This document shows, piece by piece, positions 1 to 64,000 of a stretch of DNA of 64,000 bases (its first letter is position 1; every line of letters begins with the position of its first letter). Origin of the DNA: Nitrospirota bacterium (lineage in GTDB: Bacteria; Nitrospirota; Nitrospiria; Nitrospirales; Nitrospiraceae); the NCBI GenBank assembly GCA_026387665.1, contig JAPLLG010000013.1:248001-312000 (forward strand), in the 5' to 3' direction. The position numbers were made by a program, and so were the translations under genes. The notes under the pieces were generated by a model. The model worked only from the letters and a program-made list of their open reading frames with translations. It had not been told where the DNA came from and did not search any database.

Positions 1-372
1 TTCCCCCTGCTGCTTCATCTGCTGAAGCGCCTGCCGGACCTCCTGGTCGGAGACCTCGACCCCTTTGGCCTTGGCTTCCTGGAGCTGGAGTTTGCGCTCG
101 ATCATCGAGGTCAGCGCCATATATTCCACCGTCCTGAGCCGGTGTGCGAGGGCTTCGCCGCGATATTCCTTCTGAATCCGTTCCCGTTCCGGGGCCAGTT
201 CACGCTTCATATCGGACTGCATGATGAGGTCCGAGTTGACGATCGCGACGATCCGGTCTTGTACCTGCGCGGCTGAAAGCAGGGAGATTGGTGCGAGCAG
301 CGACAGCGCGCAGAGGACCGCGCAGTGTAGTCGGGACGGGGGCATCGTGATGAAGGGACGGTGCATGATCAT
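1..372 (-). CDS. surA: SurA-like periplasmic chaperone / peptidyl-prolyl isomerase, N-terminal part (runs off window)
   Basis: Reading leftward from ATG at 372 (a second in-frame ATG lies at 366) gives 124 codons with no stop before the window edge. The product starts with a basic stretch and a hydrophobic signal peptide, then VQDRIVAIVNSDLIMQSD, the typical opening of the SurA N-terminal domain, followed by charged helices ending in QALQQMKQQGE. SurA escorts unfolded outer-membrane proteins through the periplasm. The parvulin domains would lie outside the window. It is the last visible gene of the minus-strand run rfaE2-mfd-prsA-like-surA, 102 bases after its neighbour. No strong ribosome binding site is visible. 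Confidence 0.85.
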   Translation of the reverse strand, partial: MIMHRPFITMPPSRLHCAVLCALSLLAPISLLSAAQVQDRIVAIVNSDLIMQSDMKRELAPERERIQKEYRGEALAHRLRTVEYMALTSMIERKLQLQEAKAKGVEVSDQEVRQALQQMKQQGE

Positions 373-474
373 GGCTCTGAGTTTTGCGCCAGGCTGCCGA
401 TGAGGGTTCGAGGGATTGTACACGAATTGTGGATGGCTTGAGGAGTGTGAGTCAGGGGAGTGTCCGCTGCCGGA

Positions 475-1374
475 TCAGCGGGTGCCGACGTCGTCGGCGA
501 CATAGCGTGAGGCATCGGCCAGGCGGACGATCGCTTTCGCACGGATGTCCACGAGCGCGTCGTCAAACCGTTTTCGGCGTTTTTCGTTGAGCAGTTCCTG
601 CCGGAGGCGTTCCCGAATGGCTAAGTCCGCCTGGATCATTTCTTTGTCGAGGGCCGTGACCATGACGAGGTAATAGCCGGCCTCCGCCTTGATCGGCGCA
701 CTGACCGTTCCTGGCTTGAGGGTTTGCAAGACCGCGTCGACCTCTGGGAGGACTAAATTCTTGTGGTAGGGGCCGAGATCGCCTCCTTTGGATTTCGTTT
801 TGTTGTCGAGGGAATAGCGCTGCGCAAATTTGGCAAAGTCTCCGCCCCGGTTGATCTGCGCTTCGACATCCTTCGCGGCGGGGAGGCTGGGGAGCAGCAT
901 TTGGGACACTTGCACCTTCAAGGCGGTCAGGAGTTCGTGGGCATGCTTCGCGTAAAAGGCGTCCAATTCTTCGTCCGAGAGTTCGATCTTGGTTTTGACC
1001 AGGCTTCTGAGGAGCTCGTCGAGAATCAGTTGTTCCCGATAGCGCTGGGTCCGATCCCGGACGACGTCGTTTTGATCAATCCCTTGCTTGCGCGCTTCCT
1101 GCATCAGCAGTTCGCGGGTGATGAGCTCGTCGAGAAAACGGCGCTTTCCCCCTTCTTTCTCATACCGGGACCTGGTGGCGTCGGACAGTTCTTCCCAGCG
1201 GGCTTCGAATTCGTTCTGCGTGATCTGCCGGCCGTTGACGAGGGCGACCACGCCTTCTTCCGGCGGCGGTGTGCAGCCGGTAAGCGATAGGAGGCTCCCT
1301 CCGATGGCGCAAGACAGCACAGCGAGAAAACGGAGGGTGGCGAAGTTTCTGGAAACGTTGGATGGTCGAGTCAT
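475..1374 (-). CDS. PrsA/PpiC-type lipoprotein peptidyl-prolyl isomerase
   Basis: 299 residues. An N-terminal signal sequence ends in a lipobox, LTGC with Cys34, so a lipid-anchored periplasmic foldase is expected. An N-terminal SurA-type helical region (GRQITQNEFEARWEEL) is followed by a parvulin rotamase domain at about residues 150-250, with the hallmarks GGDFAKFAQRYS, KGGDLGPY and GYYLVMV. It lies 17 bases after mfd and before the surA start, giving two consecutive foldases. The family assists folding of exported proteins. The specific client is unknown. Confidence 0.88.
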   Translation of the reverse strand: MTRPSNVSRNFATLRFLAVLSCAIGGSLLSLTGCTPPPEEGVVALVNGRQITQNEFEARWEELSDATRSRYEKEGGKRRFLDELITRELLMQEARKQGIDQNDVVRDRTQRYREQLILDELLRSLVKTKIELSDEELDAFYAKHAHELLTALKVQVSQMLLPSLPAAKDVEAQINRGGDFAKFAQRYSLDNKTKSKGGDLGPYHKNLVLPEVDAVLQTLKPGTVSAPIKAEAGYYLVMVTALDKEMIQADLAIRERLRQELLNEKRRKRFDDALVDIRAKAIVRLADASRYVADDVGTR

Positions 1375-1391
1375 AAGTCTATGAAACCTTG

Positions 1392-4300
1392 TTAGCGAGA
1401 TGATTGCGGAGACATCGTTGTGTTGGTATCACAGACTCCCAGGCTTTGCAAGGTTGCGGTGAGTTCTTGAAAGATGGAAGGCCAGTCCTGATGCGGCATT
1501 TGGAGTTCAAATGCGAGGGGCGAGAGGAAGCAAATCCGTTTCTTGTACCGGTCCATCAGCTTGTGAATCGCCTGGCTGGCGACCCGGCTCTTGGCGTCGA
1601 GCGTGACGACGACGGAGTGAGTTTTGAGTTCGATGGCAGCCAGGCGCAAGGCCTTGGCCTGGAGCCGCACCTGCATGACTTCGAACAGCCGTTCGACGGA
1701 GTCCGGGGCCATCCCGTACCGGTCTTGCATTTCGCCATGCAGCAAGGCGAGGTCTCCGACCTGGGCGCAGGAGGAGAGGCGTTTATAAAACGAGAGGCGC
1801 TGGTGGGGATCGGCAATATATTCATCCGGGATGAAGGCGGAGATATTGAGCCGGAGCACCGGTTCCGGTTCTTCTTCCACCACCTGGCCCTTGAGGCGCT
1901 GGACGGCCTGCTCCACCATCTGCATGTAGAGATCGAGTCCGATCGCGGCGATATGTCCCGATTGTTGTTTCCCCAGGAGGTTGCCGGCGCCGCGGATTTC
2001 CATGTCCGCCGCGGCGATGCGGAAGCCGGCCCCCAGTTCGGTAAATTGCTGAATGGCGGTGAGGCGCTTCTGGGCATCTTCGCTCAGTTGTCCCTCGTCC
2101 GGCACCAGGAAGTAGGCGTAGGCTTGATCGCCGCTCCGGCCCACGCGCCCGCGCAGCTGGTACAACTGCGCGAGGCCGAACATGTCGGCGCGATTGATGA
2201 TGATCGTGTTGGCTGTGGGGACATCGATGCCCGATTGGATAATGGCCGAGGCGATCAGAATATCCGCCTCCCGGCGAAAGAATTTCAGCATGACCGCTTC
2301 GAGCGGTTTGGCGTTCATCTGCCCATGGGCCATCACGATGCGCGCATCCGGCACCAGTTGGTGGAGCCAGGCGCCCGTCTTCTCCATGGTTTCGACCCGG
2401 TTATGGACGAAGTAGATCTGCCCGCCCCGCCCGAGCTCACGCAAGATCGCTTCCCTGACGAGTTTGTCGCTGGATCGGACGACCTGGGTGCGAATGGCCA
2501 GGCGGCCGGCCGGAGGCGTCTCGATGATCGAGAGGTCGCGCACGCTGGCCATGGCCATCTGCAAGGTGCGCGGAATGGGAGTGGCGGTGAGGGTCAAGAC
2601 ATCGATGTGGGTGCGGAGTTGTTTTAATCGTTCCTTATGTTTGACGCCGAACCACTGTTCCTCATCGATGATCACGAGCCCCAGGTCCCGGAAGACCACA
2701 TCCTTCTGGATGAGCCGGTGGGTGCCGATCACTACATCCACGTCGCCGCTGGCCACATCTTTGAGAATGGCTTTGGCCTCTTTCGGCGATTGGAAGCGGG
2801 AGAGGAGGGCCACGCGAGCCGGGAAGGGCGCGAACCGTTCTGAGAAGTTGTCGTAATGTTGGTGAGCCAAGAGAGTCGTGGGGACGAGCACGGCCACCTG
2901 GCGATTGGCTTCCACCGCCTTGAAAGCGGCCCGCATGGCCACTTCCGTTTTGCCATATCCCACGTCGCCGCAGACGAGGCGGTCCATCGGTTTGTTGGAC
3001 TCCATGTCGCGGGTAATGTCTTCGATCGCCTTGAGTTGATCCGCCGTTTCTTCGTATTCAAAGGCGGCCTCGAACTCGTGGTACATGGTGCTGTCGAACC
3101 CGTAGGCATTGCGCGTCACGAGTTCTCGGTTGGCGTAGAGATCGACCAGCTCGTGGGCCATCTCCTCAATGTCTTTCTTCACCCGCGCGGTCGTTTTGGC
3201 CCAATTGGTGCCGCCCAGCCGTTCCAGGCGAGGCCCATGGCCCTCCGCTCCGCTATAGCGCTGCACATGGCTGAGCTTCTCCAGCGGGACGTAGAGCTTA
3301 TCGCCGCCGGCGAATTCCAGGATCAAGTAATCGCTGTCGAAATCCTGCACGGAGAGGCGTTTCAGCCCTTGATAGCGGGCGATGCCATGTTGGACATGGA
3401 CGACATAGTCGCCCACGTTGAGATCTTCCAGGGAGGAAAGGAACGTGGCGGCTTTGCTCTTGGCCTGTGGCTTGTGGCGCGCGCCTTTGGCGAAGAGCTC
3501 TTCTTCCGTCAGCACCGCCAGGCGTAAGTCCGGGGCAAGGAATCCCGCAGACAGATCGCCATGTAAGACGTAAAACGGGGCTTTCGTTTTACTCGAGGCG
3601 GTCCAGGTTCCCGTGGCCCATTCCATCGCCGGGACATCGTGTTCGCGCAAGAGCGCCAGCAAGCGAGCCACTTGGCCCTGACTTCTCGCGACGAGGACCA
3701 CGCGGCAGTTCTCACGCAGGCGATCCATGATGGCGAGGGTCTGGCTGAAGGGCATCCCGCGGGCGCCGAGGCCGGCGCTGGCCGGGGCCTGGGCCGGAAA
3801 GGCCTGCACCGGATTCCAGGAGGCATCGCTTTCGGTGAGCGGTTCCAGCGCGAGGGTGGGCCAGCCCTGCGTGTGCTCCATCAGTTCCGGCCAGGCGAGA
3901 AACAGCCGTTCCGGTGACGGGTAGGGGACGACGGTCTCCCGATCGGCATGGCGGAGGTAGCCGTCGTCGATTTTGCTCCAGAGGTCTGCGCAGGCCCCGC
4001 TCAAGGCAGCAGGCTGATCCAGGACCAATACTGGTTGTTCGGTAAAATAATCGAAGAGGGTCTCCATGGCAGGGTAGAGATTCGGCGCGCGCCATTCTGC
4101 ATCAGCCGGAATGGGGGCGAGGGCATCCGGCGAATCCTCTGCCCGCAGATATTCCCGGGCTGGCAGGACCACCGCGCGATCCAGTTTCGCGGTAGATTTT
4201 TGTGTGGCGGGATCGAAGAGGCGGAGCGAGTCGATCGTTTCACCGAGAAATTCGACACGCATCGGCTCGGCATAGGCGGTTGAGAAAATATCCACAATGC

Positions 4301-4865
4301 CGCCTCGAATGCTGAACTCGCCGGGGATTTCCACCACCGAGACCCGGCGGTAGCCGAGGCGCAAGAGCCTGCTGGTGAGGACCTCCCGCTCGATCGTGCC
4401 GCCTCGTTTAAATTGCAGGGTGGTGCCGGTGAAAGCCGCGACGGGCAACAGCCGTTGCATCAGGGCCGCGATGGAGGTGACCAGGCAGGTCTGGGGAGCG
4501 GTGCGGATGTGATGCAGGGTATTCATCCGGCGCGCGATCAGACTGACATGGGGGGCGCTGCCTTCGTAAGGCAGGGTTTCCCATCTCGGGAAGAGGGCGA
4601 GGGGCGCCGTCGACAGGCCGACGAGGTCATGGGAAAAATGCAGATCGTCGAAGAGCCGTTCGGCTGCCTCATCCGATCCTGTGACAATGAGCCAGGACCG
4701 GTTGCCCAGTTTGCCTGACTGAGGCTGCATGAGTGTGGTGAGGGCGAGGCCGGAAGTGGAGCCGTGCAAGCCGGTGACAGAGGGACGGCCCGCCTTGTCT
4801 GCCAATGATGCAGCGACAGGCACGAACCACTGGGATGCTGTAGGAGGATGGATAATGTCGGACAC
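1392..4865 (-). CDS. mfd: Transcription-repair coupling factor Mfd
   Basis: 1157 residues, the usual Mfd length. N-terminal UvrB-like region (IRGGIVDIFS), then the CarD/RID RNA-polymerase-interaction region (LNVGDYVVHVQHGIARYQGL). Next comes a RecG-like translocase with Walker A GDVGYGKTEVA, the DEEQ box in VIIDEEQWFGV, TATPIPRTL, and motif VI QLRGRVGRSG. The C-terminal TRCF domain carries FIPDEYI and QRLSFYKRL. It displaces stalled RNA polymerase and recruits UvrA. The start is GTG at 4865, nine bases after the rfaE2 stop, suggesting cotranscription. No good SD is seen, so an internal start is possible. Confidence 0.95.
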   Translation of the reverse strand: MSDIIHPPTASQWFVPVAASLADKAGRPSVTGLHGSTSGLALTTLMQPQSGKLGNRSWLIVTGSDEAAERLFDDLHFSHDLVGLSTAPLALFPRWETLPYEGSAPHVSLIARRMNTLHHIRTAPQTCLVTSIAALMQRLLPVAAFTGTTLQFKRGGTIEREVLTSRLLRLGYRRVSVVEIPGEFSIRGGIVDIFSTAYAEPMRVEFLGETIDSLRLFDPATQKSTAKLDRAVVLPAREYLRAEDSPDALAPIPADAEWRAPNLYPAMETLFDYFTEQPVLVLDQPAALSGACADLWSKIDDGYLRHADRETVVPYPSPERLFLAWPELMEHTQGWPTLALEPLTESDASWNPVQAFPAQAPASAGLGARGMPFSQTLAIMDRLRENCRVVLVARSQGQVARLLALLREHDVPAMEWATGTWTASSKTKAPFYVLHGDLSAGFLAPDLRLAVLTEEELFAKGARHKPQAKSKAATFLSSLEDLNVGDYVVHVQHGIARYQGLKRLSVQDFDSDYLILEFAGGDKLYVPLEKLSHVQRYSGAEGHGPRLERLGGTNWAKTTARVKKDIEEMAHELVDLYANRELVTRNAYGFDSTMYHEFEAAFEYEETADQLKAIEDITRDMESNKPMDRLVCGDVGYGKTEVAMRAAFKAVEANRQVAVLVPTTLLAHQHYDNFSERFAPFPARVALLSRFQSPKEAKAILKDVASGDVDVVIGTHRLIQKDVVFRDLGLVIIDEEQWFGVKHKERLKQLRTHIDVLTLTATPIPRTLQMAMASVRDLSIIETPPAGRLAIRTQVVRSSDKLVREAILRELGRGGQIYFVHNRVETMEKTGAWLHQLVPDARIVMAHGQMNAKPLEAVMLKFFRREADILIASAIIQSGIDVPTANTIIINRADMFGLAQLYQLRGRVGRSGDQAYAYFLVPDEGQLSEDAQKRLTAIQQFTELGAGFRIAAADMEIRGAGNLLGKQQSGHIAAIGLDLYMQMVEQAVQRLKGQVVEEEPEPVLRLNISAFIPDEYIADPHQRLSFYKRLSSCAQVGDLALLHGEMQDRYGMAPDSVERLFEVMQVRLQAKALRLAAIELKTHSVVVTLDAKSRVASQAIHKLMDRYKKRICFLSPLAFELQMPHQDWPSIFQELTATLQSLGVCDTNTTMSPQSSR

Positions 4866-4874
4866 TGATACGGC

Positions 4875-5357
4875 TTATGTGGTGGTTGCGCGAATACGTT
4901 GGATTAATGATGTAGTGGACATGCCGGGGACCAAGGGAATAGTACGGACGACTCCGCCGCGCGCTTCGACGATCTCGCGCCCGACGATCTGTTCCACCGC
5001 CCAATCTCCGCCTTTGACAAGAATATCCGGCTGCAGGGCGGCGATCAGGTCCTGGGGGTCCGGTTCATTGAACAGGATAACATAATCGACTGAGCCGAGC
5101 GCCGCGACGACTTCAGCCCGCTGAGTGTCCGGGACGATCGGCCTATCCGGCGCCTTATTCAAACTTTTGACAGATTCGTCGCTGTTGACGGCCACGACCA
5201 GCAGGTCGCCCAGGTCTTTCGCGGCTTGGAGGTAGCGTGTATGGCCCACATGCATGAGATCGAAGCAGCCGTTCGTGAACACAATGCGGTTGCCGGCCTG
5301 CCGGTGAGACTGCAGCAGCGAGGCGAGTTCCTGTCGTTGTTTAACCTTGGAAAGCAT
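4875..5357 (-). CDS. rfaE2: D-glycero-beta-D-manno-heptose 1-phosphate adenylyltransferase (stand-alone RfaE domain 2)
   Basis: 160 residues from ATG 5357. It has the nucleotidyltransferase signature FTNGCFDLMHVGHTRYLQ (HxGH), then VAVNSDESVK, and ends in GMSTTSLIQRIR, as in stand-alone RfaE/HldE C-terminal enzymes. It activates heptose-1-phosphate with ATP in the ADP-heptose pathway for LPS inner core. gmhA of the same pathway lies at 13.7-14.3 kb. The start was chosen for the SD GAGGAG about 8-13 bases upstream. In-frame ATGs at 5390 and 5387 could add about 10 residues. The SD lies in a perfect hairpin (see separate entry). Confidence 0.92.
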   Translation of the reverse strand: MLSKVKQRQELASLLQSHRQAGNRIVFTNGCFDLMHVGHTRYLQAAKDLGDLLVVAVNSDESVKSLNKAPDRPIVPDTQRAEVVAALGSVDYVILFNEPDPQDLIAALQPDILVKGGDWAVEQIVGREIVEARGGVVRTIPLVPGMSTTSLIQRIRATTT

Positions 5358-5359
5358 CA

Positions 5360-5388
5360 GATGCCTCTCCTCATTTGAGAGAGGCATC
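5360..5388 (-). promoter_or_regulatory. Hairpin covering the rfaE2 ribosome binding site
   Basis: On the minus strand, a perfect 10-bp stem (GATGCCTCTC pairing with GAGAGGCATC) with a 9-base loop ends two bases before the ATG at 5357. The SD GAGGAG spans the loop and 3' arm. Folding would mask ribosome access, so translational control is plausible. If translation started at the upstream ATGs, the hairpin would instead be within the coding sequence. The structure is seen; the role is inferred. Confidence 0.5.
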
Positions 5389-5783
5389 ATAGGGGGATGC
5401 AGCGGCTGAATCAATGCCCGACCGCCTCTCTCCAGGCCCCTCCCTCGTTTCCGGCTGTGTATCTGGCCCTCCCCGGTCAGGGGCCTGACCGCAGCACCCA
5501 CGAATGCGAGACGATGCTGCCTCCGCGACCTGACGACGTATCCTGAGGGCGGAGACCTACGTCATTCTCAGGAGCCACGTGGGCTAAAGTTCCTTCAAAA
5601 ACAAGCCGATTGAGATATGAGGTTCTAGGAGGTACGGGATCTGTCCGAGTGGAAACCATTCGGGGGAAGACCGTCTCGCCGGCCTGCCAACAGCATAGTT
5701 GACGTCGATGTACGGAACCTATGCAGGGATAGTGGATACTTGTGTTTCTTCCCTTCCCATTTGACAAGTCAAAGAGGTTCCTG

Positions 5784-8700
5784 ATGGGCCGGAGGCCCTA
5801 TCGAGGACAATTCTTACTGATCGTGCTCGTCACGGTGGTCCCGCTATTCGTGGGCGGATTTGGATTAGCGTTTCTCGAACAGCGGTTCATCTCGACGACC
5901 GGAGAAGCCGTCGCGGTGGTTGCCGCCGACATCGCCGATAGCATCGATCTGCTCTTGCTGGAACGGTACGGCGATATTCAGGTTCTCGCGGACATCGTGC
6001 CTTCTAAGGCCAAAAGGGAGGACGGAGATGCCGGGCTCTTTACGATGTTCAAGCGCGCCTATCCCCTCTACCTCTGGGTCGGCGTGGCCAATGCGGAAGG
6101 GCGGATTGTTGACGCGTCAGATCCGTCGACCGTGAACATGGAGATGAGAGGCGAGGGCTGGTTTCAGGAAGCCAAAAGGACTGGATCGATTTACGTTGGC
6201 GACGTGCGTCGAGACCTCCTCACCGGGGGAAATGACGCGATTTCGTTCAGCAAGCCGTTATTCGCACGGTCCGTTCATGGCCAACCGGGTGCGTTCCTCG
6301 GCGTCGTCACGACGCGGATTGGGATTCCGGCGTTGGAGGAAATTACGACGAGAACGATCCAGACCTTTGAAGAAGGGCGGAAGGTTTGGCGGACGGTGGA
6401 ATATCAAGTGTTGCGGAACGACGGCCACGCATTCATCGATTCAGATCTCTCGCATAAGGGCGATGTCAATCTCAAGCAGATGGGGCTGCCGTCCGCGGAG
6501 CTGGGCGTCGCAGGGCAATCAGGTTATATCGAGGAAGACCATCGGCGGCGGCATGTGCCGGTGCTGACGGGGTATGCGCGGACGAAGGGACATGGCGAGT
6601 TTGCCGGGCTTGGCTGGACCGTTCTGATTCGTGTCGACCGGAGCGAAGTCGTCGATCCGATCCATGGCCTGCTCTGGAAAGTCGGGCTGACGGGAGGACT
6701 CGTCGTCTTGCCGCTCGTCGCGATGCTCCTCTGGACGGCCCGGCGCGTACAGCGGGAGTGGGGCCATGCGCAACAGGAGAAGGAACAGGCCCTCGCGCAT
6801 GAACAGCATCTGCAAGCCATTGTCACGACGATTCCTGAGTGTGTGCTGCTGGTGAGCCGGGAAGGAGTGGTGCGCGACGCGAATCACGCGGCGTGCGTCT
6901 TATTTGATGTGCGGGACAGGACTGAGCTGATCGGCAAGCCGATTTCCCCGTTCATCTATCGCGAGGACCGTCCCGCGTTCCAGGTGATGCATCAGAGTGT
7001 CTGGAACGGCGAGCCAGGGGTCCTGCAATGTCAGGTGTCTCCGCTGCCGAACGTGCAACGCTGGGTGGAGGTCACAGCCTCCTGTCTTCGCGACGGTCGA
7101 GGAGCTGTGCAGGAGGCCTTGTATGTTCTGCGTGATATCACCGAGCACAAGCGAGCCGAATGGCGGATTTTGGGCCAGCATGAGGTGACGCTTGTCCTTG
7201 CCGAATCCGACTCACTGTGCGAGGCGGCGCCCGGACTCCTTCGTGCGATCGGGACCGGTCTCGATTGGTCGGTCGGTGCGCTGTGGGAGATGGATCCCAA
7301 GGTCGGCGCGCTCCGATGTACGGAAACGTGGCAATGCACGTCTGAGACCCTGTCGGATTTTCTCGATAAAAGCCGCGAGGTGAGTTTGGCACCAGGCGTC
7401 GGTCTTCCCGGGCGGGTCTGGACAAGCGGCGAGGTTCTGTGGATTGCAGATGTGAGGGACGACGTAAATTTCCCTCGGTCGGCCCTGGCGGTTCGCAATA
7501 GTCTGTGTGCGGCAGTGGCGTTCCCGATTCTGCTCGATGGCGAGATTCTGGGTGTGATGGAGTTCTTCAGCTCCACGGTCCGGCATTCTGACAACGGCAC
7601 GCTGAGTGCGATGGGCGCGTTCGGCATCCAGATTGGCGCGTTCGTGCGTCGCAAGCGGACCCAGGAGCAGGAGGCGGGCTTCGGGCATATCCTCGACGAC
7701 ATGCTGAACGAGATTTATCTGTTTGACGCCGGGACCCTCTGTTTTCTGCATGTGAATCGGGGGGCGCAGGCCAACCTCGGGTATAGCGCGGACGAGTTGC
7801 TCAGGCTCACACCGTTGGATCTCATGCCGGAGTTCACCAGCCAATCCTTCGCCACCCTCATCCAATTTTTACACCGCGGCGAACGGCAATCCCTCCAGTT
7901 CAATACCGTGCACCGGCGTAAGGACGCGTCGACATACCCGATTCGAGTGCACTTGCAATGTAGCTTGTTTCACGGCCGTCCGACCTTTGTGGCCATCGTG
8001 TTGGATATTACGGAGCAGTGCCGGGCACAGCAGCGGAGGGCGACTCAGTATGCCGTAACGCGGGCGTTGGCCGGTGCCTTGACGGTCGAGCAGGCCATGC
8101 TGGGCGTGATGCAGGTGATTTGCGGCAGTTTAAATTGGGACCTGGGCATTTTGTGGAAGGTTGATTGCCAGCGAGAGGTGCTGCAGTTTAGCCATCTCTG
8201 GAGGAAGTCTCAAAATCTGTTCCCCAATATCGTGTCGGCCAGCCAACGAGCGACCTTTGCGTCCGAGGTCGAACTTCCTGGGCGTGTCTGGGCGACCGGG
8301 GAAGTGTGGTGGATTTCCGATATCTCCACGGAAACGACGTTCCGGCGCCATGCCGCAGCGGAGCAAGATGGACTGTGCGGTTCCTACGCGTTTCCGATCA
8401 GGCTCCGAGGAAGTGTCTACGGCGTGCTGGAGTTCTTCAGCCGTGAGTCGCAGCCGCAGGAATCGGATCTCTTCCCCATGCTAGCCGAGGTGGGTAGTCA
8501 GATCGGGCTCTTTATCGAGCGGATTGAGGCAGAATCGGCGCTCCGCGAGAATGAGGCGCGGACTAGGCAGATGATCGACACGGCGCTGGACGCGGTTATT
8601 ACGATGAATGCCGAAGGGCTGATCGTGGAATGGAATAGGCAGGCGGAGGTGCTGTTCGGCTGGTCTCGCCAGGAGGCCGTGGGTCGAAACCTGGCGACCA

Positions 8701-10685
8701 CGATCATTCCTGAAGCCTATCGAGCCGCGCACGAGGAAGGACTCAAACAGTATGTCGAGATGGGTCAGGACGCCGTCTTGAATAAACTACTGGAGGTGAC
8801 CGCAGTGCATCGTGACGGTCGCGTGTTTCCAGTGGAAGTTGCGATCGCTCCCCTCCGGCTCGAAGGAGGACTCACCTTCAGCGCGTTTCTCCGCGACATC
8901 TCCGCGCGCAAACAAGCCGAGAAATCCCTGACGGCTTATGCGCAGGAGCTCGAGAAGACCAATCAGGATCTCGATATCGCACTTGCGCAGGCCAAGGCTG
9001 CCACGGAAGCCAAGTCTACGTTTCTTGCGACCATGAGCCATGAAATCAGGACGCCGATGAACGGCGTGATCGGCATGACCGGCTTGTTGCTCGAGACCGG
9101 CCTCACCCAGGAGCAGCAGGGGTACGCGGAAACAGTCCGCACCAGCGGGGAACATCTCCTGACGATCATTAACGACATTCTCGATTTCTCGAAAATCGAA
9201 GCTGGCAAACTCACCTTGGAGATCATCGACTTCGATCTCCGCCACGCCATGGAGGAATGCCTCGACCTGTTCAGCGAACAGGCTTCAGCCAAGGGGATCA
9301 ACCTGGTCTGTTTGTTTCACGCCGAGGTGCCGACGGCCTTGCGCGGAGATCCTGGCCGGATCCGCCAGATCGTCACGAATCTGATCGGCAACGCGATCAA
9401 GTTCACCAAGCAAGGCGATGTCGTGCTGCATGTGAGCCTGGTCGAGGAGCGGGGTGAGCAGGTCCAGGTTCGATTCGAGGTTGCCGATTCGGGTATCGGC
9501 ATCGCGCCTGACACCTGCGCGAATCTGTTCCAGTCGTTCAGCCAAGCGGATGCATCCATGGCACGCAAGTATGGAGGCACCGGGCTGGGTTTAGCTATTT
9601 CGAGGCGCCTCGTCGAGATGATGGAGGGCACGATCGGGGTGGAGAGCAAGCCGGGCGAGGGGAGCCGCTTCTGGTTTGCGGTCTCTCTGGAGCAACAGCC
9701 CATGGCACATCGGGCGCCACAGGTTGAGCGCACCGATCTGCGAGGCCTCCATGCGTTGGTAGTGAATGATAAGGAGATTAACCGGCGTGTGCTCGAACTG
9801 TATCTCAAGAAATGGGAGCTTCAGGGCACGTTCGCCGAGAGTGGGGAGTTCGCGTTACAGCTGTTGCGCAAGAGTGTCGCGCGCGGCAAGCCCTATGACG
9901 TGGTGATTTTAGATTTGGACATGGTGGCGATGGACGGACTTCACCTCGCCCAGGCGATCAATAAAGACCGGATCCTGAAAGGCACTCATACGGTGTTGTT
10001 AAGTGCCACCGGGCGGCGAGGCGACGCGAAGGCGGCGGTGGCGGCCGGCGTGGCGGGGTATTTAACGAAGCCGGTGCGGGAGGCTCACCTCTATGATTGT
10101 TTAACCGCCGTCACGGGGAGGCCTCGGCGCCAGCAGGGAGCCGACGGCGAACGATCAGCCGCGCCACTAGGCCATGGGTTGGTGACGCGCCACAGCTTGG
10201 CCGAAGCGAAAAGGAAAACCGGCATTCGGTTGCTGTTGGCCGAAGACAACATCATCAACCAGAAAGTGGCTGTCCACATGCTGGAAAAGATGGGCTACCA
10301 TGTGGACGTGGTCGCCAATGGTGCGGAGGCGATCGAAGCGACAAACCGTATCGCCTATTCAGCAGTGTTGATGGACTGTCAGATGCCTGAGATGGATGGC
10401 TTTGACGCGACGAGTGTGATCCGCCAACGGGAGGCGGCACTCGCGAAGAGTGACGAGCCGATCAACGGACAACAGCCCACGCAGCATGTGCCGATTATCG
10501 CCATGACCGCCAACTCGATGAAGGGCGATCGGGAGCGGTGCCTGGAAGCCGGAATGGATGAGTATATTTCGAAACCGGTCAAATCCCAGGATCTCGCCAG
10601 CATACTCACGCGACTGCTTAAAAATATTGAACCTGCACCACAGCAGGCGGCCCATCCGTCATTGGCCAGGAAAATGGCCAGTTGA
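5784..10685 (+). CDS. Large membrane hybrid sensor histidine kinase (Cache-PAS-GAF-PAS-GAF-PAS-HisKA-HATPase-REC-REC)
   Basis: 1633 residues from ATG 5784 (SD AAAGAGG eight bases upstream). A GTG at 5742 would add 14 residues. Order: transmembrane segment about 8-28, periplasmic Cache-like sensor to about 295, second transmembrane segment about 296-318. Then PAS (340-455), GAF (465-625), PAS (630-745), GAF (750-915) and PAS (920-1045) with a short coiled coil. HisKA follows with the phospho-His in SHEIRTPMNG near residue 1086, HATPase_c with N box NLIGNAIKFT, and GGTGLGL. Receiver 1 has its acceptor Asp near 1375 and receiver 2 (MDCQMPEMDG) near 1529. No HPt domain is visible, so a separate phosphotransfer protein is expected. 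The two GAF/PAS pairs look like an internal duplication. The ligand is unknown. Confidence 0.93.
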   Translation: MGRRPYRGQFLLIVLVTVVPLFVGGFGLAFLEQRFISTTGEAVAVVAADIADSIDLLLLERYGDIQVLADIVPSKAKREDGDAGLFTMFKRAYPLYLWVGVANAEGRIVDASDPSTVNMEMRGEGWFQEAKRTGSIYVGDVRRDLLTGGNDAISFSKPLFARSVHGQPGAFLGVVTTRIGIPALEEITTRTIQTFEEGRKVWRTVEYQVLRNDGHAFIDSDLSHKGDVNLKQMGLPSAELGVAGQSGYIEEDHRRRHVPVLTGYARTKGHGEFAGLGWTVLIRVDRSEVVDPIHGLLWKVGLTGGLVVLPLVAMLLWTARRVQREWGHAQQEKEQALAHEQHLQAIVTTIPECVLLVSREGVVRDANHAACVLFDVRDRTELIGKPISPFIYREDRPAFQVMHQSVWNGEPGVLQCQVSPLPNVQRWVEVTASCLRDGRGAVQEALYVLRDITEHKRAEWRILGQHEVTLVLAESDSLCEAAPGLLRAIGTGLDWSVGALWEMDPKVGALRCTETWQCTSETLSDFLDKSREVSLAPGVGLPGRVWTSGEVLWIADVRDDVNFPRSALAVRNSLCAAVAFPILLDGEILGVMEFFSSTVRHSDNGTLSAMGAFGIQIGAFVRRKRTQEQEAGFGHILDDMLNEIYLFDAGTLCFLHVNRGAQANLGYSADELLRLTPLDLMPEFTSQSFATLIQFLHRGERQSLQFNTVHRRKDASTYPIRVHLQCSLFHGRPTFVAIVLDITEQCRAQQRRATQYAVTRALAGALTVEQAMLGVMQVICGSLNWDLGILWKVDCQREVLQFSHLWRKSQNLFPNIVSASQRATFASEVELPGRVWATGEVWWISDISTETTFRRHAAAEQDGLCGSYAFPIRLRGSVYGVLEFFSRESQPQESDLFPMLAEVGSQIGLFIERIEAESALRENEARTRQMIDTALDAVITMNAEGLIVEWNRQAEVLFGWSRQEAVGRNLATTIIPEAYRAAHEEGLKQYVEMGQDAVLNKLLEVTAVHRDGRVFPVEVAIAPLRLEGGLTFSAFLRDISARKQAEKSLTAYAQELEKTNQDLDIALAQAKAATEAKSTFLATMSHEIRTPMNGVIGMTGLLLETGLTQEQQGYAETVRTSGEHLLTIINDILDFSKIEAGKLTLEIIDFDLRHAMEECLDLFSEQASAKGINLVCLFHAEVPTALRGDPGRIRQIVTNLIGNAIKFTKQGDVVLHVSLVEERGEQVQVRFEVADSGIGIAPDTCANLFQSFSQADASMARKYGGTGLGLAISRRLVEMMEGTIGVESKPGEGSRFWFAVSLEQQPMAHRAPQVERTDLRGLHALVVNDKEINRRVLELYLKKWELQGTFAESGEFALQLLRKSVARGKPYDVVILDLDMVAMDGLHLAQAINKDRILKGTHTVLLSATGRRGDAKAAVAAGVAGYLTKPVREAHLYDCLTAVTGRPRRQQGADGERSAAPLGHGLVTRHSLAEAKRKTGIRLLLAEDNIINQKVAVHMLEKMGYHVDVVANGAEAIEATNRIAYSAVLMDCQMPEMDGFDATSVIRQREAALAKSDEPINGQQPTQHVPIIAMTANSMKGDRERCLEAGMDEYISKPVKSQDLASILTRLLKNIEPAPQQAAHPSLARKMAS

Positions 10686-10743
10686 GCCCTTGTCTGCCGA
10701 TGGAGAATTGACTAGACTGCTGGCCTACTCAGAGGGTTGAACC

Positions 10744-10929
10744 ATGGCCGACAGTCCGGATGAGCGAAACGGGAGAGCCTACAGTCTCTATACGTCCATC
10801 AGGCGCTATTTCGAACCGCTCCGGCAACATTGGGAGAAGTTATCTGCTGAGGAGCAGGGCGTCGTCATCCAGGAAGTGGAGGCGTTTTTGAATTCGGTTC
10901 GCCCGCCCGACAGTTCAGGCCCTAGCTGA
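10744..10929 (+). CDS. Small hypothetical protein (61 aa)
   Basis: 61 residues, acidic and helical in character (SIRRYFEPLRQHWEKLSAEEQG), with no signal peptide or membrane segment. It starts at ATG 10744 with AGAGGG about 8 bases upstream, 58 bases after the kinase stop on the same strand, and ends 6 bases before the dinB stop on the other strand. It could be a small partner of the kinase, but nothing in the sequence proves that. I do not recognise the family. Confidence 0.55.
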   Translation: MADSPDERNGRAYSLYTSIRRYFEPLRQHWEKLSAEEQGVVIQEVEAFLNSVRPPDSSGPS

Positions 10930-10935
10930 GCCTGT

Positions 10936-12084
10936 CTACTCTTCCGGAATCCCCCCGAGCCGGACCATTCGACTGCCATATCGTTCGATCAATCCATCCA
11001 AGGCTGCGACAGCCTGAGTCTGGCGCTGTGCAAAGAGGGATTCGGTCGCAGGTAGGAGGCCTGACAGTGACAGGCCCACCAGCCGGTAGTCTGTGTGAGG
11101 AATGGCCAGGCGGTGGAGCGCCGCTCGGATGGCTGGCCACATCGCAGGATCGTAATTGAGCGGTTGCTGGAACTGCTGCTGTCGAGTGGTGACCCGGAAC
11201 GTTGTATCTTTAAGTTTGACGGTGAAGGACCCAGCCGCCAGACCCTGCACGCGCAGATCATGCGTCAAGGTGCCAAGAAAACTTTTGATCGTCTGCTCCA
11301 GGACTGCCAAGTCGCGGCTGTCCCGCTCGAACGTCGTTTCACGACCGAGACTTTTGGATTCCCGATCGACCACGACCGGATCGTGATCGATGCCCCGCGC
11401 CACCTCCTGCCAGGCGATCAGACGGTTGCCCCATTGCTGCCGAAGAAATGGCTCATGCTGCGGATCGAGCAGGTCGCCAACGCAATGGATACCGAGCCCC
11501 TGCAACATGGCCGCGGATTTCGGTCCGATACCAGGCAAGTCGCGCACCGGACGAATCGCCAGAAAGGCTGCTTCGGTGCCCGGCTCGATCACCGCCAGCC
11601 CGTCCGGCTTGTGGACATCCGCTGCGACCTTCGCCACAGTTTTTCCGCTGGCGAGCGCGACCGTGCAATGGAGTCCCGTGGCGTCGAAGATCGCGTCCTT
11701 CACGCATCGGCCCAGACGTGAGGGGTCGGGATAGAGAGATTGCATGTCCGTGGTCTCTGCGTAGAACTCGTCGATGCTGGTCCATTCGACGACAGGGAGT
11801 AGACGGTCGATGACGGCCTGCATCTGTTCATGAAGTCGTTGATAGAGAGGTCGGTCCGGAGGAACGAGGATGAGCTGGGGGCAGAGCCGTTTGGCTTCGC
11901 CGGTCGGCATGGCGGAGCGGATGCCGAACGAACGGGCTTCGTAACTCGCCGCCGCGATAATGCCTCGCGGGGAGGATCCTCCGACTGCCACCGGTTTGTC
12001 CGCAAGGCTGGGATCTGCCAGGACCGCCGCGGAGGCGAACATGGCATCGATGTCTCCGAACAGGATCTGGCGAGACCAGCGCAT
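10936..12084 (-). CDS. dinB: DNA polymerase IV (Y-family translesion polymerase)
   Basis: 382 residues. The catalytic acids are in GDIDAMFAS (Asp11, Asp13) and WTSIDEFYAE (Asp105, Glu106). Finger-region YEARSFGIRSAMP, helix-hairpin-helix DLPGIGPKSAAMLQGLGI and a C-terminal little-finger domain (SLGRETTFERD) are present. DNA polymerase IV copies past lesions with low fidelity. The first motif reads DAMFAS with AAV following, where most DinB proteins have DxFFA and VE; the presumed steric-gate Phe16 is kept. It is the last gene of the minus-strand run gmhA - 330-aa protein - sprT - dinB, 22 bases after sprT. Confidence 0.93.
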   Translation of the reverse strand: MRWSRQILFGDIDAMFASAAVLADPSLADKPVAVGGSSPRGIIAAASYEARSFGIRSAMPTGEAKRLCPQLILVPPDRPLYQRLHEQMQAVIDRLLPVVEWTSIDEFYAETTDMQSLYPDPSRLGRCVKDAIFDATGLHCTVALASGKTVAKVAADVHKPDGLAVIEPGTEAAFLAIRPVRDLPGIGPKSAAMLQGLGIHCVGDLLDPQHEPFLRQQWGNRLIAWQEVARGIDHDPVVVDRESKSLGRETTFERDSRDLAVLEQTIKSFLGTLTHDLRVQGLAAGSFTVKLKDTTFRVTTRQQQFQQPLNYDPAMWPAIRAALHRLAIPHTDYRLVGLSLSGLLPATESLFAQRQTQAVAALDGLIERYGSRMVRLGGIPEE

Positions 12085-12106
12085 CGATGGCTCCTCCAGT
12101 CAGCGC

Positions 12107-12736
12107 TTATACCGGAAAGGATAATTGGCCGGGTGGCAAGGATGTCGGAGACGGTTCGTGCTGGAGCTGGCCTACTGACTCCAATTCCTGCAGGGAGCCC
12201 CGACAGATGCCGCAATGGTGCCGGCGCGGCTGAATCGTCCGTCGTTGACGCCGGTACAGTTGGCCGCATTGCCGGCAGCGCCAGGCAAATCGCGTGAGCG
12301 CGAGCACTTCCTTCTGCAACGAATGGTAGATGGTGATCGCCAGGGTTCCATCCCGATTCATCTCGGTCATCTTGCGGAGAAAATCAGGCCCGTGATTCGG
12401 CCGCCGTTTCAGACTGTCGTATTGCCACTGATGAATCATTTCATGCGCCAGGGTATTTACGATTTCCTGTTCGCCATATTCGCTCGCGTGGGTGGCTTGG
12501 TGGAGCAAGGGGAGGGAGAGGCGAATCTCGCGTGTGGTCGGCGGGCGAAGACCCTCCTGATCCAGCCGGGGTCTTGGTCCTCGACGGCTGATGAACATGC
12601 CGACGGAGGAGGTCAGGCGGCGGCTCCAAACGAGATCGATCGGAGGCAGCAGGTCTGCGAAGTAGCGGCCATTCAGCTCGTTCCACATTTGAGTGAGATG
12701 CTGAGTGGTGACGGGAGGGGCTTGGCGTGGAGCCAT
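12107..12736 (-). CDS. SprT-like zinc metalloprotein
   Basis: 209 residues. The HExxH motif NTLAHEMIHQWQ lies near the middle, followed by a downstream His (NHGPDF). A C-terminal zinc ribbon is formed by two Cys-x2-Cys pairs (CRQCGQLY and CGIC). This is the layout of SprT/Spartan-like proteases, whose eukaryotic members degrade DNA-protein crosslinks. The neighbour is a translesion polymerase, which fits a DNA-damage role, though that is inference. It starts at ATG 12736, nine bases after the preceding gene. Confidence 0.82.
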   Translation of the reverse strand: MAPRQAPPVTTQHLTQMWNELNGRYFADLLPPIDLVWSRRLTSSVGMFISRRGPRPRLDQEGLRPPTTREIRLSLPLLHQATHASEYGEQEIVNTLAHEMIHQWQYDSLKRRPNHGPDFLRKMTEMNRDGTLAITIYHSLQKEVLALTRFAWRCRQCGQLYRRQRRTIQPRRHHCGICRGSLQELESVGQLQHEPSPTSLPPGQLSFPV

Positions 12737-12745
12737 AGGAGGGGG

Positions 12746-13738
12746 TTACCCCAATTCTTCGTGGATGGCCGCGGCTAGCAAGGGCACCATGATTTCGTGG
12801 TGGCCGATCAGGGAATAGCCCTTTCCGCCCTTCTGGGTCGGCCGCCGCACCACGTTGGTGAGGGGGCGGTAGTGGGCCATGAAGTCCATGTTCACGGTCG
12901 TAATGTTGGTCAGCTCATGCCCGAGGTTCCGTCCCAGCGACACGGCCTTGAGAAAGACCTCCGGTAAAATGACGGCGGAGCCGAGGTTGAGATAGACGCC
13001 TCCCTCCATCCCGGACACGACAGCCGCCAGCCGCCGAAAGTCCAGTAACGACGTTGCGCCGATGGAGGCTCCGTCCGCGGCAGGATGCATATGGATGATG
13101 TCGGTGCCGATGGCGACATGCACAGTCACGGGAATGCCGAGTTTCGCGCCGGTCGCCAGGATGCTCGTCTCGCGATGGGGGAATTGCCCCTGGCGCCGAT
13201 TGATGTAGTGGCCGACGGATTCGCCGAGTCCCTCGCGATCGTGAGCCCCGCGGACGATCGCCTCGTTCAGCATGCGGCCGGTTTCTTCCGCCATCCCGAA
13301 ACGGCCCTCGTCGATTTCCGCATCGACTTCTTCGGACGTATGGCCCATGAGCGCCAGTTCGAAATCATGAATGATCCCGGCGCCGTTCATGGCTACAGCC
13401 GAGACGATGCCTTGCTGCATGAGGTCCACGAGGATCGGACTCAATCCGACTTTGATGACGTGGGCGCCGATGCCGACGATGACCGGCTTGCCTCTGCGAT
13501 GGGCCTTCGCGACGGCTTTGGCGACGGCGCGCAAGGTTTTGACGCCGAGGATATCCGGCAGCGAGCGATAGAATTGGCTGAAGCTGCCCTCTCGCTTCCA
13601 GGGTTTGGCAAAATCGGAGATGCGGACTTTGCTATGCCGTTTTCTAAGCGGATAGGTCGTGAGGTCCGTCACGTTGATCGGGGCGATCAGGCGAGGGGCT
13701 GTGACAGGGGGCCGCTGCCGGTCAGGAGACTTTGCCAA
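12746..13738 (-). CDS. Conserved bacterial protein of unknown function, possibly deoxyhypusine-synthase-like
   Basis: About 330 residues. Conserved-looking blocks include VIVGIGAHVIKVGLSPILVDL, NGAGIIHDFELAL, FGMAEETGRMLNEA, GIPVTVHVAIGTDIIHMHP, YLNLGSAVILPEVFLKAV and GHHEIMVPLLAA. I recall this as a widespread bacterial family sometimes linked to deoxyhypusine synthase-like enzymes; the reaction is not certain. No ATG gives a sensible start. TTG 13738 has AGGAG seven bases upstream and trims an implausible 107-base overlap with gmhA to 17 bases. The ATG at 13828 would read through the gmhA 3' end. It is translationally linked to gmhA and sits before sprT and dinB. Confidence 0.75.
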   Translation of the reverse strand: MAKSPDRQRPPVTAPRLIAPINVTDLTTYPLRKRHSKVRISDFAKPWKREGSFSQFYRSLPDILGVKTLRAVAKAVAKAHRRGKPVIVGIGAHVIKVGLSPILVDLMQQGIVSAVAMNGAGIIHDFELALMGHTSEEVDAEIDEGRFGMAEETGRMLNEAIVRGAHDREGLGESVGHYINRRQGQFPHRETSILATGAKLGIPVTVHVAIGTDIIHMHPAADGASIGATSLLDFRRLAAVVSGMEGGVYLNLGSAVILPEVFLKAVSLGRNLGHELTNITTVNMDFMAHYRPLTNVVRRPTQKGGKGYSLIGHHEIMVPLLAAAIHEELG

Positions 13739-14300
13739 GGAGTTGCTCCTCGATGAGTTCACAGAGAACGTGGCCGAGCGTGATGTGACTTTCCTGAATG
13801 CGGGCTGTGACCGCCGAGGGCACGACAAAGGGATGGTCCACCATGCCGGCCAGCTTTCCGCCGGTCCCGCCGGTCCAGCCGACAGTGATGAGGCCGCAAG
13901 CCTTCGCCGCTTCCACGCCTTTCAAGATGTTGGGGGAGTTGCCGCTGGTGCTGATGGCGATGGCGACGTCGCCCTTCTGGCCATGGGCGCGGACCTGCCG
14001 GGCAAAAAGTTCGTCGTACCCGTAATCGTTGGCGATGCAGGTGATGGCGGCAATGTCGGTGGCCAGGGCGATGGCTGGGAGCGGCGCCCGCTCGCGCTTA
14101 TAGCGCCCGACGAATTCGGCGGCGAGATGGGCCGCATCCGTGGCGCTGCCTCCGTTGCCGAACAATAACACTTTGCGTCCCTCACGAAAGGCCGTGACCA
14201 TCAGTGTTGCGACCTGCACGATGCGATCGGCATGGTCGCGCGCGAACTGTTGCTTGACGGTGGCGCTTTCGGCAAAGGCGCTGAGGACAATATCTTTCAT
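13722..14300 (-). CDS. gmhA: Sedoheptulose-7-phosphate isomerase (SIS domain)
   Basis: 192 residues with one SIS fold: LLFGNGGSATDAAHLAAEFVGRYKRERAPLPAIAL, GDVAIAISTSGNSPNILKG and RIQESHITLGHVLCELIE. This matches GmhA/DiaA. GmhA converts sedoheptulose-7-phosphate to heptose-7-phosphate, the first step to ADP-heptose. The pathway partner rfaE2 is about 9 kb away. DiaA, a replication regulator, is the other member with this length; the RYKRERxPLPAIAL pattern favours GmhA. Confidence 0.88.
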   Translation of the reverse strand: MKDIVLSAFAESATVKQQFARDHADRIVQVATLMVTAFREGRKVLLFGNGGSATDAAHLAAEFVGRYKRERAPLPAIALATDIAAITCIANDYGYDELFARQVRAHGQKGDVAIAISTSGNSPNILKGVEAAKACGLITVGWTGGTGGKLAGMVDHPFVVPSAVTARIQESHITLGHVLCELIEEQLLGKVS

Positions 14301-14370
14301 GAGGCGATTCTAGGCAACCAGCCGTCACCTGTCAAACCTGGCTGCCGAAGGCTTTTGCGCCGCCCTATGG

Positions 14371-14376
14371 TATAGT
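14371..14376 (+). promoter_or_regulatory. Candidate -10 element of the CARF gene, nearly leaderless
   Basis: TATAGT lies ten bases before the ATG at 14386. Transcription would start around 14383, leaving almost no leader. No SD precedes the ATG, which agrees with leaderless translation. No clear -35 hexamer is visible. Confidence 0.35.
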
Positions 14377-14385
14377 CCGCGCGAA

Positions 14386-15642
14386 ATGGCGCAAGACCAA
14401 CCAGTCAAAGCTCTCGTGATCGCGCTCACCGACGATGCGGCGGCGGCGATTTATTCGATTAATCGTCTGCAGCCCGATTCCCTCTGCTTCGTATTGCCGG
14501 CCTGGGCGAAAGCGCTGGTGGAGTCTGACGTCCAGCCGAAGATCGCACAGATGCCCAGGCGATGGGATTGGATCGTGCTGGAGGAGACGGGCGAGTTCGT
14601 CGGCTGTTATCGGGCGCTGGCGCAAGCGCTTCCGGAGATGTTGCGGACCTGGGACGTGCAGCCGGGCGAGTTGGTCGTCGATATAACCGGGGCCACTCCT
14701 GCCATGGCCGGCGCTCTGACCTTGGCCACTCTGTCTCATAGTTCGCGGATCGTCTCGCTCGTGCCGGCACGAGAGGGGCAGGAAGATGATCGGATCGATA
14801 TCGCGGGGAAGCCGTTCCTCTGGACGCAGGGGAATCCCTGGGACAAAGCGGCCTCTGTCTCGCGCCGCGAGGGTTGCGACCTGTTCAATCGGGGACTATT
14901 TGCCGCTGCGGCGAAACTGTTCCGCGAGGTCGAAGCCAGGGTGAGCGGCGGGCAGAAGCCCCTCTACCGGGCCTTTGCTGACCTGGCTGATGGCTACGAT
15001 CTGTGGGAGCGGTTTCACTACCGTCAGGCTTGGGAGAAGCTGAAGACTGCCGTGAAGGCGTTTGACATGGCGTTGGTCTGGGGTGGACCGCAAGGGCTTA
15101 AAGCGGTTCTGCCGTTGGTTAAAGCGAATGCGGGATTTTTGGAAAGACTCGTCCTCGATCCTGCTCCCGTGAAAGATCTGCAGGCGCTGGATCTGCTGGC
15201 CTATGCTGGTCGGCGACTGCATGGCACGCACGATTCGGAGGCCGCCATGGTTTCGTTGATTCGCGCGCTCGAAGCCTTCGCCCAACGGCAACTGTTCAAA
15301 CAATACACAATCAAAACCTGGGACGTGCAGCCGGAGCAATTGCCGCAGGCGCTGCAAGAAACCTGTCGGTCCTGTTGGTTGGAAGACCTCGACGGCAAGT
15401 ACAAGCTGCCTATGCAGGCGCAGTTCCGCACGCTGGCCGGGCTAGGCGATCAGATGGGCCAAGCCTTTCTCCGAGAGTGGCCAACGATGAAACCGTTGCT
15501 CGACGCAGCCAACCAGGCCATCCTCGGTCATGGCTTCGAGCCGGTCAAATCCGAGCGAGTGCAGCAGTTGTACGATGTTGTTGTCAGGCTAGCCGGGGTG
15601 AGTGAAACCTCGTTGCCAAAGTTTCCGGTGCTGAACCTCTGA
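14386..15642 (+). CDS. CARF-domain protein of the TIGR02710/Csm6-like family, without CRISPR locus
   Basis: 418 residues. The N-terminal Rossmann-like domain opens with ALVIALTDDAAAAIYSI. It has the ligand-loop pattern ELVVDITGATPAMAGAL (Asp99 to Gly102), resembling the DxTGGTKxM motif of CARF sensors that bind cyclic oligoadenylate. A helical region follows with the family block DLLAYAGRRLHGTHDSEA..IRALEAFAQRQLFKQY, as in TIGR02710 proteins annotated as CRISPR-associated. R277-x4-H282 fits the RX4-6H spacing of HEPN nucleases, but it could be chance. No cas gene, polymerase or array lies in the window. It starts at ATG 14386 without an SD. Function is inferred from family only. Confidence 0.75.
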   Translation: MAQDQPVKALVIALTDDAAAAIYSINRLQPDSLCFVLPAWAKALVESDVQPKIAQMPRRWDWIVLEETGEFVGCYRALAQALPEMLRTWDVQPGELVVDITGATPAMAGALTLATLSHSSRIVSLVPAREGQEDDRIDIAGKPFLWTQGNPWDKAASVSRREGCDLFNRGLFAAAAKLFREVEARVSGGQKPLYRAFADLADGYDLWERFHYRQAWEKLKTAVKAFDMALVWGGPQGLKAVLPLVKANAGFLERLVLDPAPVKDLQALDLLAYAGRRLHGTHDSEAAMVSLIRALEAFAQRQLFKQYTIKTWDVQPEQLPQALQETCRSCWLEDLDGKYKLPMQAQFRTLAGLGDQMGQAFLREWPTMKPLLDAANQAILGHGFEPVKSERVQQLYDVVVRLAGVSETSLPKFPVLNL

Positions 15643-15644
15643 AG

Positions 15645-15680
15645 AGCTTATGGCGTATGGCCGATAGCGTATAGCAGGAG
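15645..15680 (+). repeat. Left arm of palindromic repeat family B, before the S23 gene
   Basis: Begins with a 17-base sequence, AGCTTATGGCGTATGGC, whose exact reverse complement is at 16100-16116. It continues with GATAGCGTATAGCAGGAG, as in the copies at 18.95 and 19.5 kb. Confidence 0.7.
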
Positions 15681-15695
15681 CAAAGACAAACTAAG

Positions 15696-16055
15696 ATGGC
15701 GTTCCGATTTGAAACGTTGGAGATTTGGCAGATGGCCAAGGAGTATGCAACAAGGGTCTATGCCGCTACCGCGAAGTTTCCGAGACATGAAGACTATGGA
15801 TTGAAGTCCCAGCTGAATCGGGCAGTAAACTCGATCGCACTCAATATCGCGGAGGGCACAGCCAAGAACAGCAATAAAGCGTTCGACTACCACCTGGAGA
15901 TTGCGTTGGGATCGACCTTCGAAGTGGTGGCTGGGGCGTTTCTTGCTAAGGATCGAGCGTACATCTCAGAGGTTGAGCGCAGTGCCTTATATGAGGATGG
16001 TCAGCGACTTGCGAAAAGCATTAATGCATTCAGGAATACGCTGTCGATATCTTGA
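15696..16055 (+). CDS. Four-helix-bundle protein of the 23S rRNA intervening-sequence (S23) family
   Basis: 119 residues. FETLEIWQMAKEYATRVYAATAKFPRHEDYGLKSQLNRAVNSIALNIAEGTAKNSN.. (quoted in pieces: LEIWQMAKE, DYGLKSQLNRAVNSIALNI, AEGTAKNS) is the classic S23/TIGR02436 pattern. Members occur inside 23S rRNA intervening sequences and as free genes; the role of free copies is unknown. AGGAG lies about 17 bases before the ATG, too far for a good SD. The gene sits exactly between a 17-bp perfect inverted repeat, which suggests a small mobile cassette. Confidence 0.88.
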   Translation: MAFRFETLEIWQMAKEYATRVYAATAKFPRHEDYGLKSQLNRAVNSIALNIAEGTAKNSNKAFDYHLEIALGSTFEVVAGAFLAKDRAYISEVERSALYEDGQRLAKSINAFRNTLSIS

Positions 16056-16091
16056 CGCCCGGCTTCTTGTTTTGGCTTTGATTCTTGTCCG

Positions 16092-16136
16092 TACCATTAG
16101 CCATACGCCATAAGCTTTTATTCGGCCATCAGCTCT
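16092..16136 (+). repeat. Right arm of palindromic repeat family B, after the S23 gene
   Basis: GCCATACGCCATAAGCT at 16100-16116 is the exact inverse of 15645-15661. The arm runs up to the ybgC start codon and has replaced any ribosome binding site there. Confidence 0.7.
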
Positions 16137-16137
16137 T

Positions 16138-16539
16138 ATGGAAATTAGGATCTACTACGAAGACACCGACTGCGGCGGGGTGGTGTATTACGCCAACTAC
16201 CTCAAATATTTTGAGCGCGCGCGGACGCAGTATCTTGAAGAGCGGGGGTTGTCGGTAGCCGGGCTTATAAAGGATGGCACGGTGTTCGTGGTGGTGCATG
16301 CGGAAGTCGATTACCGATCTCCCGCCCGCTACGGCGAGACGTTGGTGATCGAGACGGTCGTTTCCGATGTGACGGCAGCTTCGTTCACGTTTTCGCATGT
16401 GATTAGAGAGCGGGAAAGTCAGCGGGTGGTTGTCGAAGGGGCGGCAAGGCTGGCGACAACGGATGGCAATGGCAAGGTAAAGCGCCTCGACAAGGAGATG
16501 GTCGCCGCGCTACAGTCTGGGCCCACAAGGAGTCACTAA
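16138..16539 (+). CDS. ybgC: YbgC-like acyl-CoA thioesterase (hot-dog fold)
   Basis: 133 residues. The N-terminal motif YYEDTDCGGVVYYANYLKYFERAR is the signature of the YbgC/4-hydroxybenzoyl-CoA thioesterase group, with the catalytic Asp in DTDCGGVVYY. YbgC is usually in the tol-pal cluster and hydrolyses acyl-CoA near the cell envelope; no tol genes are in this window. The start ATG 16138 directly follows a repeat arm and has no SD. The stop codon abuts the ATG of the next small gene. Confidence 0.88.
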   Translation: MEIRIYYEDTDCGGVVYYANYLKYFERARTQYLEERGLSVAGLIKDGTVFVVVHAEVDYRSPARYGETLVIETVVSDVTAASFTFSHVIRERESQRVVVEGAARLATTDGNGKVKRLDKEMVAALQSGPTRSH

Positions 16540-16653
16540 ATGGATAAGCTCGGAACTTGGCTCGCCATCACCGGCGTCGCGATCGGCTTCATGGTCCTCG
16601 GCTGGCTGCTGTTTTCAGACAACCCGTCTGACAAGAACAAGAAAAGGCCCTAA
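16540..16653 (+). CDS. 37-residue single-span membrane protein
   Basis: The ATG at 16540 is immediately after the ybgC TAA, with AAGGAG seven bases upstream, inside the ybgC end. The product is one hydrophobic segment (WLAITGVAIGFMVLGWLLF) and a charged tail, DNPSDKNKKRP. The strong SD and exact junction argue for real translation coupled to ybgC. The family is not recognised. Confidence 0.6.
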   Translation: MDKLGTWLAITGVAIGFMVLGWLLFSDNPSDKNKKRP

Positions 16654-16794
16654 TTTATCTGCACGCGGTCCGTCCTGCCTCCACGGAATTGAGCTCACTG
16701 GCTCGTGTTTCCGCTCCTCTCGTCTTATTCCCTGATTTCTTCCTCCAGCAGTGCCCCTGCCGCCGTCGTCTTTAGATTCGTGGCAATCTGTTTG

Positions 16795-17532
16795 TTAGGG
16801 TACGCGTATGGGAGCAAACCAGAGCACTAGAATAATTTTCCATAGGTATGGGAGTAATAGTAGAGCCGCTGTACTTATGAGTGAGAGTGCTAGGATGAAT
16901 ATCAGCCAAAATCGATTGCGGGAGAACCAGGTTCTCGGAGTATGGTGAATGTGCCGGTACTGGCCTCGCTTGATCGGGACCACCACCGACGAACGAGCGA
17001 TGCGCTCGACCGTACTGGACAATGGCAGCGTCGCCGGTCTGGATGAGCCCTCCGTTTCAGCACGTTGCAGCCCCGTGGGTGACGGTAACGGTTCCTTCCC
17101 GAGCCGCAATTGTCGTCGGACGATGTTGCTGAGTTCCGGTTGCCCATCAAGACCGAGCATGAGGAGGTCATCCAGCGTCAGGATCGACACCAGCTTGCCC
17201 GCTTCGTCGACGATCGGCAAACGACGGATGCCATGATGGCTCATGAGCGCGATGGCAATGCCGACTTCCTCGTTTTGAGACACCGTCACAGGCGGGGCCG
17301 ACATGATGTCCCGTACCAGCACGGTCTTGCCATCCAATCCTGCCGCCATGATCCGGGCGACAAGATCACGGTCCGTCAAGATCCCGACCGGTTTCCCCTC
17401 TTCCACCACGATCACATCGCCCACCCCTTGCGTTACCATGAGGGTGGCCACATCGTCGGCCAAAGCGTCCAGCGTGACCGTGTAGACCGTCATCGTCAAC
17501 CCTTGGTCATCAATACTCATGTCTGAATCCAT
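16795..17532 (-). CDS. Membrane protein with two CBS domains
   Basis: 245 residues. Tandem CBS domains occupy about 10-130 (VIVVEEGKPVGILTDRDLVARIM and LPIVDEAGKLVSILTLDDLLML). A polar linker is followed by two hydrophobic segments at the C-terminus (FWLIFILALSLISTAALLLL and IILVLWFA). CBS pairs bind adenine nucleotides; here they are probably tethered to the inner membrane. Starts at 17532, 17520 or 17493 are possible. The last has the best SD, AAGGG, but would trim the start of CBS 1. A 140-base stretch before it on the plus strand holds nothing I can name. Confidence 0.8.
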   Translation of the reverse strand: MDSDMSIDDQGLTMTVYTVTLDALADDVATLMVTQGVGDVIVVEEGKPVGILTDRDLVARIMAAGLDGKTVLVRDIMSAPPVTVSQNEEVGIAIALMSHHGIRRLPIVDEAGKLVSILTLDDLLMLGLDGQPELSNIVRRQLRLGKEPLPSPTGLQRAETEGSSRPATLPLSSTVERIARSSVVVPIKRGQYRHIHHTPRTWFSRNRFWLIFILALSLISTAALLLLPYLWKIILVLWFAPIRVP

Positions 17533-17586
17533 TTTGGAGTGCCTGACAAGAACAAGCGGTTAGGCGTCACGCTACTGCAAAGCCTC

Positions 17587-17790
17587 TAGCAGGCTGCGGA
17601 AAAACTCGGTGTATGCGAACAGCATGGCTAAAATACTCCGAGTGGCACCGTGGCCTGAACAACCACAGGATGCTCAAAAAGGCCGTTCAGCAAGGCCGCA
17701 GCGAGCGAAGAGGCGAGGCGTACGGGTTGGTACGTTGAGCCTCTTCGTGAAGCGAGAACGTCGCTGGCGGACTTTTTCAGCATCCTGCTA
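17587..17790. repeat. Family A composite repeat, copy 1
   Basis: Left module 17587-17667 begins TAGCAGGCTGCGG. Right module, about 17668-17790, is a long inverted repeat from CAGGATGCTCAAAAAGGCC to GGACTTTTTCAGCATCCTG and ends CTA. The same two-module layout recurs at 32.2 kb. The border CTA (17788-17790) is the stop codon TAG of the minus-strand gene to its right. Confidence 0.88.
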
Positions 17791-18093
17791 AGGGAGGCGC
17801 ACCCAATTGTAGGTGACGATCTTTCCCGGAGGAAGGTCGAAGGATCGCGTGCCGGACAGCGTGAATGAACTGCCAACGGGTACGGTTCGAGGGGCGTCAA
17901 GCACTGCCGTTGGTCGCTGATCGTCGATCACGATGACCTCCGCAACGTTGGGCACAGACTGGTTGCCGGCGTCGTCGACGACGATGAGCTGAAATCTGTG
18001 GCGCCCAGGAGGTAAGGGGGCGGTTGGGGTGACCGTGACTTCAACTGTAGGGGCTTGGGTGCTAATAGGCTGGCCGGGAATGAATGTAGCCAT
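17788..18093 (-). CDS. Hypothetical beta-sandwich (PKD/Ig-like) protein, cut at a repeat border
   Basis: 101 residues from ATG 18093 with SD AAGGAG. No signal peptide. There is an Ig/PKD-like pattern: PPGRHRFQLIVVDDAGNQS then PTAVLDAPRTVPVGSSFTLSGTRSFD..PPGKIVTYNW. The second unit has only the first half of a PKD-type fold and ends where repeat copy 1 begins; the TAG stop is the repeat edge. So the protein may be truncated by the repeat, or may always have been short. The partner or function is not known. Confidence 0.65.
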   Translation of the reverse strand: MATFIPGQPISTQAPTVEVTVTPTAPLPPGRHRFQLIVVDDAGNQSVPNVAEVIVIDDQRPTAVLDAPRTVPVGSSFTLSGTRSFDLPPGKIVTYNWVRLP

Positions 18094-18220
18094 AAGGCGC
18101 TCCTTTGCTAGTGGGTCGCGAATACGATGTTACGAGTCGTAAGACGCGGGATAATATTCTTGCGGTATCCTGCCAGGATTGGCCATCGAAGTCCAAGGTG
18201 TTTTGGTGCTGGTGAGACGA

Positions 18221-18865
18221 TTAAGAATGGGGCTTCGCGAAGCCATCCATCCGGAGTCTCTCCGCGACATTCTGCCCATCCACAAAGACCTCGGCCACGA
18301 GGCGATTGTAGACATCTCGGCCTTGCGGGACGATGTGAACCAGCCCGTTGCGCAGCAACTCTTGCAGTCGCAGCTTGGCGGCCGGTCCGCCCGGCTCGCT
18401 CATTTCGGGTGTGTCGATGCCCTTGAGCCTGATTCGCTCGGCCCCATAGTGAAAGGTGTCGCCATCAACCACGTAGATTTGTCGCCCGTCGACCGTGCGC
18501 TCTGTTCCGCCGAGTCGCGCGAAGGTTTGCCGCCGGAGCAGCGATTGGAAGCTTCGGCTGTTGGATCGGCGCAATCCGTTGCGCCTCTTGTGAGGGTGGA
18601 GTCCTTTTTCGCGGTGAGGCCGGTGGGGACGGATGGCGCTTCCTTCTTGCGGGGCTGGCTTCCAGCAGAGACCGCAGGAGGAGCGGGCAGGAAGGGCATC
18701 GGGCGATAACGGAGCAGTGGGTAGGGAGGAGGGCTGTGCTGTGGTTGACTGAGTCAGCCCTTCAGAAGGCAGCGCCAATACGCACGACAGGGTCCAGAGG
18801 GTGACGAGCAGATATCTTTTCGAGATTCCGCCAAGGATGCTGGATATTTGTCGTAAGCATTCCAT
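18221..18865 (-). CDS. Secreted thermonuclease-like (SNase) protein
   Basis: 214 residues. A signal peptide (LLVTLWTLSCVLALPSEG) is followed by a Pro/Ser/Arg-rich linker to about residue 115, then an SNase fold. Catalytic residues of the family are present: Arg in RIRLKGIDTPE with the Asp and Glu of DTPE, and Arg in DVYNRLVAEV. The domain ends early with RLRMDGFAKPHS, shorter than many SNases. It probably cleaves DNA or RNA in the periplasm or outside. A broken relative lies at 51.8-52.2 kb. Confidence 0.83.
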   Translation of the reverse strand: MECLRQISSILGGISKRYLLVTLWTLSCVLALPSEGLTQSTTAQPSSLPTAPLSPDALPARSSCGLCWKPAPQEGSAIRPHRPHREKGLHPHKRRNGLRRSNSRSFQSLLRRQTFARLGGTERTVDGRQIYVVDGDTFHYGAERIRLKGIDTPEMSEPGGPAAKLRLQELLRNGLVHIVPQGRDVYNRLVAEVFVDGQNVAERLRMDGFAKPHS

Positions 18866-18940
18866 ACAATGGACCGAGCAGCAGGGTTCGTGCCAGATTT
18901 ATTGACAATGAAGAAATTCGCATGCTGTTATAGACAACAA

Positions 18941-19029
18941 GAGCATATGGCCTATGGCGTATAGCGGGAGCGATGTGGTCAGGAAGAGGTTTCGGATCTC
19001 TTGCTATTAGCCATAAGCTATTTGCTCTT
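18941..19029. repeat. Palindromic repeat family B, copy near 19 kb
   Basis: Left arm AGAGCATATGGCCTATGGCG, right arm CTATTAGCCATAAGCTATTT then GCTCTT, inverted about a 30-base spacer. Related to 15.6, 16.1 and 19.5 kb. Confidence 0.6.
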
Positions 19030-19057
19030 CAATGGTTTACGATTTACGGAGGCTTCT

Positions 19058-19288
19058 ATGGATATGATGGGACGTGTGGGGCTGATCGAGGTGCCGATTT
19101 TGATCGCGCCGGATCAAAAGGTCTGGATGGATCGGATGATTAAGGAAGGCAAGATTGCCATTCCTCCGGGCGGGACGCTGGAAAAGGGTTCGCTCTATTC
19201 GATGTTCGTCCGCATGCTTTTGCATAACGCGATGGAAGAGCAGAAGCGGCAGGAAGTGCTGGATATGGAGGACGAGGACGACGAATAG
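19058..19288 (+). CDS. Hypothetical protein (76 aa)
   Basis: 76 residues starting MDMMGRVGLIEVPILIAPD at ATG 19058, chosen for the SD GGAGG five bases upstream; an ATG at 19001 would lie in repeat sequence. No signal peptide or membrane segment. The tail is strongly acidic (LDMEDEDDE). The stop TAG is the border of repeat copy 2. I do not recognise the family. Confidence 0.6.
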   Translation: MDMMGRVGLIEVPILIAPDQKVWMDRMIKEGKIAIPPGGTLEKGSLYSMFVRMLLHNAMEEQKRQEVLDMEDEDDE

Positions 19289-19414
19289 GGAAGCTGTTGA
19301 AAACGCCCGCCAGCTTCGTTCTCGCCTTGAAAGCATCCTCAACGTAGCCAGGGGCTACGCCTCCGGTGCGTTCATCGGCTGCGGCCTTGCTGGACGGTCG
19401 TTTTGAACAACTTC
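19286..19414. repeat. Family A inverted repeat, copy 2
   Basis: Arms GGAAGCTGTTGAAAACG and CGTTTTGAACAACTTCC bracket the shared core (CCAGCTTCGTTCTCGCC ... GCGGCCTTGCTGG). The gene to its left stops at TAG 19286-19288, on the repeat edge. Confidence 0.85.
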
Positions 19415-19513
19415 CTGGGTTGCGCCTCGCAGGGAACCCATTTCGAGCATCCTGCGGGGCTCAGCATCTGTATCGAGACCGATCCGCCGAGTATCTTCCT
19501 CGACATAGCAGGA

Positions 19514-19612
19514 CAGAGCGTATAGCGCATGGCTTATAGCAGGAGTTGAGGAGAGAGTGAGCCTGCAAGTCATCTGGCTATATGCCATATGCTATTAGCC
19601 ATTAGCTCTTTG
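19514..19612. repeat. Palindromic repeat family B, copy near 19.5 kb
   Basis: Left arm AGAGCGTATAGCGCATGGCT, right arm GGCTATATGCCATATGCTAT continuing TAGCCATTAGCTCTT, about 30 bases apart. It sits in the 3' flank of hemL. Confidence 0.6.
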
Positions 19613-19626
19613 GCGCCGGCTCTATG

Positions 19627-20910
19627 TTAGAGGCTCTTGAATGCGGTGTGCGCGGCTTTGATCGTTTTTTCGATGTCGCTGGTTGAGTGAGCGGTCGAGA
19701 GGAAGGCTGCTTCGAATTGTGAGGGGGCCAGGTAGATTCCCTGTTCCAGCATCTTGTGGAAGAACTGCCCGTAGCGCTTCGTGTCGGAGAGTTTCGCGGT
19801 ATTCCAATCCACCACTGCGCCTGAGGTAAAGAAGGCGCCCAGCATCGAGCCGACTCTGGTTTGCGTGAGCGGGATGCCGGCTTTCTTGGCCGCTTCCCCG
19901 ATCCCTTCGGCCAGGGCTGCCGACTTTTCTTCCAGCTTCTTGTAGACCCCGCGGACCTTGAGCTGCTTGAGGGTTTCAATGCCGGCGGAGACGGCCAGCG
20001 GATTGCCCGACAGAGTTCCCGCCTGGTAGACCGGCCCGGAAGGCGCGATCAGGTCCATGATCTCTTTCCGTCCTCCGTAGGCGCCGACCGGCAAACCTCC
20101 GCCGATGATTTTCCCCAGCACTGTCAGGTCCGGCGTAATGCCGTAGAGCGTTTGCGCGCCGCCGTAGGTGACGCGGAAGCCGGAGATCACTTCGTCGAAA
20201 ATGAGGAGGATGCCGTTTTCCGCCGTGAGCCTCCGGAGTGTCCGGAGAAAGTCCTGAGCCGGCGGCACGACGCCCATGTTTCCTGCGATCGGCTCGATAA
20301 TGATGCAGGCCAACGTGTTTCGCTGTTCTTTGATGATCTGCTGGACCGCCCGGATGTCGTTGTAGGGGACGGTCAAGGTGTGCTTCGCAAAGTCGGCCGG
20401 GACTCCCAGCGAATCGGGGATTCCCAAAGTGGCCAGGCCGGAGCCGGCTTTCGCCAGCAAGTAATCGCTGTGACCGTGGTAGCACCCGTCGAATTTGAGG
20501 ATGTTGTCGCGCTTCGTAAAACCGCGGGCCACGCGAATCGCGCTCATGACCGCTTCGGTGCCGGAACTGACCAGCCGGACCTTTTCCATCGAGGGGAAGG
20601 CCTGGTTGATCATGCGGGCGAGCGTGACTTCCAGTTCGGTCGGCGCGCCGTAACTCGTGCCGTTCGCTGCGGCCTTCTTGATGGCGCGGATGATGGCCGG
20701 GGCTGCATGGCCCAAAATCATCGGGCCCCATGACAGGATATAGTCGATGTAGCTGTTTCCGTCGACGTCGTAGAGGCGGGCGCCTTTGGCTCGTTTGATA
20801 AACCGGGGCTGGCCTCCGACGGACCGGAAGGCGCGGACCGGACTATTTACGCCACCAGGGATCAGCTGCTGCGCGTCGGCGAATAATTTAGCGGAACGAG
20901 TCGTTTTCAT
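19627..20910 (-). CDS. hemL: Glutamate-1-semialdehyde 2,1-aminomutase
   Basis: 427 residues from ATG 20910 (MKTTRSAKLF); an ATG at 20931 would add seven residues, and neither has an SD. PLP-dependent aminomutase features: LIPGGVNSPVRAF near the start, SGTEAVMSAIRVAR, GCYHGHSDYLL, IFDEVISGFRV and the PLP lysine in VLGKIIGGGLPVGAYGG. It makes 5-aminolevulinate from glutamate-1-semialdehyde in the C5 route to heme. It is flanked by repeats of families A and B. No other heme gene is adjacent. Confidence 0.95.
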   Translation of the reverse strand: MKTTRSAKLFADAQQLIPGGVNSPVRAFRSVGGQPRFIKRAKGARLYDVDGNSYIDYILSWGPMILGHAAPAIIRAIKKAAANGTSYGAPTELEVTLARMINQAFPSMEKVRLVSSGTEAVMSAIRVARGFTKRDNILKFDGCYHGHSDYLLAKAGSGLATLGIPDSLGVPADFAKHTLTVPYNDIRAVQQIIKEQRNTLACIIIEPIAGNMGVVPPAQDFLRTLRRLTAENGILLIFDEVISGFRVTYGGAQTLYGITPDLTVLGKIIGGGLPVGAYGGRKEIMDLIAPSGPVYQAGTLSGNPLAVSAGIETLKQLKVRGVYKKLEEKSAALAEGIGEAAKKAGIPLTQTRVGSMLGAFFTSGAVVDWNTAKLSDTKRYGQFFHKMLEQGIYLAPSQFEAAFLSTAHSTSDIEKTIKAAHTAFKSL

Positions 20911-20962
20911 AATGGGGGCGCACAGTACCATGCAGAGGGTTGTCGGTCAAGAAACCATAGCG

Positions 20963-21090
20963 GCAGGCTGCTCAAAAAATCCACCACTGTCGTTCTCGCC
21001 TCGAACGCATCCTCAACGTAGCCAGGGGCTACGCCTCCGGTGTATTCATCGGCTGCGGCCTTGCTGGTGGATTTTTTGAGCATCTTGCTA
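20963..21090. repeat. Family A inverted repeat, copy 3
   Basis: Arms GCAGGCTGCTCAAAAAATCC and GGATTTTTTGAGCATCTTGC with the shared core. The right border CTA at 21088-21090 is the TAG stop of the barstar gene. Confidence 0.87.
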
Positions 21091-21618
21091 AGCTCGCCTT
21101 GAGGAGGCTTTACGTGGTGCGCTAGGCTCTGTGCTGATCTCGCTCAGCTCCCAGCGGGCGCGTTTGGATTTTTCCCGCTCCGATATGGCGAACAGTACGT
21201 GGAAGGGTGTCGCACGTCGCGCACCCATGCCCGCCTGCCCGCTTCCCCAGGCCTCTCCCGCGTCGCTCAAGACCTCCAGAAAGGTTTCATACTCGTCTTC
21301 GTCGTCCGGCAACACCTGCGCTGCATCGGTGAGGAGCAAGATGTAGCCCTTGGCCGGTAGCCACTCCAGGTCGGCCAGGCATTCTTCCAGGGCATCCCAG
21401 TTGTGGCCGAAGTAGTCAGGGAAATCCAAGGCGCGGGCAAATTCGGTCAAGAGGCCGGCGGTGGTTTGACACTTGGCTCCCTTGATAATTTTCAACTTAT
21501 AACCGTCCGGCACATGTATGAGCGACTCAGCCCGCTGTCCGGCCTTCACGATCAGCAGCGAAGACCAAGGCGCTTTAGTTGACTGTAGATAAGCAGGCAA
21601 GGTGAGTTTGGGGGTCAT
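21088..21618 (-). CDS. Barstar-family RNase inhibitor
   Basis: 176 residues. The barstar signature FPDYFGHNWDALEECLADLEWLP is followed by a hydrophobic strand GYILLLTDA and an acidic loop DDEDEYETF. Barstar binds and blocks barnase-type RNases in the cytosol. The gene begins with an ATGA overlap with the stop of the secreted RNase gene, so enzyme and inhibitor are made together. The C-terminal tail (RWELSEISTEPSAPRKASSRRA, in pieces) is basic and ends at the TAG of repeat copy 3; the tail may be partly repeat-derived. Confidence 0.88.
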   Translation of the reverse strand: MTPKLTLPAYLQSTKAPWSSLLIVKAGQRAESLIHVPDGYKLKIIKGAKCQTTAGLLTEFARALDFPDYFGHNWDALEECLADLEWLPAKGYILLLTDAAQVLPDDEDEYETFLEVLSDAGEAWGSGQAGMGARRATPFHVLFAISEREKSKRARWELSEISTEPSAPRKASSRRA

Positions 21619-21986
21619 GGTGTTGTATCCAACGGAGTGAATGTTCGATAGTGATCGCCGCTGTAGTAGGCCCTGCCCGTATCTTGTTCGACGACGATCC
21701 GTTCCGCATCCCGCGAGCGGCCTCGTATTTTCGGATTCACATCGTACTCGTGATAGTGGCCCGGTGGAAGGCGATGCTCGCGATTGTGAAACTCACGCCC
21801 TCCAATATAGCCTGGCAGGGGGTCGCCATGCCTGGCCTGGAGTTGCGCCAGGAGGTCCTGCGCCTTCTGAGGCGCGGTTGTCGTGGGAGCTGCCGACTCC
21901 GCTGCCTCCGCCCGTTCGATGAGCCAGGTGGGCGAGGCCAGCAGGCTCCAGAGGATCAGGAGGCTGACGATCCACCGTCGATTCAT
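21615..21986 (-). CDS. Secreted guanyl-specific ribonuclease (barnase/RNase Sa family)
   Basis: 123 residues from ATG 21986 with SD AAAGGA. A signal peptide (IVSLLILWSLLASPTW) is followed by a compact RNase fold: LPGYIGGREFHNRE, YHEYDVNPKIRG, AERIVVEQDTGRAYYSGDHYRTF. Glu80, Arg96 and His112 match the catalytic Glu, Arg and His of RNase Sa in order and spacing. It is likely exported and cleaves RNA outside the cytoplasm; the cognate barstar overlaps its stop. It lies at the end of a longer spurious antisense frame across pyk. Confidence 0.88.
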   Translation of the reverse strand: MNRRWIVSLLILWSLLASPTWLIERAEAAESAAPTTTAPQKAQDLLAQLQARHGDPLPGYIGGREFHNREHRLPPGHYHEYDVNPKIRGRSRDAERIVVEQDTGRAYYSGDHYRTFTPLDTTP

Positions 21987-22092
21987 GGTGCGATCCTTTA
22001 CCGGGCAACATCCGAGTCGAATTAGAGTGAACGACCGTAGCACGGGGTTTTGAAGTGGGTCAACGTGCGACGAGCAGACAGGCAGAGAGGCT

Positions 22093-22121
22093 TTGCGGCG
22101 CCGGAACCCGTTTGCTAGAAT
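22093..22121 (+). promoter_or_regulatory. Sigma-70-type promoter of pyk
   Basis: TTGCGG, 17 bases, TAGAAT. The same two hexamers precede tRNA-His. Transcription would start near 22128, about 85 bases before the pyk start. Confidence 0.5.
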
Positions 22122-22211
22122 GAGGCACGCGATCGTTATCAGGCGCACGAACCGTGAGTTCCATGAGAGCATGTGCAGTCCGCAGCCTGTCCATTGGTGA
22201 TCTCTTCTTCC

Positions 22212-23672
22212 ATGCGAAAAGCAAAAATTGTATGCACGATTGGTCCGGCCAGCGCCGAGCCCTCCATCCTCGAACAGCTGATTACGAGCGGGATGAATGT
22301 GGCCCGGCTCAACTTCTCCCATGGCACGCACGAGTCGCACCGAACGGCGATTGCATCGATCCGCGCTGTTGCGGAGCGCCTGCAGCTGCCGGTTGCGATC
22401 TTGCAGGATTTGCAGGGGCCTCGAATCAGGGTGGGCGCGCTCGACGGAGATGGAGTCGACGTGCTGGCAGCACAGAGGATCAGGCTCGTCGGAGGCATGT
22501 TGCGGTCGGGCGGCCAGATCGGCAGCCAGATCGTGGCTCCTTCGAATCTCACGGAGATCCTGGTCGTCTATCCGCAGCTGGCGCGCGACGTGCGGACTGG
22601 GGCCAGAATCTTGATCGACGACGGACTGATCGAATTGCTCGTGACATCGGTGACTGGCGGGGCAGTCGAGTGTCAGGTCAAGACCGGCGGGCGGATCAGG
22701 TCCCACAAGGGAATCAACTTGCCAGGCACCACGATCAGCGCGCCCACGCTGACGGAGAAGGACCGGAAGGATATTCGTTTTGGCGTCGCGGAAGGCGTGG
22801 ACTATATGGCCCTCTCGTTCGTGCGGGGGTCGGAAGATGTGCAGGCGGCGCGGCGTCTGGTGGCGGAGTGCGGCGGCGACCAGCCGATTATCGCCAAGAT
22901 CGAGCGAGCTGAAGCCATTGCGTCGCTCGATTCCTTGTTGGAGGAAGCGGACGGGGTCATGATTGCGCGGGGCGATCTGGGCGTGGAGATGGGGCCGGAA
23001 GTCGTGCCGATCCTCCAGAAGCGGATTATTATAAAGGCGAATCAGCATCGCCGGTTGGTCATTACGGCGACGCAAATGCTCGAGTCGATGACGCAGCATC
23101 CCAGCCCGACCAGGGCGGAAGCTTCCGATGTGGCCAACGCAATTTTCGATGGCACCGATGCGGTCATGCTCTCGGCGGAAACAGCCCGCGGGCAATATCC
23201 GGTCGAATCGGTGCAGGTGATGGACCGGATTGTGCGTGTGGCGGAAGGCGAGACCCTGTTTCTGAACCTCGGCCCGGGCAAACGGCCGTCCGGCCATGAG
23301 CATCGCGCGATTCCTGAGGCGATGTGCGAAGCAGCCGCATCGGCGGCAGCCGCGACAGAGGCGGCTGTGATCGCCACGTTCAGCGAGTCCGGCACAACGG
23401 CCCGGCTGCTCTCGAAACAACGGCCTGCCGCCCCCATTGTAGCCTTCACGCCGCACGAGCCCGTGCGTCGGCGGATGGCGCTCTACTGGGGCGTGCTGCC
23501 CAGGCTGATGGCCAGAGTCCAGGATCCAGACGATCGCGTCCGCGCGGTCGAGCAACGATTACTGGAGGAAACGTTGGCAAAAACGGGTGATTGCGTCGTT
23601 CTGTTATCCGGGACTGTGACGGGACAATTGGGAGGCACGAATGCCATGAAGCTCCATAGGATTGTGTCATGA
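22212..23672 (+). CDS. pyk: Pyruvate kinase
   Basis: 486 residues from ATG 22212 (MRKAKIVCTIGPAS). Motifs: NVARLNFSHGTHESH, ILQDLQGPRIRVG, the catalytic block IIAKIERAEAIASLD, VMIARGDLGVEMG and TAETARGQYPVE-type SAETARGQYPVESVQ. It converts phosphoenolpyruvate and ADP to pyruvate and ATP. The substrate loop reads PRIRVG where many have PKIRTG. It heads a run of ATGA-overlapping genes: pyk, a secreted 185-aa protein, HAD phosphatase and two M16 proteases. Confidence 0.95.
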   Translation: MRKAKIVCTIGPASAEPSILEQLITSGMNVARLNFSHGTHESHRTAIASIRAVAERLQLPVAILQDLQGPRIRVGALDGDGVDVLAAQRIRLVGGMLRSGGQIGSQIVAPSNLTEILVVYPQLARDVRTGARILIDDGLIELLVTSVTGGAVECQVKTGGRIRSHKGINLPGTTISAPTLTEKDRKDIRFGVAEGVDYMALSFVRGSEDVQAARRLVAECGGDQPIIAKIERAEAIASLDSLLEEADGVMIARGDLGVEMGPEVVPILQKRIIIKANQHRRLVITATQMLESMTQHPSPTRAEASDVANAIFDGTDAVMLSAETARGQYPVESVQVMDRIVRVAEGETLFLNLGPGKRPSGHEHRAIPEAMCEAAASAAAATEAAVIATFSESGTTARLLSKQRPAAPIVAFTPHEPVRRRMALYWGVLPRLMARVQDPDDRVRAVEQRLLEETLAKTGDCVVLLSGTVTGQLGGTNAMKLHRIVS

Positions 23673-24226
23673 GCCGCCGCATGTTCGGTCGGTTGGCCGC
23701 GTTCCTGGCTCTGATCGGCTGGCTCTCCGCCGCGAGTATCGTCTCGGCGCAGAGCGGTTCCATCGACCATTCTCCAGCCGAGGTGGTGAAACGGTATCTG
23801 ACGCTCGACTACAAGGGAGCCCGGCTCGATGCCATGTCGGTCGATACGGTTGCGACCTACAGGAATTGGCATGACGAGCCGACGTGGGGGCAGGTCGTCG
23901 TGATTCGGAGCTTTACGGTGGCGGAGCATTACCGTCAATGGGAGGTGATCGATCGATTCGAACTGATCATCCCGGTCACCTTTCAGATTCTCGGTTCGGT
24001 GAATCTGGAAACCGCCAGCTTCACCCAGGAGGTGCGGATGGAAGAGGTGCGGGTTCGCGTGAAAGCCGTCAACAATCGATGGAGAATTATTGAGCCGATG
24101 CTGCCGCCTCACGTGGGGCAGAAGCGGATGGTGAATGTCGTGCGTGAAGCGTGGATGAAGGAAACCGACCAGGCGAAGCGAGACCTGCTCGATTCGTTGC
24201 GGGATGAGTTACGAAAGGCCAAATGA
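23669..24226 (+). CDS. Exported hypothetical protein (185 aa)
   Basis: 185 residues with an N-terminal signal peptide (LAAFLALIGWLSAASIVSA) and a mature part starting HSPAEVVKRYLTLDYKGARLDAMS. This resembles small NTF2-like or DUF-type domains that begin with a xxVVxxYLxxDxxG helix. The C-terminus is charged (DLLDSLRDELRKAK). It starts in an ATGA overlap with pyk and overlaps the next gene by four bases. Role unknown; it is probably periplasmic. Confidence 0.75.
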   Translation: MSRRMFGRLAAFLALIGWLSAASIVSAQSGSIDHSPAEVVKRYLTLDYKGARLDAMSVDTVATYRNWHDEPTWGQVVVIRSFTVAEHYRQWEVIDRFELIIPVTFQILGSVNLETASFTQEVRMEEVRVRVKAVNNRWRIIEPMLPPHVGQKRMVNVVREAWMKETDQAKRDLLDSLRDELRKAK

Positions 24227-24873
24227 TGGGAAAGACGTCAGTCGAGCTGTTGATTTTCGATCTGGACGGGACGCTGATCGAGTCCAAGTGGGATATTGCC
24301 GCGTCGGTGAACCTCACGTTAGCTGAGCTGGGACTGCCGGAGCGGCCACTTGAAGAAATCTTCGGGTTTGTGGGCGACGGAGTGAAGCAACTGTTGCGCC
24401 TGTCAGTCGGCGAGAGCACTCGGGTCACCTACGACGAGGTCTTGCGGGTATTCCGGGGCCAATACCTGGCCCATTGCCTCGATCGCACCACGTTCTACCC
24501 AGGTATCGGAGAAATGCTGACGCATTTTGCCGCCAAACGGAAGGCCGTGGCCACCAATAAGGCGATCGAGTACACGAATGTGATTCTCCAAGGGTTGGGG
24601 GCAGATCATTTTGAGTATGTCGTCGGAGGCGATCATGGATTCGGATTAAAGCCGGAGCCTGGCATGCTGTTGCATGTGATGAAAGAATTGAATGTCTCGC
24701 CCGAACGCACCGTGCTCATTGGGGACAGCACCAACGACATCAACGGCGGGCATAACGCCGGGATTCGTGTCTGTGCGGTCGGCTATGGCATGGGGAATCG
24801 CACCAAGATGGCGGCCTGTCAACCGGACTGGTTTATCGAACGGCCGGAAGAATTAATGGAGCTCTTTATATGA
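24223..24873 (+). CDS. HAD-family hydrolase, phosphoglycolate phosphatase-like
   Basis: 216 residues. HAD motifs: I LLIFDLDGTLIESKWDIAAS, II VATNKAIEYTN, III on GLKPEPGML, IV VLIGDSTNDINGGHNAG. The helical cap after motif I (LPERPLEEIFGFVGDGVKQLL) is the pattern of Gph. Phosphoglycolate phosphatase clears 2-phosphoglycolate; other small phosphate esters are possible. It starts in a four-base overlap with the upstream gene and overlaps the M16 gene by four bases. Confidence 0.85.
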   Translation: MMGKTSVELLIFDLDGTLIESKWDIAASVNLTLAELGLPERPLEEIFGFVGDGVKQLLRLSVGESTRVTYDEVLRVFRGQYLAHCLDRTTFYPGIGEMLTHFAAKRKAVATNKAIEYTNVILQGLGADHFEYVVGGDHGFGLKPEPGMLLHVMKELNVSPERTVLIGDSTNDINGGHNAGIRVCAVGYGMGNRTKMAACQPDWFIERPEELMELFI

Positions 24874-26444
24874 GGATTCACATCCCACGCTTCATAGTGT
24901 TGCTCGTCGTGCTCAGTCTGAGTTTCAACCTCGATTTGCTCCATGCCGGGTCGCCCAGCCTGGCGGATCGTGTGGTGGAACAGAAGCTGGCGAACGGCCT
25001 GACCGTGCTTATGGTCGAGCGGCATCAGACGCCGGTGGTCTCCCTCAACATGACCTTCCGGGTCGGAGGAGTGAACGAGCAGATCGGCCAGACAGGTCTG
25101 GCGCACCTCTATGAACATATGGCCTTCAAGGGCACGAGGACGGTGGGGACGAAGAGTTACGAGAAAGAACGGCCGATCCTCGAAGAGTTGTTTCGCGTGG
25201 GAACTGAGTTGGAGCAGCGGCAACGGGACCTGGCCAAGAGGAATCAGGAGAAACCGGCCAGCTCCGAAGCGCGCGCCGCCGTCGAGCGCCTCCAGAAACG
25301 ATTCACGGAGTTACAAGAACAAGCGGGACAGTTCGTGGCGGGCAATGAGATGGCCTTGCTCTACCAACGGCACGGGGGAGTCGGACTCAATGCTTCGACC
25401 GGCAAGGACCTGACTCGCTACATGATCAGTCTCCCGGCGAATCGCCTGCCCCTGTGGGCTTCGCTGGAAGCCGATCGCATGGCGCATCCGGTCCTTCGCG
25501 AATTCTATAAAGAGCGAGGTGTGGTGATGGAGGAGCGGCGGTTGCGGAACGACGACAGCGCGAACGGCCTGTTGTTCGAAACCTTCACCTCAGCCGCCTT
25601 CCGCGCCCATCAATATGGCATCCCGACGATCGGCTGGGAGTCGGATATTTTGTCGCTCACGCCGGCCGACACAGAAGCCTTCTTCAAAGCCCATTACGGT
25701 CCCGACAATGCGACGATCGCCATCGTGGGCGATATCAATCCGAAGGAGGTCATGGCCCTGATCGAGCAGACGTTCGGCAAGATCCCGGCTGCGCCCCCGC
25801 AGCCTCAGATTGTGACGGTCGAGCCGCCGCAACGGGGAGAGCGCCGCGTGGAAGTGGAATTCGATGCTGAACCCTCAGTGGCCATCGGGTTCCACAAGCC
25901 GGCCTTGGGCCATCCAGACGACTATGTGTTTGACGTGATCGACGCGGTGCTGACGGAGGGCCTTACCTCCCGGCTCTATGCGAATCTGGTCCGCGACCAG
26001 CGGATCGCCGCCTCGATCAATTCCGATTCGAACTATCCCGGGGTCCGCTCCCCGAATCTGTTCGTGTTTAGCGCCACGCCGCTCGCACCCCATACGACGG
26101 CGGAAGTTGAAGCGGCCATCTATGCCGAGCTCGAACGGCTCAAGACGGAACCGGTCTCCGCCAAGGAATTAGAAAAGGTGCTGAACAATCTCGACGCGGA
26201 TTTGGTACGAGCGCTCCGGTCCAATGGGGGTCTCGCCTCTCAGTTGGCCCTCTATCAGACGGTGGCGGAAGATTGGCGCTATGCGCTGAAGGCCCGGGAC
26301 AAAATTGCCGCGGTGACGCCGGGGGATATTCAGCGGGTGGCGGCTGAATATTTCACGAAGACGAACCGAACGGTGGCGACATTGGTGAAGAAGGTTGGCG
26401 AAAAGAAAGTTGCGACGGCGCCGAAGCATGAGGTGGCGCGATGA
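24870..26444 (+). CDS. M16-family zinc peptidase, catalytic subunit
   Basis: 524 residues with a signal peptide (IVLLVVLSLSFNLDLLHAG). The inverted zinc motif HLYEH is at His79-Glu82-His83, with the distal Glu in SLEADRM. The charged insert 90-150 (RVGTELEQRQRDLAKRNQEK, in pieces) is typical of this bacterial subgroup. A second M16 domain has the RxY-like block SRLYANLVRDQRIAASI. It is likely a periplasmic peptidase that works with the downstream inactive partner, as in other M16 A/B pairs. Confidence 0.92.
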   Translation: MRIHIPRFIVLLVVLSLSFNLDLLHAGSPSLADRVVEQKLANGLTVLMVERHQTPVVSLNMTFRVGGVNEQIGQTGLAHLYEHMAFKGTRTVGTKSYEKERPILEELFRVGTELEQRQRDLAKRNQEKPASSEARAAVERLQKRFTELQEQAGQFVAGNEMALLYQRHGGVGLNASTGKDLTRYMISLPANRLPLWASLEADRMAHPVLREFYKERGVVMEERRLRNDDSANGLLFETFTSAAFRAHQYGIPTIGWESDILSLTPADTEAFFKAHYGPDNATIAIVGDINPKEVMALIEQTFGKIPAAPPQPQIVTVEPPQRGERRVEVEFDAEPSVAIGFHKPALGHPDDYVFDVIDAVLTEGLTSRLYANLVRDQRIAASINSDSNYPGVRSPNLFVFSATPLAPHTTAEVEAAIYAELERLKTEPVSAKELEKVLNNLDADLVRALRSNGGLASQLALYQTVAEDWRYALKARDKIAAVTPGDIQRVAAEYFTKTNRTVATLVKKVGEKKVATAPKHEVAR

Positions 26445-27907
26445 CAAACGTGAAAGGTGAAACGTTCAACGTGAAACGGAGATGCTTGATTCTGGTCGCG
26501 ATGGTCATGGCCCTCACGGTTCCGGTGCTGAGTGCTTGTGCCGGAAACCTGGCGTTGGGCGATCCCAGACAAATGACCTTCAAGCCGGTTGAGTTTACTC
26601 CGCCTGAACCGGATCGTGTGGTGCTTGAGAACGGGATGGTTGTCTATCTTCTGGAGGACCATGAGCTGCCTTTGATCAGCATTACCGCGACCATGAAAAC
26701 GGGAGGCTGGCTCGATCCTGCCGATAAGGTCGGCCTGGCGTCGTTGACCGGTTCCCTCATGAGGACCGGCGGAGGAGGCGGTTTGTCGGCGGAGCGAGTG
26801 GATGAAGAACTCGAACAGTTCGCCGGGGATGTCGGCATTTCGATCGGCCGCCAATCTGGTTCCGCCTCGCTCGATGTCCTTAGTAAAGATCTGAAGCGGG
26901 GGCTTCAGATTTTTGCGGGACTGATCCGGACGCCGGCGTTTGAGTCAGCGCGGGTTGAATTGGCCAAGCTTCAGTCCATCGAAGGAATTCGCCGCAGGCA
27001 GGATAATCCCAGTTCAATCGTCAGCCGTGAGTTCGTGAAGCTCCTCTATGGAGCGGAGCACCCGACGGCGCGTGAAAGCAGCGTCGAGTCCATCACCCGC
27101 ATTACCAGAGAGGATCTGATCGCCTTCCATCGGAAGACCATCCATCCGAACGGTATGATGTTGGGAGTGACGGGAGACTTCGACAAGTCCGCGATGGTGG
27201 CCCTCTTGCGCGAAACATTCGGCGATTGGAAGCCGGGCGAGGTTCTGGCCTTGACGATTGCCGATGCGCCCCAGAATCAGACGGGGAAGCCAGTTGTCCG
27301 GTTCGTGAACAAGGATACCTCGCAAACGCATCTCCGCGTCGGGCATCTGTCGATCAAGGAAAGCGATCCGGACTATGTGTCCCTTGCGATTGCAAACGAT
27401 ATCCTGGGGGGCAGCTCCTTTCGCAGCCGCCTCTTCAACGATGTGCGGACCAAGCGGGGCCTGGCCTATTCGGTCGGCAGCCGTTTGAATACCGGGGTGC
27501 ATGATCAAGGGGTCTGGCTGATGAGGGCAGAGACGAAGCTCCCCTCGACGCAAGAGGTCATTGCCCGGTTCATTGCGAACATGGAACGGATGAGAACCGA
27601 GCTGGTGACGGACAGCGAGTTGGCAGAAGCGAAAGAGGCCTATGTGAATTCGTTTGTCTTCTCCTTTGCCAGTTCGTCGGCGATCGTGGGGCGGCTGGTT
27701 GAGCTGGAATATGACGGGCTTCCCCATGACTTTCTCCAGCAATTGCGGACGCGGGTCGTGGCTTTGACGAAGGAAGAAATTCTGGCGGCGGCGAAGAAGC
27801 ATTTCAATCCTGAGCGATTGACCATCGTGGCAGTCGGGGCGGGGGAGGCCTTGCCGAAGTTGCTGGGGGGATTCGGGGAGGTCCAAGAAGTGAAGGTGGC
27901 TCCGTAG
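26441..27907 (+). CDS. M16-family non-catalytic partner, putative lipoprotein
   Basis: 488 residues. A signal peptide ends in VLSAC, a plausible lipobox. The fold matches M16 (RVVLENGMVVYLLEDHELP.., GGSSFRSRLFNDVRTKRGLAYSV), but the zinc motif is replaced by LASLTGSLM, so it cannot be catalytic. It keeps the substrate-binding RxxxxY block. It overlaps the active subunit by ATGA. The first codons are in a short repeated word AACGTGAAA, so the true start could be a later ATG near 26501. Confidence 0.9.
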   Translation: MTNVKGETFNVKRRCLILVAMVMALTVPVLSACAGNLALGDPRQMTFKPVEFTPPEPDRVVLENGMVVYLLEDHELPLISITATMKTGGWLDPADKVGLASLTGSLMRTGGGGGLSAERVDEELEQFAGDVGISIGRQSGSASLDVLSKDLKRGLQIFAGLIRTPAFESARVELAKLQSIEGIRRRQDNPSSIVSREFVKLLYGAEHPTARESSVESITRITREDLIAFHRKTIHPNGMMLGVTGDFDKSAMVALLRETFGDWKPGEVLALTIADAPQNQTGKPVVRFVNKDTSQTHLRVGHLSIKESDPDYVSLAIANDILGGSSFRSRLFNDVRTKRGLAYSVGSRLNTGVHDQGVWLMRAETKLPSTQEVIARFIANMERMRTELVTDSELAEAKEAYVNSFVFSFASSSAIVGRLVELEYDGLPHDFLQQLRTRVVALTKEEILAAAKKHFNPERLTIVAVGAGEALPKLLGGFGEVQEVKVAP

Positions 27908-27936
27908 CGCTAATAAGAGGGGACGAGTGGTGCGAT

Positions 27937-28073
27937 CAGCCTGACCGTCCTCGCACCCCGCCCGGTGTAGGAGGGGAGGGGTAGCCCATTAGTCTCCTTT
28001 GCTCGCGCAACGCGCGGCCTGAGAAGGCCCTCGTTGGACGCGCGCAGTGGGAGATCAGCGGACCACCCTCCCT
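27937..28073. repeat. Palindromic repeat family C, copy 1
   Basis: A long imperfect palindrome centred on the block CTCGCGCAACGCGCGG ... CTCGTTGGACGCGCGCAGTG. The same block recurs at 34.6-34.7 kb, in both cases just downstream of a gene ending in TAG. Confidence 0.75.
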
Positions 28074-28129
28074 AGGGAATGAAAGCCTTCGGAGCTGATG
28101 GCTGAGAGCTGACTGCTGAAAGCTAACCT

Positions 28130-28969
28130 ATGCCCCTTGAAGACGATTTCTGCGACATCATTAAGAAAGCCCGCATTGGGCAGGCTTGGTCCGTGGAGAA
28201 GGTGGCTCGCTTCACCGGCCTTTCGGGGGCCTCTGTCACTGCGCTTGAACGGGGCGATCAGCCTCGTGACAAGGCAGAAGTGCGCGCCCTCGCTGCTACG
28301 TTAAAGCTTCGTCTTGCTCCCTTGGAACAGATCGTTTTTGCGCAGTGGGTTCCCCAACTGACTCCCTCGATCCCGGAGATCGAAACCATCCGGGGCGACA
28401 TCAACGGCTATGGGGTCAACGGCTATATTGTGCATGATTCAGGCGAGGCGCTCCTCGTCGATACGGCCTACAACGCGTCTGTCATGATCGCTTGGCTTGA
28501 ATCCCATCGAGTCAGGCTGACCGGCATCTGTCTGACGCACGGCCATGCGGACCATGCGGAAGGGATTCAGCAGCTTCTGGCGCGATGGCCTGTGTCGGTC
28601 TATCTGGGGGCTGAGGATGTCGATCTCCTGCGCTGGAAGCCCTCAGAGGGCCTCGTTGCGCCACAGGATGGCCGCGCCATTCCGGTCGGACGTCTCACGG
28701 TCCATTGTCTTACTACGCCAGGCCATACGCAGGGCGGCATCTGTTATCGGATGGATTGCGGGCCACGGCCTGTCTGTTTTGTCGGCGACACCCTCTTTGC
28801 CGGATCGATCGGAAAATCTGTCCCGCATAGCCTTTTCCCGACCCATCTGGATTCCGTGAGACAGCGCCTGTTGAAACTGCCGCACGATTGTATCCTTTTG
28901 CCAGGTCATGGGCCGGCCACGACGGTGCGCGAAGAGCTCGACCATAATCCTTTCGCCTTAGATCACTGA
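28130..28969 (+). CDS. XRE-type HTH fused to a metallo-beta-lactamase-fold hydrolase
   Basis: 279 residues. Residues 1-70 form a lambda-repressor-like HTH (WSVEKVARFTGLSGASVTALERGD). Residues 85-270 are a glyoxalase II-like MBL domain with THGHADHAEG, TPGHTQGGI, FVGDTLFAGSIG and the final LLPGHGPATTV. All zinc ligands are present. It could be a ligand-sensing regulator or an enzyme that regulates its own gene. It starts at ATG 28130 directly after sequence of the GAGCTGATGGCTGAGAGCTG type, also repeat-like. Next gene 10 bases later. Confidence 0.85.
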   Translation: MPLEDDFCDIIKKARIGQAWSVEKVARFTGLSGASVTALERGDQPRDKAEVRALAATLKLRLAPLEQIVFAQWVPQLTPSIPEIETIRGDINGYGVNGYIVHDSGEALLVDTAYNASVMIAWLESHRVRLTGICLTHGHADHAEGIQQLLARWPVSVYLGAEDVDLLRWKPSEGLVAPQDGRAIPVGRLTVHCLTTPGHTQGGICYRMDCGPRPVCFVGDTLFAGSIGKSVPHSLFPTHLDSVRQRLLKLPHDCILLPGHGPATTVREELDHNPFALDH

Positions 28970-28979
28970 GACAAGCGGT

Positions 28980-29957
28980 ATGAGTTTCGATCAACGCCAC
29001 GACGAGCAGCCAATCCGCAACGGAGAACTGCCGATTATTGTGGAGGGACCGCCCGAGGAGCTGGGCGATTTTCCGGAAGAGGACGAGTTCGAGGAGACGC
29101 CCTTTTCGAAATGGACCCTCCCTATCTGCCTCTTTGTGGCGACGGTCTTCACCACCCTGTGGGCCGGGGCCTATCAGGCCTACAACGGACCGATCAGCGG
29201 ACCGGTGGACTTTTTGCTGGAGCATCCCGAGCTGCTCGGTCGCGGGATTCCCTTCGCCGCCACGCTGCTGCTGATTTTAATGACCCATGAGTGCGGGCAT
29301 TATGTGCTCTCCCGCATCCATCGCGTGCCGGCCTCTCTCCCCCTGTTCATCCCAGGTCCTCCCTATTTCATCGGCACGTTCGGCGCGATCATTCGGCTGC
29401 GAGGACCAATCTTGAACCGGCGCGCCCTCTTCGATATCGGCGTGGCCGGTCCGCTGGCAGGGTTTGTCGTGGCGGTGGTGGCGCTGGTCATAGGGCTGAA
29501 TCTCTCGACGGTCGTCGATCGGACCGCGACTGTTGGATTGCAGTTGGGCGAACCTCTGCTGTTACAGTTCATCTCCTGGCTGGTCGTCGGTTCCCTTCCG
29601 CTTCAAGCAGACATCGTCTTACATCCTATTGGGTTCGCCGCCTGGTTCGGCCTGTTTGTGACGTCGCTGAATCTCATTCCCATCGGCCAACTCGACGGAG
29701 GCCATGTGGCCTATGCCCTGTGGGGCTCACGCCAACGGACGTTGGCCTTTGCCATGGTGCCGCTGTTGATTGTGCTGGGACTCGCGGGCTGGCATGGCTG
29801 GCTCCTCTGGGCCTTCATGGCGGGACTCTGGGGCTTCGGACATCCGCCTGTGTGCGACCCCCATGTGCCGCTGGGCCGGGGGCGGGTTTTGGTTGGATGG
29901 ATTGCGCTGGCGGTGTTTGTTCTTACGTTTGCGCCTGTCCCCTTCTCCTTCCACTAG
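28980..29957 (+). CDS. Site-2-protease-type membrane metalloprotease (M50 family)
   Basis: 325 residues with an acidic cytosolic N-terminus (EELGDFPEEDEFEETP). Membrane segments carry the zinc motif LILMTHECGHYVLSR (HExxH) and the distal LNLIPIGQLDGGHV, as in site-2 proteases. The block RVPASLPLFIPGPPYFIGTFG is typical of the EGY-like subfamily. It would cut transmembrane substrates. It ends at TAG 29955-29957 on the edge of repeat copy 4. Confidence 0.88.
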   Translation: MSFDQRHDEQPIRNGELPIIVEGPPEELGDFPEEDEFEETPFSKWTLPICLFVATVFTTLWAGAYQAYNGPISGPVDFLLEHPELLGRGIPFAATLLLILMTHECGHYVLSRIHRVPASLPLFIPGPPYFIGTFGAIIRLRGPILNRRALFDIGVAGPLAGFVVAVVALVIGLNLSTVVDRTATVGLQLGEPLLLQFISWLVVGSLPLQADIVLHPIGFAAWFGLFVTSLNLIPIGQLDGGHVAYALWGSRQRTLAFAMVPLLIVLGLAGWHGWLLWAFMAGLWGFGHPPVCDPHVPLGRGRVLVGWIALAVFVLTFAPVPFSFH

Positions 29958-30078
29958 CGGCTGCTGAAACAGACGCGCCAGCTTCGTTCTCGCATCGTTC
30001 AGACCCTCAACGTACCGCTACGGGTACGCCTCGGGTCCTCACTCGCTGCGGCCTTGCTGACGGTCTGTTTGAGCAGCC
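29955..30078. repeat. Family A inverted repeat, copy 4
   Basis: Arms GGCTGCTGAAACAGACG and CGGTCTGTTTGAGCAGCC around the shared core (CCAGCTTCGTTCTCGC ... TGCGGCCTTGCTGACGG). It begins at the TAG stop of the M50 gene. Confidence 0.87.
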
Positions 30079-30158
30079 TTCACACAGATGGCATTCAATA
30101 GCGTTGAGCAATCCGGATAATTTCTTGTCCGATTGCGCGCATGGTCCTACCATGTGTC

Positions 30159-30896
30159 ATGGCATCCACCACCATTCCCACGATCCTTTGCCCCAAGTGT
30201 CAGGCCGAGCGGTTGGACAGTGCGACCGAGTGCCTGAGGTGCGGGATCATCTTTGCGAAGTATCGGCCGCTTGCTCCGCTGCAGCCGATGCATCGGGATC
30301 GTTCTCGTTGGATGGCCTTTGCCAAAGAGTGGTTGGTGGATGCGGATCAGTCTGCCGATTCGATGACCTTCGCCGTCCGGGCTGTCCTGTTTTTACTGCT
30401 GCTCTGGTGGGGCAAAACGTTCATCTTCACGCCGCTTGAAATCAATTACACGGGGGAATCATTTTTTCACCTGATCAATCTGCCGTTTCACGAGGCGGGC
30501 CATCTTCTCTTTATGCCGTTGGGACGATTCATGATGATTCTGGGCGGGAGCCTTAGTCAGGTCCTGATGCCGCTCGTCTGTCTGGCGACCTTTCTCGTGA
30601 AGACACGCGATCCCTTCGGCGCGTCTGTGGCCCTCTGGTGGACGGCGGAAAGTCTCATGGATCTCGCCCCCTATATCAACGATGCGAGGGCGCTGGATTT
30701 GATGCTGCTGGGCGGAGTGACAGGAAAAGAAACGGACGGGCACGATTGGAACAATATTCTGACCATGATGGGATGGCTGGAGTATGACCATCGCCTGGCC
30801 CACCTCACCTACAATATTGGTATTGTCCTGATGCTGGCTTCGTTCGCCTGGGGTGGACTGTTGCTCTGGAAGCAATATTGCCGGCTCTCGCCGTAA
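30159..30896 (+). CDS. Membrane protein with zinc ribbon and HExxH motif
   Basis: 245 residues from ATG 30159; ATG 30141 would add six residues. The N-terminus is a zinc ribbon (LCPKCQAERLD...CLRCG). Several membrane segments follow, with LPFHEAGHLLFMPLG (an HExxH motif) beside GGSLSQVLMPLVCL. The motif, with following GG and membrane context, resembles M50-like proteases, but no second NxxPxxxLDG motif is found. It follows the M50 gene after a repeat. A putative intramembrane protease or a zinc-binding relative. Confidence 0.7.
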   Translation: MASTTIPTILCPKCQAERLDSATECLRCGIIFAKYRPLAPLQPMHRDRSRWMAFAKEWLVDADQSADSMTFAVRAVLFLLLLWWGKTFIFTPLEINYTGESFFHLINLPFHEAGHLLFMPLGRFMMILGGSLSQVLMPLVCLATFLVKTRDPFGASVALWWTAESLMDLAPYINDARALDLMLLGGVTGKETDGHDWNNILTMMGWLEYDHRLAHLTYNIGIVLMLASFAWGGLLLWKQYCRLSP

Positions 30897-30958
30897 CCTG
30901 CTTGCGCGACCCTAGAAACTCTCTTACGATAGACTTTCACTGGCTCAGGAGGCTCCTC

Positions 30959-31435
30959 ATGCGAAGCCTATTGGTAATTCGTATTTGTCTCATCATGGTC
31001 GGCATGGCCGTGACTAGCCAGGCCCTTGCAGCCGACTCCAGCGCCTCCTCTCGATTTACCCTGCTGCTGAACGGAGCAGCAGTCAAAGACAACAGCACCG
31101 GTTTGATCTGGGAACAGGAGCCGGATCGGGAGCACGATGTGTGGGGTTCATCCGTGGCCCGTTGTGCGACAAAAGAGGTGGGAGGGAAGAAGGGCTGGCG
31201 CGCACCCTCGGTGGATGAACTCAAGACCTTGATCGATGGATCCCAACATGATCCGGCTTTGCCGGCAGGCCATCCCTTCTCCAACATCAAGTCGGAGATC
31301 TATTGGACGGCGACGCCCCACCCGACCGACGATATGGTGGCCTGGCAGATTAGTTTTTTTAGCGGCGAGCCTGTGACAGACCAGAAATCCGGAACCAGGC
31401 GTCTTTGGTGCCTCCTGGGTTCGTCGGGCGAGTAA
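30959..31435 (+). CDS. Exported DUF1566-type protein
   Basis: 158 residues from ATG 30959 (SD AGGAGG about eight bases upstream). A signal peptide ends ALAADSS. The mature part has the DUF1566/Lcl pattern: RFTLLLNGAAVKDNSTGLIWEQE, WRAPSVDELKTLIDGS, IYWTATPHPTDDMVAWQISF and GTRRLWCL. Such domains are common in secreted and surface proteins; function is unknown. It ends nine bases before the stop of a convergent gene. Confidence 0.85.
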   Translation: MRSLLVIRICLIMVGMAVTSQALAADSSASSRFTLLLNGAAVKDNSTGLIWEQEPDREHDVWGSSVARCATKEVGGKKGWRAPSVDELKTLIDGSQHDPALPAGHPFSNIKSEIYWTATPHPTDDMVAWQISFFSGEPVTDQKSGTRRLWCLLGSSGE

Positions 31436-31443
31436 CGAGACGG

Positions 31444-32145
31444 TCAGCGTTCTCTGCCGATTCTTGCGACATCGTCGCGCAGCTTCTTCATCAGTTGGGT
31501 TAGCGCCTGTCGTCGCGCTTCGGTGACCTGGTCTTGATCTTCGATCCGTGCGCTGGGACCGACGACCTTCGATGTTCCCTGCGCCTCTTCCTCCGCCAGT
31601 TTGGTTCCTCGCCGGACATCCCATACAGTACTTCGCACGAGACAGAGCGCGTCGCTGTGGGTGCCGTCTGCGTAGTAGGACCCGAGCATCGTCCAATAGA
31701 GCAATGTCCCCTTGTAGTTGTTGTAGCGATCGACGGCTGCGGCGCCGTTCACGATGAGCAGGAGATCGACACCGTACCGCAGGGCTGATTCCCGTAGCTG
31801 CGCCCATTGGTTTCCCTTGATTGAAGAGAGATGGAGGAAGGATGTGCCGCTGATGAGGCCCTCTCGTTGCAATCCGTTGGTCCAGGACAGGAGGGATTCC
31901 CGATCGGCATCAGTCCATTCGAATTTATGGTGAAGGAATCCGGTCGGCATGACATAGAGCCCCAACTTCGGCGGTCCTTGCCTGAGGGAGGGGGCCGCCG
32001 TCTGTTCTGATAGTGGAGCACCGACAAGCTGAGCCTCTTCGTCCTTCAGTATCTGCTGGAGCGAATCAATGGGCTGCGTCCGATTGCTTGCGCAACCGGT
32101 TGGGAGGATAAACAGCGCGAGCAAAATATAGGGGTGGAGCCTCAT
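31444..32145 (-). CDS. Putative lipoprotein (233 aa)
   Basis: 233 residues with lipobox LPTGC (Cys18). Mature part contains KLGLYVMPTGFLHHKFEWT, YGVDLLLIVNGAAAVDRYNN and a tail rich in charged residues. The overall pattern (YGVDLLLIV, followed by W-x-V-R) recalls lipoproteins that share a CsgG/GNA1162-like fold, but I cannot assign it. Convergent with the DUF1566 gene. Confidence 0.7.
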   Translation of the reverse strand: MRLHPYILLALFILPTGCASNRTQPIDSLQQILKDEEAQLVGAPLSEQTAAPSLRQGPPKLGLYVMPTGFLHHKFEWTDADRESLLSWTNGLQREGLISGTSFLHLSSIKGNQWAQLRESALRYGVDLLLIVNGAAAVDRYNNYKGTLLYWTMLGSYYADGTHSDALCLVRSTVWDVRRGTKLAEEEAQGTSKVVGPSARIEDQDQVTEARRQALTQLMKKLRDDVARIGRER

Positions 32146-32212
32146 GTCGGTAACATCCTTCCGTAGATTTTGCAGAGCCCTTTGCGTGAAGGCCTCAGCG
32201 TAATGGTTCTGC

Positions 32213-32417
32213 TAGCAGGCTGTGAGAAAACTCGGTTGATACGGAATATGGTCAAAATATTCCGCACGGTGCTGGGGCCAGAATCACCTCAGGATGCTCA
32301 AAAAGGCCGTTCCAGCAAGGCCGCAGCGAGTGAAGGCCCGAGGCGTACCCGTAGCGGTACGTTGAGGGTCTGAACGATGCGAGAACGACGCTGGCGGACT
32401 TTTTCAGCATCCTGCTA
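32213..32417. repeat. Family A composite repeat, copy 5
   Basis: Two modules as in copy 1: 32213-32290 beginning TAGCAGGCTGTGAG, then the long inverted repeat ending TTTTTCAGCATCCTGCTA. The final CTA (32415-32417) is the TAG stop of the minus-strand gene. Confidence 0.88.
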
Positions 32418-32903
32418 GGGCTTTACTTCATCGAGGAGGGGCGTGATTTTGTCTGCCACAGCCTGCACCACACCCTCTCGTTCCCCTGCCACTTTAAGCC
32501 CTCGGAAACTCAAGTAGTAGCCGCCGTGGCTTGGCGCTTGGATGGTCGCCTGGAGTTCGATACGCGTGCCTTCTTCCACGTCTGGATCTTTGACCGTCGG
32601 GATGCCGCAGCGGCCAAACGAGGCGACATTGATCGAGGCGGTCTCATCTTCCAGGTAAAACAGGTAGGCGCCGTAACAGGTGGAGCCGGCCGGCAAGGTA
32701 TAGGGATCAAGGGGCTGTACGTCCCGCACGGTTCCTTGCAGCGTCACCTGCCGGAGGTGGAAGCGGCTTGGTTCGTCCAGGATCTCGCGAATAGGAATAG
32801 GATCGGCTGCCAAGGCAAGGACAGGCGAAACGGCCCAGCCAAGGCAGAGCGCGATGAAGAGGGAAACTGGTTTTCTGTATCTGGCGAACCTTTCGATGGT
32901 CAT
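32415..32903 (-). CDS. Exported OB-fold-like protein
   Basis: 162 residues from ATG 32903 (MTIERFARYRKP); ATG 32921 is an alternative. A signal peptide ends VLALAADPIP. The mature part shows an OB-like pattern: RFHLRQVTLQGTVRDVQPLDPY, CYGAYLFYLEDETASINVASF. Such OB domains occur in exported proteins of unclear role. It ends DEVKP with the TAG stop in repeat copy 5. Confidence 0.7.
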   Translation of the reverse strand: MTIERFARYRKPVSLFIALCLGWAVSPVLALAADPIPIREILDEPSRFHLRQVTLQGTVRDVQPLDPYTLPAGSTCYGAYLFYLEDETASINVASFGRCGIPTVKDPDVEEGTRIELQATIQAPSHGGYYLSFRGLKVAGEREGVVQAVADKITPLLDEVKP

Positions 32904-33080
32904 AGGCTGGCATTCTACCATTCCTGCTTTCGTGAGCAATGTGCGAAGCGGAAGACGGTCTCTTTCGCCTCGGCGGCACAGCCAGTATAATCTGCGGCTA
33001 CTTTCAGGGAGTTGTGAAAAATTTATTGTACACGGATGATTCAAGGGTCGGCAGATCTTGGACAACGGGAACTTATTGCG

Positions 33081-33205
33081 CAGGATGATCAAAAAGTTCG
33101 TTCAGCAAGGCCGCAGCGAGTGAAGGCCCGAGTCGTACCCGTAGCGGTACGTTGAGGGTCTGAACGATGCGAGAACGAAGCTGACGGACTTTTTCAGCAT
33201 CCTGC
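33081..33205. repeat. Family A inverted repeat, copy 6
   Basis: Arms CAGGATGATCAAAAAGTTCG and CGGACTTTTTCAGCATCCTG around the shared core. No gene stops in this copy. The SD of the M20 peptidase (AGGAGG) begins just beyond its right end. Confidence 0.87.
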
Positions 33206-33219
33206 CAGGAGGACTGACT

Positions 33220-34590
33220 ATGAGCGTGAACGAACGAAGACTCGGTACTTACGTAACAGAGATTCGTCGGCGGTATGAAGATCTGCTGGGTCAGATGGTG
33301 GAGATTCCTTCAATTAGCATGGATCCGGCCAAGGCTCCGGATATGAGGAGCATGGCGGATGTCGCGCGGCAGGTCCTCACGGACTTGGGGGCCGAAGCCC
33401 AGATCGTGGAGACCGGCGGCGCGCCGATCGTGTCCGGTGGCTGGATGACTGGAGCCCAGCATCCGACGGTCACCATCTATAACCACATGGACGTGCAGCC
33501 GGCGCAGGAGCCTGAATGGAAGCAGGCGCCCTTTGCCTTCAAGAACGAGAACGGGCTCTACCACGGCCGTGGCGCGACGGACGACAAGGGGCCGGCGCTG
33601 TCGGCTCTGTTCGGCGCTCGGTACGCGCTTGAGCAGGGAGTGCCGATCAACATCCGGTTTCTCTGGGAGTTAGAAGAGGAAATCGGCAGTCCGAATTTTG
33701 CGGCCGGATTGAAGAGCCGGGCGGCGATTCCTCGACCGGACTCAGTCGTGGTGTCGGACACGATCTGGCTCGCCAAAGGCAAGCCAGCCATGCCCTATGG
33801 ACTGCGGGGTCTGCTAGGCGCGAGGCTCACGCTACGCACGGGAACAAAAGACGCCCATTCCGGCGTGACCGGAGGCGCCGCGCGGAATCCACTGGCGGAG
33901 CTGATGGAAATGGCGCATGCCTGTGTCGATGCCAAGAGTGGCAAGGTAAAGATCCCCGGTTTCTATCACGATGTGATTGAGCCGACCAAAGCGGAGATTA
34001 AGAGTTTCCTCGCGTCAGGTTTTCAAGTGAAGAGCTTCAAGCAGGCCTATGGATTTCAGACGTTGCGCACCAACGATCCCGCCGAGATCATGCGCCGGAT
34101 CTGGGCCGCACCGACATTCGAGGTGCATGGTTTGACCGGCGGCTATCACGGGCCTGGCGTGAAGACAGTCGTGCCGGGCCATGGTGAACTCAAAGTCAGT
34201 ATGCGATTGGTGCCGAATCAAACTCCTGAGAAGGCCTTTGCCTTGCTCAAGAAATATGTGGCCAAGATCAATCCGGATGTAAAGGTGGAGAAGGAGGGCA
34301 TGTTGCACCCCTTCAAGGGCAGTTTCGACGGGCCCTATGTCGATTGTGTGAAGCGGGCGGCAAAGGCGGGCTTTGGAAAAGAACCGGCTTTCATCCGCGA
34401 GGGAGGTTCGATCGGCGCAGTGGTCACGATGCAGAAGGCCTGGAAGGTGCCGATCCTGTTTATGGGCTTGAGTCTGCCGGAGCATGGGTACCATGCTCCC
34501 AACGAATACTTCGACTGGGGCCAGGCCTCCAGCGGGATGAAGGCCTTCGCGCATTACTTTGAGGAATTGGCGAAGATGGGGAAGGGGTAG
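33220..34590 (+). CDS. M20-family metallopeptidase (dipeptidase-like)
   Basis: 456 residues from ATG 33220 (SD AGGAGG nine bases upstream). Zinc ligands are recognisable: IYNHMDVQPA, GRGATDDKGPALSAL, LWELEEEIGSPNF, and a C-terminal His in PEHGYHAPNEYF. The dimerisation domain lies between about residues 195 and 350 (GLTGGYHGPGVKTVVPG). Length and motifs fit cytosolic di/tripeptidases of the M20 family. It is isolated by repeats on both sides. Confidence 0.92.
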   Translation: MSVNERRLGTYVTEIRRRYEDLLGQMVEIPSISMDPAKAPDMRSMADVARQVLTDLGAEAQIVETGGAPIVSGGWMTGAQHPTVTIYNHMDVQPAQEPEWKQAPFAFKNENGLYHGRGATDDKGPALSALFGARYALEQGVPINIRFLWELEEEIGSPNFAAGLKSRAAIPRPDSVVVSDTIWLAKGKPAMPYGLRGLLGARLTLRTGTKDAHSGVTGGAARNPLAELMEMAHACVDAKSGKVKIPGFYHDVIEPTKAEIKSFLASGFQVKSFKQAYGFQTLRTNDPAEIMRRIWAAPTFEVHGLTGGYHGPGVKTVVPGHGELKVSMRLVPNQTPEKAFALLKKYVAKINPDVKVEKEGMLHPFKGSFDGPYVDCVKRAAKAGFGKEPAFIREGGSIGAVVTMQKAWKVPILFMGLSLPEHGYHAPNEYFDWGQASSGMKAFAHYFEELAKMGKG

Positions 34591-34591
34591 A

Positions 34592-34726
34592 GCAGCCTGG
34601 TCGTCCTCCTGCTCGCGGAACAGAGGAGGGGATGGAGCCTGATGATCTTCTGTGCTCGCGCAACGCGCGGTCGCGGACTCCCCTCGTTGGACGCGCGCAG
34701 TGGAAGATCAATCAGCCCCCATCCCT
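34592..34726. repeat. Palindromic repeat family C, copy 2
   Basis: An imperfect inverted repeat with arms of about 40 bases: GAGGGGATGGAGCCTGATGA on the left and TCAATCAGCCCCCATCCCT on the right, around CTCGCGCAACGCGCGG. Lies directly after the M20 stop codon. Confidence 0.75.
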
Positions 34727-34898
34727 GAGAGATAACGAGCGAGCTTGGAGGGAGCATTTATTTCGCTCGATGCGCGCACTCGAGGATCAATCAGGCTACC
34801 CTGTGAAGAGAGACACGATCAACAGGGGGAAAGGGTTCAGGAATGTGCCCCTCAATGCGCGGAGTGAAGGCCGGCCCGGCCACTCCTCATGAAGCGAG
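34727..34898. other. Intergenic stretch with no gene seen
   Basis: About 170 bases between repeat family C and an antitoxin remnant. It contains another GCGCACTC/GAGGATCAATCAGG fragment resembling repeat C. No coding pattern, RNA or promoter could be supported. Confidence 0.4.
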
Positions 34899-34973
34899 TC
34901 AGGAGGTGGATGCGCGCGGTAGGGATCGAAGCTGAGCTGGAATGACAACCCGACCCTTCGTCGTTACGTAGGC
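34899..34973 (-). pseudogene. AbrB/VapB-type antitoxin remnant
   Basis: The minus strand reads AYVTTKGRVVIPAQLRS, the opening of a SpoVT/AbrB DNA-binding domain, then drifts into SLPRASTS and stops. No start codon lies close upstream and the rest of the domain is missing. No toxin gene is next to it. An intact VapBC pair is at 52.8-53.4 kb. Confidence 0.5.
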
Positions 34974-35098
34974 AGATCCGTAACTCCTCCGCGCTGAACA
35001 ACGTTCACAATAGTCATGGCCTTGAGAATTAGACTGGCAGACGTGCAGAGTTGACTGTGCGATCACTACTTGGCACAGGAACAAAGAATCATTCCGAC

Positions 35099-36001
35099 TT
35101 AATCTTCAGTGAAATAATCTGAGTCGATCCGCTTTACATCGAAAGTTGCTGTCGTGGTCGTCCCCAATCCGTAATCGATCATCAATTCAGCAAGCATCCG
35201 TCCATCAATCAGAATGACCTTGGGGTCGATGGTCTCAACATAATTTTTGGCGTCATCGGAGAACCTGCTCGTGGTTATGAACACACCTTTCTTTGCTCGT
35301 TTGCCATGAAGTGCCCCGACAAATTTTTGGACTTCAGGTCGTCCAACAGTCCCTTCCCAACGCTTCGCTTGAAGATACACCAGATCGAGCCCGAGGCGAT
35401 CTTCTTTGATAATGCCGTCGATTCCTTCATCCCCTGAGCCACCAATAGATCTCCCTGCATCAGCGCGCGACCCTCCATACCCCATTGCAACCATCAGATC
35501 CACGACAAGCCGTTCAAAGAACTGGGGCGTATTGCTCGCAATGCGCTGAACGATCTGACCAGCAAGATCGCCTCTAATGCTGTCATAAGATTTCTGAAGC
35601 GTTTCCTCTGGCGTCTCCTTCGCGGGCTCTGGATCTGGCTCTTCACCCTTGGTTGATTTTGCTTTATGGAACTCAAGAAACTCAGGGTACTGATTGAGGA
35701 TTCTAACGTCTATTCGCTTGTGACCTACCTTGTGAAGGTCCATGCCTCGTTGAGTAACGCGAAACATACTGCGCCGTGGAGACTCCAAGACTTTTGCTTG
35801 GATCAAAAAACTCTTCGCCCAGGCGACTCGATTTTCAAACTTCGTCTGAAGCCCGCTTGGAAGAAGTTCTTTCAAGTCTGCTTCTGGCAACGCCATAACT
35901 TTGGCGATCACCTCACGAGCTTCCTGGATTGAGTGTTCCTTCCCGTCTGCGGCAAGATCAAGCAAAGGCTTGAAGAAGCTTTGAAAATCTGGAACAGCCA
36001 T
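35099..36001 (-). CDS. Mrr-type restriction endonuclease
   Basis: 300 residues from ATG 36001 (SD GGAAGGA about nine bases upstream); ATG 36043 would add 14. N-terminal Mrr_N winged-helix (EHSIQEAREVIAKVM, RVTQRGMDLHKVG). The C-terminal PD-(D/E)xK nuclease is seen in GGSGDEGIDGIIKEDRLGLDLVYLQAKRW with the QxK triad, then GVFITTSRFSDDAKNYV. Mrr cleaves modified DNA in E. coli. Base composition is visibly more AT-rich than its neighbours and it lies next to repeats, which suggests acquisition. Confidence 0.9.
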   Translation of the reverse strand: MAVPDFQSFFKPLLDLAADGKEHSIQEAREVIAKVMALPEADLKELLPSGLQTKFENRVAWAKSFLIQAKVLESPRRSMFRVTQRGMDLHKVGHKRIDVRILNQYPEFLEFHKAKSTKGEEPDPEPAKETPEETLQKSYDSIRGDLAGQIVQRIASNTPQFFERLVVDLMVAMGYGGSRADAGRSIGGSGDEGIDGIIKEDRLGLDLVYLQAKRWEGTVGRPEVQKFVGALHGKRAKKGVFITTSRFSDDAKNYVETIDPKVILIDGRMLAELMIDYGLGTTTTATFDVKRIDSDYFTED

Positions 36002-36232
36002 TGAGTGATTCCTTCCCTGGAACGAAAAGAGACTTTTGACCAAGCTACTTTCTAGTGAAGCTTCGGCAGTTTGCTCCTGTTTATGGGGGAGTTCAAATAA
36101 AACTTGGAGCGGTTTCGCGGCACCTTGTGGGGCTGGACTGGTCGCTACGGATGATTGCGAAGAGTCTGCGGCATGGCTTCTGCCAACGTGGCGCGGGGGT
36201 TGTGGGAAAGACGGGACTGCGACGGACTTGAC

Positions 36233-36928
36233 TCACGGAACGTCAAACTGCCAGCGCCCGCGTCGATCTGGAAGTCTCAGCGCTGCATTGAGGTGATCGA
36301 GGAAAACGGGCCGGGGAATTTCTACTGCTCCTAAGCGCATGACATGGGGCGAGGCTTGCTGGCAGTCGAAGATTTGGAATCTCCAGGCGCGGAGTTGGCG
36401 GATGAGAGAGACGAGCGCCACTTTCGAGGCGTCGGTCGCTCTGGAGAACATCGACTCGCCGAAGAAGGCTCCGCCGATTGCCACTCCGTAGAGCCCGCCG
36501 ACCAGCTTTTCTTCCTGCCAGGTTTCAATTGAATGGGCATGGCCGAGCTCATGCAGCTTCGTGTAGGCCTCGATCATTGCTGGCGTGATCCAAGTCCCTC
36601 CTTCCGGATATTGCGTGCGCGGCCCGGCACACTCCATCATCACGTCGCGGAAGCAGGTATCGAGGGTGACGGTGAAATGACCGCGGCGAATCGTCTTGTC
36701 TAAGCTGCGCGGGACGTGGAGTTTGTCCGGGAAGAGCACGGCTCGCGGGTCGGGCGACCACCAGAGGATAGGCTGATCTTCTTCGTACCAGGGAAAGATG
36801 CCGTGGGGGTAGGCTTCGAGCAGCCGTTCCGGTCGCAGGTCGCCTCCGACGGCGAGCAGGCCTTCCGGCGAGGCCTGCTCAACTGGAGGAAAGCATAATT
36901 CGCGGGGGTTGCGGCTCAGCCTGAACAT
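36233..36928 (-). CDS. aat: Leucyl/phenylalanyl-tRNA-protein transferase
   Basis: 231 residues. Motifs: FPPVEQASPEGLLAVGGDL, LLEAYPHGIFPWY, PILWWSPDPRAVL, TWITPAMIEAYTKLHELGHAHSIETW and GGLYGVAIGGAFFGESMFS. It adds Leu or Phe to proteins with Arg/Lys N-termini, marking them for ClpAP in the N-end rule pathway. About 230 bases without a gene separate it from the mrr start; nothing is recognised there. Confidence 0.95.
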   Translation of the reverse strand: MFRLSRNPRELCFPPVEQASPEGLLAVGGDLRPERLLEAYPHGIFPWYEEDQPILWWSPDPRAVLFPDKLHVPRSLDKTIRRGHFTVTLDTCFRDVMMECAGPRTQYPEGGTWITPAMIEAYTKLHELGHAHSIETWQEEKLVGGLYGVAIGGAFFGESMFSRATDASKVALVSLIRQLRAWRFQIFDCQQASPHVMRLGAVEIPRPVFLDHLNAALRLPDRRGRWQFDVP

Positions 36929-36985
36929 ACATCTAAAGAGTAGGCCAAGCCGGGAGAAAAGGCCACAGGCGAGGGAACCGGCTCG

Positions 36986-38692
36986 CTAGCCTTTCGTTGG
37001 CTCCGTGGCGGCGAGCAACGGCTGAAATATCGGATCCGCATCCAGGACTGCTTTCAACGATTCCGCTCCGATGAAGAAATTCCAGATGTCAGGATTCTGA
37101 CCAGGAATTTCGGCGAACCATTTCTTGGCTTCCGTCAGCCGTTCCAAGAGCTCCCGATTGTTCCGGTTCGGGGTGAAGAGCAAACTGTAGGCTTTGGTGT
37201 ATTCGGCCATGAATTTGTCGAGCGGCAGGTCGGCCACCGCGAGGGCTTCGTCGGCATCCTGATAGGCGATCCGAATGTCTGCATCGTCGAAGATCCGGTT
37301 CCAGGCGACTTTGTTGATGCGGGACCAGGCCAGTTGGAGCAGGGCTTCGGCTCTGCCTGCTCTGCGATCAGGCGAGATAGCTTTGACCAGGGCCTGGCCC
37401 GTTTCGATCGAAGCTTCTTGATCGTTGTTCCAGCGCAAGGCCACGCCTAACCGGAATTGGTTATCCAGTTGCTCCGGATGGATCGCAGCCAAGGCTCGCA
37501 TAGCCGAGATCATGCGGTAGAGGTAGTCGGCGGTCGTCGGTTTGTCGAATCCGCCCATCTCCATCCCCAGCGACAGATCGATGCGCGTCGATTGGGCGTA
37601 GATGTTCCAGAAATGCTCGTTCACCACCAGGGCCAGCGCCGGATCCTTCACGATGAGTTTGTGGAAGGGGATGGCTTCGCGCAGGACGACGGCATAGAGG
37701 TGCCGGCTCAACACCATGAGGGCTTCGGTCTGATTGGGGTCGATGATGAGCACGCGATTCAACATGGCGACGCGGTCACGCAGCTCCGGAAAGGTAGCGG
37801 CGCGGGCTGCTGCGGCGGTCAGGAGACCCGGGACATCCGTCGGTCCCCACCAGACCAGCGAGTCGGGGAGGACGCGGCTCGCTTCCGTGACGAAGGGAAT
37901 CTTCTCCCTGATGCCGCTACCGGCGATGGCTCCGCTGGTGACGGGAAGGTTTACGACTGCCGTATCGTTGGCGAAGCCCTGTTTCTTCAGCCCGGAGAGG
38001 ACGACCCACTGGAGGGTGACTTCTTTGAGCGCCCGTCTGGTCCGCTTAATCGTATTGGTCCACTTGACGGAGCCGGCTGCGTAGGTCAAGGGCGCGGTCA
38101 GGGGATCCTGGTAGCGGACGGTCAATTTGACCAGGGTGGTCGGCACCGCCACGATCGGGCCGTTCGGTTTGAGACGAAACGAGGCGGAGGGAAGTGGCGT
38201 GCTTCCGGCCATGTGAATATGGAATCCGGTTCCCGGAGGCGTCTGACCCAGTGAGTCGGCCACGAAGGCCGAGGCGGGGTAGCGGTTCAGCTCTTCACTG
38301 AAAAAGACCAGGGCGCCGTTACTAGGCCACAAGACCTCCATCCCCACATCGCTCCTGACGAGGGTGGAGGCATGAGCCTCTTGCACACGCTGCCAGCAAG
38401 AGTCGTAGTGGCTATCAAGGTCGGCACTGTTACTCTTGCTGCCGCTGGCGGCCACGAGGGGATATTGGCAGGCGAAGTCGAGCCGGCCGACGCCTGCTTT
38501 ATCTCCTGCTCCCATCGCTTCGGCATATCGTTGAGCCATCGTTTCGGCGGAGGTGACAACATGTTTGGATTTTTTCTGAGCGGCGAATGTCGGCGAAGCT
38601 TCGATCAGGGTCATCGCGGCGACCATCGACAGGGTTCCGGAAAGAAACAGGGTGGTGAACCAGCCTCGGTGGAGAATCTGCAGGCGTCTCAT
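36986..38692 (-). CDS. Exported helical-repeat protein of unknown function (568 aa)
   Basis: 568 residues from ATG 38692 (AGGAG about 11 bases upstream). An uncleaved-looking hydrophobic segment or signal peptide (WFTTLFLSGTLSMVAAM) precedes a small NTF2-like region (AQRYAEAMGAGDKAGVGRLDFACQY). A middle part is rich in short strands. The C-terminal half has TPR-like helices (LNRVLIIDPNQTEALMVLSRHLYAVVL; QLDNQFRLGVALRWN). Probably periplasmic. It follows the cupredoxin operon on the same strand after 128 bases, so it may belong to that regulon. I do not recognise the family. Confidence 0.72.
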   Translation of the reverse strand: MRRLQILHRGWFTTLFLSGTLSMVAAMTLIEASPTFAAQKKSKHVVTSAETMAQRYAEAMGAGDKAGVGRLDFACQYPLVAASGSKSNSADLDSHYDSCWQRVQEAHASTLVRSDVGMEVLWPSNGALVFFSEELNRYPASAFVADSLGQTPPGTGFHIHMAGSTPLPSASFRLKPNGPIVAVPTTLVKLTVRYQDPLTAPLTYAAGSVKWTNTIKRTRRALKEVTLQWVVLSGLKKQGFANDTAVVNLPVTSGAIAGSGIREKIPFVTEASRVLPDSLVWWGPTDVPGLLTAAAARAATFPELRDRVAMLNRVLIIDPNQTEALMVLSRHLYAVVLREAIPFHKLIVKDPALALVVNEHFWNIYAQSTRIDLSLGMEMGGFDKPTTADYLYRMISAMRALAAIHPEQLDNQFRLGVALRWNNDQEASIETGQALVKAISPDRRAGRAEALLQLAWSRINKVAWNRIFDDADIRIAYQDADEALAVADLPLDKFMAEYTKAYSLLFTPNRNNRELLERLTEAKKWFAEIPGQNPDIWNFFIGAESLKAVLDADPIFQPLLAATEPTKG

Positions 38693-38820
38693 ATCGTACA
38701 GGCTCCTAACTATGAAGGACGAGAAGAGGTCGGTACTGTACCATGCTGCTTTGAGGATCTGAAAGAGGCAGGCGGAGGCGGGCCGCGAAGGGCGGATCGA
38801 GCAGGGCACCGATTTCCCGG

Positions 38821-39222
38821 TTATTCGACGACAATTACCGCGCGCATGTCATGGCCTGGCATGTCGCATCGGTAGGGGAACGTTCCTACGCCGGCTGGCG
38901 TGAACTGAATCTCCGCCAGTCCGTCAGGCGGGATGATGACCCGGATGAGCCCGTCGGGGCCGAATTCCGGGGCTCCGTTGCCGCCCACGTTCAGGTTGAT
39001 GCCGAGGAAGAGTTCCTTGGCCACCACGGCATGCAGCTCCGTATCGTGATTGCGGAATCGCAGCGCTGTCTTGCGTCCGGCATGGAGGACAACGCGGTCC
39101 GGGATGAACGTCCGTCCATGAATCTCGACGGTGATCGATTCCACGTCGAGGTCGCCGGAAAGCGCAGAGGTAGGAACAGCCAGCAGCCAGGCCAGGCCTA
39201 TGAGCCAGACTATTCCTCTCAC
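38821..39222 (-). CDS. Exported cupredoxin-like copper protein
   Basis: 133 residues from GTG 39222, overlapping the stop of the anti-sigma gene by two bases. A signal peptide (IVWLIGLAWLLAVPTSALS) is followed by a cupredoxin fold. The likely type 1 copper ligands are His64, Cys119, His124 and Met126 (FPYRCDMPGHDM). Probably a periplasmic electron carrier or copper carrier. Longer ATG-initiated frames to 39447 run into the anti-sigma gene and are not credible. Operon with ECF sigma and anti-sigma. Confidence 0.85.
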   Translation of the reverse strand: MRGIVWLIGLAWLLAVPTSALSGDLDVESITVEIHGRTFIPDRVVLHAGRKTALRFRNHDTELHAVVAKELFLGINLNVGGNGAPEFGPDGLIRVIIPPDGLAEIQFTPAGVGTFPYRCDMPGHDMRAVIVVE

Positions 39223-39527
39223 TTGGCGGTGGCCTTCTTGAGGATGGCGCGGCGCAGGGCAATCCGGTCGGTCGACTTCAAGGGGGGGACCGGGCGGTGT
39301 CGGCAGAGGATGACGGTTTGCCGGAGGGAGAGGATGAAGACCTCGCAATTCGGACAGGCGCCGAGATGGCTGCGTATTTCCCGGCAAATGTCGGAGGGGA
39401 GTTCGTTGTCGATATAGGCAGAGAGTTGCCGGAGAAGCTTCAGGCAATGGCCTTGCCCTGGCTTATGGCGGGGAGAGGATGGCGTGGCCTGTTTCTTTTT
39501 TGGCGTCGCGGCCTTTTTCTTGGTCAT
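39219..39527 (-). CDS. Zinc-finger anti-sigma factor
   Basis: 102 residues. The ZAS signature is His54-x3-Cys58-x2-Cys61 (HLGACPNC) in a helix, preceded by CLKLLRQLSAYIDNEL, the usual start of this domain. No transmembrane segment, so it is a soluble anti-sigma, likely sensing redox or metal. It begins in an ATGA overlap with the sigma gene. Confidence 0.88.
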   Translation of the reverse strand: MTKKKAATPKKKQATPSSPRHKPGQGHCLKLLRQLSAYIDNELPSDICREIRSHLGACPNCEVFILSLRQTVILCRHRPVPPLKSTDRIALRRAILKKATAK

Positions 39528-40141
39528 GAGCGCAAGCCTCCCGACTTGTGGTCATTCTCATCGATGATGCCGCGGGCGCTGAGTTCCCGCCGGACAAAGA
39601 GGCGCGCGCGATGCAGTCGTGATTTCACCGCGCGCTCGTTGAGGCCCATGATCGTGCCGACTTCCTTGGCGCTTACCCCTTCCATGTCGCGGAGGATCAG
39701 GACCATGCGATATTTTTTCGGCAGTTTGTCGATCGCCTGGTCGAGGGCCTGCCGGAGCTCCTTGTTCTGCAGCGCCTCTTCGGGACTGAGTCCTTCCGTC
39801 GGGATCTGGAGGCGAAACTCTCCTTCCGATGTGGGCACAAATTCATCGAGCGAGAGTTCGTGTTCGGGCTCTCCTTTTCGTTTGCGCCGCATCCGCATGC
39901 AGGCGCGTGACGCAATGGTGTAGAGCCAGGTCGAGATCCGCGCTTCCCCGCGAAAATTTTTGAGTCCCCGGTAGGCATTGAGAAAGGTCTCCTGTACGAG
40001 ATCTTTTGCCGCCTCCGTTTCTCCGCACAGGCGATGGGCGTAACGGTAAATCAGATCGACGTGGTCTCGATACAGCGTATCAAATTCGTCAGGCCCTTGC
40101 GCAGGGAGGGGTTGAGAGCGATTTTTGAGAGCCGTGGCCAT
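39524..40141 (-). CDS. ECF RNA polymerase sigma factor
   Basis: 205 residues. Region 2: FDTLYRDHVDLIYRYAHRLCG, EAAKDLVQETFLNAYRGL, FRGEARISTWLYTIASR. Region 4: LPKKYRMVLILRDMEGVSAKEVGTIMGLNERAVKSRLHRAR. It controls transcription of a regulon and is paired with the downstream anti-sigma. The operon also carries a cupredoxin, so a copper or oxidative signal is plausible. About 250 bases of mixed repeat fragment lie upstream. Confidence 0.95.
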   Translation of the reverse strand: MATALKNRSQPLPAQGPDEFDTLYRDHVDLIYRYAHRLCGETEAAKDLVQETFLNAYRGLKNFRGEARISTWLYTIASRACMRMRRKRKGEPEHELSLDEFVPTSEGEFRLQIPTEGLSPEEALQNKELRQALDQAIDKLPKKYRMVLILRDMEGVSAKEVGTIMGLNERAVKSRLHRARLFVRRELSARGIIDENDHKSGGLRS

Positions 40142-40189
40142 GGGTGGCGCGAAGTCTAGGGGCTTGATTGAGGCCTGTCAAGCCAACTT

Positions 40190-40340
40190 GGCAGGATGCT
40201 GAAAAAGGCCGCCAGCATGCGTGCGACGCGCGAGAGATGCGCGAAAGGCGCGATCCGAAGTTCAAAGTTCGTGGTTCGAAGTTTCGAAAATCTCGAACTT
40301 CGGACCTCGAACCTTCGCCTGCCTCGCTTAGCCACCCTGC
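40190..40340. repeat. Half copy of repeat family A with nested short words
   Basis: GGCAGGATGCTGAAAAAGGC and the next bases match one arm of family A, but the opposite arm is lost. The right part is full of the word TTCGAA/TCGAACTTCG in both orientations (40258-40330). Upstream of the ECF sigma gene. Confidence 0.55.
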
Positions 40341-40389
40341 AAAGCGGTGACTCAGGATCGGCAGGGCCGCTCTGCGTAAAGGCTGAGGG

Positions 40390-41172
40390 TCAGCGGACTG
40401 GCGAGGCGCCGGCTCGTGAAATCGGCGCTTTCGTTGCTGGGAGCGTGATGGTGACCTGCTCATGGTCGATGCGTACAGTCAACGGCTGGCCCACCTTCAC
40501 CGGAGGAATTCCAATCTTTGAATTGAGCATCACCAGGCCGATGGGGGTGCGGAGCAGGACGAAATTGGATTTGAGCTTGGTGACGGTTCCCGACAGGAAG
40601 AGCTGCACGTCGGCGCCGGCCGGCGGGATCTGGCTGACTTGCAGGTCGAATTGCAGATCGTGCACCCCGCGGATGGTATTCGTGTCATCGACTTCGACGG
40701 TCAGCGGATCCCCTTCCTCGTAGTCCGTGAGGCGCTCTTCCGCTGTGCCGATATGGACGGTCTGGTCGCCATCGGGCCCCCACCACAGTAACGTATTGGG
40801 TTCATCGGTCCCGGACGTCAGGGGCCCGCTGAGGTAGCGATGGACCAGCGATCCGTCGGTCCTCTTGCGGATCTCGACGATCGTATGACGTCCATGTACC
40901 CACAGGCGCACCTCGTGCGAGGCTTTGATATCTTTCAATGTCGTTTTGGAGCTGAGGGACAATAGTCCGATCGGGGTCCTGAGGAAGACGATCCCGGTTT
41001 TGGTTCGCCAGACCGATCCCCGTAATCGGATGGAGGGGGCAGCCTGATCCTGGTCGAGGGCCGCAGGGCTTTCGATGACCGGGGGGGCTGGCACCTTGGC
41101 CGTGAACGGCAACTCCGCCGCCGAAACGGGGCTCACGAGGAGGAACGCGAGGACTGTAGCGCGAATAATCAC
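40390..41172 (-). CDS. Exported hypothetical with a duplicated beta-domain
   Basis: 260 residues from GTG 41172. A signal peptide ends VSAAELPF. Two copies of a domain of about 90 residues share RTPIGLLSLSSKTTLKDIK and RTPIGLVMLNSKIGIPPVK, each followed by a strand pair ending in a charged V-x-I motif. No SD is clear, and a longer ATG frame reaching 41505 runs over the neighbouring gene. Function unknown; likely periplasmic. Confidence 0.65.
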   Translation of the reverse strand: MIIRATVLAFLLVSPVSAAELPFTAKVPAPPVIESPAALDQDQAAPSIRLRGSVWRTKTGIVFLRTPIGLLSLSSKTTLKDIKASHEVRLWVHGRHTIVEIRKRTDGSLVHRYLSGPLTSGTDEPNTLLWWGPDGDQTVHIGTAEERLTDYEEGDPLTVEVDDTNTIRGVHDLQFDLQVSQIPPAGADVQLFLSGTVTKLKSNFVLLRTPIGLVMLNSKIGIPPVKVGQPLTVRIDHEQVTITLPATKAPISRAGASPVR

Positions 41173-41246
41173 CTTGTGCGAATAACATGATGTCTCAGGG
41201 GAGTCAAGGTGAAAGCCCTGACCGTAGATGCCGGATCGTGCGGCGT

Positions 41247-41789
41247 TTATGAATTGGCTTGCGTGATGTCGGCGGGCGGTTGATCCGGCGATTCTGGCGG
41301 TGCGGGGCTGCCGGCTGCGAGGGGCGAAGGGCGCAGGGGGGCGAGGGTCAGGATGACTCGAAACTCCTGGTTGGTGGAGTTCATCACACCGAATCCTCTG
41401 AGCAGAAGAGGTGGCGTCACCATATGGCAGGTGCGGCGCATCTCGAATTCTTCCCAGCTCTGGGTTTCGACGCGAGGTTGAAGCTGCGCCAGCACGTCGT
41501 GGCAAAACTCTGTGAGGATGGGCGGGATGGGTTCGGATGCGAGCCCATGGTACTCACCGAACAGCGCGATCAATTTCCGCGCTGGTCCATTCATATGCAG
41601 CATGCGCGCGGAGGAGGAGAATACGATCATGCCCGAGTCAGGTAATGGCAGAACTGGTTGGGACGCAGAGACTCCGTGGGGAGCCGTCTCTTCCGGCCCT
41701 GAGGCGCCATTTTGCGGGGAGTCGTCGTGGCTCTGCGAAGATGATCGTGGCACGCGCATCCTTTCTGGAAATGCTTCTACACGGTGCAA
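41247..41789 (-). CDS. Hypothetical protein with a PAS-like segment
   Basis: 180 residues. TTG 41789 (AGGGG eight bases upstream) or ATG 41759 may be the start. The N-terminal 50 residues are low-complexity (SSSQSHDDSPQNGASGP). A PAS-like segment follows (GMIVFSSSARMLHMNGPARKLIALFGEY), then EEFEMRRTCHMVTPPLLLRGFGV and a Pro-rich tail. No output domain is present. It may be a small sensor. Both the start and the family are uncertain. Confidence 0.6.
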   Translation of the reverse strand: MHRVEAFPERMRVPRSSSQSHDDSPQNGASGPEETAPHGVSASQPVLPLPDSGMIVFSSSARMLHMNGPARKLIALFGEYHGLASEPIPPILTEFCHDVLAQLQPRVETQSWEEFEMRRTCHMVTPPLLLRGFGVMNSTNQEFRVILTLAPLRPSPLAAGSPAPPESPDQPPADITQANS

Positions 41790-41907
41790 GAGTTACACCC
41801 CTGGCGGGGGACAGGAAGCGCGACCATCCTGCGAGGACCGATCACAACGTGCCGTCTTAAACTAGATGGCGCACAAAGAGGGTGTGATGGTGGCGGAAAT
41901 TGGCCAG

Positions 41908-43320
41908 TTATTTCTTGCGAACGAGTAAGCGAATCGGGGTGCCCTCGAACCCATATTCCTCGCGGATCTGATTTTCGAGAAAGCGGAGGTAACTGGGGGT
42001 GATATTGTCCGGGTGACCGACAAACAACGCAAAGACCGGTGGTTGTATCGCGACCTGGGTCATGAAGGCGGATTTGGTAATCTTCGTCGGTTTGCCCTTC
42101 CGCACCGGGAGGGGATGGGTGGTGAGAATTTCCTGCAGGAACTTGTTCAACGCACCGGTCGGGATTCGTTTGGAAAAGGCCGCGTAGACCCGATCGATAG
42201 TCGGAAAGAGCTGGCCCAGCGAATCGGGGTGCGCGGCTGATGCGAAGAGGACCGGCGCCCAGGTCAGGAAGGGAAAGCGCCGTTTGAGTTCCAGTTCGAC
42301 TTCCTGGCGAGCCTCGTGATCGCCTTCACGGAGGTCCCATTTATTGACGATGAGGAAGCAGGCCCGGCCTTGCTTGATGATGACGCCGGCGATTTTGGTG
42401 TCCTGCTCGGTCACGCCTTCCGTGGCGTCGAGCAATAAGATTCCAAGATCGGACCGGCCGATGGCCAGGTGCGATCGGACGACGCTATAGCCTTCAATTC
42501 CCCGGTCGATCTTTCCGCGCCGCCTGATGCCGGCTGTATCCGTGAAGAGATAGGTCCGCCCCTTATGGATGGCGATCGAATCGATGGAATCCCTGGTGGT
42601 GCCAGGCACATCGCTGACCACCACCCGGTCTTCTCCGAGCACGGCATTGACCAGCGTGGACTTGCCGACATTCGGTCGTCCCACAACGGCGATGCGGGGG
42701 ATCGTCGATTTTTCAGGGTTCTCATCCGGGACCGGGAGGAGCGGATAGATTGCATCCAGGAGGTCGGAGACGCCGATCCCATGTTCTGCAGAGATCGGAT
42801 AGAGCGTCTCTGTGCCCAATTGATAGAAATCCGCCACGAGCGGTTCAACCTTGGGCGTGTCGATCTTATTGATCACCACGAACAAGGGCTTCGTCGTGCC
42901 GCGCAAGAGACGGACGACGGCATGGTCCGGGGTCGTGAGCCCAGTCCGGCCGTCCATCAGCAGGATCAAAATGTCCGCTTCGGCAATGGCGAGCTCCGAC
43001 TGACGCTTGATGAGGATCAACATGCTTTCCGAGGCGGTCGGGTCCAGGCCCCCCGTATCGACCAGGCGGTAGGGACGATTCCGATAGGTGGCGTCGGCGT
43101 AGTTGCGATCCCGCGTGACACCGGGGACGTCGTCCACGATGGCCGTGCGTTTGCCGAGCATGCGATTGAAGAGCGTCGACTTGCCGACGTTGGGGCGACC
43201 GATAATGGCCACAATAGGCGGGTGAGCCGTCGTCGTGTGCAGCAGTGTCGGTGCCGGTACCGTTTCTTCCGGTACGGCCTCTTCTATGGGGATGTTTTTA
43301 GGTTTTTTCGTGCGTGGCAT
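41908..43320 (-). CDS. der: Ribosome-assembly GTPase Der (EngA)
   Basis: 470 residues from ATG 43320. Two tandem G domains: first G1 IIGRPNVGKSTLFNR with DTGGL and NKID, second G1 VVGRPNVGKSTLVN with DTAGI and NKWD. The KH-like C-terminal domain ends with TRxxKYxTQ-like ITKSAFMTQVAIQPPVFALFV. Der is needed for 50S subunit assembly. An N-terminal Pro/Glu-rich leader of about 35 residues precedes G1, longer than in E. coli. Confidence 0.95.
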   Translation of the reverse strand: MPRTKKPKNIPIEEAVPEETVPAPTLLHTTTAHPPIVAIIGRPNVGKSTLFNRMLGKRTAIVDDVPGVTRDRNYADATYRNRPYRLVDTGGLDPTASESMLILIKRQSELAIAEADILILLMDGRTGLTTPDHAVVRLLRGTTKPLFVVINKIDTPKVEPLVADFYQLGTETLYPISAEHGIGVSDLLDAIYPLLPVPDENPEKSTIPRIAVVGRPNVGKSTLVNAVLGEDRVVVSDVPGTTRDSIDSIAIHKGRTYLFTDTAGIRRRGKIDRGIEGYSVVRSHLAIGRSDLGILLLDATEGVTEQDTKIAGVIIKQGRACFLIVNKWDLREGDHEARQEVELELKRRFPFLTWAPVLFASAAHPDSLGQLFPTIDRVYAAFSKRIPTGALNKFLQEILTTHPLPVRKGKPTKITKSAFMTQVAIQPPVFALFVGHPDNITPSYLRFLENQIREEYGFEGTPIRLLVRKK

Positions 43321-43391
43321 AGAAAAGTATAGTCCGACCGTAACATAAGATTTTTGGCAAACACAACCATCGTCAGGTACACTCACCTGAA

Positions 43392-44072
43392 ATGACGCCA
43401 TTTCACTTGAATTGGGACGACATCGACGATGTCCTGCTCGACATGGATGGCACCTTGCTGGACCGCCATTTCGACAACTTCTTTTTCGAAGAGGAGCTGC
43501 CGCGGCGCTATGCCTTGCTGCATGGGCTGACCCACGAGGGGTCACGCGATCGATTGATGGCCATGTATCGGTCGGTTGAAGGGGAGCTGGCTTGGACCGA
43601 TCTAGACTATTGGACCGAGCGGGTGGGGATCGATGTGGTGGCCTTGCATAAGGAGCTGGACCATCTGGTGGGGTTTCTGCCGAGCACGGAAACGTTTCTC
43701 CGTGATCTCAAGATTCTGGGGCGGCGGGTCACGATCCTGACGAACGCCCATCAAGCGGGCGTGGACGTGAAGATCGCCAAGACCGGCCTCGACCGGCATG
43801 TGGACCGCATCGTGACGGCCTCCGAGGTGGGCTACTTGAAAATGCGGCCGGCCTATTGGCCTGCCTGCCAGCGGTTGGTGGGTTTCAATCCTGAGCGAGC
43901 GTTGTTTATCGACGACGATGAAGGTTGTCTGGCTGCCGCCAAGCAGTTCGGTATCGCGCATTTGGTCCATAGCGCGAAGTCCAGCTCTCAGCTGCCGCCG
44001 GTCCCCTCCGCATCCTTTGCCTCGGTCGAGAATTTATCGACCCTCATGAAGAGGCCGCTGTCGCAAGGATGA
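43392..44072 (+). CDS. HAD-family nucleotidase-like hydrolase
   Basis: 226 residues. DVLLDMDGTLLDRHFDNFF (motif I), VTILTNAHQAGVDVKIAKTGL (motif II), GYLKMRPAYWPACQRLVGF (motif III, Lys retained), ERALFIDDDEGCLAAAKQFG (motif IV). Resembles YrfG-type purine nucleotidases. Its end overlaps the convergent methyltransferase gene by 39 bases. Diverges from der. Confidence 0.82.
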   Translation: MTPFHLNWDDIDDVLLDMDGTLLDRHFDNFFFEEELPRRYALLHGLTHEGSRDRLMAMYRSVEGELAWTDLDYWTERVGIDVVALHKELDHLVGFLPSTETFLRDLKILGRRVTILTNAHQAGVDVKIAKTGLDRHVDRIVTASEVGYLKMRPAYWPACQRLVGFNPERALFIDDDEGCLAAAKQFGIAHLVHSAKSSSQLPPVPSASFASVENLSTLMKRPLSQG

Positions 44073-44693
44073 TGCAGGAGTCGGCACAGCCGACCCCCGA
44101 TACATTTCTCCGCCCAATCGCGGGACGCCCTGCATCTGGAACCGATCCAGCTGCCTGATCGTGAGTCCCGCCTGTTCGATGAGCTGGTCGATCTTCCGGT
44201 TCAGATTGCAGCCACAGCCGATTACTCGCTGGAGCGGGTTCAGGCGATCCTGCCAGGCCGCAATCCTTGCCTCCTCGCTCCTGCCATGCTCCAGAAAGAG
44301 AAACACTCCATTTGGCTTCAGGACTCGACGGACTTCCCGGAGCGCCGTCACCGGATCGGGAATGGTGCAGAGGGTCCAGGTGCTCACGACGCAGTCGAAG
44401 GTTTGATTATCGAAAGGGAGCGTTTCCGCGCTGACCTGCGTGATCTGAACGGGAAAGGCAACGGATGTACATCGTTGTGCCACCCGGTCTGGCAGGAGCG
44501 GGGCCGGGTCCACGGCATGCAACCGCGACAATGTCCCTGGGTAGTGGGGCAGGTTGAGCCCTGTGCCAAGACCGATTTCCAAGACTTCACCGTGAGCGTC
44601 CTGCAACAGCAGCCGCCGGAGTTGCTGGAACTCGTCGCCGCCCATGACCCAGTCCATCAGACGGGGGAAAATCTGTGTAACGTAGAGTCCCAT
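44034..44693 (-). CDS. Class I SAM-dependent methyltransferase
   Basis: 219 residues from ATG 44693; ATG 44723 would add ten residues. Motif I is EVLEIGLGTGLNLPHYP, then LHAVDPAPLLPD, VSTWTLCTIPDPVTALREVRRVLKPNGVFLFLEHG, as in type 11 / UbiE-like methyltransferases. The block CNLNRKIDQLIEQAGL matches members near METTL7. The substrate is unknown. Confidence 0.85.
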   Translation of the reverse strand: MGLYVTQIFPRLMDWVMGGDEFQQLRRLLLQDAHGEVLEIGLGTGLNLPHYPGTLSRLHAVDPAPLLPDRVAQRCTSVAFPVQITQVSAETLPFDNQTFDCVVSTWTLCTIPDPVTALREVRRVLKPNGVFLFLEHGRSEEARIAAWQDRLNPLQRVIGCGCNLNRKIDQLIEQAGLTIRQLDRFQMQGVPRLGGEMYRGSAVPTPASSLRQRPLHEGR

Positions 44694-44886
44694 AGTTTTT
44701 TCGTCGGCTGTTCGCCGTAGCATGGCGGTACGGATTCAGCGCCATTGTACTACTAAATGACAACGTCATCGGCATGGGGTGATCGCTCGTATTCTGTCCG
44801 CTCGGCCCTGCGTCGATTCTTGTTGCTCCCGCAAGTCTATGTTAGAGTCCTTCCTCTTTTTCCACACAGCTGCGGTTTACTACGGT

Positions 44887-47322
44887 ATGAGCAAAACCTA
44901 CGATCATCACGCCCTTGAAGTGAAGTGGCAGGCCTATTGGGAGGAGCACCGGACCTTCCGGGTGGCTGACGACCGGACCAAGCCAAAATTCTACTGCCTC
45001 GACATGTTTCCCTATCCCTCCGGATCGGGCCTCCACGTCGGCCACCTCGAAGGCTATACCGCGACGGATATTGTGTCCCGCTACAAGCGGATGAGGGGCT
45101 TCAATGTATTGCACCCGATGGGGTGGGACGCATTCGGGCTTCCGGCTGAGCAATATGCGGTGAAGACCGGCATTCATCCGGTCGTCACGACGGCCCAGAA
45201 CATTGCCACCTTCAAGCGCCAAATGAAACGCGTCGGTCTGTCCTACGACTGGGAACGCGAGGTCAGCACGATCGATCCCGGCTATTATCGCTGGACGCAG
45301 TGGATCTTCTTGAAACTGTTCGAGCGGGGGTTGGCCTACGTGGCGGAGGTGCCGGTGAATTGGTGCCCTGCGCTGGGGACGGTGCTGGCCAACGAGGAAA
45401 TTATCGATGGGAAGAGCGAGGTCGGCGGCTTCGATGTGGTGCGTAAGCCGATGCGCCAATGGGTCTTGAAGATTACGGCCTATGCCGATCGGCTCCTCGA
45501 AGATTTGAAGCTGGTCGAATGGCCCCCCAGCACCTTGGAGATGCAGAAGAATTGGATCGGCCGATCGGTCGGAGCGGAAGTCGAATTCGATTTGGCCGGC
45601 TGCCCCGGCGCAGTTCGGATCTTTACGACGAGGCCCGATACCCTGTTTGGCGCGACTTACATGGTGCTGTCTCCGGAGCATCCGCTCGTGGACGTCGTCA
45701 CAACTGCCGACCGCCGCGCAGATGTTACGGCCTATCGCGATGCTGCTGCCAGAAAAAGCGACCTTCAACGGCAGGAGCTGGATAAGGACAAGACCGGGGG
45801 CTTCACCGGGGGCTATGCGGTGAATCCGGTGAACGGTGAGCGGCTGCCCATTTGGATTGCCGACTACGTCTTGATGGGTTATGGGACCGGGGCCATCATG
45901 GCTGTGCCGGCGCATGACGAGCGCGATTGGGCCTTTGCCAAGACCTACGATTTGCCGATCCGCGAAGTGATCGCAGGAGGCCAGGTTGAGCAGGAGGCTT
46001 TCGTGTCGTCCGACAAGGGGACCGTCGTCAATTCCACCACGCCGGATAAAAGTTTTTCGATCGATGGGCTGACGCCGGGCGATGCGATCCCGAAAATCAC
46101 GGCCCATTTAGAATCGCAGGGCAAGGGCCGCAAGGCGGTGAACTATAAATTGCGGGACTGGTTGTTTGCCCGTCAGCGCTATTGGGGTGAGCCCTTTCCG
46201 ATTGTCTGGGTGGATGGCCAGGCCCTTCCGATTCCGGAAGAGCAGCTGCCGCTGTTGTTGCCGGAGACCGATAATTTCAAGCCGTCCGGGAGCGGCGAAA
46301 GTCCGCTCGCGAATCTCACGGACTGGCTGACGACCACCGATCCGGTCAGCGGCGCGCCGGCGCGCCGTGAAACCAACACGATGCCTCAGTGGGCCGGTTC
46401 CTGCTGGTATTATCTGCGGTTTATCGATCCGAAGAATCAGCAGCAGCTCGTCGATCCGGAATTGGAGCGTTACTGGATGCCGGTGGATCTCTACATCGGC
46501 GGCAGCGAACATGCCGTGCTGCATTTGCTCTATGCGCGGTTTTGGCACAAGGTTCTGTACGATATCGGAGTGGTCAGTACGCCGGAGCCGTTCAAGAAGC
46601 TGGTGCATCAGGGGATTGTGCTGGGGGAAGACAATCAGAAGATGTCGAAGTCCCGCGGCAATGTCGTCAATCCCGACGAGATCATGGACCAGTTCGGGGC
46701 CGATGCGGTGCGGCTCTATGAGATGTTCATGGGCCCGCTGGAGGCCGTGAAGCCTTGGAGCACGAGGGGCGTGGAAGGGGTCACGCGGTTTCTCGAACGG
46801 TCCTGGCGGCTCATGGCGAACGACGAAGGCCATCTGTCGAATGCCGTGGCGGGGATTGTCCCGACTCTCGAACAGCAGCGGTTGCTCCACCAGACGATCA
46901 AGAAAGTGACGGAGGATATCGAAGGGTTGCGGTTCAATACCGCGATCGCCCAGATGATGGTCTTTACGAACGAGATGACGAAGACGGAGCTTCGTTCACG
47001 GGCTTTGCTCGAACCATTTGTGCTGCTGCTGGCTCCCTTCGCGCCTCATCTGGCTGAAGAATTGTGGGTCGTGCTGGGCCACAAGCCGAGCGTGTCTCAG
47101 CAGCCCTGGCCGATCTTCGATCCGGCCATGACCGTGAGCGACCGGTTGACCATTCCGATCCAGGTGAACGGAAAGTTGCGCGCCAAGCTTGAGGTGGGAA
47201 CCGACGCCACTCGCGAGCAGGTCGAGGGGCTGGCTCGTGTGCAGGTCGCCGAGTGGCTGCAGGGGCAGGAGCCGAAGAAGATTGTGTATGTCGAAAAAAA
47301 GTTGATGAACTTCGTCGTATGA
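44887..47322 (+). CDS. leuS: Leucyl-tRNA synthetase
   Basis: 811 residues from ATG 44887 ([15 protein letters not shown]); an upstream in-frame start at 44779 is not needed. Class I features: HIGH-like [19 protein letters not shown]1 editing domain [39 protein letters not shown], and KMSKS in [11 protein letters not shown]. It charges tRNA-Leu and edits mischarged products. It is followed by lptE and holA, the usual order in many bacteria. Confidence 0.96.
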
Positions 47323-47353
47323 ATGTCGCCGTGGTTGGCGAGAAAGGCGAGAT

Positions 47354-47995
47354 ATGCGAGACACACTGAAAACTAGAGGCGCGCGTGCCTGTTTCGCTTT
47401 CCCTGCCAGTCTTGCATTGCTCGCGGCGCTCGCCGGGTGCGGCTATCAGTTTCGTGTGGAGGGAGCCGGGCCCACCATCGGGAGCGCAGCGGCGGCATCC
47501 GCTTCCACGGTTCCGCCGCCGAGGCTGGTGGTGAGGACTTTGGAGAATAAGAGTTTCGAGCCCAACCTGGAGGCTCGTTTCACTAACTATCTGCGCCACG
47601 AGTTTTCCTCCGGCAGTGGGGCGCAGGTCGTGCCGGATACTGAGGCGGCCGATCTTGTGTTGACCGGGCAAATTATTTCGGTCGGCATTCCGACGCTCAG
47701 TTTCAGCATGACCACCACCCTCGAAAGCCGCGCCGAGGTGACGGTGTCGGTCAAGGTGGAGGAGACCAGGACGAAACGTGTCGTGTGGATGCAAACGGCC
47801 AAGGGCTCCTCGGAGTTCTATGTCACGCCGGATTTGCAGTTCAACCGCGTCCTGCAGAACCGGGCCGTGGAGCAAGCAGGCCGGTTCATTGCGGAAGATC
47901 TGGCCTCCCGTTTTCTGCTCCAGCTAGAGTCGGGGCAGTTGGAAAAGCCGGTCGCCAAGCCGGCGTCGAGCAATGCGGACACAACCGTCAAATAA
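47354..47995 (+). CDS. lptE: LPS-assembly lipoprotein LptE
   Basis: 213 residues. Lipobox LAGC (Cys29) in ALLAALAGCGYQFR is the LptE hallmark GCGYxxR. The mature domain has FEPNLEARFTNYLRHEFS and ADLVLTGQIISVGI. LptE plugs the LptD barrel that inserts LPS. Flanked by leuS and holA, as expected. Confidence 0.88.
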   Translation: MRDTLKTRGARACFAFPASLALLAALAGCGYQFRVEGAGPTIGSAAAASASTVPPPRLVVRTLENKSFEPNLEARFTNYLRHEFSSGSGAQVVPDTEAADLVLTGQIISVGIPTLSFSMTTTLESRAEVTVSVKVEETRTKRVVWMQTAKGSSEFYVTPDLQFNRVLQNRAVEQAGRFIAEDLASRFLLQLESGQLEKPVAKPASSNADTTVK

Positions 47996-48009
47996 ATCGG
48001 ATCTCTACC

Positions 48010-49122
48010 ATGGCTTCAGCCATCTCTCCCGCACAACTCACCGCACAACTCGCGCAAGGCACGGTCGCGCCTCTGTACCTGGTTGCCGGCGAGGAAGATT
48101 TGCTGCGCGACATGGTTTTGGCTGCGCTAAAAACTTCGTTATTGGGCGAGGGCGAGAGCGACTTCAATTGCGATTTGTTTTATGGCGATGACGTGAGCGG
48201 GTCTGAGATTGTCACTTGCGCCTCGGAAGTGGCCGTGTTCGCGCCCAGACGAGTGGTGGTGGTGAAAGCGGCAGATAAGCTGCCGGCCAAGGAATGTGAG
48301 GCGATTCTTCCCTATTTGAAAGAGCCGAGTGATTCCACGACCGTGATCTTTATCGCATCGAAACTCGATGGGCGGCTGAAGTTCACCCAGGCGCTCGCGA
48401 AGTCCTCGGTGACGGTCGATTGTGCGCCCCTCAGAGAGGTGCAATGGCTTCCTTGGCTCAAGCAGGATGCGGAGCGGGTCGGGATCCGGCTCAATGACGA
48501 AGCCATTGAGTTGCTTAAAGAGGCTTGCGGAGGCTCGCTCTATTCGGTCCGGCGTGAATTGGAAAAGTTGGCGGCCTATGTCTCGCCTGGTTTGGCTGTG
48601 ACCGCCGCCGATGTGGCGACGTTGCGCGGAACAGAGCCTGGCGCCTCGGTGTTTGATTTGACCTTGGCGATCGGGGCAAAAAACCGAGGACGGGTGCTGG
48701 CGATCCTGGCCAGGAATCTGGAAGCGGGGGAGGCTCCGTTACGAATTCTCGGCTCACTGGCCTGGCAATATCGGAGACTGTGGAAGGTCAAGGAAATCGC
48801 CAGGCAGGGAGGCCGCGAGGGGGAAGCAGCCAGGACGTTGCGGATGGACCCGGCCAAGGTGCGTTCGTTCCTCGATCAGTTTCCCGATGCCCATCTGCAG
48901 GAGGCGCTGGGGTTGCTCTTGGACGCTGATGCCAAACTGAAGGGTGGAAGCGGTGGACGCCCCGCGCGTATTCTTGAGGGGCTGTTGCTGCGGTTGTGCG
49001 ATCGCGCACAGGCTAAGGCGCGTCCACTCTCACCAAGTCGAGGCGCCGAGGCGCCGCAACCGGTGAGAGCGAGAACCATTTCGAACGTGCGAACGATTAG
49101 CGGGAGGCAGACAAGGAATTGA
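48010..49122 (+). CDS. holA: DNA polymerase III delta subunit
   Basis: 370 residues from ATG 48010. N-terminal VAPLYLVAGEEDLLRDMVLAAL, then VVVVKAADKLP, and the helical region SLYSVRRELEKLAAYV, VFDLTLAIGAKNRGRVLAIL, ILGSLAWQYRRLWKVKEI. This is the HolA layout. It opens the beta clamp in the clamp loader. A basic Ser/Arg tail of about 35 residues ends the protein. Its 3' end overlaps the convergent rpsT gene by 26 bases. Confidence 0.9.
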   Translation: MASAISPAQLTAQLAQGTVAPLYLVAGEEDLLRDMVLAALKTSLLGEGESDFNCDLFYGDDVSGSEIVTCASEVAVFAPRRVVVVKAADKLPAKECEAILPYLKEPSDSTTVIFIASKLDGRLKFTQALAKSSVTVDCAPLREVQWLPWLKQDAERVGIRLNDEAIELLKEACGGSLYSVRRELEKLAAYVSPGLAVTAADVATLRGTEPGASVFDLTLAIGAKNRGRVLAILARNLEAGEAPLRILGSLAWQYRRLWKVKEIARQGGREGEAARTLRMDPAKVRSFLDQFPDAHLQEALGLLLDADAKLKGGSGGRPARILEGLLLRLCDRAQAKARPLSPSRGAEAPQPVRARTISNVRTISGRQTRN

Positions 49123-49372
49123 CGTGGAGCGTGAGGCGAGCCACCCGGCGCGAGGCCGTGTTGGGTTTCATCACACCCTTCGTCACTGCTTTGCTGAGGG
49201 CCGATGTGGCGAGACGCAAGGACACCGTCGCATCCTCGACCTTCTTCTCGGCCACGGCCGCCTGGACTTTCTTGACGAGGGTCTTGAGGGCGCCCAGCGT
49301 CGCACGGTTACGGTCGTGCCGCTTCACGGACTGGCGGGCTCGGCGAATCGTCGATTTATGTACAACCGGCAT
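49097..49372 (-). CDS. rpsT: 30S ribosomal protein S20
   Basis: 91 residues from ATG 49372 (SD GAGGAG). Typical pattern: HKSTIRRARQSVKRHDRNRAT, LKTLVKKVQAAV, LSKAVTKGVMKPNTASRRVARL. It binds 16S rRNA early in 30S assembly. An ATG frame to 49525 overreads into the region upstream. Convergent with holA. Confidence 0.95.
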   Translation of the reverse strand: MPVVHKSTIRRARQSVKRHDRNRATLGALKTLVKKVQAAVAEKKVEDATVSLRLATSALSKAVTKGVMKPNTASRRVARLTLHVNSLSASR

Positions 49373-49472
49373 AGTAAACTCCTCTGGTAGAAAAGAAGCG
49401 CATTTGTACCATGCGGCTCCATGAAGCGTCAAGGTAAGCCATTGTGCCGCCATTCTTGAAAAGGACAAGCCT

Positions 49473-50186
49473 GTGTCAACCATCATTGCCCGTGACCGTC
49501 TAATCCTGGCCTTGGACGTGCCCACCAGCGACGAAGCCGACCGGCTGCTCGATCGGGCAGGGGATCAGATTGTGTTTGTGAAGGTCGGACTCGAACTCTA
49601 TACCGCCGCCGGGCCGGAGATGGTCCAACGGTTGATTGCGCGAGGGAAGCGGGTGTTCCTGGATCTGAAGTTCCTCGATATTGAAGAAACGGTTCGCCGG
49701 GCTACGGCGCTGGTTGCGTCGATGGGCGTGGAGTTTTTGACGATTCATGCGAATCGGAAAGCGCTGGCCGCAGCCGTTCAAGGCCGTGGCACGTCCTCGC
49801 TGAAACTGTTGGCGGTCACGGTCTTGACTAATTTCGACAGCCACGACCTCCGTGAGATGGGCATCCAGCGGAGCGTGCAGGACTTGGTTGCGGCTCGAGC
49901 CCTCTTGGCATCAGAAGTGGGCTGCGACGGGGTCGTGGCCTCAGGCGAAGAACCGGGGGTCCTCCGTCCCAAGGTCGGTCCTCGTTTTCTCATCGTGACG
50001 CCAGGCGTGCGCCCGGCCGGCAAGGGGGTCGATGACCATGCCCGGGCGACCACGCCGACCCAGGCGATTTCGGCGGGGGCCGACTATTTGGTGATCGGCC
50101 GGCCCATCAGAGACGCCTCGGATCCTGCCGCCGCCGCTGCCGCCATTCTTGCAGAAATGCAGGCGGCCTTTGACGCGCGGGGCTGA
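49473..50186 (+). CDS. pyrF: Orotidine 5'-phosphate decarboxylase
   Basis: 237 residues from GTG 49473 (AAAGGA upstream). Motifs: LILALDVPTSDEAD, VKVGLELYTAAG, and the catalytic block RVFLDLKFLDIEETVRRA with the D-x-K-x-x-D triad. SAGADYLVIGRPI is the phosphate-binding end. Makes UMP from OMP. The catalytic block reads KFLDIEET where most have KFHDIPNT; see findings. Confidence 0.95.
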   Translation: MSTIIARDRLILALDVPTSDEADRLLDRAGDQIVFVKVGLELYTAAGPEMVQRLIARGKRVFLDLKFLDIEETVRRATALVASMGVEFLTIHANRKALAAAVQGRGTSSLKLLAVTVLTNFDSHDLREMGIQRSVQDLVAARALLASEVGCDGVVASGEEPGVLRPKVGPRFLIVTPGVRPAGKGVDDHARATTPTQAISAGADYLVIGRPIRDASDPAAAAAAILAEMQAAFDARG

Positions 50187-50202
50187 AGGGCCAGACAGCG
50201 AG

Positions 50203-50232
50203 TTGCGGGTCTCCTGCTCCCTTTGCTAGAAT
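50203..50232 (+). promoter_or_regulatory. Sigma-70-type promoter of tRNA-His
   Basis: TTGCGG at 50203-50208, 18 bases, TAGAAT at 50227-50232. Both hexamers are identical to the pyk promoter, which supports them as a consensus for the housekeeping sigma in this genome. The tRNA begins about 44 bases further. Confidence 0.5.
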
Positions 50233-50275
50233 CCCCCTTCTGCCATCGAGATCGGCTCCTCTGTTTCCTTCGTAT

Positions 50276-50353
50276 GGTGGGTGTAGCTCAGTTGGTTAGA
50301 GCGCCGGATTGTGGATCCGGAGGTCGCGGGTTCGAAACCCGTCACTCACCCCA
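50276..50353 (+). tRNA. tRNA-His (GTG)
   Basis: Full cloverleaf: acceptor GTGGGTG pairing with CACTCAC, D-arm AGCTCAGTTGGTTAGAGC, anticodon loop TTGTGGA with GTG in a CCGGA/TCCGG stem, T arm GCGGGTTCGAAACCCGT. The extra 5' G (50276) pairs with C73, the His identity element, and CCA is encoded. The 3' end is duplicated at 52715-52734, marking it as an integration site. Confidence 0.97.
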
Positions 50354-50362
50354 TACCTTCTC
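50343..50362 (+). repeat. Left attachment-site repeat at tRNA-His 3' end
   Basis: CACTCACCCCATACCTTCTC, 20 bases, perfect direct repeat of 52715-52734. It covers the last 11 tRNA positions including CCA and nine bases beyond, as is typical of attL of tRNA-targeted islands. Confidence 0.7.
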
Positions 50363-50510
50363 ACGATAACTGTTTGATCTACGGGGTTGTCTCTGATTTT
50401 GCCGGGAGTAAAACCATCCGGTAATACTGACCACGGAGAGAATGCTGAACCCCGAAGGGATCTGGAATGATTGGCTTTGCAGCCAAACAGTAAACTATTG
50501 TCTGAATTTA

Positions 50511-51104
50511 TTATAACGATTTAGGCGCAGCCGTTTGTCGGACAGCAGCCAGACCTTTCCAGTCTTCCATGTCTTGATCCGGTTTTTCTGCCCGATATTT
50601 CGCATAGAGCGCAATACCTTCGGGATCTTCTAGAATATCAACTTGAACACCATTTTGGCGGAGCATTTCTTCGTTGCCTGAAGCACTTGTCACATCACCC
50701 ACGACGACCCTGTTGAACTGGCGCATATAAATCAATGTTGCACACACATCACACGGGCTTAATGTCGTAAAAATTGTCGTCAGACTGAAATCGCGGCGCC
50801 CTGCATCTCGTATCGCGGATGTTTCGCCATGATTGTAAGGGTGGTTCTCCTGTACAAGCGTGTTATGCCCTTTGCCTAAAATCTGACGGGTTTGATTGCT
50901 GATAACCACGCCACCAATCGGACAGCCGCCTTCATCATATCCCTTCTGCGCCAACAGAACCGCGACACGCATGAAGTCCTTGTCTGTCAGCTTCGTGAGA
51001 AAACCTTCCTCGACTATCTGCGGCAAGCTTTTGGTTGGAAGGTGGGCAATAGTATTCAACACCTCATCTGTTACAGGCGTATCCTGAGTAATGAACGCTT
51101 TCAT
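50511..51104 (-). CDS. Cytosine/nucleoside deaminase of the yeast Fcy1-like type
   Basis: 197 residues from ATG 51104 (GGGAG about ten bases upstream). Zinc-deaminase motifs: GYDEGGCPIGGVVI, GKGHN, HGETSAIRDAG (His and catalytic Glu) and LSPCDVCATLIYM (two Cys ligands). The HGE and SPCDxC arrangement with YDEGG matches fungal cytosine deaminase more closely than usual bacterial CodA. A longer N-terminus of about 60 residues precedes the catalytic domain. The gene is AT-rich relative to the window and sits inside the tRNA-His island. Confidence 0.85.
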   Translation of the reverse strand: MKAFITQDTPVTDEVLNTIAHLPTKSLPQIVEEGFLTKLTDKDFMRVAVLLAQKGYDEGGCPIGGVVISNQTRQILGKGHNTLVQENHPYNHGETSAIRDAGRRDFSLTTIFTTLSPCDVCATLIYMRQFNRVVVGDVTSASGNEEMLRQNGVQVDILEDPEGIALYAKYRAEKPDQDMEDWKGLAAVRQTAAPKSL

Positions 51105-51258
51105 GCCAGTTTTTCTCCCATCTTTAAAGATTAAAGTCACTTAAGCATGAACAGTTTTGTTTTTGGAAGAAAAATATGGAAAAGAAGGATTTCCTTGACG
51201 GCAACCATGCGACTAGAGACTATTCCTATAGTCCCCCGTACTAGAAAGGATGTGCACC

Positions 51259-51786
51259 ATGAGCGTTCATTTATCTGGAGCTCAAAAGGCGATGGTCGAA
51301 CTGTTCGAGCGCCATGTGCAGGCAGAGATGGCAGGTGACCTCGAAACCACGATGGCCACCATGACCGATAATCCCCATCTTAACCATGTGCCGGTAATGA
51401 CCGGGGGAGTGGGCAGTACAGGAGTTCGCGAGTTTTACCGCGACCACCTTGTTGGCAAGTTTTTCCCTCCAGATGTCACGATGGTCAACGTCTCCCGTAC
51501 CGTTGGGATCGACCAGATCGTGGAAGAATTGGTCATCGGCTTTACGCACACCACGGCTATAGACTGGTTGCTGCCAGGTGTGCCGCCAACGGGCAAGAAA
51601 GTGGAGATGGCCGTAGCTGTGATTGTGGGGTTCAAGAATGGAAAGATTTCTCACGAGCACATTTATTGGGATCAGGCCGGTGTCCTAATGCAGGTGGGGT
51701 TGCTCAATCCAACACGGTTGCCAGTCAGTGGTGTTGAAAGTGCCCGCAAGGTACTGAATCCGAAGCTGCCGGCACGCGTCATTTGA
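51259..51786 (+). CDS. SnoaL/NTF2-like protein
   Basis: 175 residues from ATG 51259 (AAAGGA eight bases upstream). NTF2-like pattern: KAMVELFERHVQAEMAGDLETTMATM, GVREFYRDHLVGKFFP, KKVEMAVAVIVGFKNGKISHEHIYWDQAGVLMQVG. Members include ester cyclases and polyketide cyclase-like proteins; substrate unknown. Island gene, transcribed away from the deaminase. Confidence 0.8.
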   Translation: MSVHLSGAQKAMVELFERHVQAEMAGDLETTMATMTDNPHLNHVPVMTGGVGSTGVREFYRDHLVGKFFPPDVTMVNVSRTVGIDQIVEELVIGFTHTTAIDWLLPGVPPTGKKVEMAVAVIVGFKNGKISHEHIYWDQAGVLMQVGLLNPTRLPVSGVESARKVLNPKLPARVI

Positions 51787-51844
51787 GGACGATTAAGTCC
51801 AGCACGACCAAGGAGGCTTAGCCGTGATCTGCCCCCCCCATAAG

Positions 51845-52175
51845 CGAGGTCGGGTAACGGCATCGACTGCCATGAGAAGGGTCAAATTTGCGGCCGGCGA
51901 GCGAAGCAAGCCGCCTCTGACCTTGCCTTCGGGAAGGAAGTCACCATCCGACTTACGGTCACGACAAGTACCAGCGCACCATTGGCGATGTGATCCTCCC
52001 CGATGGGACCAACGTCAATCATGCACTGGTCAAAGAGGGCTGGTGCTGGTGGTAGAGGAAGTATGCGCCGAGGGATACGGCGCTGGAAGGGTTAGAGAGG
52101 GATACACGGGAAACGAAGAAAGGCTTGTGGGCTGATCTCCTGCCGGTGCCTCCGTGGAGTGACGGAAGCGCAAAT
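51845..52175 (+). pseudogene. Broken thermonuclease (SNase) gene
   Basis: Fragments of an SNase in two frames. First about 51856-51960: NGIDCHEKGQICGRRAKQ then ASDLAFGKEVTIR. Then a frame change near 51960 to HDKYQRTIGDVILPDGTNVN, ALVKEGWCWW, an in-frame TAG (52053-52055) where a Tyr is expected, and KYAPRDTALEGLERDTRETK, KGLWADLLPVPPW. At least two lesions, so it is not functional. It is not derived from the intact SNase at 18.2 kb. Confidence 0.75.
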
Positions 52176-52714
52176 AGCCGATAGCGATAGATGGGAAGTT
52201 GCCAATAGGCTGTGTCCCCAAAACATGTAAGAACTCCGGCCCTCAAACCCTCGAAATTCCAACATCAAAACTAGCCCTCCGGTGTCCATAAACCAGATGA
52301 TTGATGGACGAAGGCGACATCCTGGGCTGCTGCCGGTTTGGTTGACACCAGCGTGCGTGAATCCGGCCTGTATCTCGAACGGATCATCCCATGGTAGTCC
52401 AGCTCGAATATAATGCGTGACTCACAGTTCAGTATATTCCAGTTTTGTCCTAGCATCGTTTTCCGGGGAGACGTCATAGCCCGAGAGGGAGGTAAATCGG
52501 ACTCGCCTCCCTCTCTAGCTTTCATCTCCAGTAACCTGCCTCTGCTATCGTTGCGTTGTGTTAATTGAACCCGCAGTAGGCCAAGAGCGTCCAGCGAAGA
52601 CATGGGGTCGCTACGTTCCCAGCGGTATTTATTGTGGGGCGAATGCCGCGAATACTTCATTGATTGAAAGTAAAGTCAGGCCTCGCTTCTAAAAACGTTC
52701 TGAATTCGGCCGTG
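52176..52714. other. Island stretch with no supported gene
   Basis: About 540 bases. A 129-codon minus-strand frame (52271-52660) has no SD, no recognisable domain and mixed composition, so I do not call it a gene. The remaining sequence may be relics of an older mobile element. Confidence 0.4.
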
Positions 52715-52734
52715 CACTCACCCCATACCTTCTC
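52715..52734 (+). repeat. Right attachment-site repeat
   Basis: Exact 20-base copy of 50343-50362, not part of a tRNA here. It closes an island of about 2.35 kb. Confidence 0.7.
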
Positions 52735-52849
52735 CGCGTAAGTTGATGAGCAAAGGTCTGGTCTCCCACTAAAGCCGAGATAGAACAGGAAGAGTCTAAA
52801 CGGACCGTGAGTCTCAGTTGACTCAGGAACAGAGGACTGCCTCGGACAC

Positions 52850-53221
52850 CTACTTGATATACACCACTCCCGGCAAATCCTTCAGATCTGCGTCACCCGT
52901 GACTAGTTCGGCCCCCTGGTCTTGGGCTGTCGCGTACACGATCGCATCGGCCATGGCCAAGCCGTGCAACAAGCTCACATCCGCGGCTAGCAGGGCGATC
53001 GATTCTGTTAGTTGAACGACCTGGGTTGCGCTGAGCCGTCCTGCGAACAATATCGCCGTTTCCTCCCCTCGCTCCCGTTTGATCTTCTTGTAGACCTCAT
53101 ACAACACGATGGCCGGCGTGATGAGCTGATACCGAGAAGTGAGATAGGGCGCATACTGCTCGGCGAGTGGTCCGCCCGTGAAAAAATCGATCCAGCCGCT
53201 AGAATCCAGCAAGACCTTCAC
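52850..53221 (-). CDS. vapC: PIN-domain toxin VapC
   Basis: 123 residues. PIN signatures: VLLDSSGWIDFF, the Glu in PAIVLYEVYKKI, MADAIVYATAQ and LVTGDADLKDLPGVVYI. The four acidic metal ligands are present. VapC toxins cut RNA; the target is not predictable. Overlaps the antitoxin stop by four bases. Lies 115 bases outside the island border. Confidence 0.9.
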   Translation of the reverse strand: MKVLLDSSGWIDFFTGGPLAEQYAPYLTSRYQLITPAIVLYEVYKKIKRERGEETAILFAGRLSATQVVQLTESIALLAADVSLLHGLAMADAIVYATAQDQGAELVTGDADLKDLPGVVYIK

Positions 53222-53427
53222 AATCGGTCCTTCTTCTCCCGAAGATCCGTCTTAGACATGCCCTTGAGCGCACCCTTCAACGATTTCAGAGGGACTTCTG
53301 GCACCAGGGTGATGACTCCGCCCTTCTCTACAATCTGCAAACGCTGGCTTGGAGCTAGATGGAGTTTTTCCCGCACTTCCTTGGGGATCACGATTTGGAA
53401 CTTTGGTGAAATCGTCGTCACAGCCAT
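53218..53427 (-). CDS. vapB: AbrB-type antitoxin VapB
   Basis: 69 residues from ATG 53427 (SD GGGAGG seven bases upstream). SpoVT/AbrB domain: TTISPKFQIVIPKEVREKLHL, LQIVEKGGVITLVP. C-terminal LKGALKGMSKTD is the usual toxin-binding tail. It should repress the operon with VapC. A longer frame to 53460 is unlikely. Confidence 0.9.
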   Translation of the reverse strand: MAVTTISPKFQIVIPKEVREKLHLAPSQRLQIVEKGGVITLVPEVPLKSLKGALKGMSKTDLREKKDRL

Positions 53428-53460
53428 AATGCACCTCCCTACCAATTCATGATCGATCAT

Positions 53461-53724
53461 AATATCATCATACGATTCGAGTCAAGACAACCTTGCATCG
53501 TAGCGACCTCATGAAACGCCCGCGCCGCGCCTGCTATCGAACCTGACCAGGAATCAAATCCTTCTGTTGGCTGGTCGATCCGCTGCTCCTGCATGCTCAA
53601 CGAATCCCGTGCGAGCTTTTGGCCATCTTGTTCATTTTTGACGAATGGGCAGGAAAAGCAGGGAAGGGCTTCGACTAACTCCTTAATAACATAGGGCGGC
53701 TCAAACCACGCGTGAAAGCTCTGG
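53461..53724. other. Intergenic stretch before the sigma-54 promoter
   Basis: About 260 bases that include the vapB upstream region (AATATCATCATACGATTC, AT-rich). No gene or RNA could be supported; further downstream is the promoter entry. Confidence 0.4.
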
Positions 53725-53740
53725 TGGCACTAGGATTGCA
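53725..53740 (+). promoter_or_regulatory. Sigma-54 (RpoN) promoter match
   Basis: TGGCAC, five bases, TTGCA. GG and GC are exactly ten bases apart as in -24/-12 promoters. Transcription would start near 53752, about 105 bases before the GTG at 53857. A TATAGT at 53832-53837 is a second possible start. Needs a bEBP activator. Confidence 0.55.
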
Positions 53741-53856
53741 TTTCTATGCCTGGTTCACCCCTCGAAGATCATGAAAAATCACAGGGATGTGAAGTTTGGT
53801 GAAAAGTGGCGAGGAGAGCCATCTGACGGCCTATAGTGGTCTGCTAAGGTTGTATT

Positions 53857-56772
53857 GTGCAGATAGACAAAAAAGCCTCTCAACAAGCTGACAAAAAGAC
53901 TCCTTCACGGGTGGTGAAAGGGGATTGTGTCGGCTATGGTGCGAAAAGCGCGTTGCTTGAGGATGCCATCGCTCAGATGAACGCCGGCAAGTATGGCAAG
54001 GCGGTTGTTGCGGTGAAGGAGCTGCTCGCGCTCGATTCGCACAACACGGAAGCCCGCCGGCTCTTTGCCACGCTGCATCTACGACTTGGCAGTCTGGTTA
54101 CGGCGCGGCAAGCCTTCGAGTCTCTCGCCACTGAAGCGATCGGACGGCAAGATTTCTGGCTGGCTGAATCGCTGTTGCGCGAATATTTGGCCGCCGGGCC
54201 TCGCTGCGTTCCCTTCCTTGAGCTTTTAGCCCATGTGTATGAGGGAAAGGGCGATACCATGGGGGCGGTGGCAGAGTTGGGCAAGGCGATCGGTATTCTC
54301 ATTGAGGATCCGATTCCTGAGAATCCTCAGAAGCCAGCGGAGCTCTATGCCAAGGTTCGCGCGTTGGAGTCGGCCAGTCCTGTGGCCCTTCAGTTCGCTT
54401 CTCTGTTCGACATCCAAACAGGCGAGTTGCTTGCGCCTCATCCGATTGCGCCTTCTTCCGCATCGTCTGTAGAAGGCACGATGCTGCCGCCTCCTGGCGA
54501 AACACTCGCGATCACCGAGACAGACATTGCTGATGCAGGGATCGCCATCCCATCTGCCGCTGAATCGCTTGAAGCGCCTGCTTCCCTGCTGCAGGAACCG
54601 ACAGAGGATTTCGCTATCAGGGTTGACGCAGCAGCCTCTCCAGCGCCGCTTGTGTCGGAGCCGGTTGAGCTGGCCGGTGAAGTGGAATCAGTTTCTCCTC
54701 CCTCCTTTGCGATGCAGCAGCCGGAGGAAATAAGTTCGGCCACCACCGCAGCGGAGCGTCCCATTTTCGCGATTGCGCCGGAAGCGCCATCCGAGCCTGA
54801 ACCGGTTTGCACAGAGCAATTCGACAGTTCCTCCTTTTCTCTCCAGCCCGCGCCCGACGCGCCCTCGCAGTGGAGCACCGGCGAAGTTGCGGTGCAGACA
54901 CACCGTCCCTCTATCAAGAAGCAGAACTGGGATAAGGAAAAGGGAGAGGGGGCAGTCATTCCGCCGACCCCGTTGCCGCTGGTGGAAGAATCTTCTGAAT
55001 CGGTCACCGAGCGGTCTCGTAGCGGCGGATGGGAATCGGCCCCTTCAGAGACGGTCGCTCCCGTCGCTGAGGTGGTGGCCCCCGTCGTAGAAGAGGTTGT
55101 GCCTTTGGTCGATCCGAGGCCTGAGTGGGCTCAGGCGAGTGACTCGATCACGTTTGCAACGGTGAGCCAGCCGTCCCAGGTGGCGGAGCCAGTTTCCGTG
55201 ATCAAATCGTTCCACACGAATCCGGAGCCGGCCTCCTTGACCGCAGCACCGGCGGTGGAGGCTCTCGTCGATTCAACGGCAGCAAACAGCCAGGTTCGCG
55301 CGCAGGATTTAATGGTCCAGCCAAGCCTGCTCCCTCTGGTTGTGACGCGCCATATCGGTCTCCCGTCGCTTCTCGGCCATTGCGCCTCAAGGACGCAAGC
55401 CATGGCCCTGTTGTGCGCAGGGTTCGTAGTTTCCTGCGCCGCACTGGTGGCGATCGGTATCGGACTGGTGGGGTTAGTCTGGCTGGTTATGGAAGAACCG
55501 CCGACGCAGGGCTATCAAAGTCTGATGGCGAGCGCGCCTCAGGTCCATATAGATCCAGCGAGGAACGGATATTTTTTATTGTTGGGGTTCGAAGCTTCCC
55601 CGGAACGGGATCCCATGCAAGTCGGGCAGGAACGTAAGATGGAAGAGCCTGATCGTCAGGCGGCGCAGTCCTGCATGGCCGGCGATGAGAGACTCAGGGG
55701 CACGGCGGTCGGGGCTTCCGCCACTGTGGTCCGGGGCTGGTTCGTCGTCGCCGATCCTGTGGCGCAATTGAAGGGGAAGGCCGAAACGGTACGATCATGG
55801 GCGACCCAAGAATCGCTGGCCCTTAAACGCTATCAACGATGGCTCTCGATGCCGTTCGAGGATGGGGGATACGGGCAACTTGCGAGTCCGAACTGTGGGC
55901 ATATTCTCTTAGTCCATCGGTTATATCTGGCCGAAGGGTTCACGCAGGATCTGAGCGTCGGGCTCGACCGCCTGGAGACAGACATGGGGGCCTGGCGCAT
56001 GGCGTTGGGACAGTCGAAGACTTTGATGGTGAAGATGTTGGCTGCCACGGCGATACAGGAGGACGTGGCGGTTGCGTCCGGCCTCTTGCTCCGGCAGGAC
56101 CTCGACTGGACCTCCATCGGTCGGCTCGGCAAGATCGTGCGTCCTCTCGATCAGGCCGAACTGTCTATCCGATGGCCGATGCAGAGCCATTTCCTCTGGG
56201 CGACGACGGACGCGACGAGCAGTCTGAAGCACGACAAGACGAACGAGCGTCCTCTGTATGTGTCCCTGGCTGCAACGATGCCTCTTCCTGTGCAGAGGCG
56301 ATCCAATGCCTATGCGGACTATTACGAGACGGCGGGCAAGGCCGTCGCGGAACATCGTTATACCAATCTGCCGAAATTATCCGGCTTCGTCAGGACTCCT
56401 GCTGCCGGGATGTTGGACTACCTAGCGAATCCGGTCGAGCATCTCATCGGCATCGAGCCGCTTCCCTCATGGGATCCCTATGTCGGTCGTATGGTCGAGA
56501 CCGATGTGAGGCTTCGCTTGGCCAGCTTGCAAGCCTGGATCAGACGGGGCACGCAAGAGGGCAACGTGCTCACGCGGCTTGCCCAAGCAGGGCAGGACTA
56601 TTACGATCCCTTTACCGGTCTTCCCATGTTGGTGAATCAGCAGAGGGGCGTGCTGTATAGCGTCGGGCCAGACGGCCAAGATCAAGACGGCGATTCCAAG
56701 CGCGATATCGTGGCGACGATTCCTGGCAGTCAGTCCTCCATGTCCGAAAGCCCCCGCGCCCTGTTCCCCTAA
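53857..56772 (+). CDS. Large single-span membrane protein with TPR-like N-terminus and DPFTG-type C-terminus (971 aa)
   Basis: 971 residues from GTG 53857 (AAGG seven bases upstream). Residues 30-170 have TPR-like repeats (AIAQMNAGKYGKAVVAVKELLALDSHNTEARRL in pieces). About 200-500 is low-complexity, rich in Pro, Ala, Glu and Ser. A single membrane segment follows near 512-545 (LCAGFVVSCAALVAIGIGLVGLVWLV). The C-terminal 400 residues end in YYDPFTGLPMLVNQQ then VLYSVGPDGQDQDGDSKRDI, a pattern also seen in type II secretion pseudopilin-like domains. The N-terminal half should be cytosolic. I do not recognise the family. Lies behind a sigma-54-type promoter. Confidence 0.8.
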   Translation: MQIDKKASQQADKKTPSRVVKGDCVGYGAKSALLEDAIAQMNAGKYGKAVVAVKELLALDSHNTEARRLFATLHLRLGSLVTARQAFESLATEAIGRQDFWLAESLLREYLAAGPRCVPFLELLAHVYEGKGDTMGAVAELGKAIGILIEDPIPENPQKPAELYAKVRALESASPVALQFASLFDIQTGELLAPHPIAPSSASSVEGTMLPPPGETLAITETDIADAGIAIPSAAESLEAPASLLQEPTEDFAIRVDAAASPAPLVSEPVELAGEVESVSPPSFAMQQPEEISSATTAAERPIFAIAPEAPSEPEPVCTEQFDSSSFSLQPAPDAPSQWSTGEVAVQTHRPSIKKQNWDKEKGEGAVIPPTPLPLVEESSESVTERSRSGGWESAPSETVAPVAEVVAPVVEEVVPLVDPRPEWAQASDSITFATVSQPSQVAEPVSVIKSFHTNPEPASLTAAPAVEALVDSTAANSQVRAQDLMVQPSLLPLVVTRHIGLPSLLGHCASRTQAMALLCAGFVVSCAALVAIGIGLVGLVWLVMEEPPTQGYQSLMASAPQVHIDPARNGYFLLLGFEASPERDPMQVGQERKMEEPDRQAAQSCMAGDERLRGTAVGASATVVRGWFVVADPVAQLKGKAETVRSWATQESLALKRYQRWLSMPFEDGGYGQLASPNCGHILLVHRLYLAEGFTQDLSVGLDRLETDMGAWRMALGQSKTLMVKMLAATAIQEDVAVASGLLLRQDLDWTSIGRLGKIVRPLDQAELSIRWPMQSHFLWATTDATSSLKHDKTNERPLYVSLAATMPLPVQRRSNAYADYYETAGKAVAEHRYTNLPKLSGFVRTPAAGMLDYLANPVEHLIGIEPLPSWDPYVGRMVETDVRLRLASLQAWIRRGTQEGNVLTRLAQAGQDYYDPFTGLPMLVNQQRGVLYSVGPDGQDQDGDSKRDIVATIPGSQSSMSESPRALFP

Positions 56773-56905
56773 CCGGCCTTGTCGTTTTATTGCTTGTTGA
56801 GTCTTGGGTTCCCCGGCCGGAATGATCCTGTCCCCTAGGCGTGATGAAATCGTTTTGCTATAGTGCGCCCTGGTTGCGCAGGGTCCTCAGGGGCAGGGAG
56901 GTCGC
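56773..56905. other. Intergenic stretch with a TATAGT element
   Basis: TATAGT about 50 bases before a weakly supported small frame. Nothing else recognised. Confidence 0.35.
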
Positions 56906-57217
56906 ATGTACCACGCCACGGTGAACGACTTGCATAGTCGCTCACCTGAATCCGCAAGAAGACGCCTCAAGCAGGTTACAATTCCGTTGTCCGGTACCTT
57001 TTCAGGTTGTGGTTTCTCGCTAGCCGCACCGTGCTTCCCTTATCGTCACATTATTATTCATATATGCAGGTGCATGCTGGTGCACATTTCCTGTCCTGTT
57101 AGCTCGTGGTGCAGGACGACTGTGGGATTCCCATTTGTTTCCTCACGCCCTGCAGGGAGAGATATGAGCTTCTTGGAATTGGAGCGGGCCCTGTGCAGGC
57201 CTAAGGTGTTGATCTGA
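56906..57217 (+). CDS. Doubtful small ORF (103 aa)
   Basis: An AGGGAGG sequence sits four bases before ATG 56906. The translation is rich in Cys, His and Ser with no recognisable domain (GCGFSLAAPCFPYRHIIIHIC in pieces). It might be a spurious frame in a long leader upstream of the lipoprotein locus. The sigma-54 promoter at 57244 follows it. Confidence 0.25.
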   Translation: MYHATVNDLHSRSPESARRRLKQVTIPLSGTFSGCGFSLAAPCFPYRHIIIHICRCMLVHISCPVSSWCRTTVGFPFVSSRPAGRDMSFLELERALCRPKVLI

Positions 57218-57243
57218 CGTAACTCTCGCACGGACAATGCGCA

Positions 57244-57259
57244 TGGAACGACGCTTGCT
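57244..57259 (+). promoter_or_regulatory. Second sigma-54 promoter match, before the lipoprotein locus
   Basis: TGGAACGACGCTTGCT. GG and GC are ten bases apart. It differs from the TGGCACG-N4-TTGCW consensus only at the first C. Transcription would begin near 57271, about 90 bases before ATG 57360. Confidence 0.5.
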
Positions 57260-57359
57260 TAGGTTATCAGGCAACGAAGGCCGACTCTGGTGGCCGTCAG
57301 ACGAACATGAGTAGATATTCCTAGTTTCATAGCGATTCTTACACCAAGGAGGAACCTAG

Positions 57360-58526
57360 ATGAAAAGACAATCACCCTATCGAGTTCTCGGCTTGCTGCT
57401 TACGACCCTGAGTTTGTTAGTTGCAGGCTGTGCCGATCAAAAGCCGATGGGCCAGGAGGCCAACGGGATGGCCAGGACCGATACGCCGATTCAGGACGTG
57501 AAGAATCTGCCGAAGTGGGTCACGCAACGAGGCGCGGCCTTCAGTGGCGAGAAGCGCGTGTTCTACGGTGTCGGCAACGCGGCAGGACTGCAAAATCCAA
57601 GTCTGCGGCGGCGGGCGGCGGAAGGGCAGGCGCGGCGCGATATTGCCCAGACCATGCAGACCTATGTGGCGGCGTTACAGAAACAGTTCCTGGCGGAGAC
57701 GACGGCAGGCGACATGAGCAAGCAGAGCGTCGAGCAGCATATCACCGACACCATGAAGCAGGTGACGGAAGCCACGCTTGTAGGGTCGCAGATCGTGGAG
57801 TATTGGGAGCATCCGTTGCGCAACGAAGCCTATGCCTTGGCGCGGCTGGATCTGGAGCAGTTTTTGGATGTGATGAAGAGTTATCAATCCGCCGTGGGCA
57901 ATGCCAAAGAGTTGGATGCCAAGGTGCGCGAGTATGTTCGGAAGAACGCGGAAAAGGCCTATGATGAGCTGAATCAGGAGTTGGTTAAGAAGGGCCAGGG
58001 GAGTGGGTTGACGCAACCTTCCATGCAGCAATCAGCCAGCCAGAAGCCACGCGGGCGGGCCTATTTGCAGGCGGGGGAGTTGATGCCCATCGCCAATGGA
58101 GAAATTCAGGCTAGTAGCGTAGTCGAGGCAGGAGCGCTCGAAGCTGGGGCCCTGGTGGAGATTGCCTATGAGGATCTGGTGGCGATCGCGGGCGGGCAGG
58201 ATCTGGCCCAACTGGCCGGCGAATCGGTAGAGATTGGCGCTCGGGACCTGGTGGAGATCGCCTATGAGGACTTAGTGGGGTTAGCCAACGCGGAGACCTT
58301 ACAGGCTGGCAGTGTGGTCATAGATGTCGCGAAGGGTTCTTCGCTGAAGAGCGGAGGGGCCTCGGCATCGGCTAAGAGTGGGGGAGCCTCCAGTTACGTA
58401 TGGGTGGATAAAGCGAAAAAGAGCGTGGGCGAGTATCTGAAAAACTTAAAAGAGGACTTAGGTCGCGGGGGGCCGAGGCGGCTCCACCGGTGCAGCGGAT
58501 GTGGTGCTGGTGCTGTGAGGGGATAA
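57360..58526 (+). CDS. LPP20-like lipoprotein with a C-terminal repeat region (paralogue 1)
   Basis: 388 residues from ATG 57360 (SD AAGGAGG six bases upstream). Lipobox LVAGC. Residues 25-220 form an LPP20-like domain (FSGEKRVFYGVGNAAGLQNP, QARRDIAQTMQTYVAALQKQ, YALARLDLEQFLDVMKSYQS) that is about nine-tenths identical to 61419-62066. The C-terminal 170 residues contain two copies of LVEIAYEDLVAIAGG-like units. It ends with an odd Arg/Cys tail (RRLHRCSGCGAGAVRG) after a run of six G; removing one G gives a Gly-rich ending instead. Confidence 0.85.
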   Translation: MKRQSPYRVLGLLLTTLSLLVAGCADQKPMGQEANGMARTDTPIQDVKNLPKWVTQRGAAFSGEKRVFYGVGNAAGLQNPSLRRRAAEGQARRDIAQTMQTYVAALQKQFLAETTAGDMSKQSVEQHITDTMKQVTEATLVGSQIVEYWEHPLRNEAYALARLDLEQFLDVMKSYQSAVGNAKELDAKVREYVRKNAEKAYDELNQELVKKGQGSGLTQPSMQQSASQKPRGRAYLQAGELMPIANGEIQASSVVEAGALEAGALVEIAYEDLVAIAGGQDLAQLAGESVEIGARDLVEIAYEDLVGLANAETLQAGSVVIDVAKGSSLKSGGASASAKSGGASSYVWVDKAKKSVGEYLKNLKEDLGRGGPRRLHRCSGCGAGAVRG

Positions 58527-58618
58527 TCTGACAGCCTGTGATCGATGACGAAAGAGCAGGACCACTGTCATGCGCAGCAGTCAGCAGCGTTCAGCGGGAT
58601 GATGGATGGAGCAGGTTC

Positions 58619-59071
58619 ATGGTCTTCAAGGGTATGGAAGGTATAGCTCTGATCGGATTGTTCGGGGGCATATTTGTTCTTGGCTGTGCGAGCGGAGCGG
58701 GACCAGGCGAGGGCGCTGTGAATCCTCCGGAATGGGTTCATCGGATGCCTGGCACGAAGGATGAGCTCTGTGCCGTGGGAGTCAGCGGACCGACGTATTA
58801 CAACGAGGACGCTAGGGCCAACAGTAAAACCTTGGCTATGACGGAGCTGGCTCGCACGCTCGAAGTGAAAGTGACCGCGGACATGACGATGCGATCCCAG
58901 GGCGACAGTCGAGGGTCCGAGACGGTCATGCAGGAGGTTGCCGGGTTTGCGAGCGAGGTGGTGCTCAAGCAGGCCCAGATTCGAGAGCAATGGGTCCATT
59001 CTGGGGGCGATCCCCGGTATGGGTCTCGAGGGACGATCTATACCCTGGTCTGCATGCCGCTGGTGCGATAA
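58619..59071 (+). CDS. LPP20-like lipoprotein (150 aa)
   Basis: 150 residues from ATG 58619 (GGAG seven to nine bases upstream). Lipobox VLGC (Cys in FVLGCASG). LPP20-type domain: PPEWVHRMPGTKDELCAVGVSG, DARANSKTLAMTELARTLEVKV, MQEVAGFASEVVLKQAQIREQWV. Distinct from the duplicated pair. Same strand as the whole locus. Confidence 0.82.
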   Translation: MVFKGMEGIALIGLFGGIFVLGCASGAGPGEGAVNPPEWVHRMPGTKDELCAVGVSGPTYYNEDARANSKTLAMTELARTLEVKVTADMTMRSQGDSRGSETVMQEVAGFASEVVLKQAQIREQWVHSGGDPRYGSRGTIYTLVCMPLVR

Positions 59072-59114
59072 GTCAGGGCAGGATGGTCACGGGCGCACGA
59101 AAGGAGATCGGTCG

Positions 59115-59612
59115 ATGTCTGTCTCCAAGTGGCACAAAAATCTGTGGTGTGCGTGGATGTTGGCGCTGAGCGTGCCTCTGTGCCCGCTCGCAGGGAGCGC
59201 CAAGTCGTCAGAGACCTGGCTCATTACGCCGGAAGAAGCGGCGATGGCGCCGGCTGTTGACGCCAATGGAATCTCAGGGGGCGGTCTTACTGATATCGGG
59301 CGTGAGGACATCAACGCTGGCCCGGAGATCGAGATCCTCAAGCCGGCCGATGGAGGGCGCGTGCCGAGTCCGGTGGAAGTCGCTGTTCGATTCATCCCCC
59401 GATTAGGTGCGGTGGATCTAGCCAGTTTGAAGGTCAGTATTGTGAAGTTTATTACGATCGATATCACGGATCGGATCAGGCCCTATGCGACGGCCGAGGG
59501 CATTCAGCTCAAAGAGGCCAACATTCCCTCCGGCAAACACCGGGTGCGGATTACCGTCTCGGATAAGGCGGGGGGAGTTAGCATTAAAGAATTATGGCTG
59601 GAAGTGTTATGA
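59115..59612 (+). CDS. Exported hypothetical with an Ig-like domain
   Basis: 165 residues from ATG 59115 (AAGGAG eight bases upstream). Signal peptide ends CPLAGSAKSS. C-terminal domain: PEIEILKPADGGRVPSPVEVAVRFIPRLGAV then GKHRVRITVSDKAGGVSIKELWLEVL, a beta-sandwich pattern like bacterial Ig. Likely binds another envelope protein; the partner is not known. Confidence 0.75.
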   Translation: MSVSKWHKNLWCAWMLALSVPLCPLAGSAKSSETWLITPEEAAMAPAVDANGISGGGLTDIGREDINAGPEIEILKPADGGRVPSPVEVAVRFIPRLGAVDLASLKVSIVKFITIDITDRIRPYATAEGIQLKEANIPSGKHRVRITVSDKAGGVSIKELWLEVL

Positions 59613-59668
59613 GCGGGGCATCAACGGAGCCGCGGGATTTGAGACCTAAGACAGGAGGGGAGAGATAC

Positions 59669-60661
59669 ATGACAACGACACGACGGACCCGATGGTTGAG
59701 CGTGACCCTCTTGTTGTTCGGCCTGTTGGTCGGACGCGAATGGGGCAGCGCGGCGCAGGAGAGTGGGGCGACCGAGTTCGACCCGCAAGTTATTTACGCC
59801 AATTCGTCCCAATCGGTGGTGCTTGTGATGGGGGCCTCGGGCGAGATGGCTATGTCCGGAACGGGTTCTATCATTCATCGTGATGGGCTCGTGCTGACTA
59901 ATGCCCATGTGGTGATCAACAAAGAAACCGGTGAGCCGTACGAGCGGCTCTGGGTGTTTCTCAAGCCGGAGCGCCTGACCGGTAATAATCAGAAAGATCT
60001 GACACGTCGCGTGAAGGCGCAGCTCGTGGCCGCCGACCGGGAGCTGGATCTGGCGGTTTTGAAATTAGAGCAACTTCCCCAGCCGATGTCGGTCATGCCG
60101 TTTGGCGATTCCGACCGCGTGCAAATCGGCGATCGTGTGGCGGCGATCGGGCATCCGGAACAGGGTGGACTGTGGAGTCTCACCACCGGCGTGATCAGCG
60201 CGTCCTTCGACGATTACAATAATGTCGCCGGCAAGCACATGTTTCAGACTGAGGCGAGTCTCAATCGCGGCAATTCCGGCGGGCCTCTGGTGAACGCTGA
60301 TGGGCAGCAAGTGGGCATCAACACGGCCATCGCGCGCAAGGCCAAAGACGGGCTGGCGATCACCAGCGTAAATTTTTCCGTGAAATCTGGCGTCGCGCGA
60401 GCATGGCTGGCGCAGCAGGGCGTGCAGGTGGCCGTCGCGGCACCGATGGCGCGACCAGCGCCGTCCGTGGCTAAGCAGGCGGAAACAGTCGTAGCTCCGG
60501 CGGCGCCTCCGGCGGTTCCGACGCCGAAGGCAAAAGTGGAGTCCCTGCCGCCCCCTCGTCCCTTCAATATGGATCAGCTAGTGAAGGGGCTGGCGCACGT
60601 CGAACAAGATTTAGAGCAGCAAATGGAACAAATGGAAGCAGAAATTAAGAAACGGCGATAG
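59669..60661 (+). CDS. Exported trypsin-like serine protease without PDZ domain
   Basis: 330 residues from ATG 59669 (AGGAGGGG about 14 bases upstream). A signal peptide (LSVTLLLFGLLVGREWGSAA) precedes an S1C fold with triad His in LVLTNAHVVINKE, Asp in RELDLAVLKLE and Ser in NRGNSGGPLVNADG. The C-terminus has no PDZ; after an Ala/Pro-rich linker comes a short coiled coil (QDLEQQMEQMEAEIKKRR). Probably a periplasmic protease devoted to this locus. An ATG at 59609 would add 20 residues. Confidence 0.88.
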   Translation: MTTTRRTRWLSVTLLLFGLLVGREWGSAAQESGATEFDPQVIYANSSQSVVLVMGASGEMAMSGTGSIIHRDGLVLTNAHVVINKETGEPYERLWVFLKPERLTGNNQKDLTRRVKAQLVAADRELDLAVLKLEQLPQPMSVMPFGDSDRVQIGDRVAAIGHPEQGGLWSLTTGVISASFDDYNNVAGKHMFQTEASLNRGNSGGPLVNADGQQVGINTAIARKAKDGLAITSVNFSVKSGVARAWLAQQGVQVAVAAPMARPAPSVAKQAETVVAPAAPPAVPTPKAKVESLPPPRPFNMDQLVKGLAHVEQDLEQQMEQMEAEIKKRR

Positions 60662-60670
60662 GAGAAAACC

Positions 60671-61249
60671 ATGTCTACCAGCAAGTCACCAGGAAGAACG
60701 AGATCGAGGCGACACACTATAAACCGAATGCTCATAGCATTTTTGGCGGTGAGCCTGTGCGTCGGTCTCCTTCCGGCCTGGGCGAGCGCCGGTGACGCGC
60801 CAGCCGAGAAACTCGACTGCCGCGTCTACGACAAGAAAATCAGCAAGGTTGGGCTGGGCTTCATGGTTGGCGGATTTTTATTTAAAGCCGGCCCGGAGGT
60901 CAGCTATAGCGCCCAGCAAGGTGTGGCCTGGGACCGCACCGTGCAATCGTTCATCGTGCGCTACGTCGAACTGTGCGAACGGTATAACGCCGGACTCGTT
61001 ACCAAAAGCGAGTATGGGCAGCGCCTAACCCAGATGGAGGGGATTTATAAAGAGGCGCAAGAAGTCGAGAGTAAGCTCTATGAGGCCACGCGCAATCGCG
61101 CCAAGGAGTCTTCCAGTGAATTGGACGAGTTGGTGGGACGCAAGAAGCCGTCCGCGTCGGATAGCGCCACGCAGGCGAGTGTCCTCGACGAATCCATCAA
61201 TAGACTAGCTGGGCGCATTGGGCAGCTTGAACCGATCAACATACGCTGA
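60671..61249 (+). CDS. Exported hypothetical protein (192 aa)
   Basis: 192 residues from ATG 60671 (SD AGGAG seven bases upstream). Signal peptide (LIAFLAVSLCVGLLPAWASAG). Mature part: LDCRVYDKKISKVGLGFMVGGFLFKAGPEVSYSAQQG, and a helical region KSEYGQRLTQMEGIYKEAQEVESKLYEATRN. Two Cys could form a disulfide. Family unknown. Nine bases after the protease gene, so in the same operon. Confidence 0.75.
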   Translation: MSTSKSPGRTRSRRHTINRMLIAFLAVSLCVGLLPAWASAGDAPAEKLDCRVYDKKISKVGLGFMVGGFLFKAGPEVSYSAQQGVAWDRTVQSFIVRYVELCERYNAGLVTKSEYGQRLTQMEGIYKEAQEVESKLYEATRNRAKESSSELDELVGRKKPSASDSATQASVLDESINRLAGRIGQLEPINIR

Positions 61250-61418
61250 AGCCAGCCAGGTCTGTTCCTCGGTGGACATGTTGGTGCGCCAGGGGCGCAG
61301 GCTCTCCTCCTCATGCGTAGAGGCGTTTCTCGGATGTCGGAAACGGGTTGAGAATAATGGGTTGCAGAAAAAATGAGCAACAGGAAAACGAGTGGTTCAC
61401 TTACCCAAGGAGGTCTTT

Positions 61419-62066
61419 ATGCGAAAGCAACGACAGGTCATTATCCTTAGCGTGCTGGTCTTGCTGGCCGTTAGTGCTGGCTGTACCGAACAAAAGCCAA
61501 TGGGGCAAGAGGCCGGCGGGCTGGCCCGGACTGACACGCCGATTCAGGATGTGAAGACCTTGCCTAAATGGGTTGCCCAAAGGGGCGCGGCCTTCAGCGG
61601 CGAAAAGCGCGTGTTCTACGGCGCTGGCAACGCGTCAGGCCTACAGAATCCGAGCTTGCGGCGCAAGTCGGCGGAAGGGCAAGCGCGGCGTGACATCGCG
61701 CAGACCATGCAAACATATGTGGCAGCGTTACAGAAACAGTACTTGGCTGAAACTACCGCAGGCGACATGAGCAAGCAGAGCGTCGAACAGCATATCACCG
61801 ACACCATGAAGCAGGTGACGGAAGCCACGCTCGTGGGGTCGCAGATCGTCGAGTACTGGGAGAATCCGCTACGCAACGAATCCTATGCCCTGGCGCGGCT
61901 GGATTTGGAGCAGTTTCTTGATGTGATGAAGAGCTATCAATCCGCGGTGGGCAATGGCAAAGAGTTGGATGCTAAGGTGCGTGAGTACGTTCGGAAGAAC
62001 GCGGAGAAGGCGCATGACGAACTGAACGCGGAACTCGGCAAGAAGGGCCAGTCGTCGGCCCAGTAA
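61419..62066 (+). CDS. LPP20-like lipoprotein (paralogue 2)
   Basis: 215 residues from ATG 61419 (SD AAGGAGG five bases upstream). Lipobox SAGC. Nearly identical to the first 220 residues of the 57360 gene but lacks its C-terminal repeat region. The two genes even share the codons around the QNPSLRR block, so the duplication is recent or corrected by gene conversion. Confidence 0.87.
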   Translation: MRKQRQVIILSVLVLLAVSAGCTEQKPMGQEAGGLARTDTPIQDVKTLPKWVAQRGAAFSGEKRVFYGAGNASGLQNPSLRRKSAEGQARRDIAQTMQTYVAALQKQYLAETTAGDMSKQSVEQHITDTMKQVTEATLVGSQIVEYWENPLRNESYALARLDLEQFLDVMKSYQSAVGNGKELDAKVREYVRKNAEKAHDELNAELGKKGQSSAQ

Positions 62067-62162
62067 GAGAGCCCTGTCTCCACGCGGCGCACGAAGGCAG
62101 GCATTCGGTCATTGAAGATCGTGCTGTCGTCATAATTTGTTCTCGAAGAAGGTGGTGAAGGT

Positions 62163-63338
62163 ATGCGGGCGTGGAGACGAAACGGAGGTAGTCGGGGTGG
62201 GTTGTCGTCCCTCTTATGGGCGTGTCTCCTCATCGTAAGCGCCTGCCAGGCAGTGCCTGGGCCTCAGGCGAAGAACGATGAGCCCAGTTCCTCGCCAAAA
62301 GAGGGGATGGCTGTGGCGCAGCGTGAGCTGAACGCTGAGTTGCGCGGGACGACAGGGACCGCATCGCTTGAGGGGCCGCCGCCAAGCCCGGGGCCTGTGG
62401 CTCCACTGCTGCAACCGCCAATGTCTTGGCAGAAAGCTCCAGAGCGTTCACCGCAACGTGCGGCCTCCGCCGGATCAATCGGAAGCTCATCCAGCCAGGA
62501 GGGCATCAAGGTGCTCCAGCGTGATCCCGCCGGCTGTACCTGGGTCGAAGCGGTCGGGACCGCATCTTTCGGACAGAACGATACTAGGCATCAGGCCAAG
62601 GCCCAAGCCGTTTCGGATGCCAGGGCTAAAGCGATCGAGGGGTTTCTTGGCGTCAAGGTGCAGGATCGTTTTATGAATTTCCAGCAGGAAAGCTCCCTCA
62701 AGGGACAAGTTCAGCTGACGGAGAGCCTGCTCCGCGTAACCCAACTGGGACGGATCCTCAAGGAGAAAGTATTGCGGTCCGGCCCTCAGGACGTGGGGGA
62801 CTGTGCCGGTTGTCAGTTCACCGCCCACATTCAGACCTGTATCGTGCCTCTGTCGGATACCGGCGATAAAAACTTTCAGACCAATCTGACCCTCAATCGT
62901 GCGACTTTTGTGGACGGGGACGAAGGTGTAATGCAGGTGACCGTCACCAAAGACGCGTATGTTTATATCTACAGCGTGGAGCTGGATTGGAACGCCGGCT
63001 TGCTGTTCCCTAACGACTATGCGGGCGATAACCACCTCAAGGCCGGTGAGACCTTGACCTTTCCCTCGGAAGAACTCAGGAGGAAGGGGCAAAAGGTCTT
63101 GGCCCGCCTGCCGTCCGGCGCCAAGGTCTCAGCCGAAATGATACGGGTTATTGTTTCCAAGGTTCCGCTTCCTCGCGATCTCTACGATCCGCAGATGCAG
63201 CAGCGCGAGCGAGCTACGGACCGTGCTGTGACGGAAATAGAAGGCACCGGCTCGTTTCTGAATCTGTTGCACAAGTTGCACCGCAGCGACATCGAATGGA
63301 TCGAGGATGCACAGGCCTTTACGATACATCAGCGCTAA
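62163..63338 (+). CDS. Lipoprotein with LPP20-like and DUF4384-like domains
   Basis: 391 residues from ATG 62163 (GAAGG nearby). Lipobox VSAC. Pro/Ser-rich linker to about residue 120. First domain: CTWVEAVGTASFGQNDTRHQAKAQ, RAKAIEGFLGVKVQDRFMNF. Second domain 230-390: DAYVYIYSVELDWNAGLLFPN, GETLTFPSEELRR (DUF4384-like). The family occurs in envelope proteins and in conflict systems; the function is unknown. Belongs to the lipoprotein locus. Confidence 0.82.
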   Translation: MRAWRRNGGSRGGLSSLLWACLLIVSACQAVPGPQAKNDEPSSSPKEGMAVAQRELNAELRGTTGTASLEGPPPSPGPVAPLLQPPMSWQKAPERSPQRAASAGSIGSSSSQEGIKVLQRDPAGCTWVEAVGTASFGQNDTRHQAKAQAVSDARAKAIEGFLGVKVQDRFMNFQQESSLKGQVQLTESLLRVTQLGRILKEKVLRSGPQDVGDCAGCQFTAHIQTCIVPLSDTGDKNFQTNLTLNRATFVDGDEGVMQVTVTKDAYVYIYSVELDWNAGLLFPNDYAGDNHLKAGETLTFPSEELRRKGQKVLARLPSGAKVSAEMIRVIVSKVPLPRDLYDPQMQQRERATDRAVTEIEGTGSFLNLLHKLHRSDIEWIEDAQAFTIHQR

Positions 63339-63438
63339 ACTCGGGCTATGAGCCTGATGCGGACTTTTCTGTTTTTGACATGTCTGCAGCATAGAGAGTT
63401 AGCGTACGGATATTTCAGGTGCGACGCGCGTCATCATA

Positions 63439-63609
63439 ATGAGCGATAAGGAGGGTGGGTGGGCTGCTGCCGGTTTCAACGGCACCGAGTTAAGTGAGAT
63501 CGAACGTGCAGAGGACTGCAAGCAATGCAACAACGAGCAGCCGCCACAGTTGATGGGCAGTCCCGTGATGCTCGAAAATGGTGGCGGTCGGTTGATGGAG
63601 CTGCGATGA
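63439..63609 (+). CDS. Small ORF overlapping the next lipoprotein (56 aa)
   Basis: 56 residues, ATG 63439 to TGA 63607-63609. The stop overlaps the ATG of the next gene (ATGA), the same coupling as seen elsewhere in the window. One CxxC (DCKQCN), no signal peptide or membrane segment. No SD upstream. It could be a decayed gene end. Confidence 0.4.
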   Translation: MSDKEGGWAAAGFNGTELSEIERAEDCKQCNNEQPPQLMGSPVMLENGGGRLMELR

Positions 63610-64000
63610 ATCGCTTTTCTTTTTTTCCGGTGGTCATGGTGTTACTGCTGCTGTCAGGGTGTATGACGCCTCCTGAACGAGTCGACCCTTTTGCAGATTT
63701 AACCTCAGCGACGTCACCCTATAAAGATTTAACGTTAGGCCTGGTCTTGTCACAGAACACGAAAAGCGCCTCTCGATATGCACAGCAGCTTGATCGCATG
63801 AGAAGTACTTTGAATCCTGGATTTGGCGAAGGATCTGCGGGCCAGAAAGTATTTGAGAATATTGCCGCGCTGTTCAGGAGGAACTTTAAGACCTTTATCA
63901 AGATTGAAACGGCGGCGGATGCCCAAAGAATCAACGCCGATGTGGTAGCAATTTTGGATGTGTACACGCAGCTTCCCAATTCCAACTTCGAAGATGCCAA
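63606..64000 (+). CDS. Putative lipoprotein, N-terminal part (runs off window)
   Basis: 131 codons from ATG 63606 to the window edge without a stop. Lipobox LLLSGC (FFPVVMVLLLLSGC). Mature part: YKDLTLGLVLSQNTKSASRY, FKTFIKIETAADAQRINADVVAILDVYTQ. The pattern (short strand, helix, INADVVAILDV) resembles the GNA1162/CsgG-like lipoproteins. Another envelope component of the locus. Confidence 0.7.
   Translation, partial: MNRFSFFPVVMVLLLLSGCMTPPERVDPFADLTSATSPYKDLTLGLVLSQNTKSASRYAQQLDRMRSTLNPGFGEGSAGQKVFENIAALFRRNFKTFIKIETAADAQRINADVVAILDVYTQLPNSNFEDA

Follow-up and report, generated by a model that had tools for sequence, protein, structure and literature searches.

Analysis of a 64,000-nt stretch of Nitrospirota DNA (positions 248,001 to 312,000 of contig JAPLLG010000013.1, assembly GCA_026387665.1; referred to here as the window) revealed a 2,352-bp insert behind the tRNA-His(GUG) gene that is, with high confidence, a decayed remnant of integrative islands which used the 3' end of this tRNA, most of the island DNA having been deleted and the two ends probably coming from tandem islands. 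As an object the insert is of an ordinary kind, since remnants of tRNA islands are known. Less ordinary are the several integrase types crowded on one tRNA gene, the recurrent pair of SnoaL-like and deaminase genes, and the satellite-like character of intact relatives. In the part of the literature on Nitrospira tRNA-His islands or phage satellites that was covered, no mention was found of the hotspot, of the cargo pair or of the relatives with satellite-like character.

Target site and insertion

The tRNA-His gene at the insert (Table 1) is the sole full tRNA-His match in the genome. The insert is flanked by two perfect copies of a 20-mer, CACTCACCCCATACCTTCTC. A search of the 2.64-Mb genome that tolerated as many as 3 mismatches found this 20-mer at these two places only; the dispersal of this repeat to many sites, which the first-pass annotation had raised as an objection to an island, was thus absent. 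The same annotation had described a 20-base copy of the tRNA 3' end that closes an insert of about 2.35 kb. The size and the perfect repeat at both ends stand, but the 20-mer is not purely tRNA 3' end, as only its first 11 nt belong to the tRNA and the last 9 nt lie past the CCA. The GC content of the insert was 0.512 compared to 0.586 for the window, below that of all 617 equal-sized segments tested.

Comparison of the tRNA-His site among relatives, as had been proposed, revealed an empty site in the close relative G002 and larger versions in G015 and in five Nitrospiraceae genomes. In G002, the sequence of the window's right flank is located directly behind an intact tRNA-His gene. When the insert and one repeat copy were removed in silico, the window gave an unbroken alignment with the G002 site; thus, with the joined flanks matching the G002 arrangement, the insertion was precise. 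Judging by its placement in relatives, the right flank itself probably represents the left end of an earlier tRNA-His island (Table 1). Beside the insert, a PIN-domain (VapC-like) gene (window 52850-53221) was found with an AbrB/MazE-like antitoxin gene (53218-53424), and this pair is also present in G002 and G010.

Table 1. Features of the tRNA-His site and its insert, in window coordinates.
Feature	Position	Strand	Evidence
tRNA-His(GUG), integration target, intact	50277-50353 (50276-50353 with G-1)	+	ARAGORN; G-1 and CCA read directly
Left 20-nt direct repeat copy (attL side)	50343-50362	+	
Tyrosine integrase gene, 3' stub, ~19 codons outside tRNA	50354-50410	-	tblastn and nucleotide identity with G043
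Cytosine-deaminase-like gene (yeast type), intact	50511-51104	-	Pfam PF00383; PDB 1ysd
SnoaL-like gene, intact	51259-51786	+	Pfam PF07366/PF12680
Staphylococcal-nuclease-like gene, broken	51862-52175	+	Frameshift and in-frame TAG stop read directly
Dispersed repeat, ~97 bp	52213-52309	.	Over a dozen occurrences in relatives
Fragment of dispersed, insertion-sequence-like end (putative)	52315-52381	-	
Insert right end: putative decayed C-terminal tail of second, int005-type tRNA-His integrase, with adjoining element DNA	52556-52714	-	
Right 20-nt direct repeat copy (attR side)	52715-52734	+	
Right flank, probable left end of older tRNA-His island	52735-52790	+	Sequence directly behind tRNA-His in G002, G011 and G013

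Ends of the insert

The insert had initially been described as free of an integrase. This is correct in that no intact gene is present, but the insert opens with ~55 bp that match the 3' terminus of a tyrosine integrase gene of G043 (MAG Nitrospira sp. palsa_1310), in which an intact 423-aa integrase is encoded directly behind tRNA-His. The identity of this MAG sets the window's genus close to Nitrospira. By tblastn, residues 387-423 of the G043 integrase aligned to window 50409-50299 with 86% identity, and 43 of the 47 nt directly beyond the tRNA were identical to G043, with the best of 2000 shuffles far lower. The stub peptide, FTPGKIRDNPVDQTVIVRRYGV, extends in frame into the antisense strand of the tRNA, through which the frame runs on as YGVSDGFRTRDLRIHNPAL. 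Integrases at the same site, for which a search had been suggested, were found intact in two congeners, G043 and G012 (82% identical to the G043 copy), and truncated in two further ones: at the tRNA-His of G020 the C-terminal 199 residues of a G043-type integrase remain, and that of G015 carries a broken one. An intact relative of this integrase clade was not found in the window's own genome. When genome contigs were searched with the integrase, matches were limited to G043 and one relative of 47% identity, and the viral contigs searched yielded zero relatives.

At the right end, window 52556-52730 (175 bp) shares 87% identity with the G015 island's right end, and part of it shares 73% with G045. 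The minus strand encodes WGECTAEFRTFLEARPDFTFN followed by a frameshift, and longer versions of this tail peptide are present in G015 and G045. The left end that lies behind tRNA-His in G045 belongs to a different integrase, which is 73% identical to the G005 one. When the two G045 ends were joined, one frame extended across the att core into the right-end tail. The G045 integrase gene is itself broken, as one stop lies upstream of the core in the joined frame. This frame spans the att core (L123 1031-1165 and 5667-5768), and integration would sever ~26 C-terminal residues of the integrase, with the tail FRTFLDECPDLRFNEVLAAFAQ. From these alignments, the right end of the window insert looks like the distal tail of an int005-type integrase, with the left end of G043 type. 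A stand-alone protein at the right end was considered and dropped, as the frame continues an integrase.

Cargo genes and their recurrence

Both the AT-rich deaminase and the SnoaL-like protein of the first-pass annotation were confirmed as intact genes. The deaminase gene has a GC content of 0.485 (about 48% in the window, G113 and G078 alike), and its product matched Pfam PF00383 (E 4e-19) and, among solved structures, was closest to fungal cytosine deaminase (PDB 1ysd, E 1.8e-23). Similarity to 1ysd and its relatives spans residues 34-181, and the zinc-binding HxE and PCxxC motifs are aligned and conserved, as HGE and SPCDVC in the window deaminase. By contrast, the aromatic residues that clamp the pyrimidine in yeast cytosine deaminase are not conserved in the alignment, and the substrate of the window deaminase may therefore differ from that of the yeast enzyme. 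Assignment as an anti-phage dCTP deaminase was rejected based on an NCBIfam score of 18.8 bits, compared to a cut-off of 400, over 42 residues.

Homologues of the deaminase, 71-94% identical, were detected in 5 other genomes when 235 genomes of the order were searched, a patchy distribution (6/235 at E<=1e-60); the viral contigs searched gave one match (72%), as did the plasmids (71%, Photobacterium). SnoaL-like and deaminase genes are neighbours in three other genomes (G113, G078 and G204), with SnoaL-like homologues of 77-79% identity adjoining the deaminase in G113 and G078. The two genes are divergent in the window and co-directional in G113 and G078, and in G113 the pair is located away from tRNA-His.

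G078 belongs to another family, and its deaminase is 90% identical to that of the window compared to 49% for LeuS. Behind its tRNA-His gene are tandem copies of the tRNA end, giving three ends including the tRNA itself; behind the third come a remnant of the G043-type integrase family and, after it, the SnoaL-like and deaminase genes. The difference in identity between deaminase and LeuS, together with the shared site and GC content, shows that the cargo has moved horizontally, at least in G078 alongside the G043-type integrase family. The middle unit of the G078 array (L204/L200, G078:C14:37570-56533) carries DUF2309/DabA-like and NuoL-like genes, as named from reading the sequence.

A broken nuclease gene and dispersed-repeat fragments occupy the region between the cargo and the right end. 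The gene called a broken thermonuclease indeed has a frameshift and an in-frame stop in its staphylococcal-nuclease-like segment, which gave nucleotide matches of 73-77% to other copies. Copies of the 52315-52381 fragment were found in several relatives and once in the window's own genome (C4), and we infer that it may derive from an insertion sequence.

Larger and intact islands in relatives

Both the left and the right end of the window insert are present in G015, where they enclose 8.9 kb of other cargo. This cargo (L037 3358-11312) includes Fur/Zur-like, two CobW-like and dihydroorotase-like genes and a truncated ParA-like start, all named from reading the sequence. Complete attL/attR islands with integrases of the G043-type family were identified at tRNA-His in five other Nitrospiraceae genomes (G144, G055, G099, G148 and G084). 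Their boundary copies, TTCGAAACCCGTCACTCACCCCA, are spaced 11.9-16.1 kb apart, and both G099 copies carry a single-base change (GAAGCCC). Proteins of these islands match an integrase, an excisionase-like HTH protein, DnaB helicase, a DnaD-like loader, a resolvase and a small terminase subunit; those of G099 and G084 include the integrase, HTH_17/excisionase, DnaB, DnaD-like and Terminase_2 matches. No phage structural genes were detected among the proteins scanned, which represent part of the ORFs. The complete islands (L189-L196) vary in their middle genes. Separately, a tRNA-His island of 12.6 kb in G011 (L040) carries kdp-like genes and, at the right end, a third integrase type; it lies between tRNA-His and an att copy (14804-14831 in the tRNA-oriented sequence).

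Origin of the insert

The precise insertion, the integrase stub, the intact relatives at the site, the larger versions and the cargo common to a distant family at tRNA-His were each observed directly. The integrase is reduced to a 3' stub, and the insert is therefore termed a remnant and not a functional island. This agrees with one of two origins put forward in the first-pass annotation, that of a remnant of a larger island, which is upheld by the left-end stub, the intact relatives at the same tRNA and the larger versions in relatives. We propose that an island with a G043-type tyrosine integrase, carrying the SnoaL-like and cytosine-deaminase-like genes, would have inserted at the tRNA-His 3' end, with its att site making the tRNA whole again, and that a later deletion would have removed most of this island including nearly the whole integrase gene. 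On the left, the insert would begin with the tip of this island's integrase gene; on the right, its boundary would most likely come from a second island, arranged in tandem and with an integrase of another type. The 20-bp repeat would then be the outermost att pair left after the array collapsed, and not the two ends of one element. We infer this order of events and the loss of mobility. It is on the basis of a G043-type left end and an int005-type right end that the insert is read as a collapsed tandem pair, and such a two-element origin appears reasonably likely from the sequences compared.

Both ends could instead belong to one island from which the integrase and middle were deleted, as G015 displays the same left and right ends around a single 8.9-kb stretch; however, islands with intact G043-type integrases close rightward in different sequence with the longer att core TTCGAAACCCGTCACTCACCCCA, and the right end of the window insert reads, in a different frame, like the tail of an integrase of another type, such that we consider derivation from one island unlikely, although worth retaining. 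The other origin initially put forward, a small integrase-less cassette mobilised in trans by an integrase encoded elsewhere, would fit the flanking perfect repeat, the small size with two intact cargo genes, and the own genome without an intact integrase of the G043-type clade. Two observations speak against it: remains of two integrase types lie in the insert, and in G078 the cargo is beside a same-family integrase remnant at tRNA-His. In addition, the insert includes the terminal part of an integrase gene along with many broken pieces, and neither the own genome nor the sampled relatives yielded a second copy of the 2.35-kb unit; we give mobilisation in trans little credence. Ordinary chromosomal DNA with a chance repeat has a negligible probability: the empty site in G002 refutes it, and the 20-mer occurs nowhere but at its two places.

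Since the G078 cargo is at the same tRNA-His and behind a same-type integrase remnant, the element was probably brought in by the usual integrase-driven route and decayed afterwards. An island uniting a G043-type left end, the SnoaL-deaminase cargo and an intact integrase was not found among the sampled relatives, several of which are fragmented assemblies, so that left and right ends are often on different contigs.

Significance and relation to known systems

The tRNA-His hotspot in these relatives of nitrite oxidisers gathers and erodes islands in tandem, and it is a clear instance of different bacterial families having cargo genes in common at one site, next to one integrase family. For work on satellites or islands in Nitrospirota, the intact relatives are an entry point. 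By gene content they resemble phage-inducible chromosomal islands (PMC6092414) and are candidate phage satellites of Nitrospiraceae: they are 12-16 kb with an integrase at one end, a small HTH/excisionase-like gene, replication genes and a small terminase subunit. They differ in having replication genes of DnaB/DnaD type and not pri-rep. This comparison applies to the intact relatives only and does not extend to the window remnant. A bolder proposal, which we regard as doubtful, is that the intact relatives form an undescribed, tRNA-His-specialised phage-satellite-like family of Nitrospiraceae and that the SnoaL-deaminase pair is a functional two-gene module spread by them between families; if true, the module would have a role, for example in nucleotide salvage or phage interference.

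The insert itself is best compared to tRNA-associated genomic islands with tyrosine integrases. As in these, insertion is at the tRNA 3' end with the tRNA preserved, a direct repeat is present at both boundaries (20 nt, 11 of them tRNA), and an empty site is found in a relative (G002). The base composition and cargo are foreign (low GC, a patchy deaminase, and 90% identity across families with LeuS at 49%), relatives have an integrase beside the tRNA, and islands accrete in tandem. The insert differs from such islands in that the integrase encoded within it is cut to a 3' stub of ~19 codons outside the tRNA, and in that its two ends seem to come from different islands.
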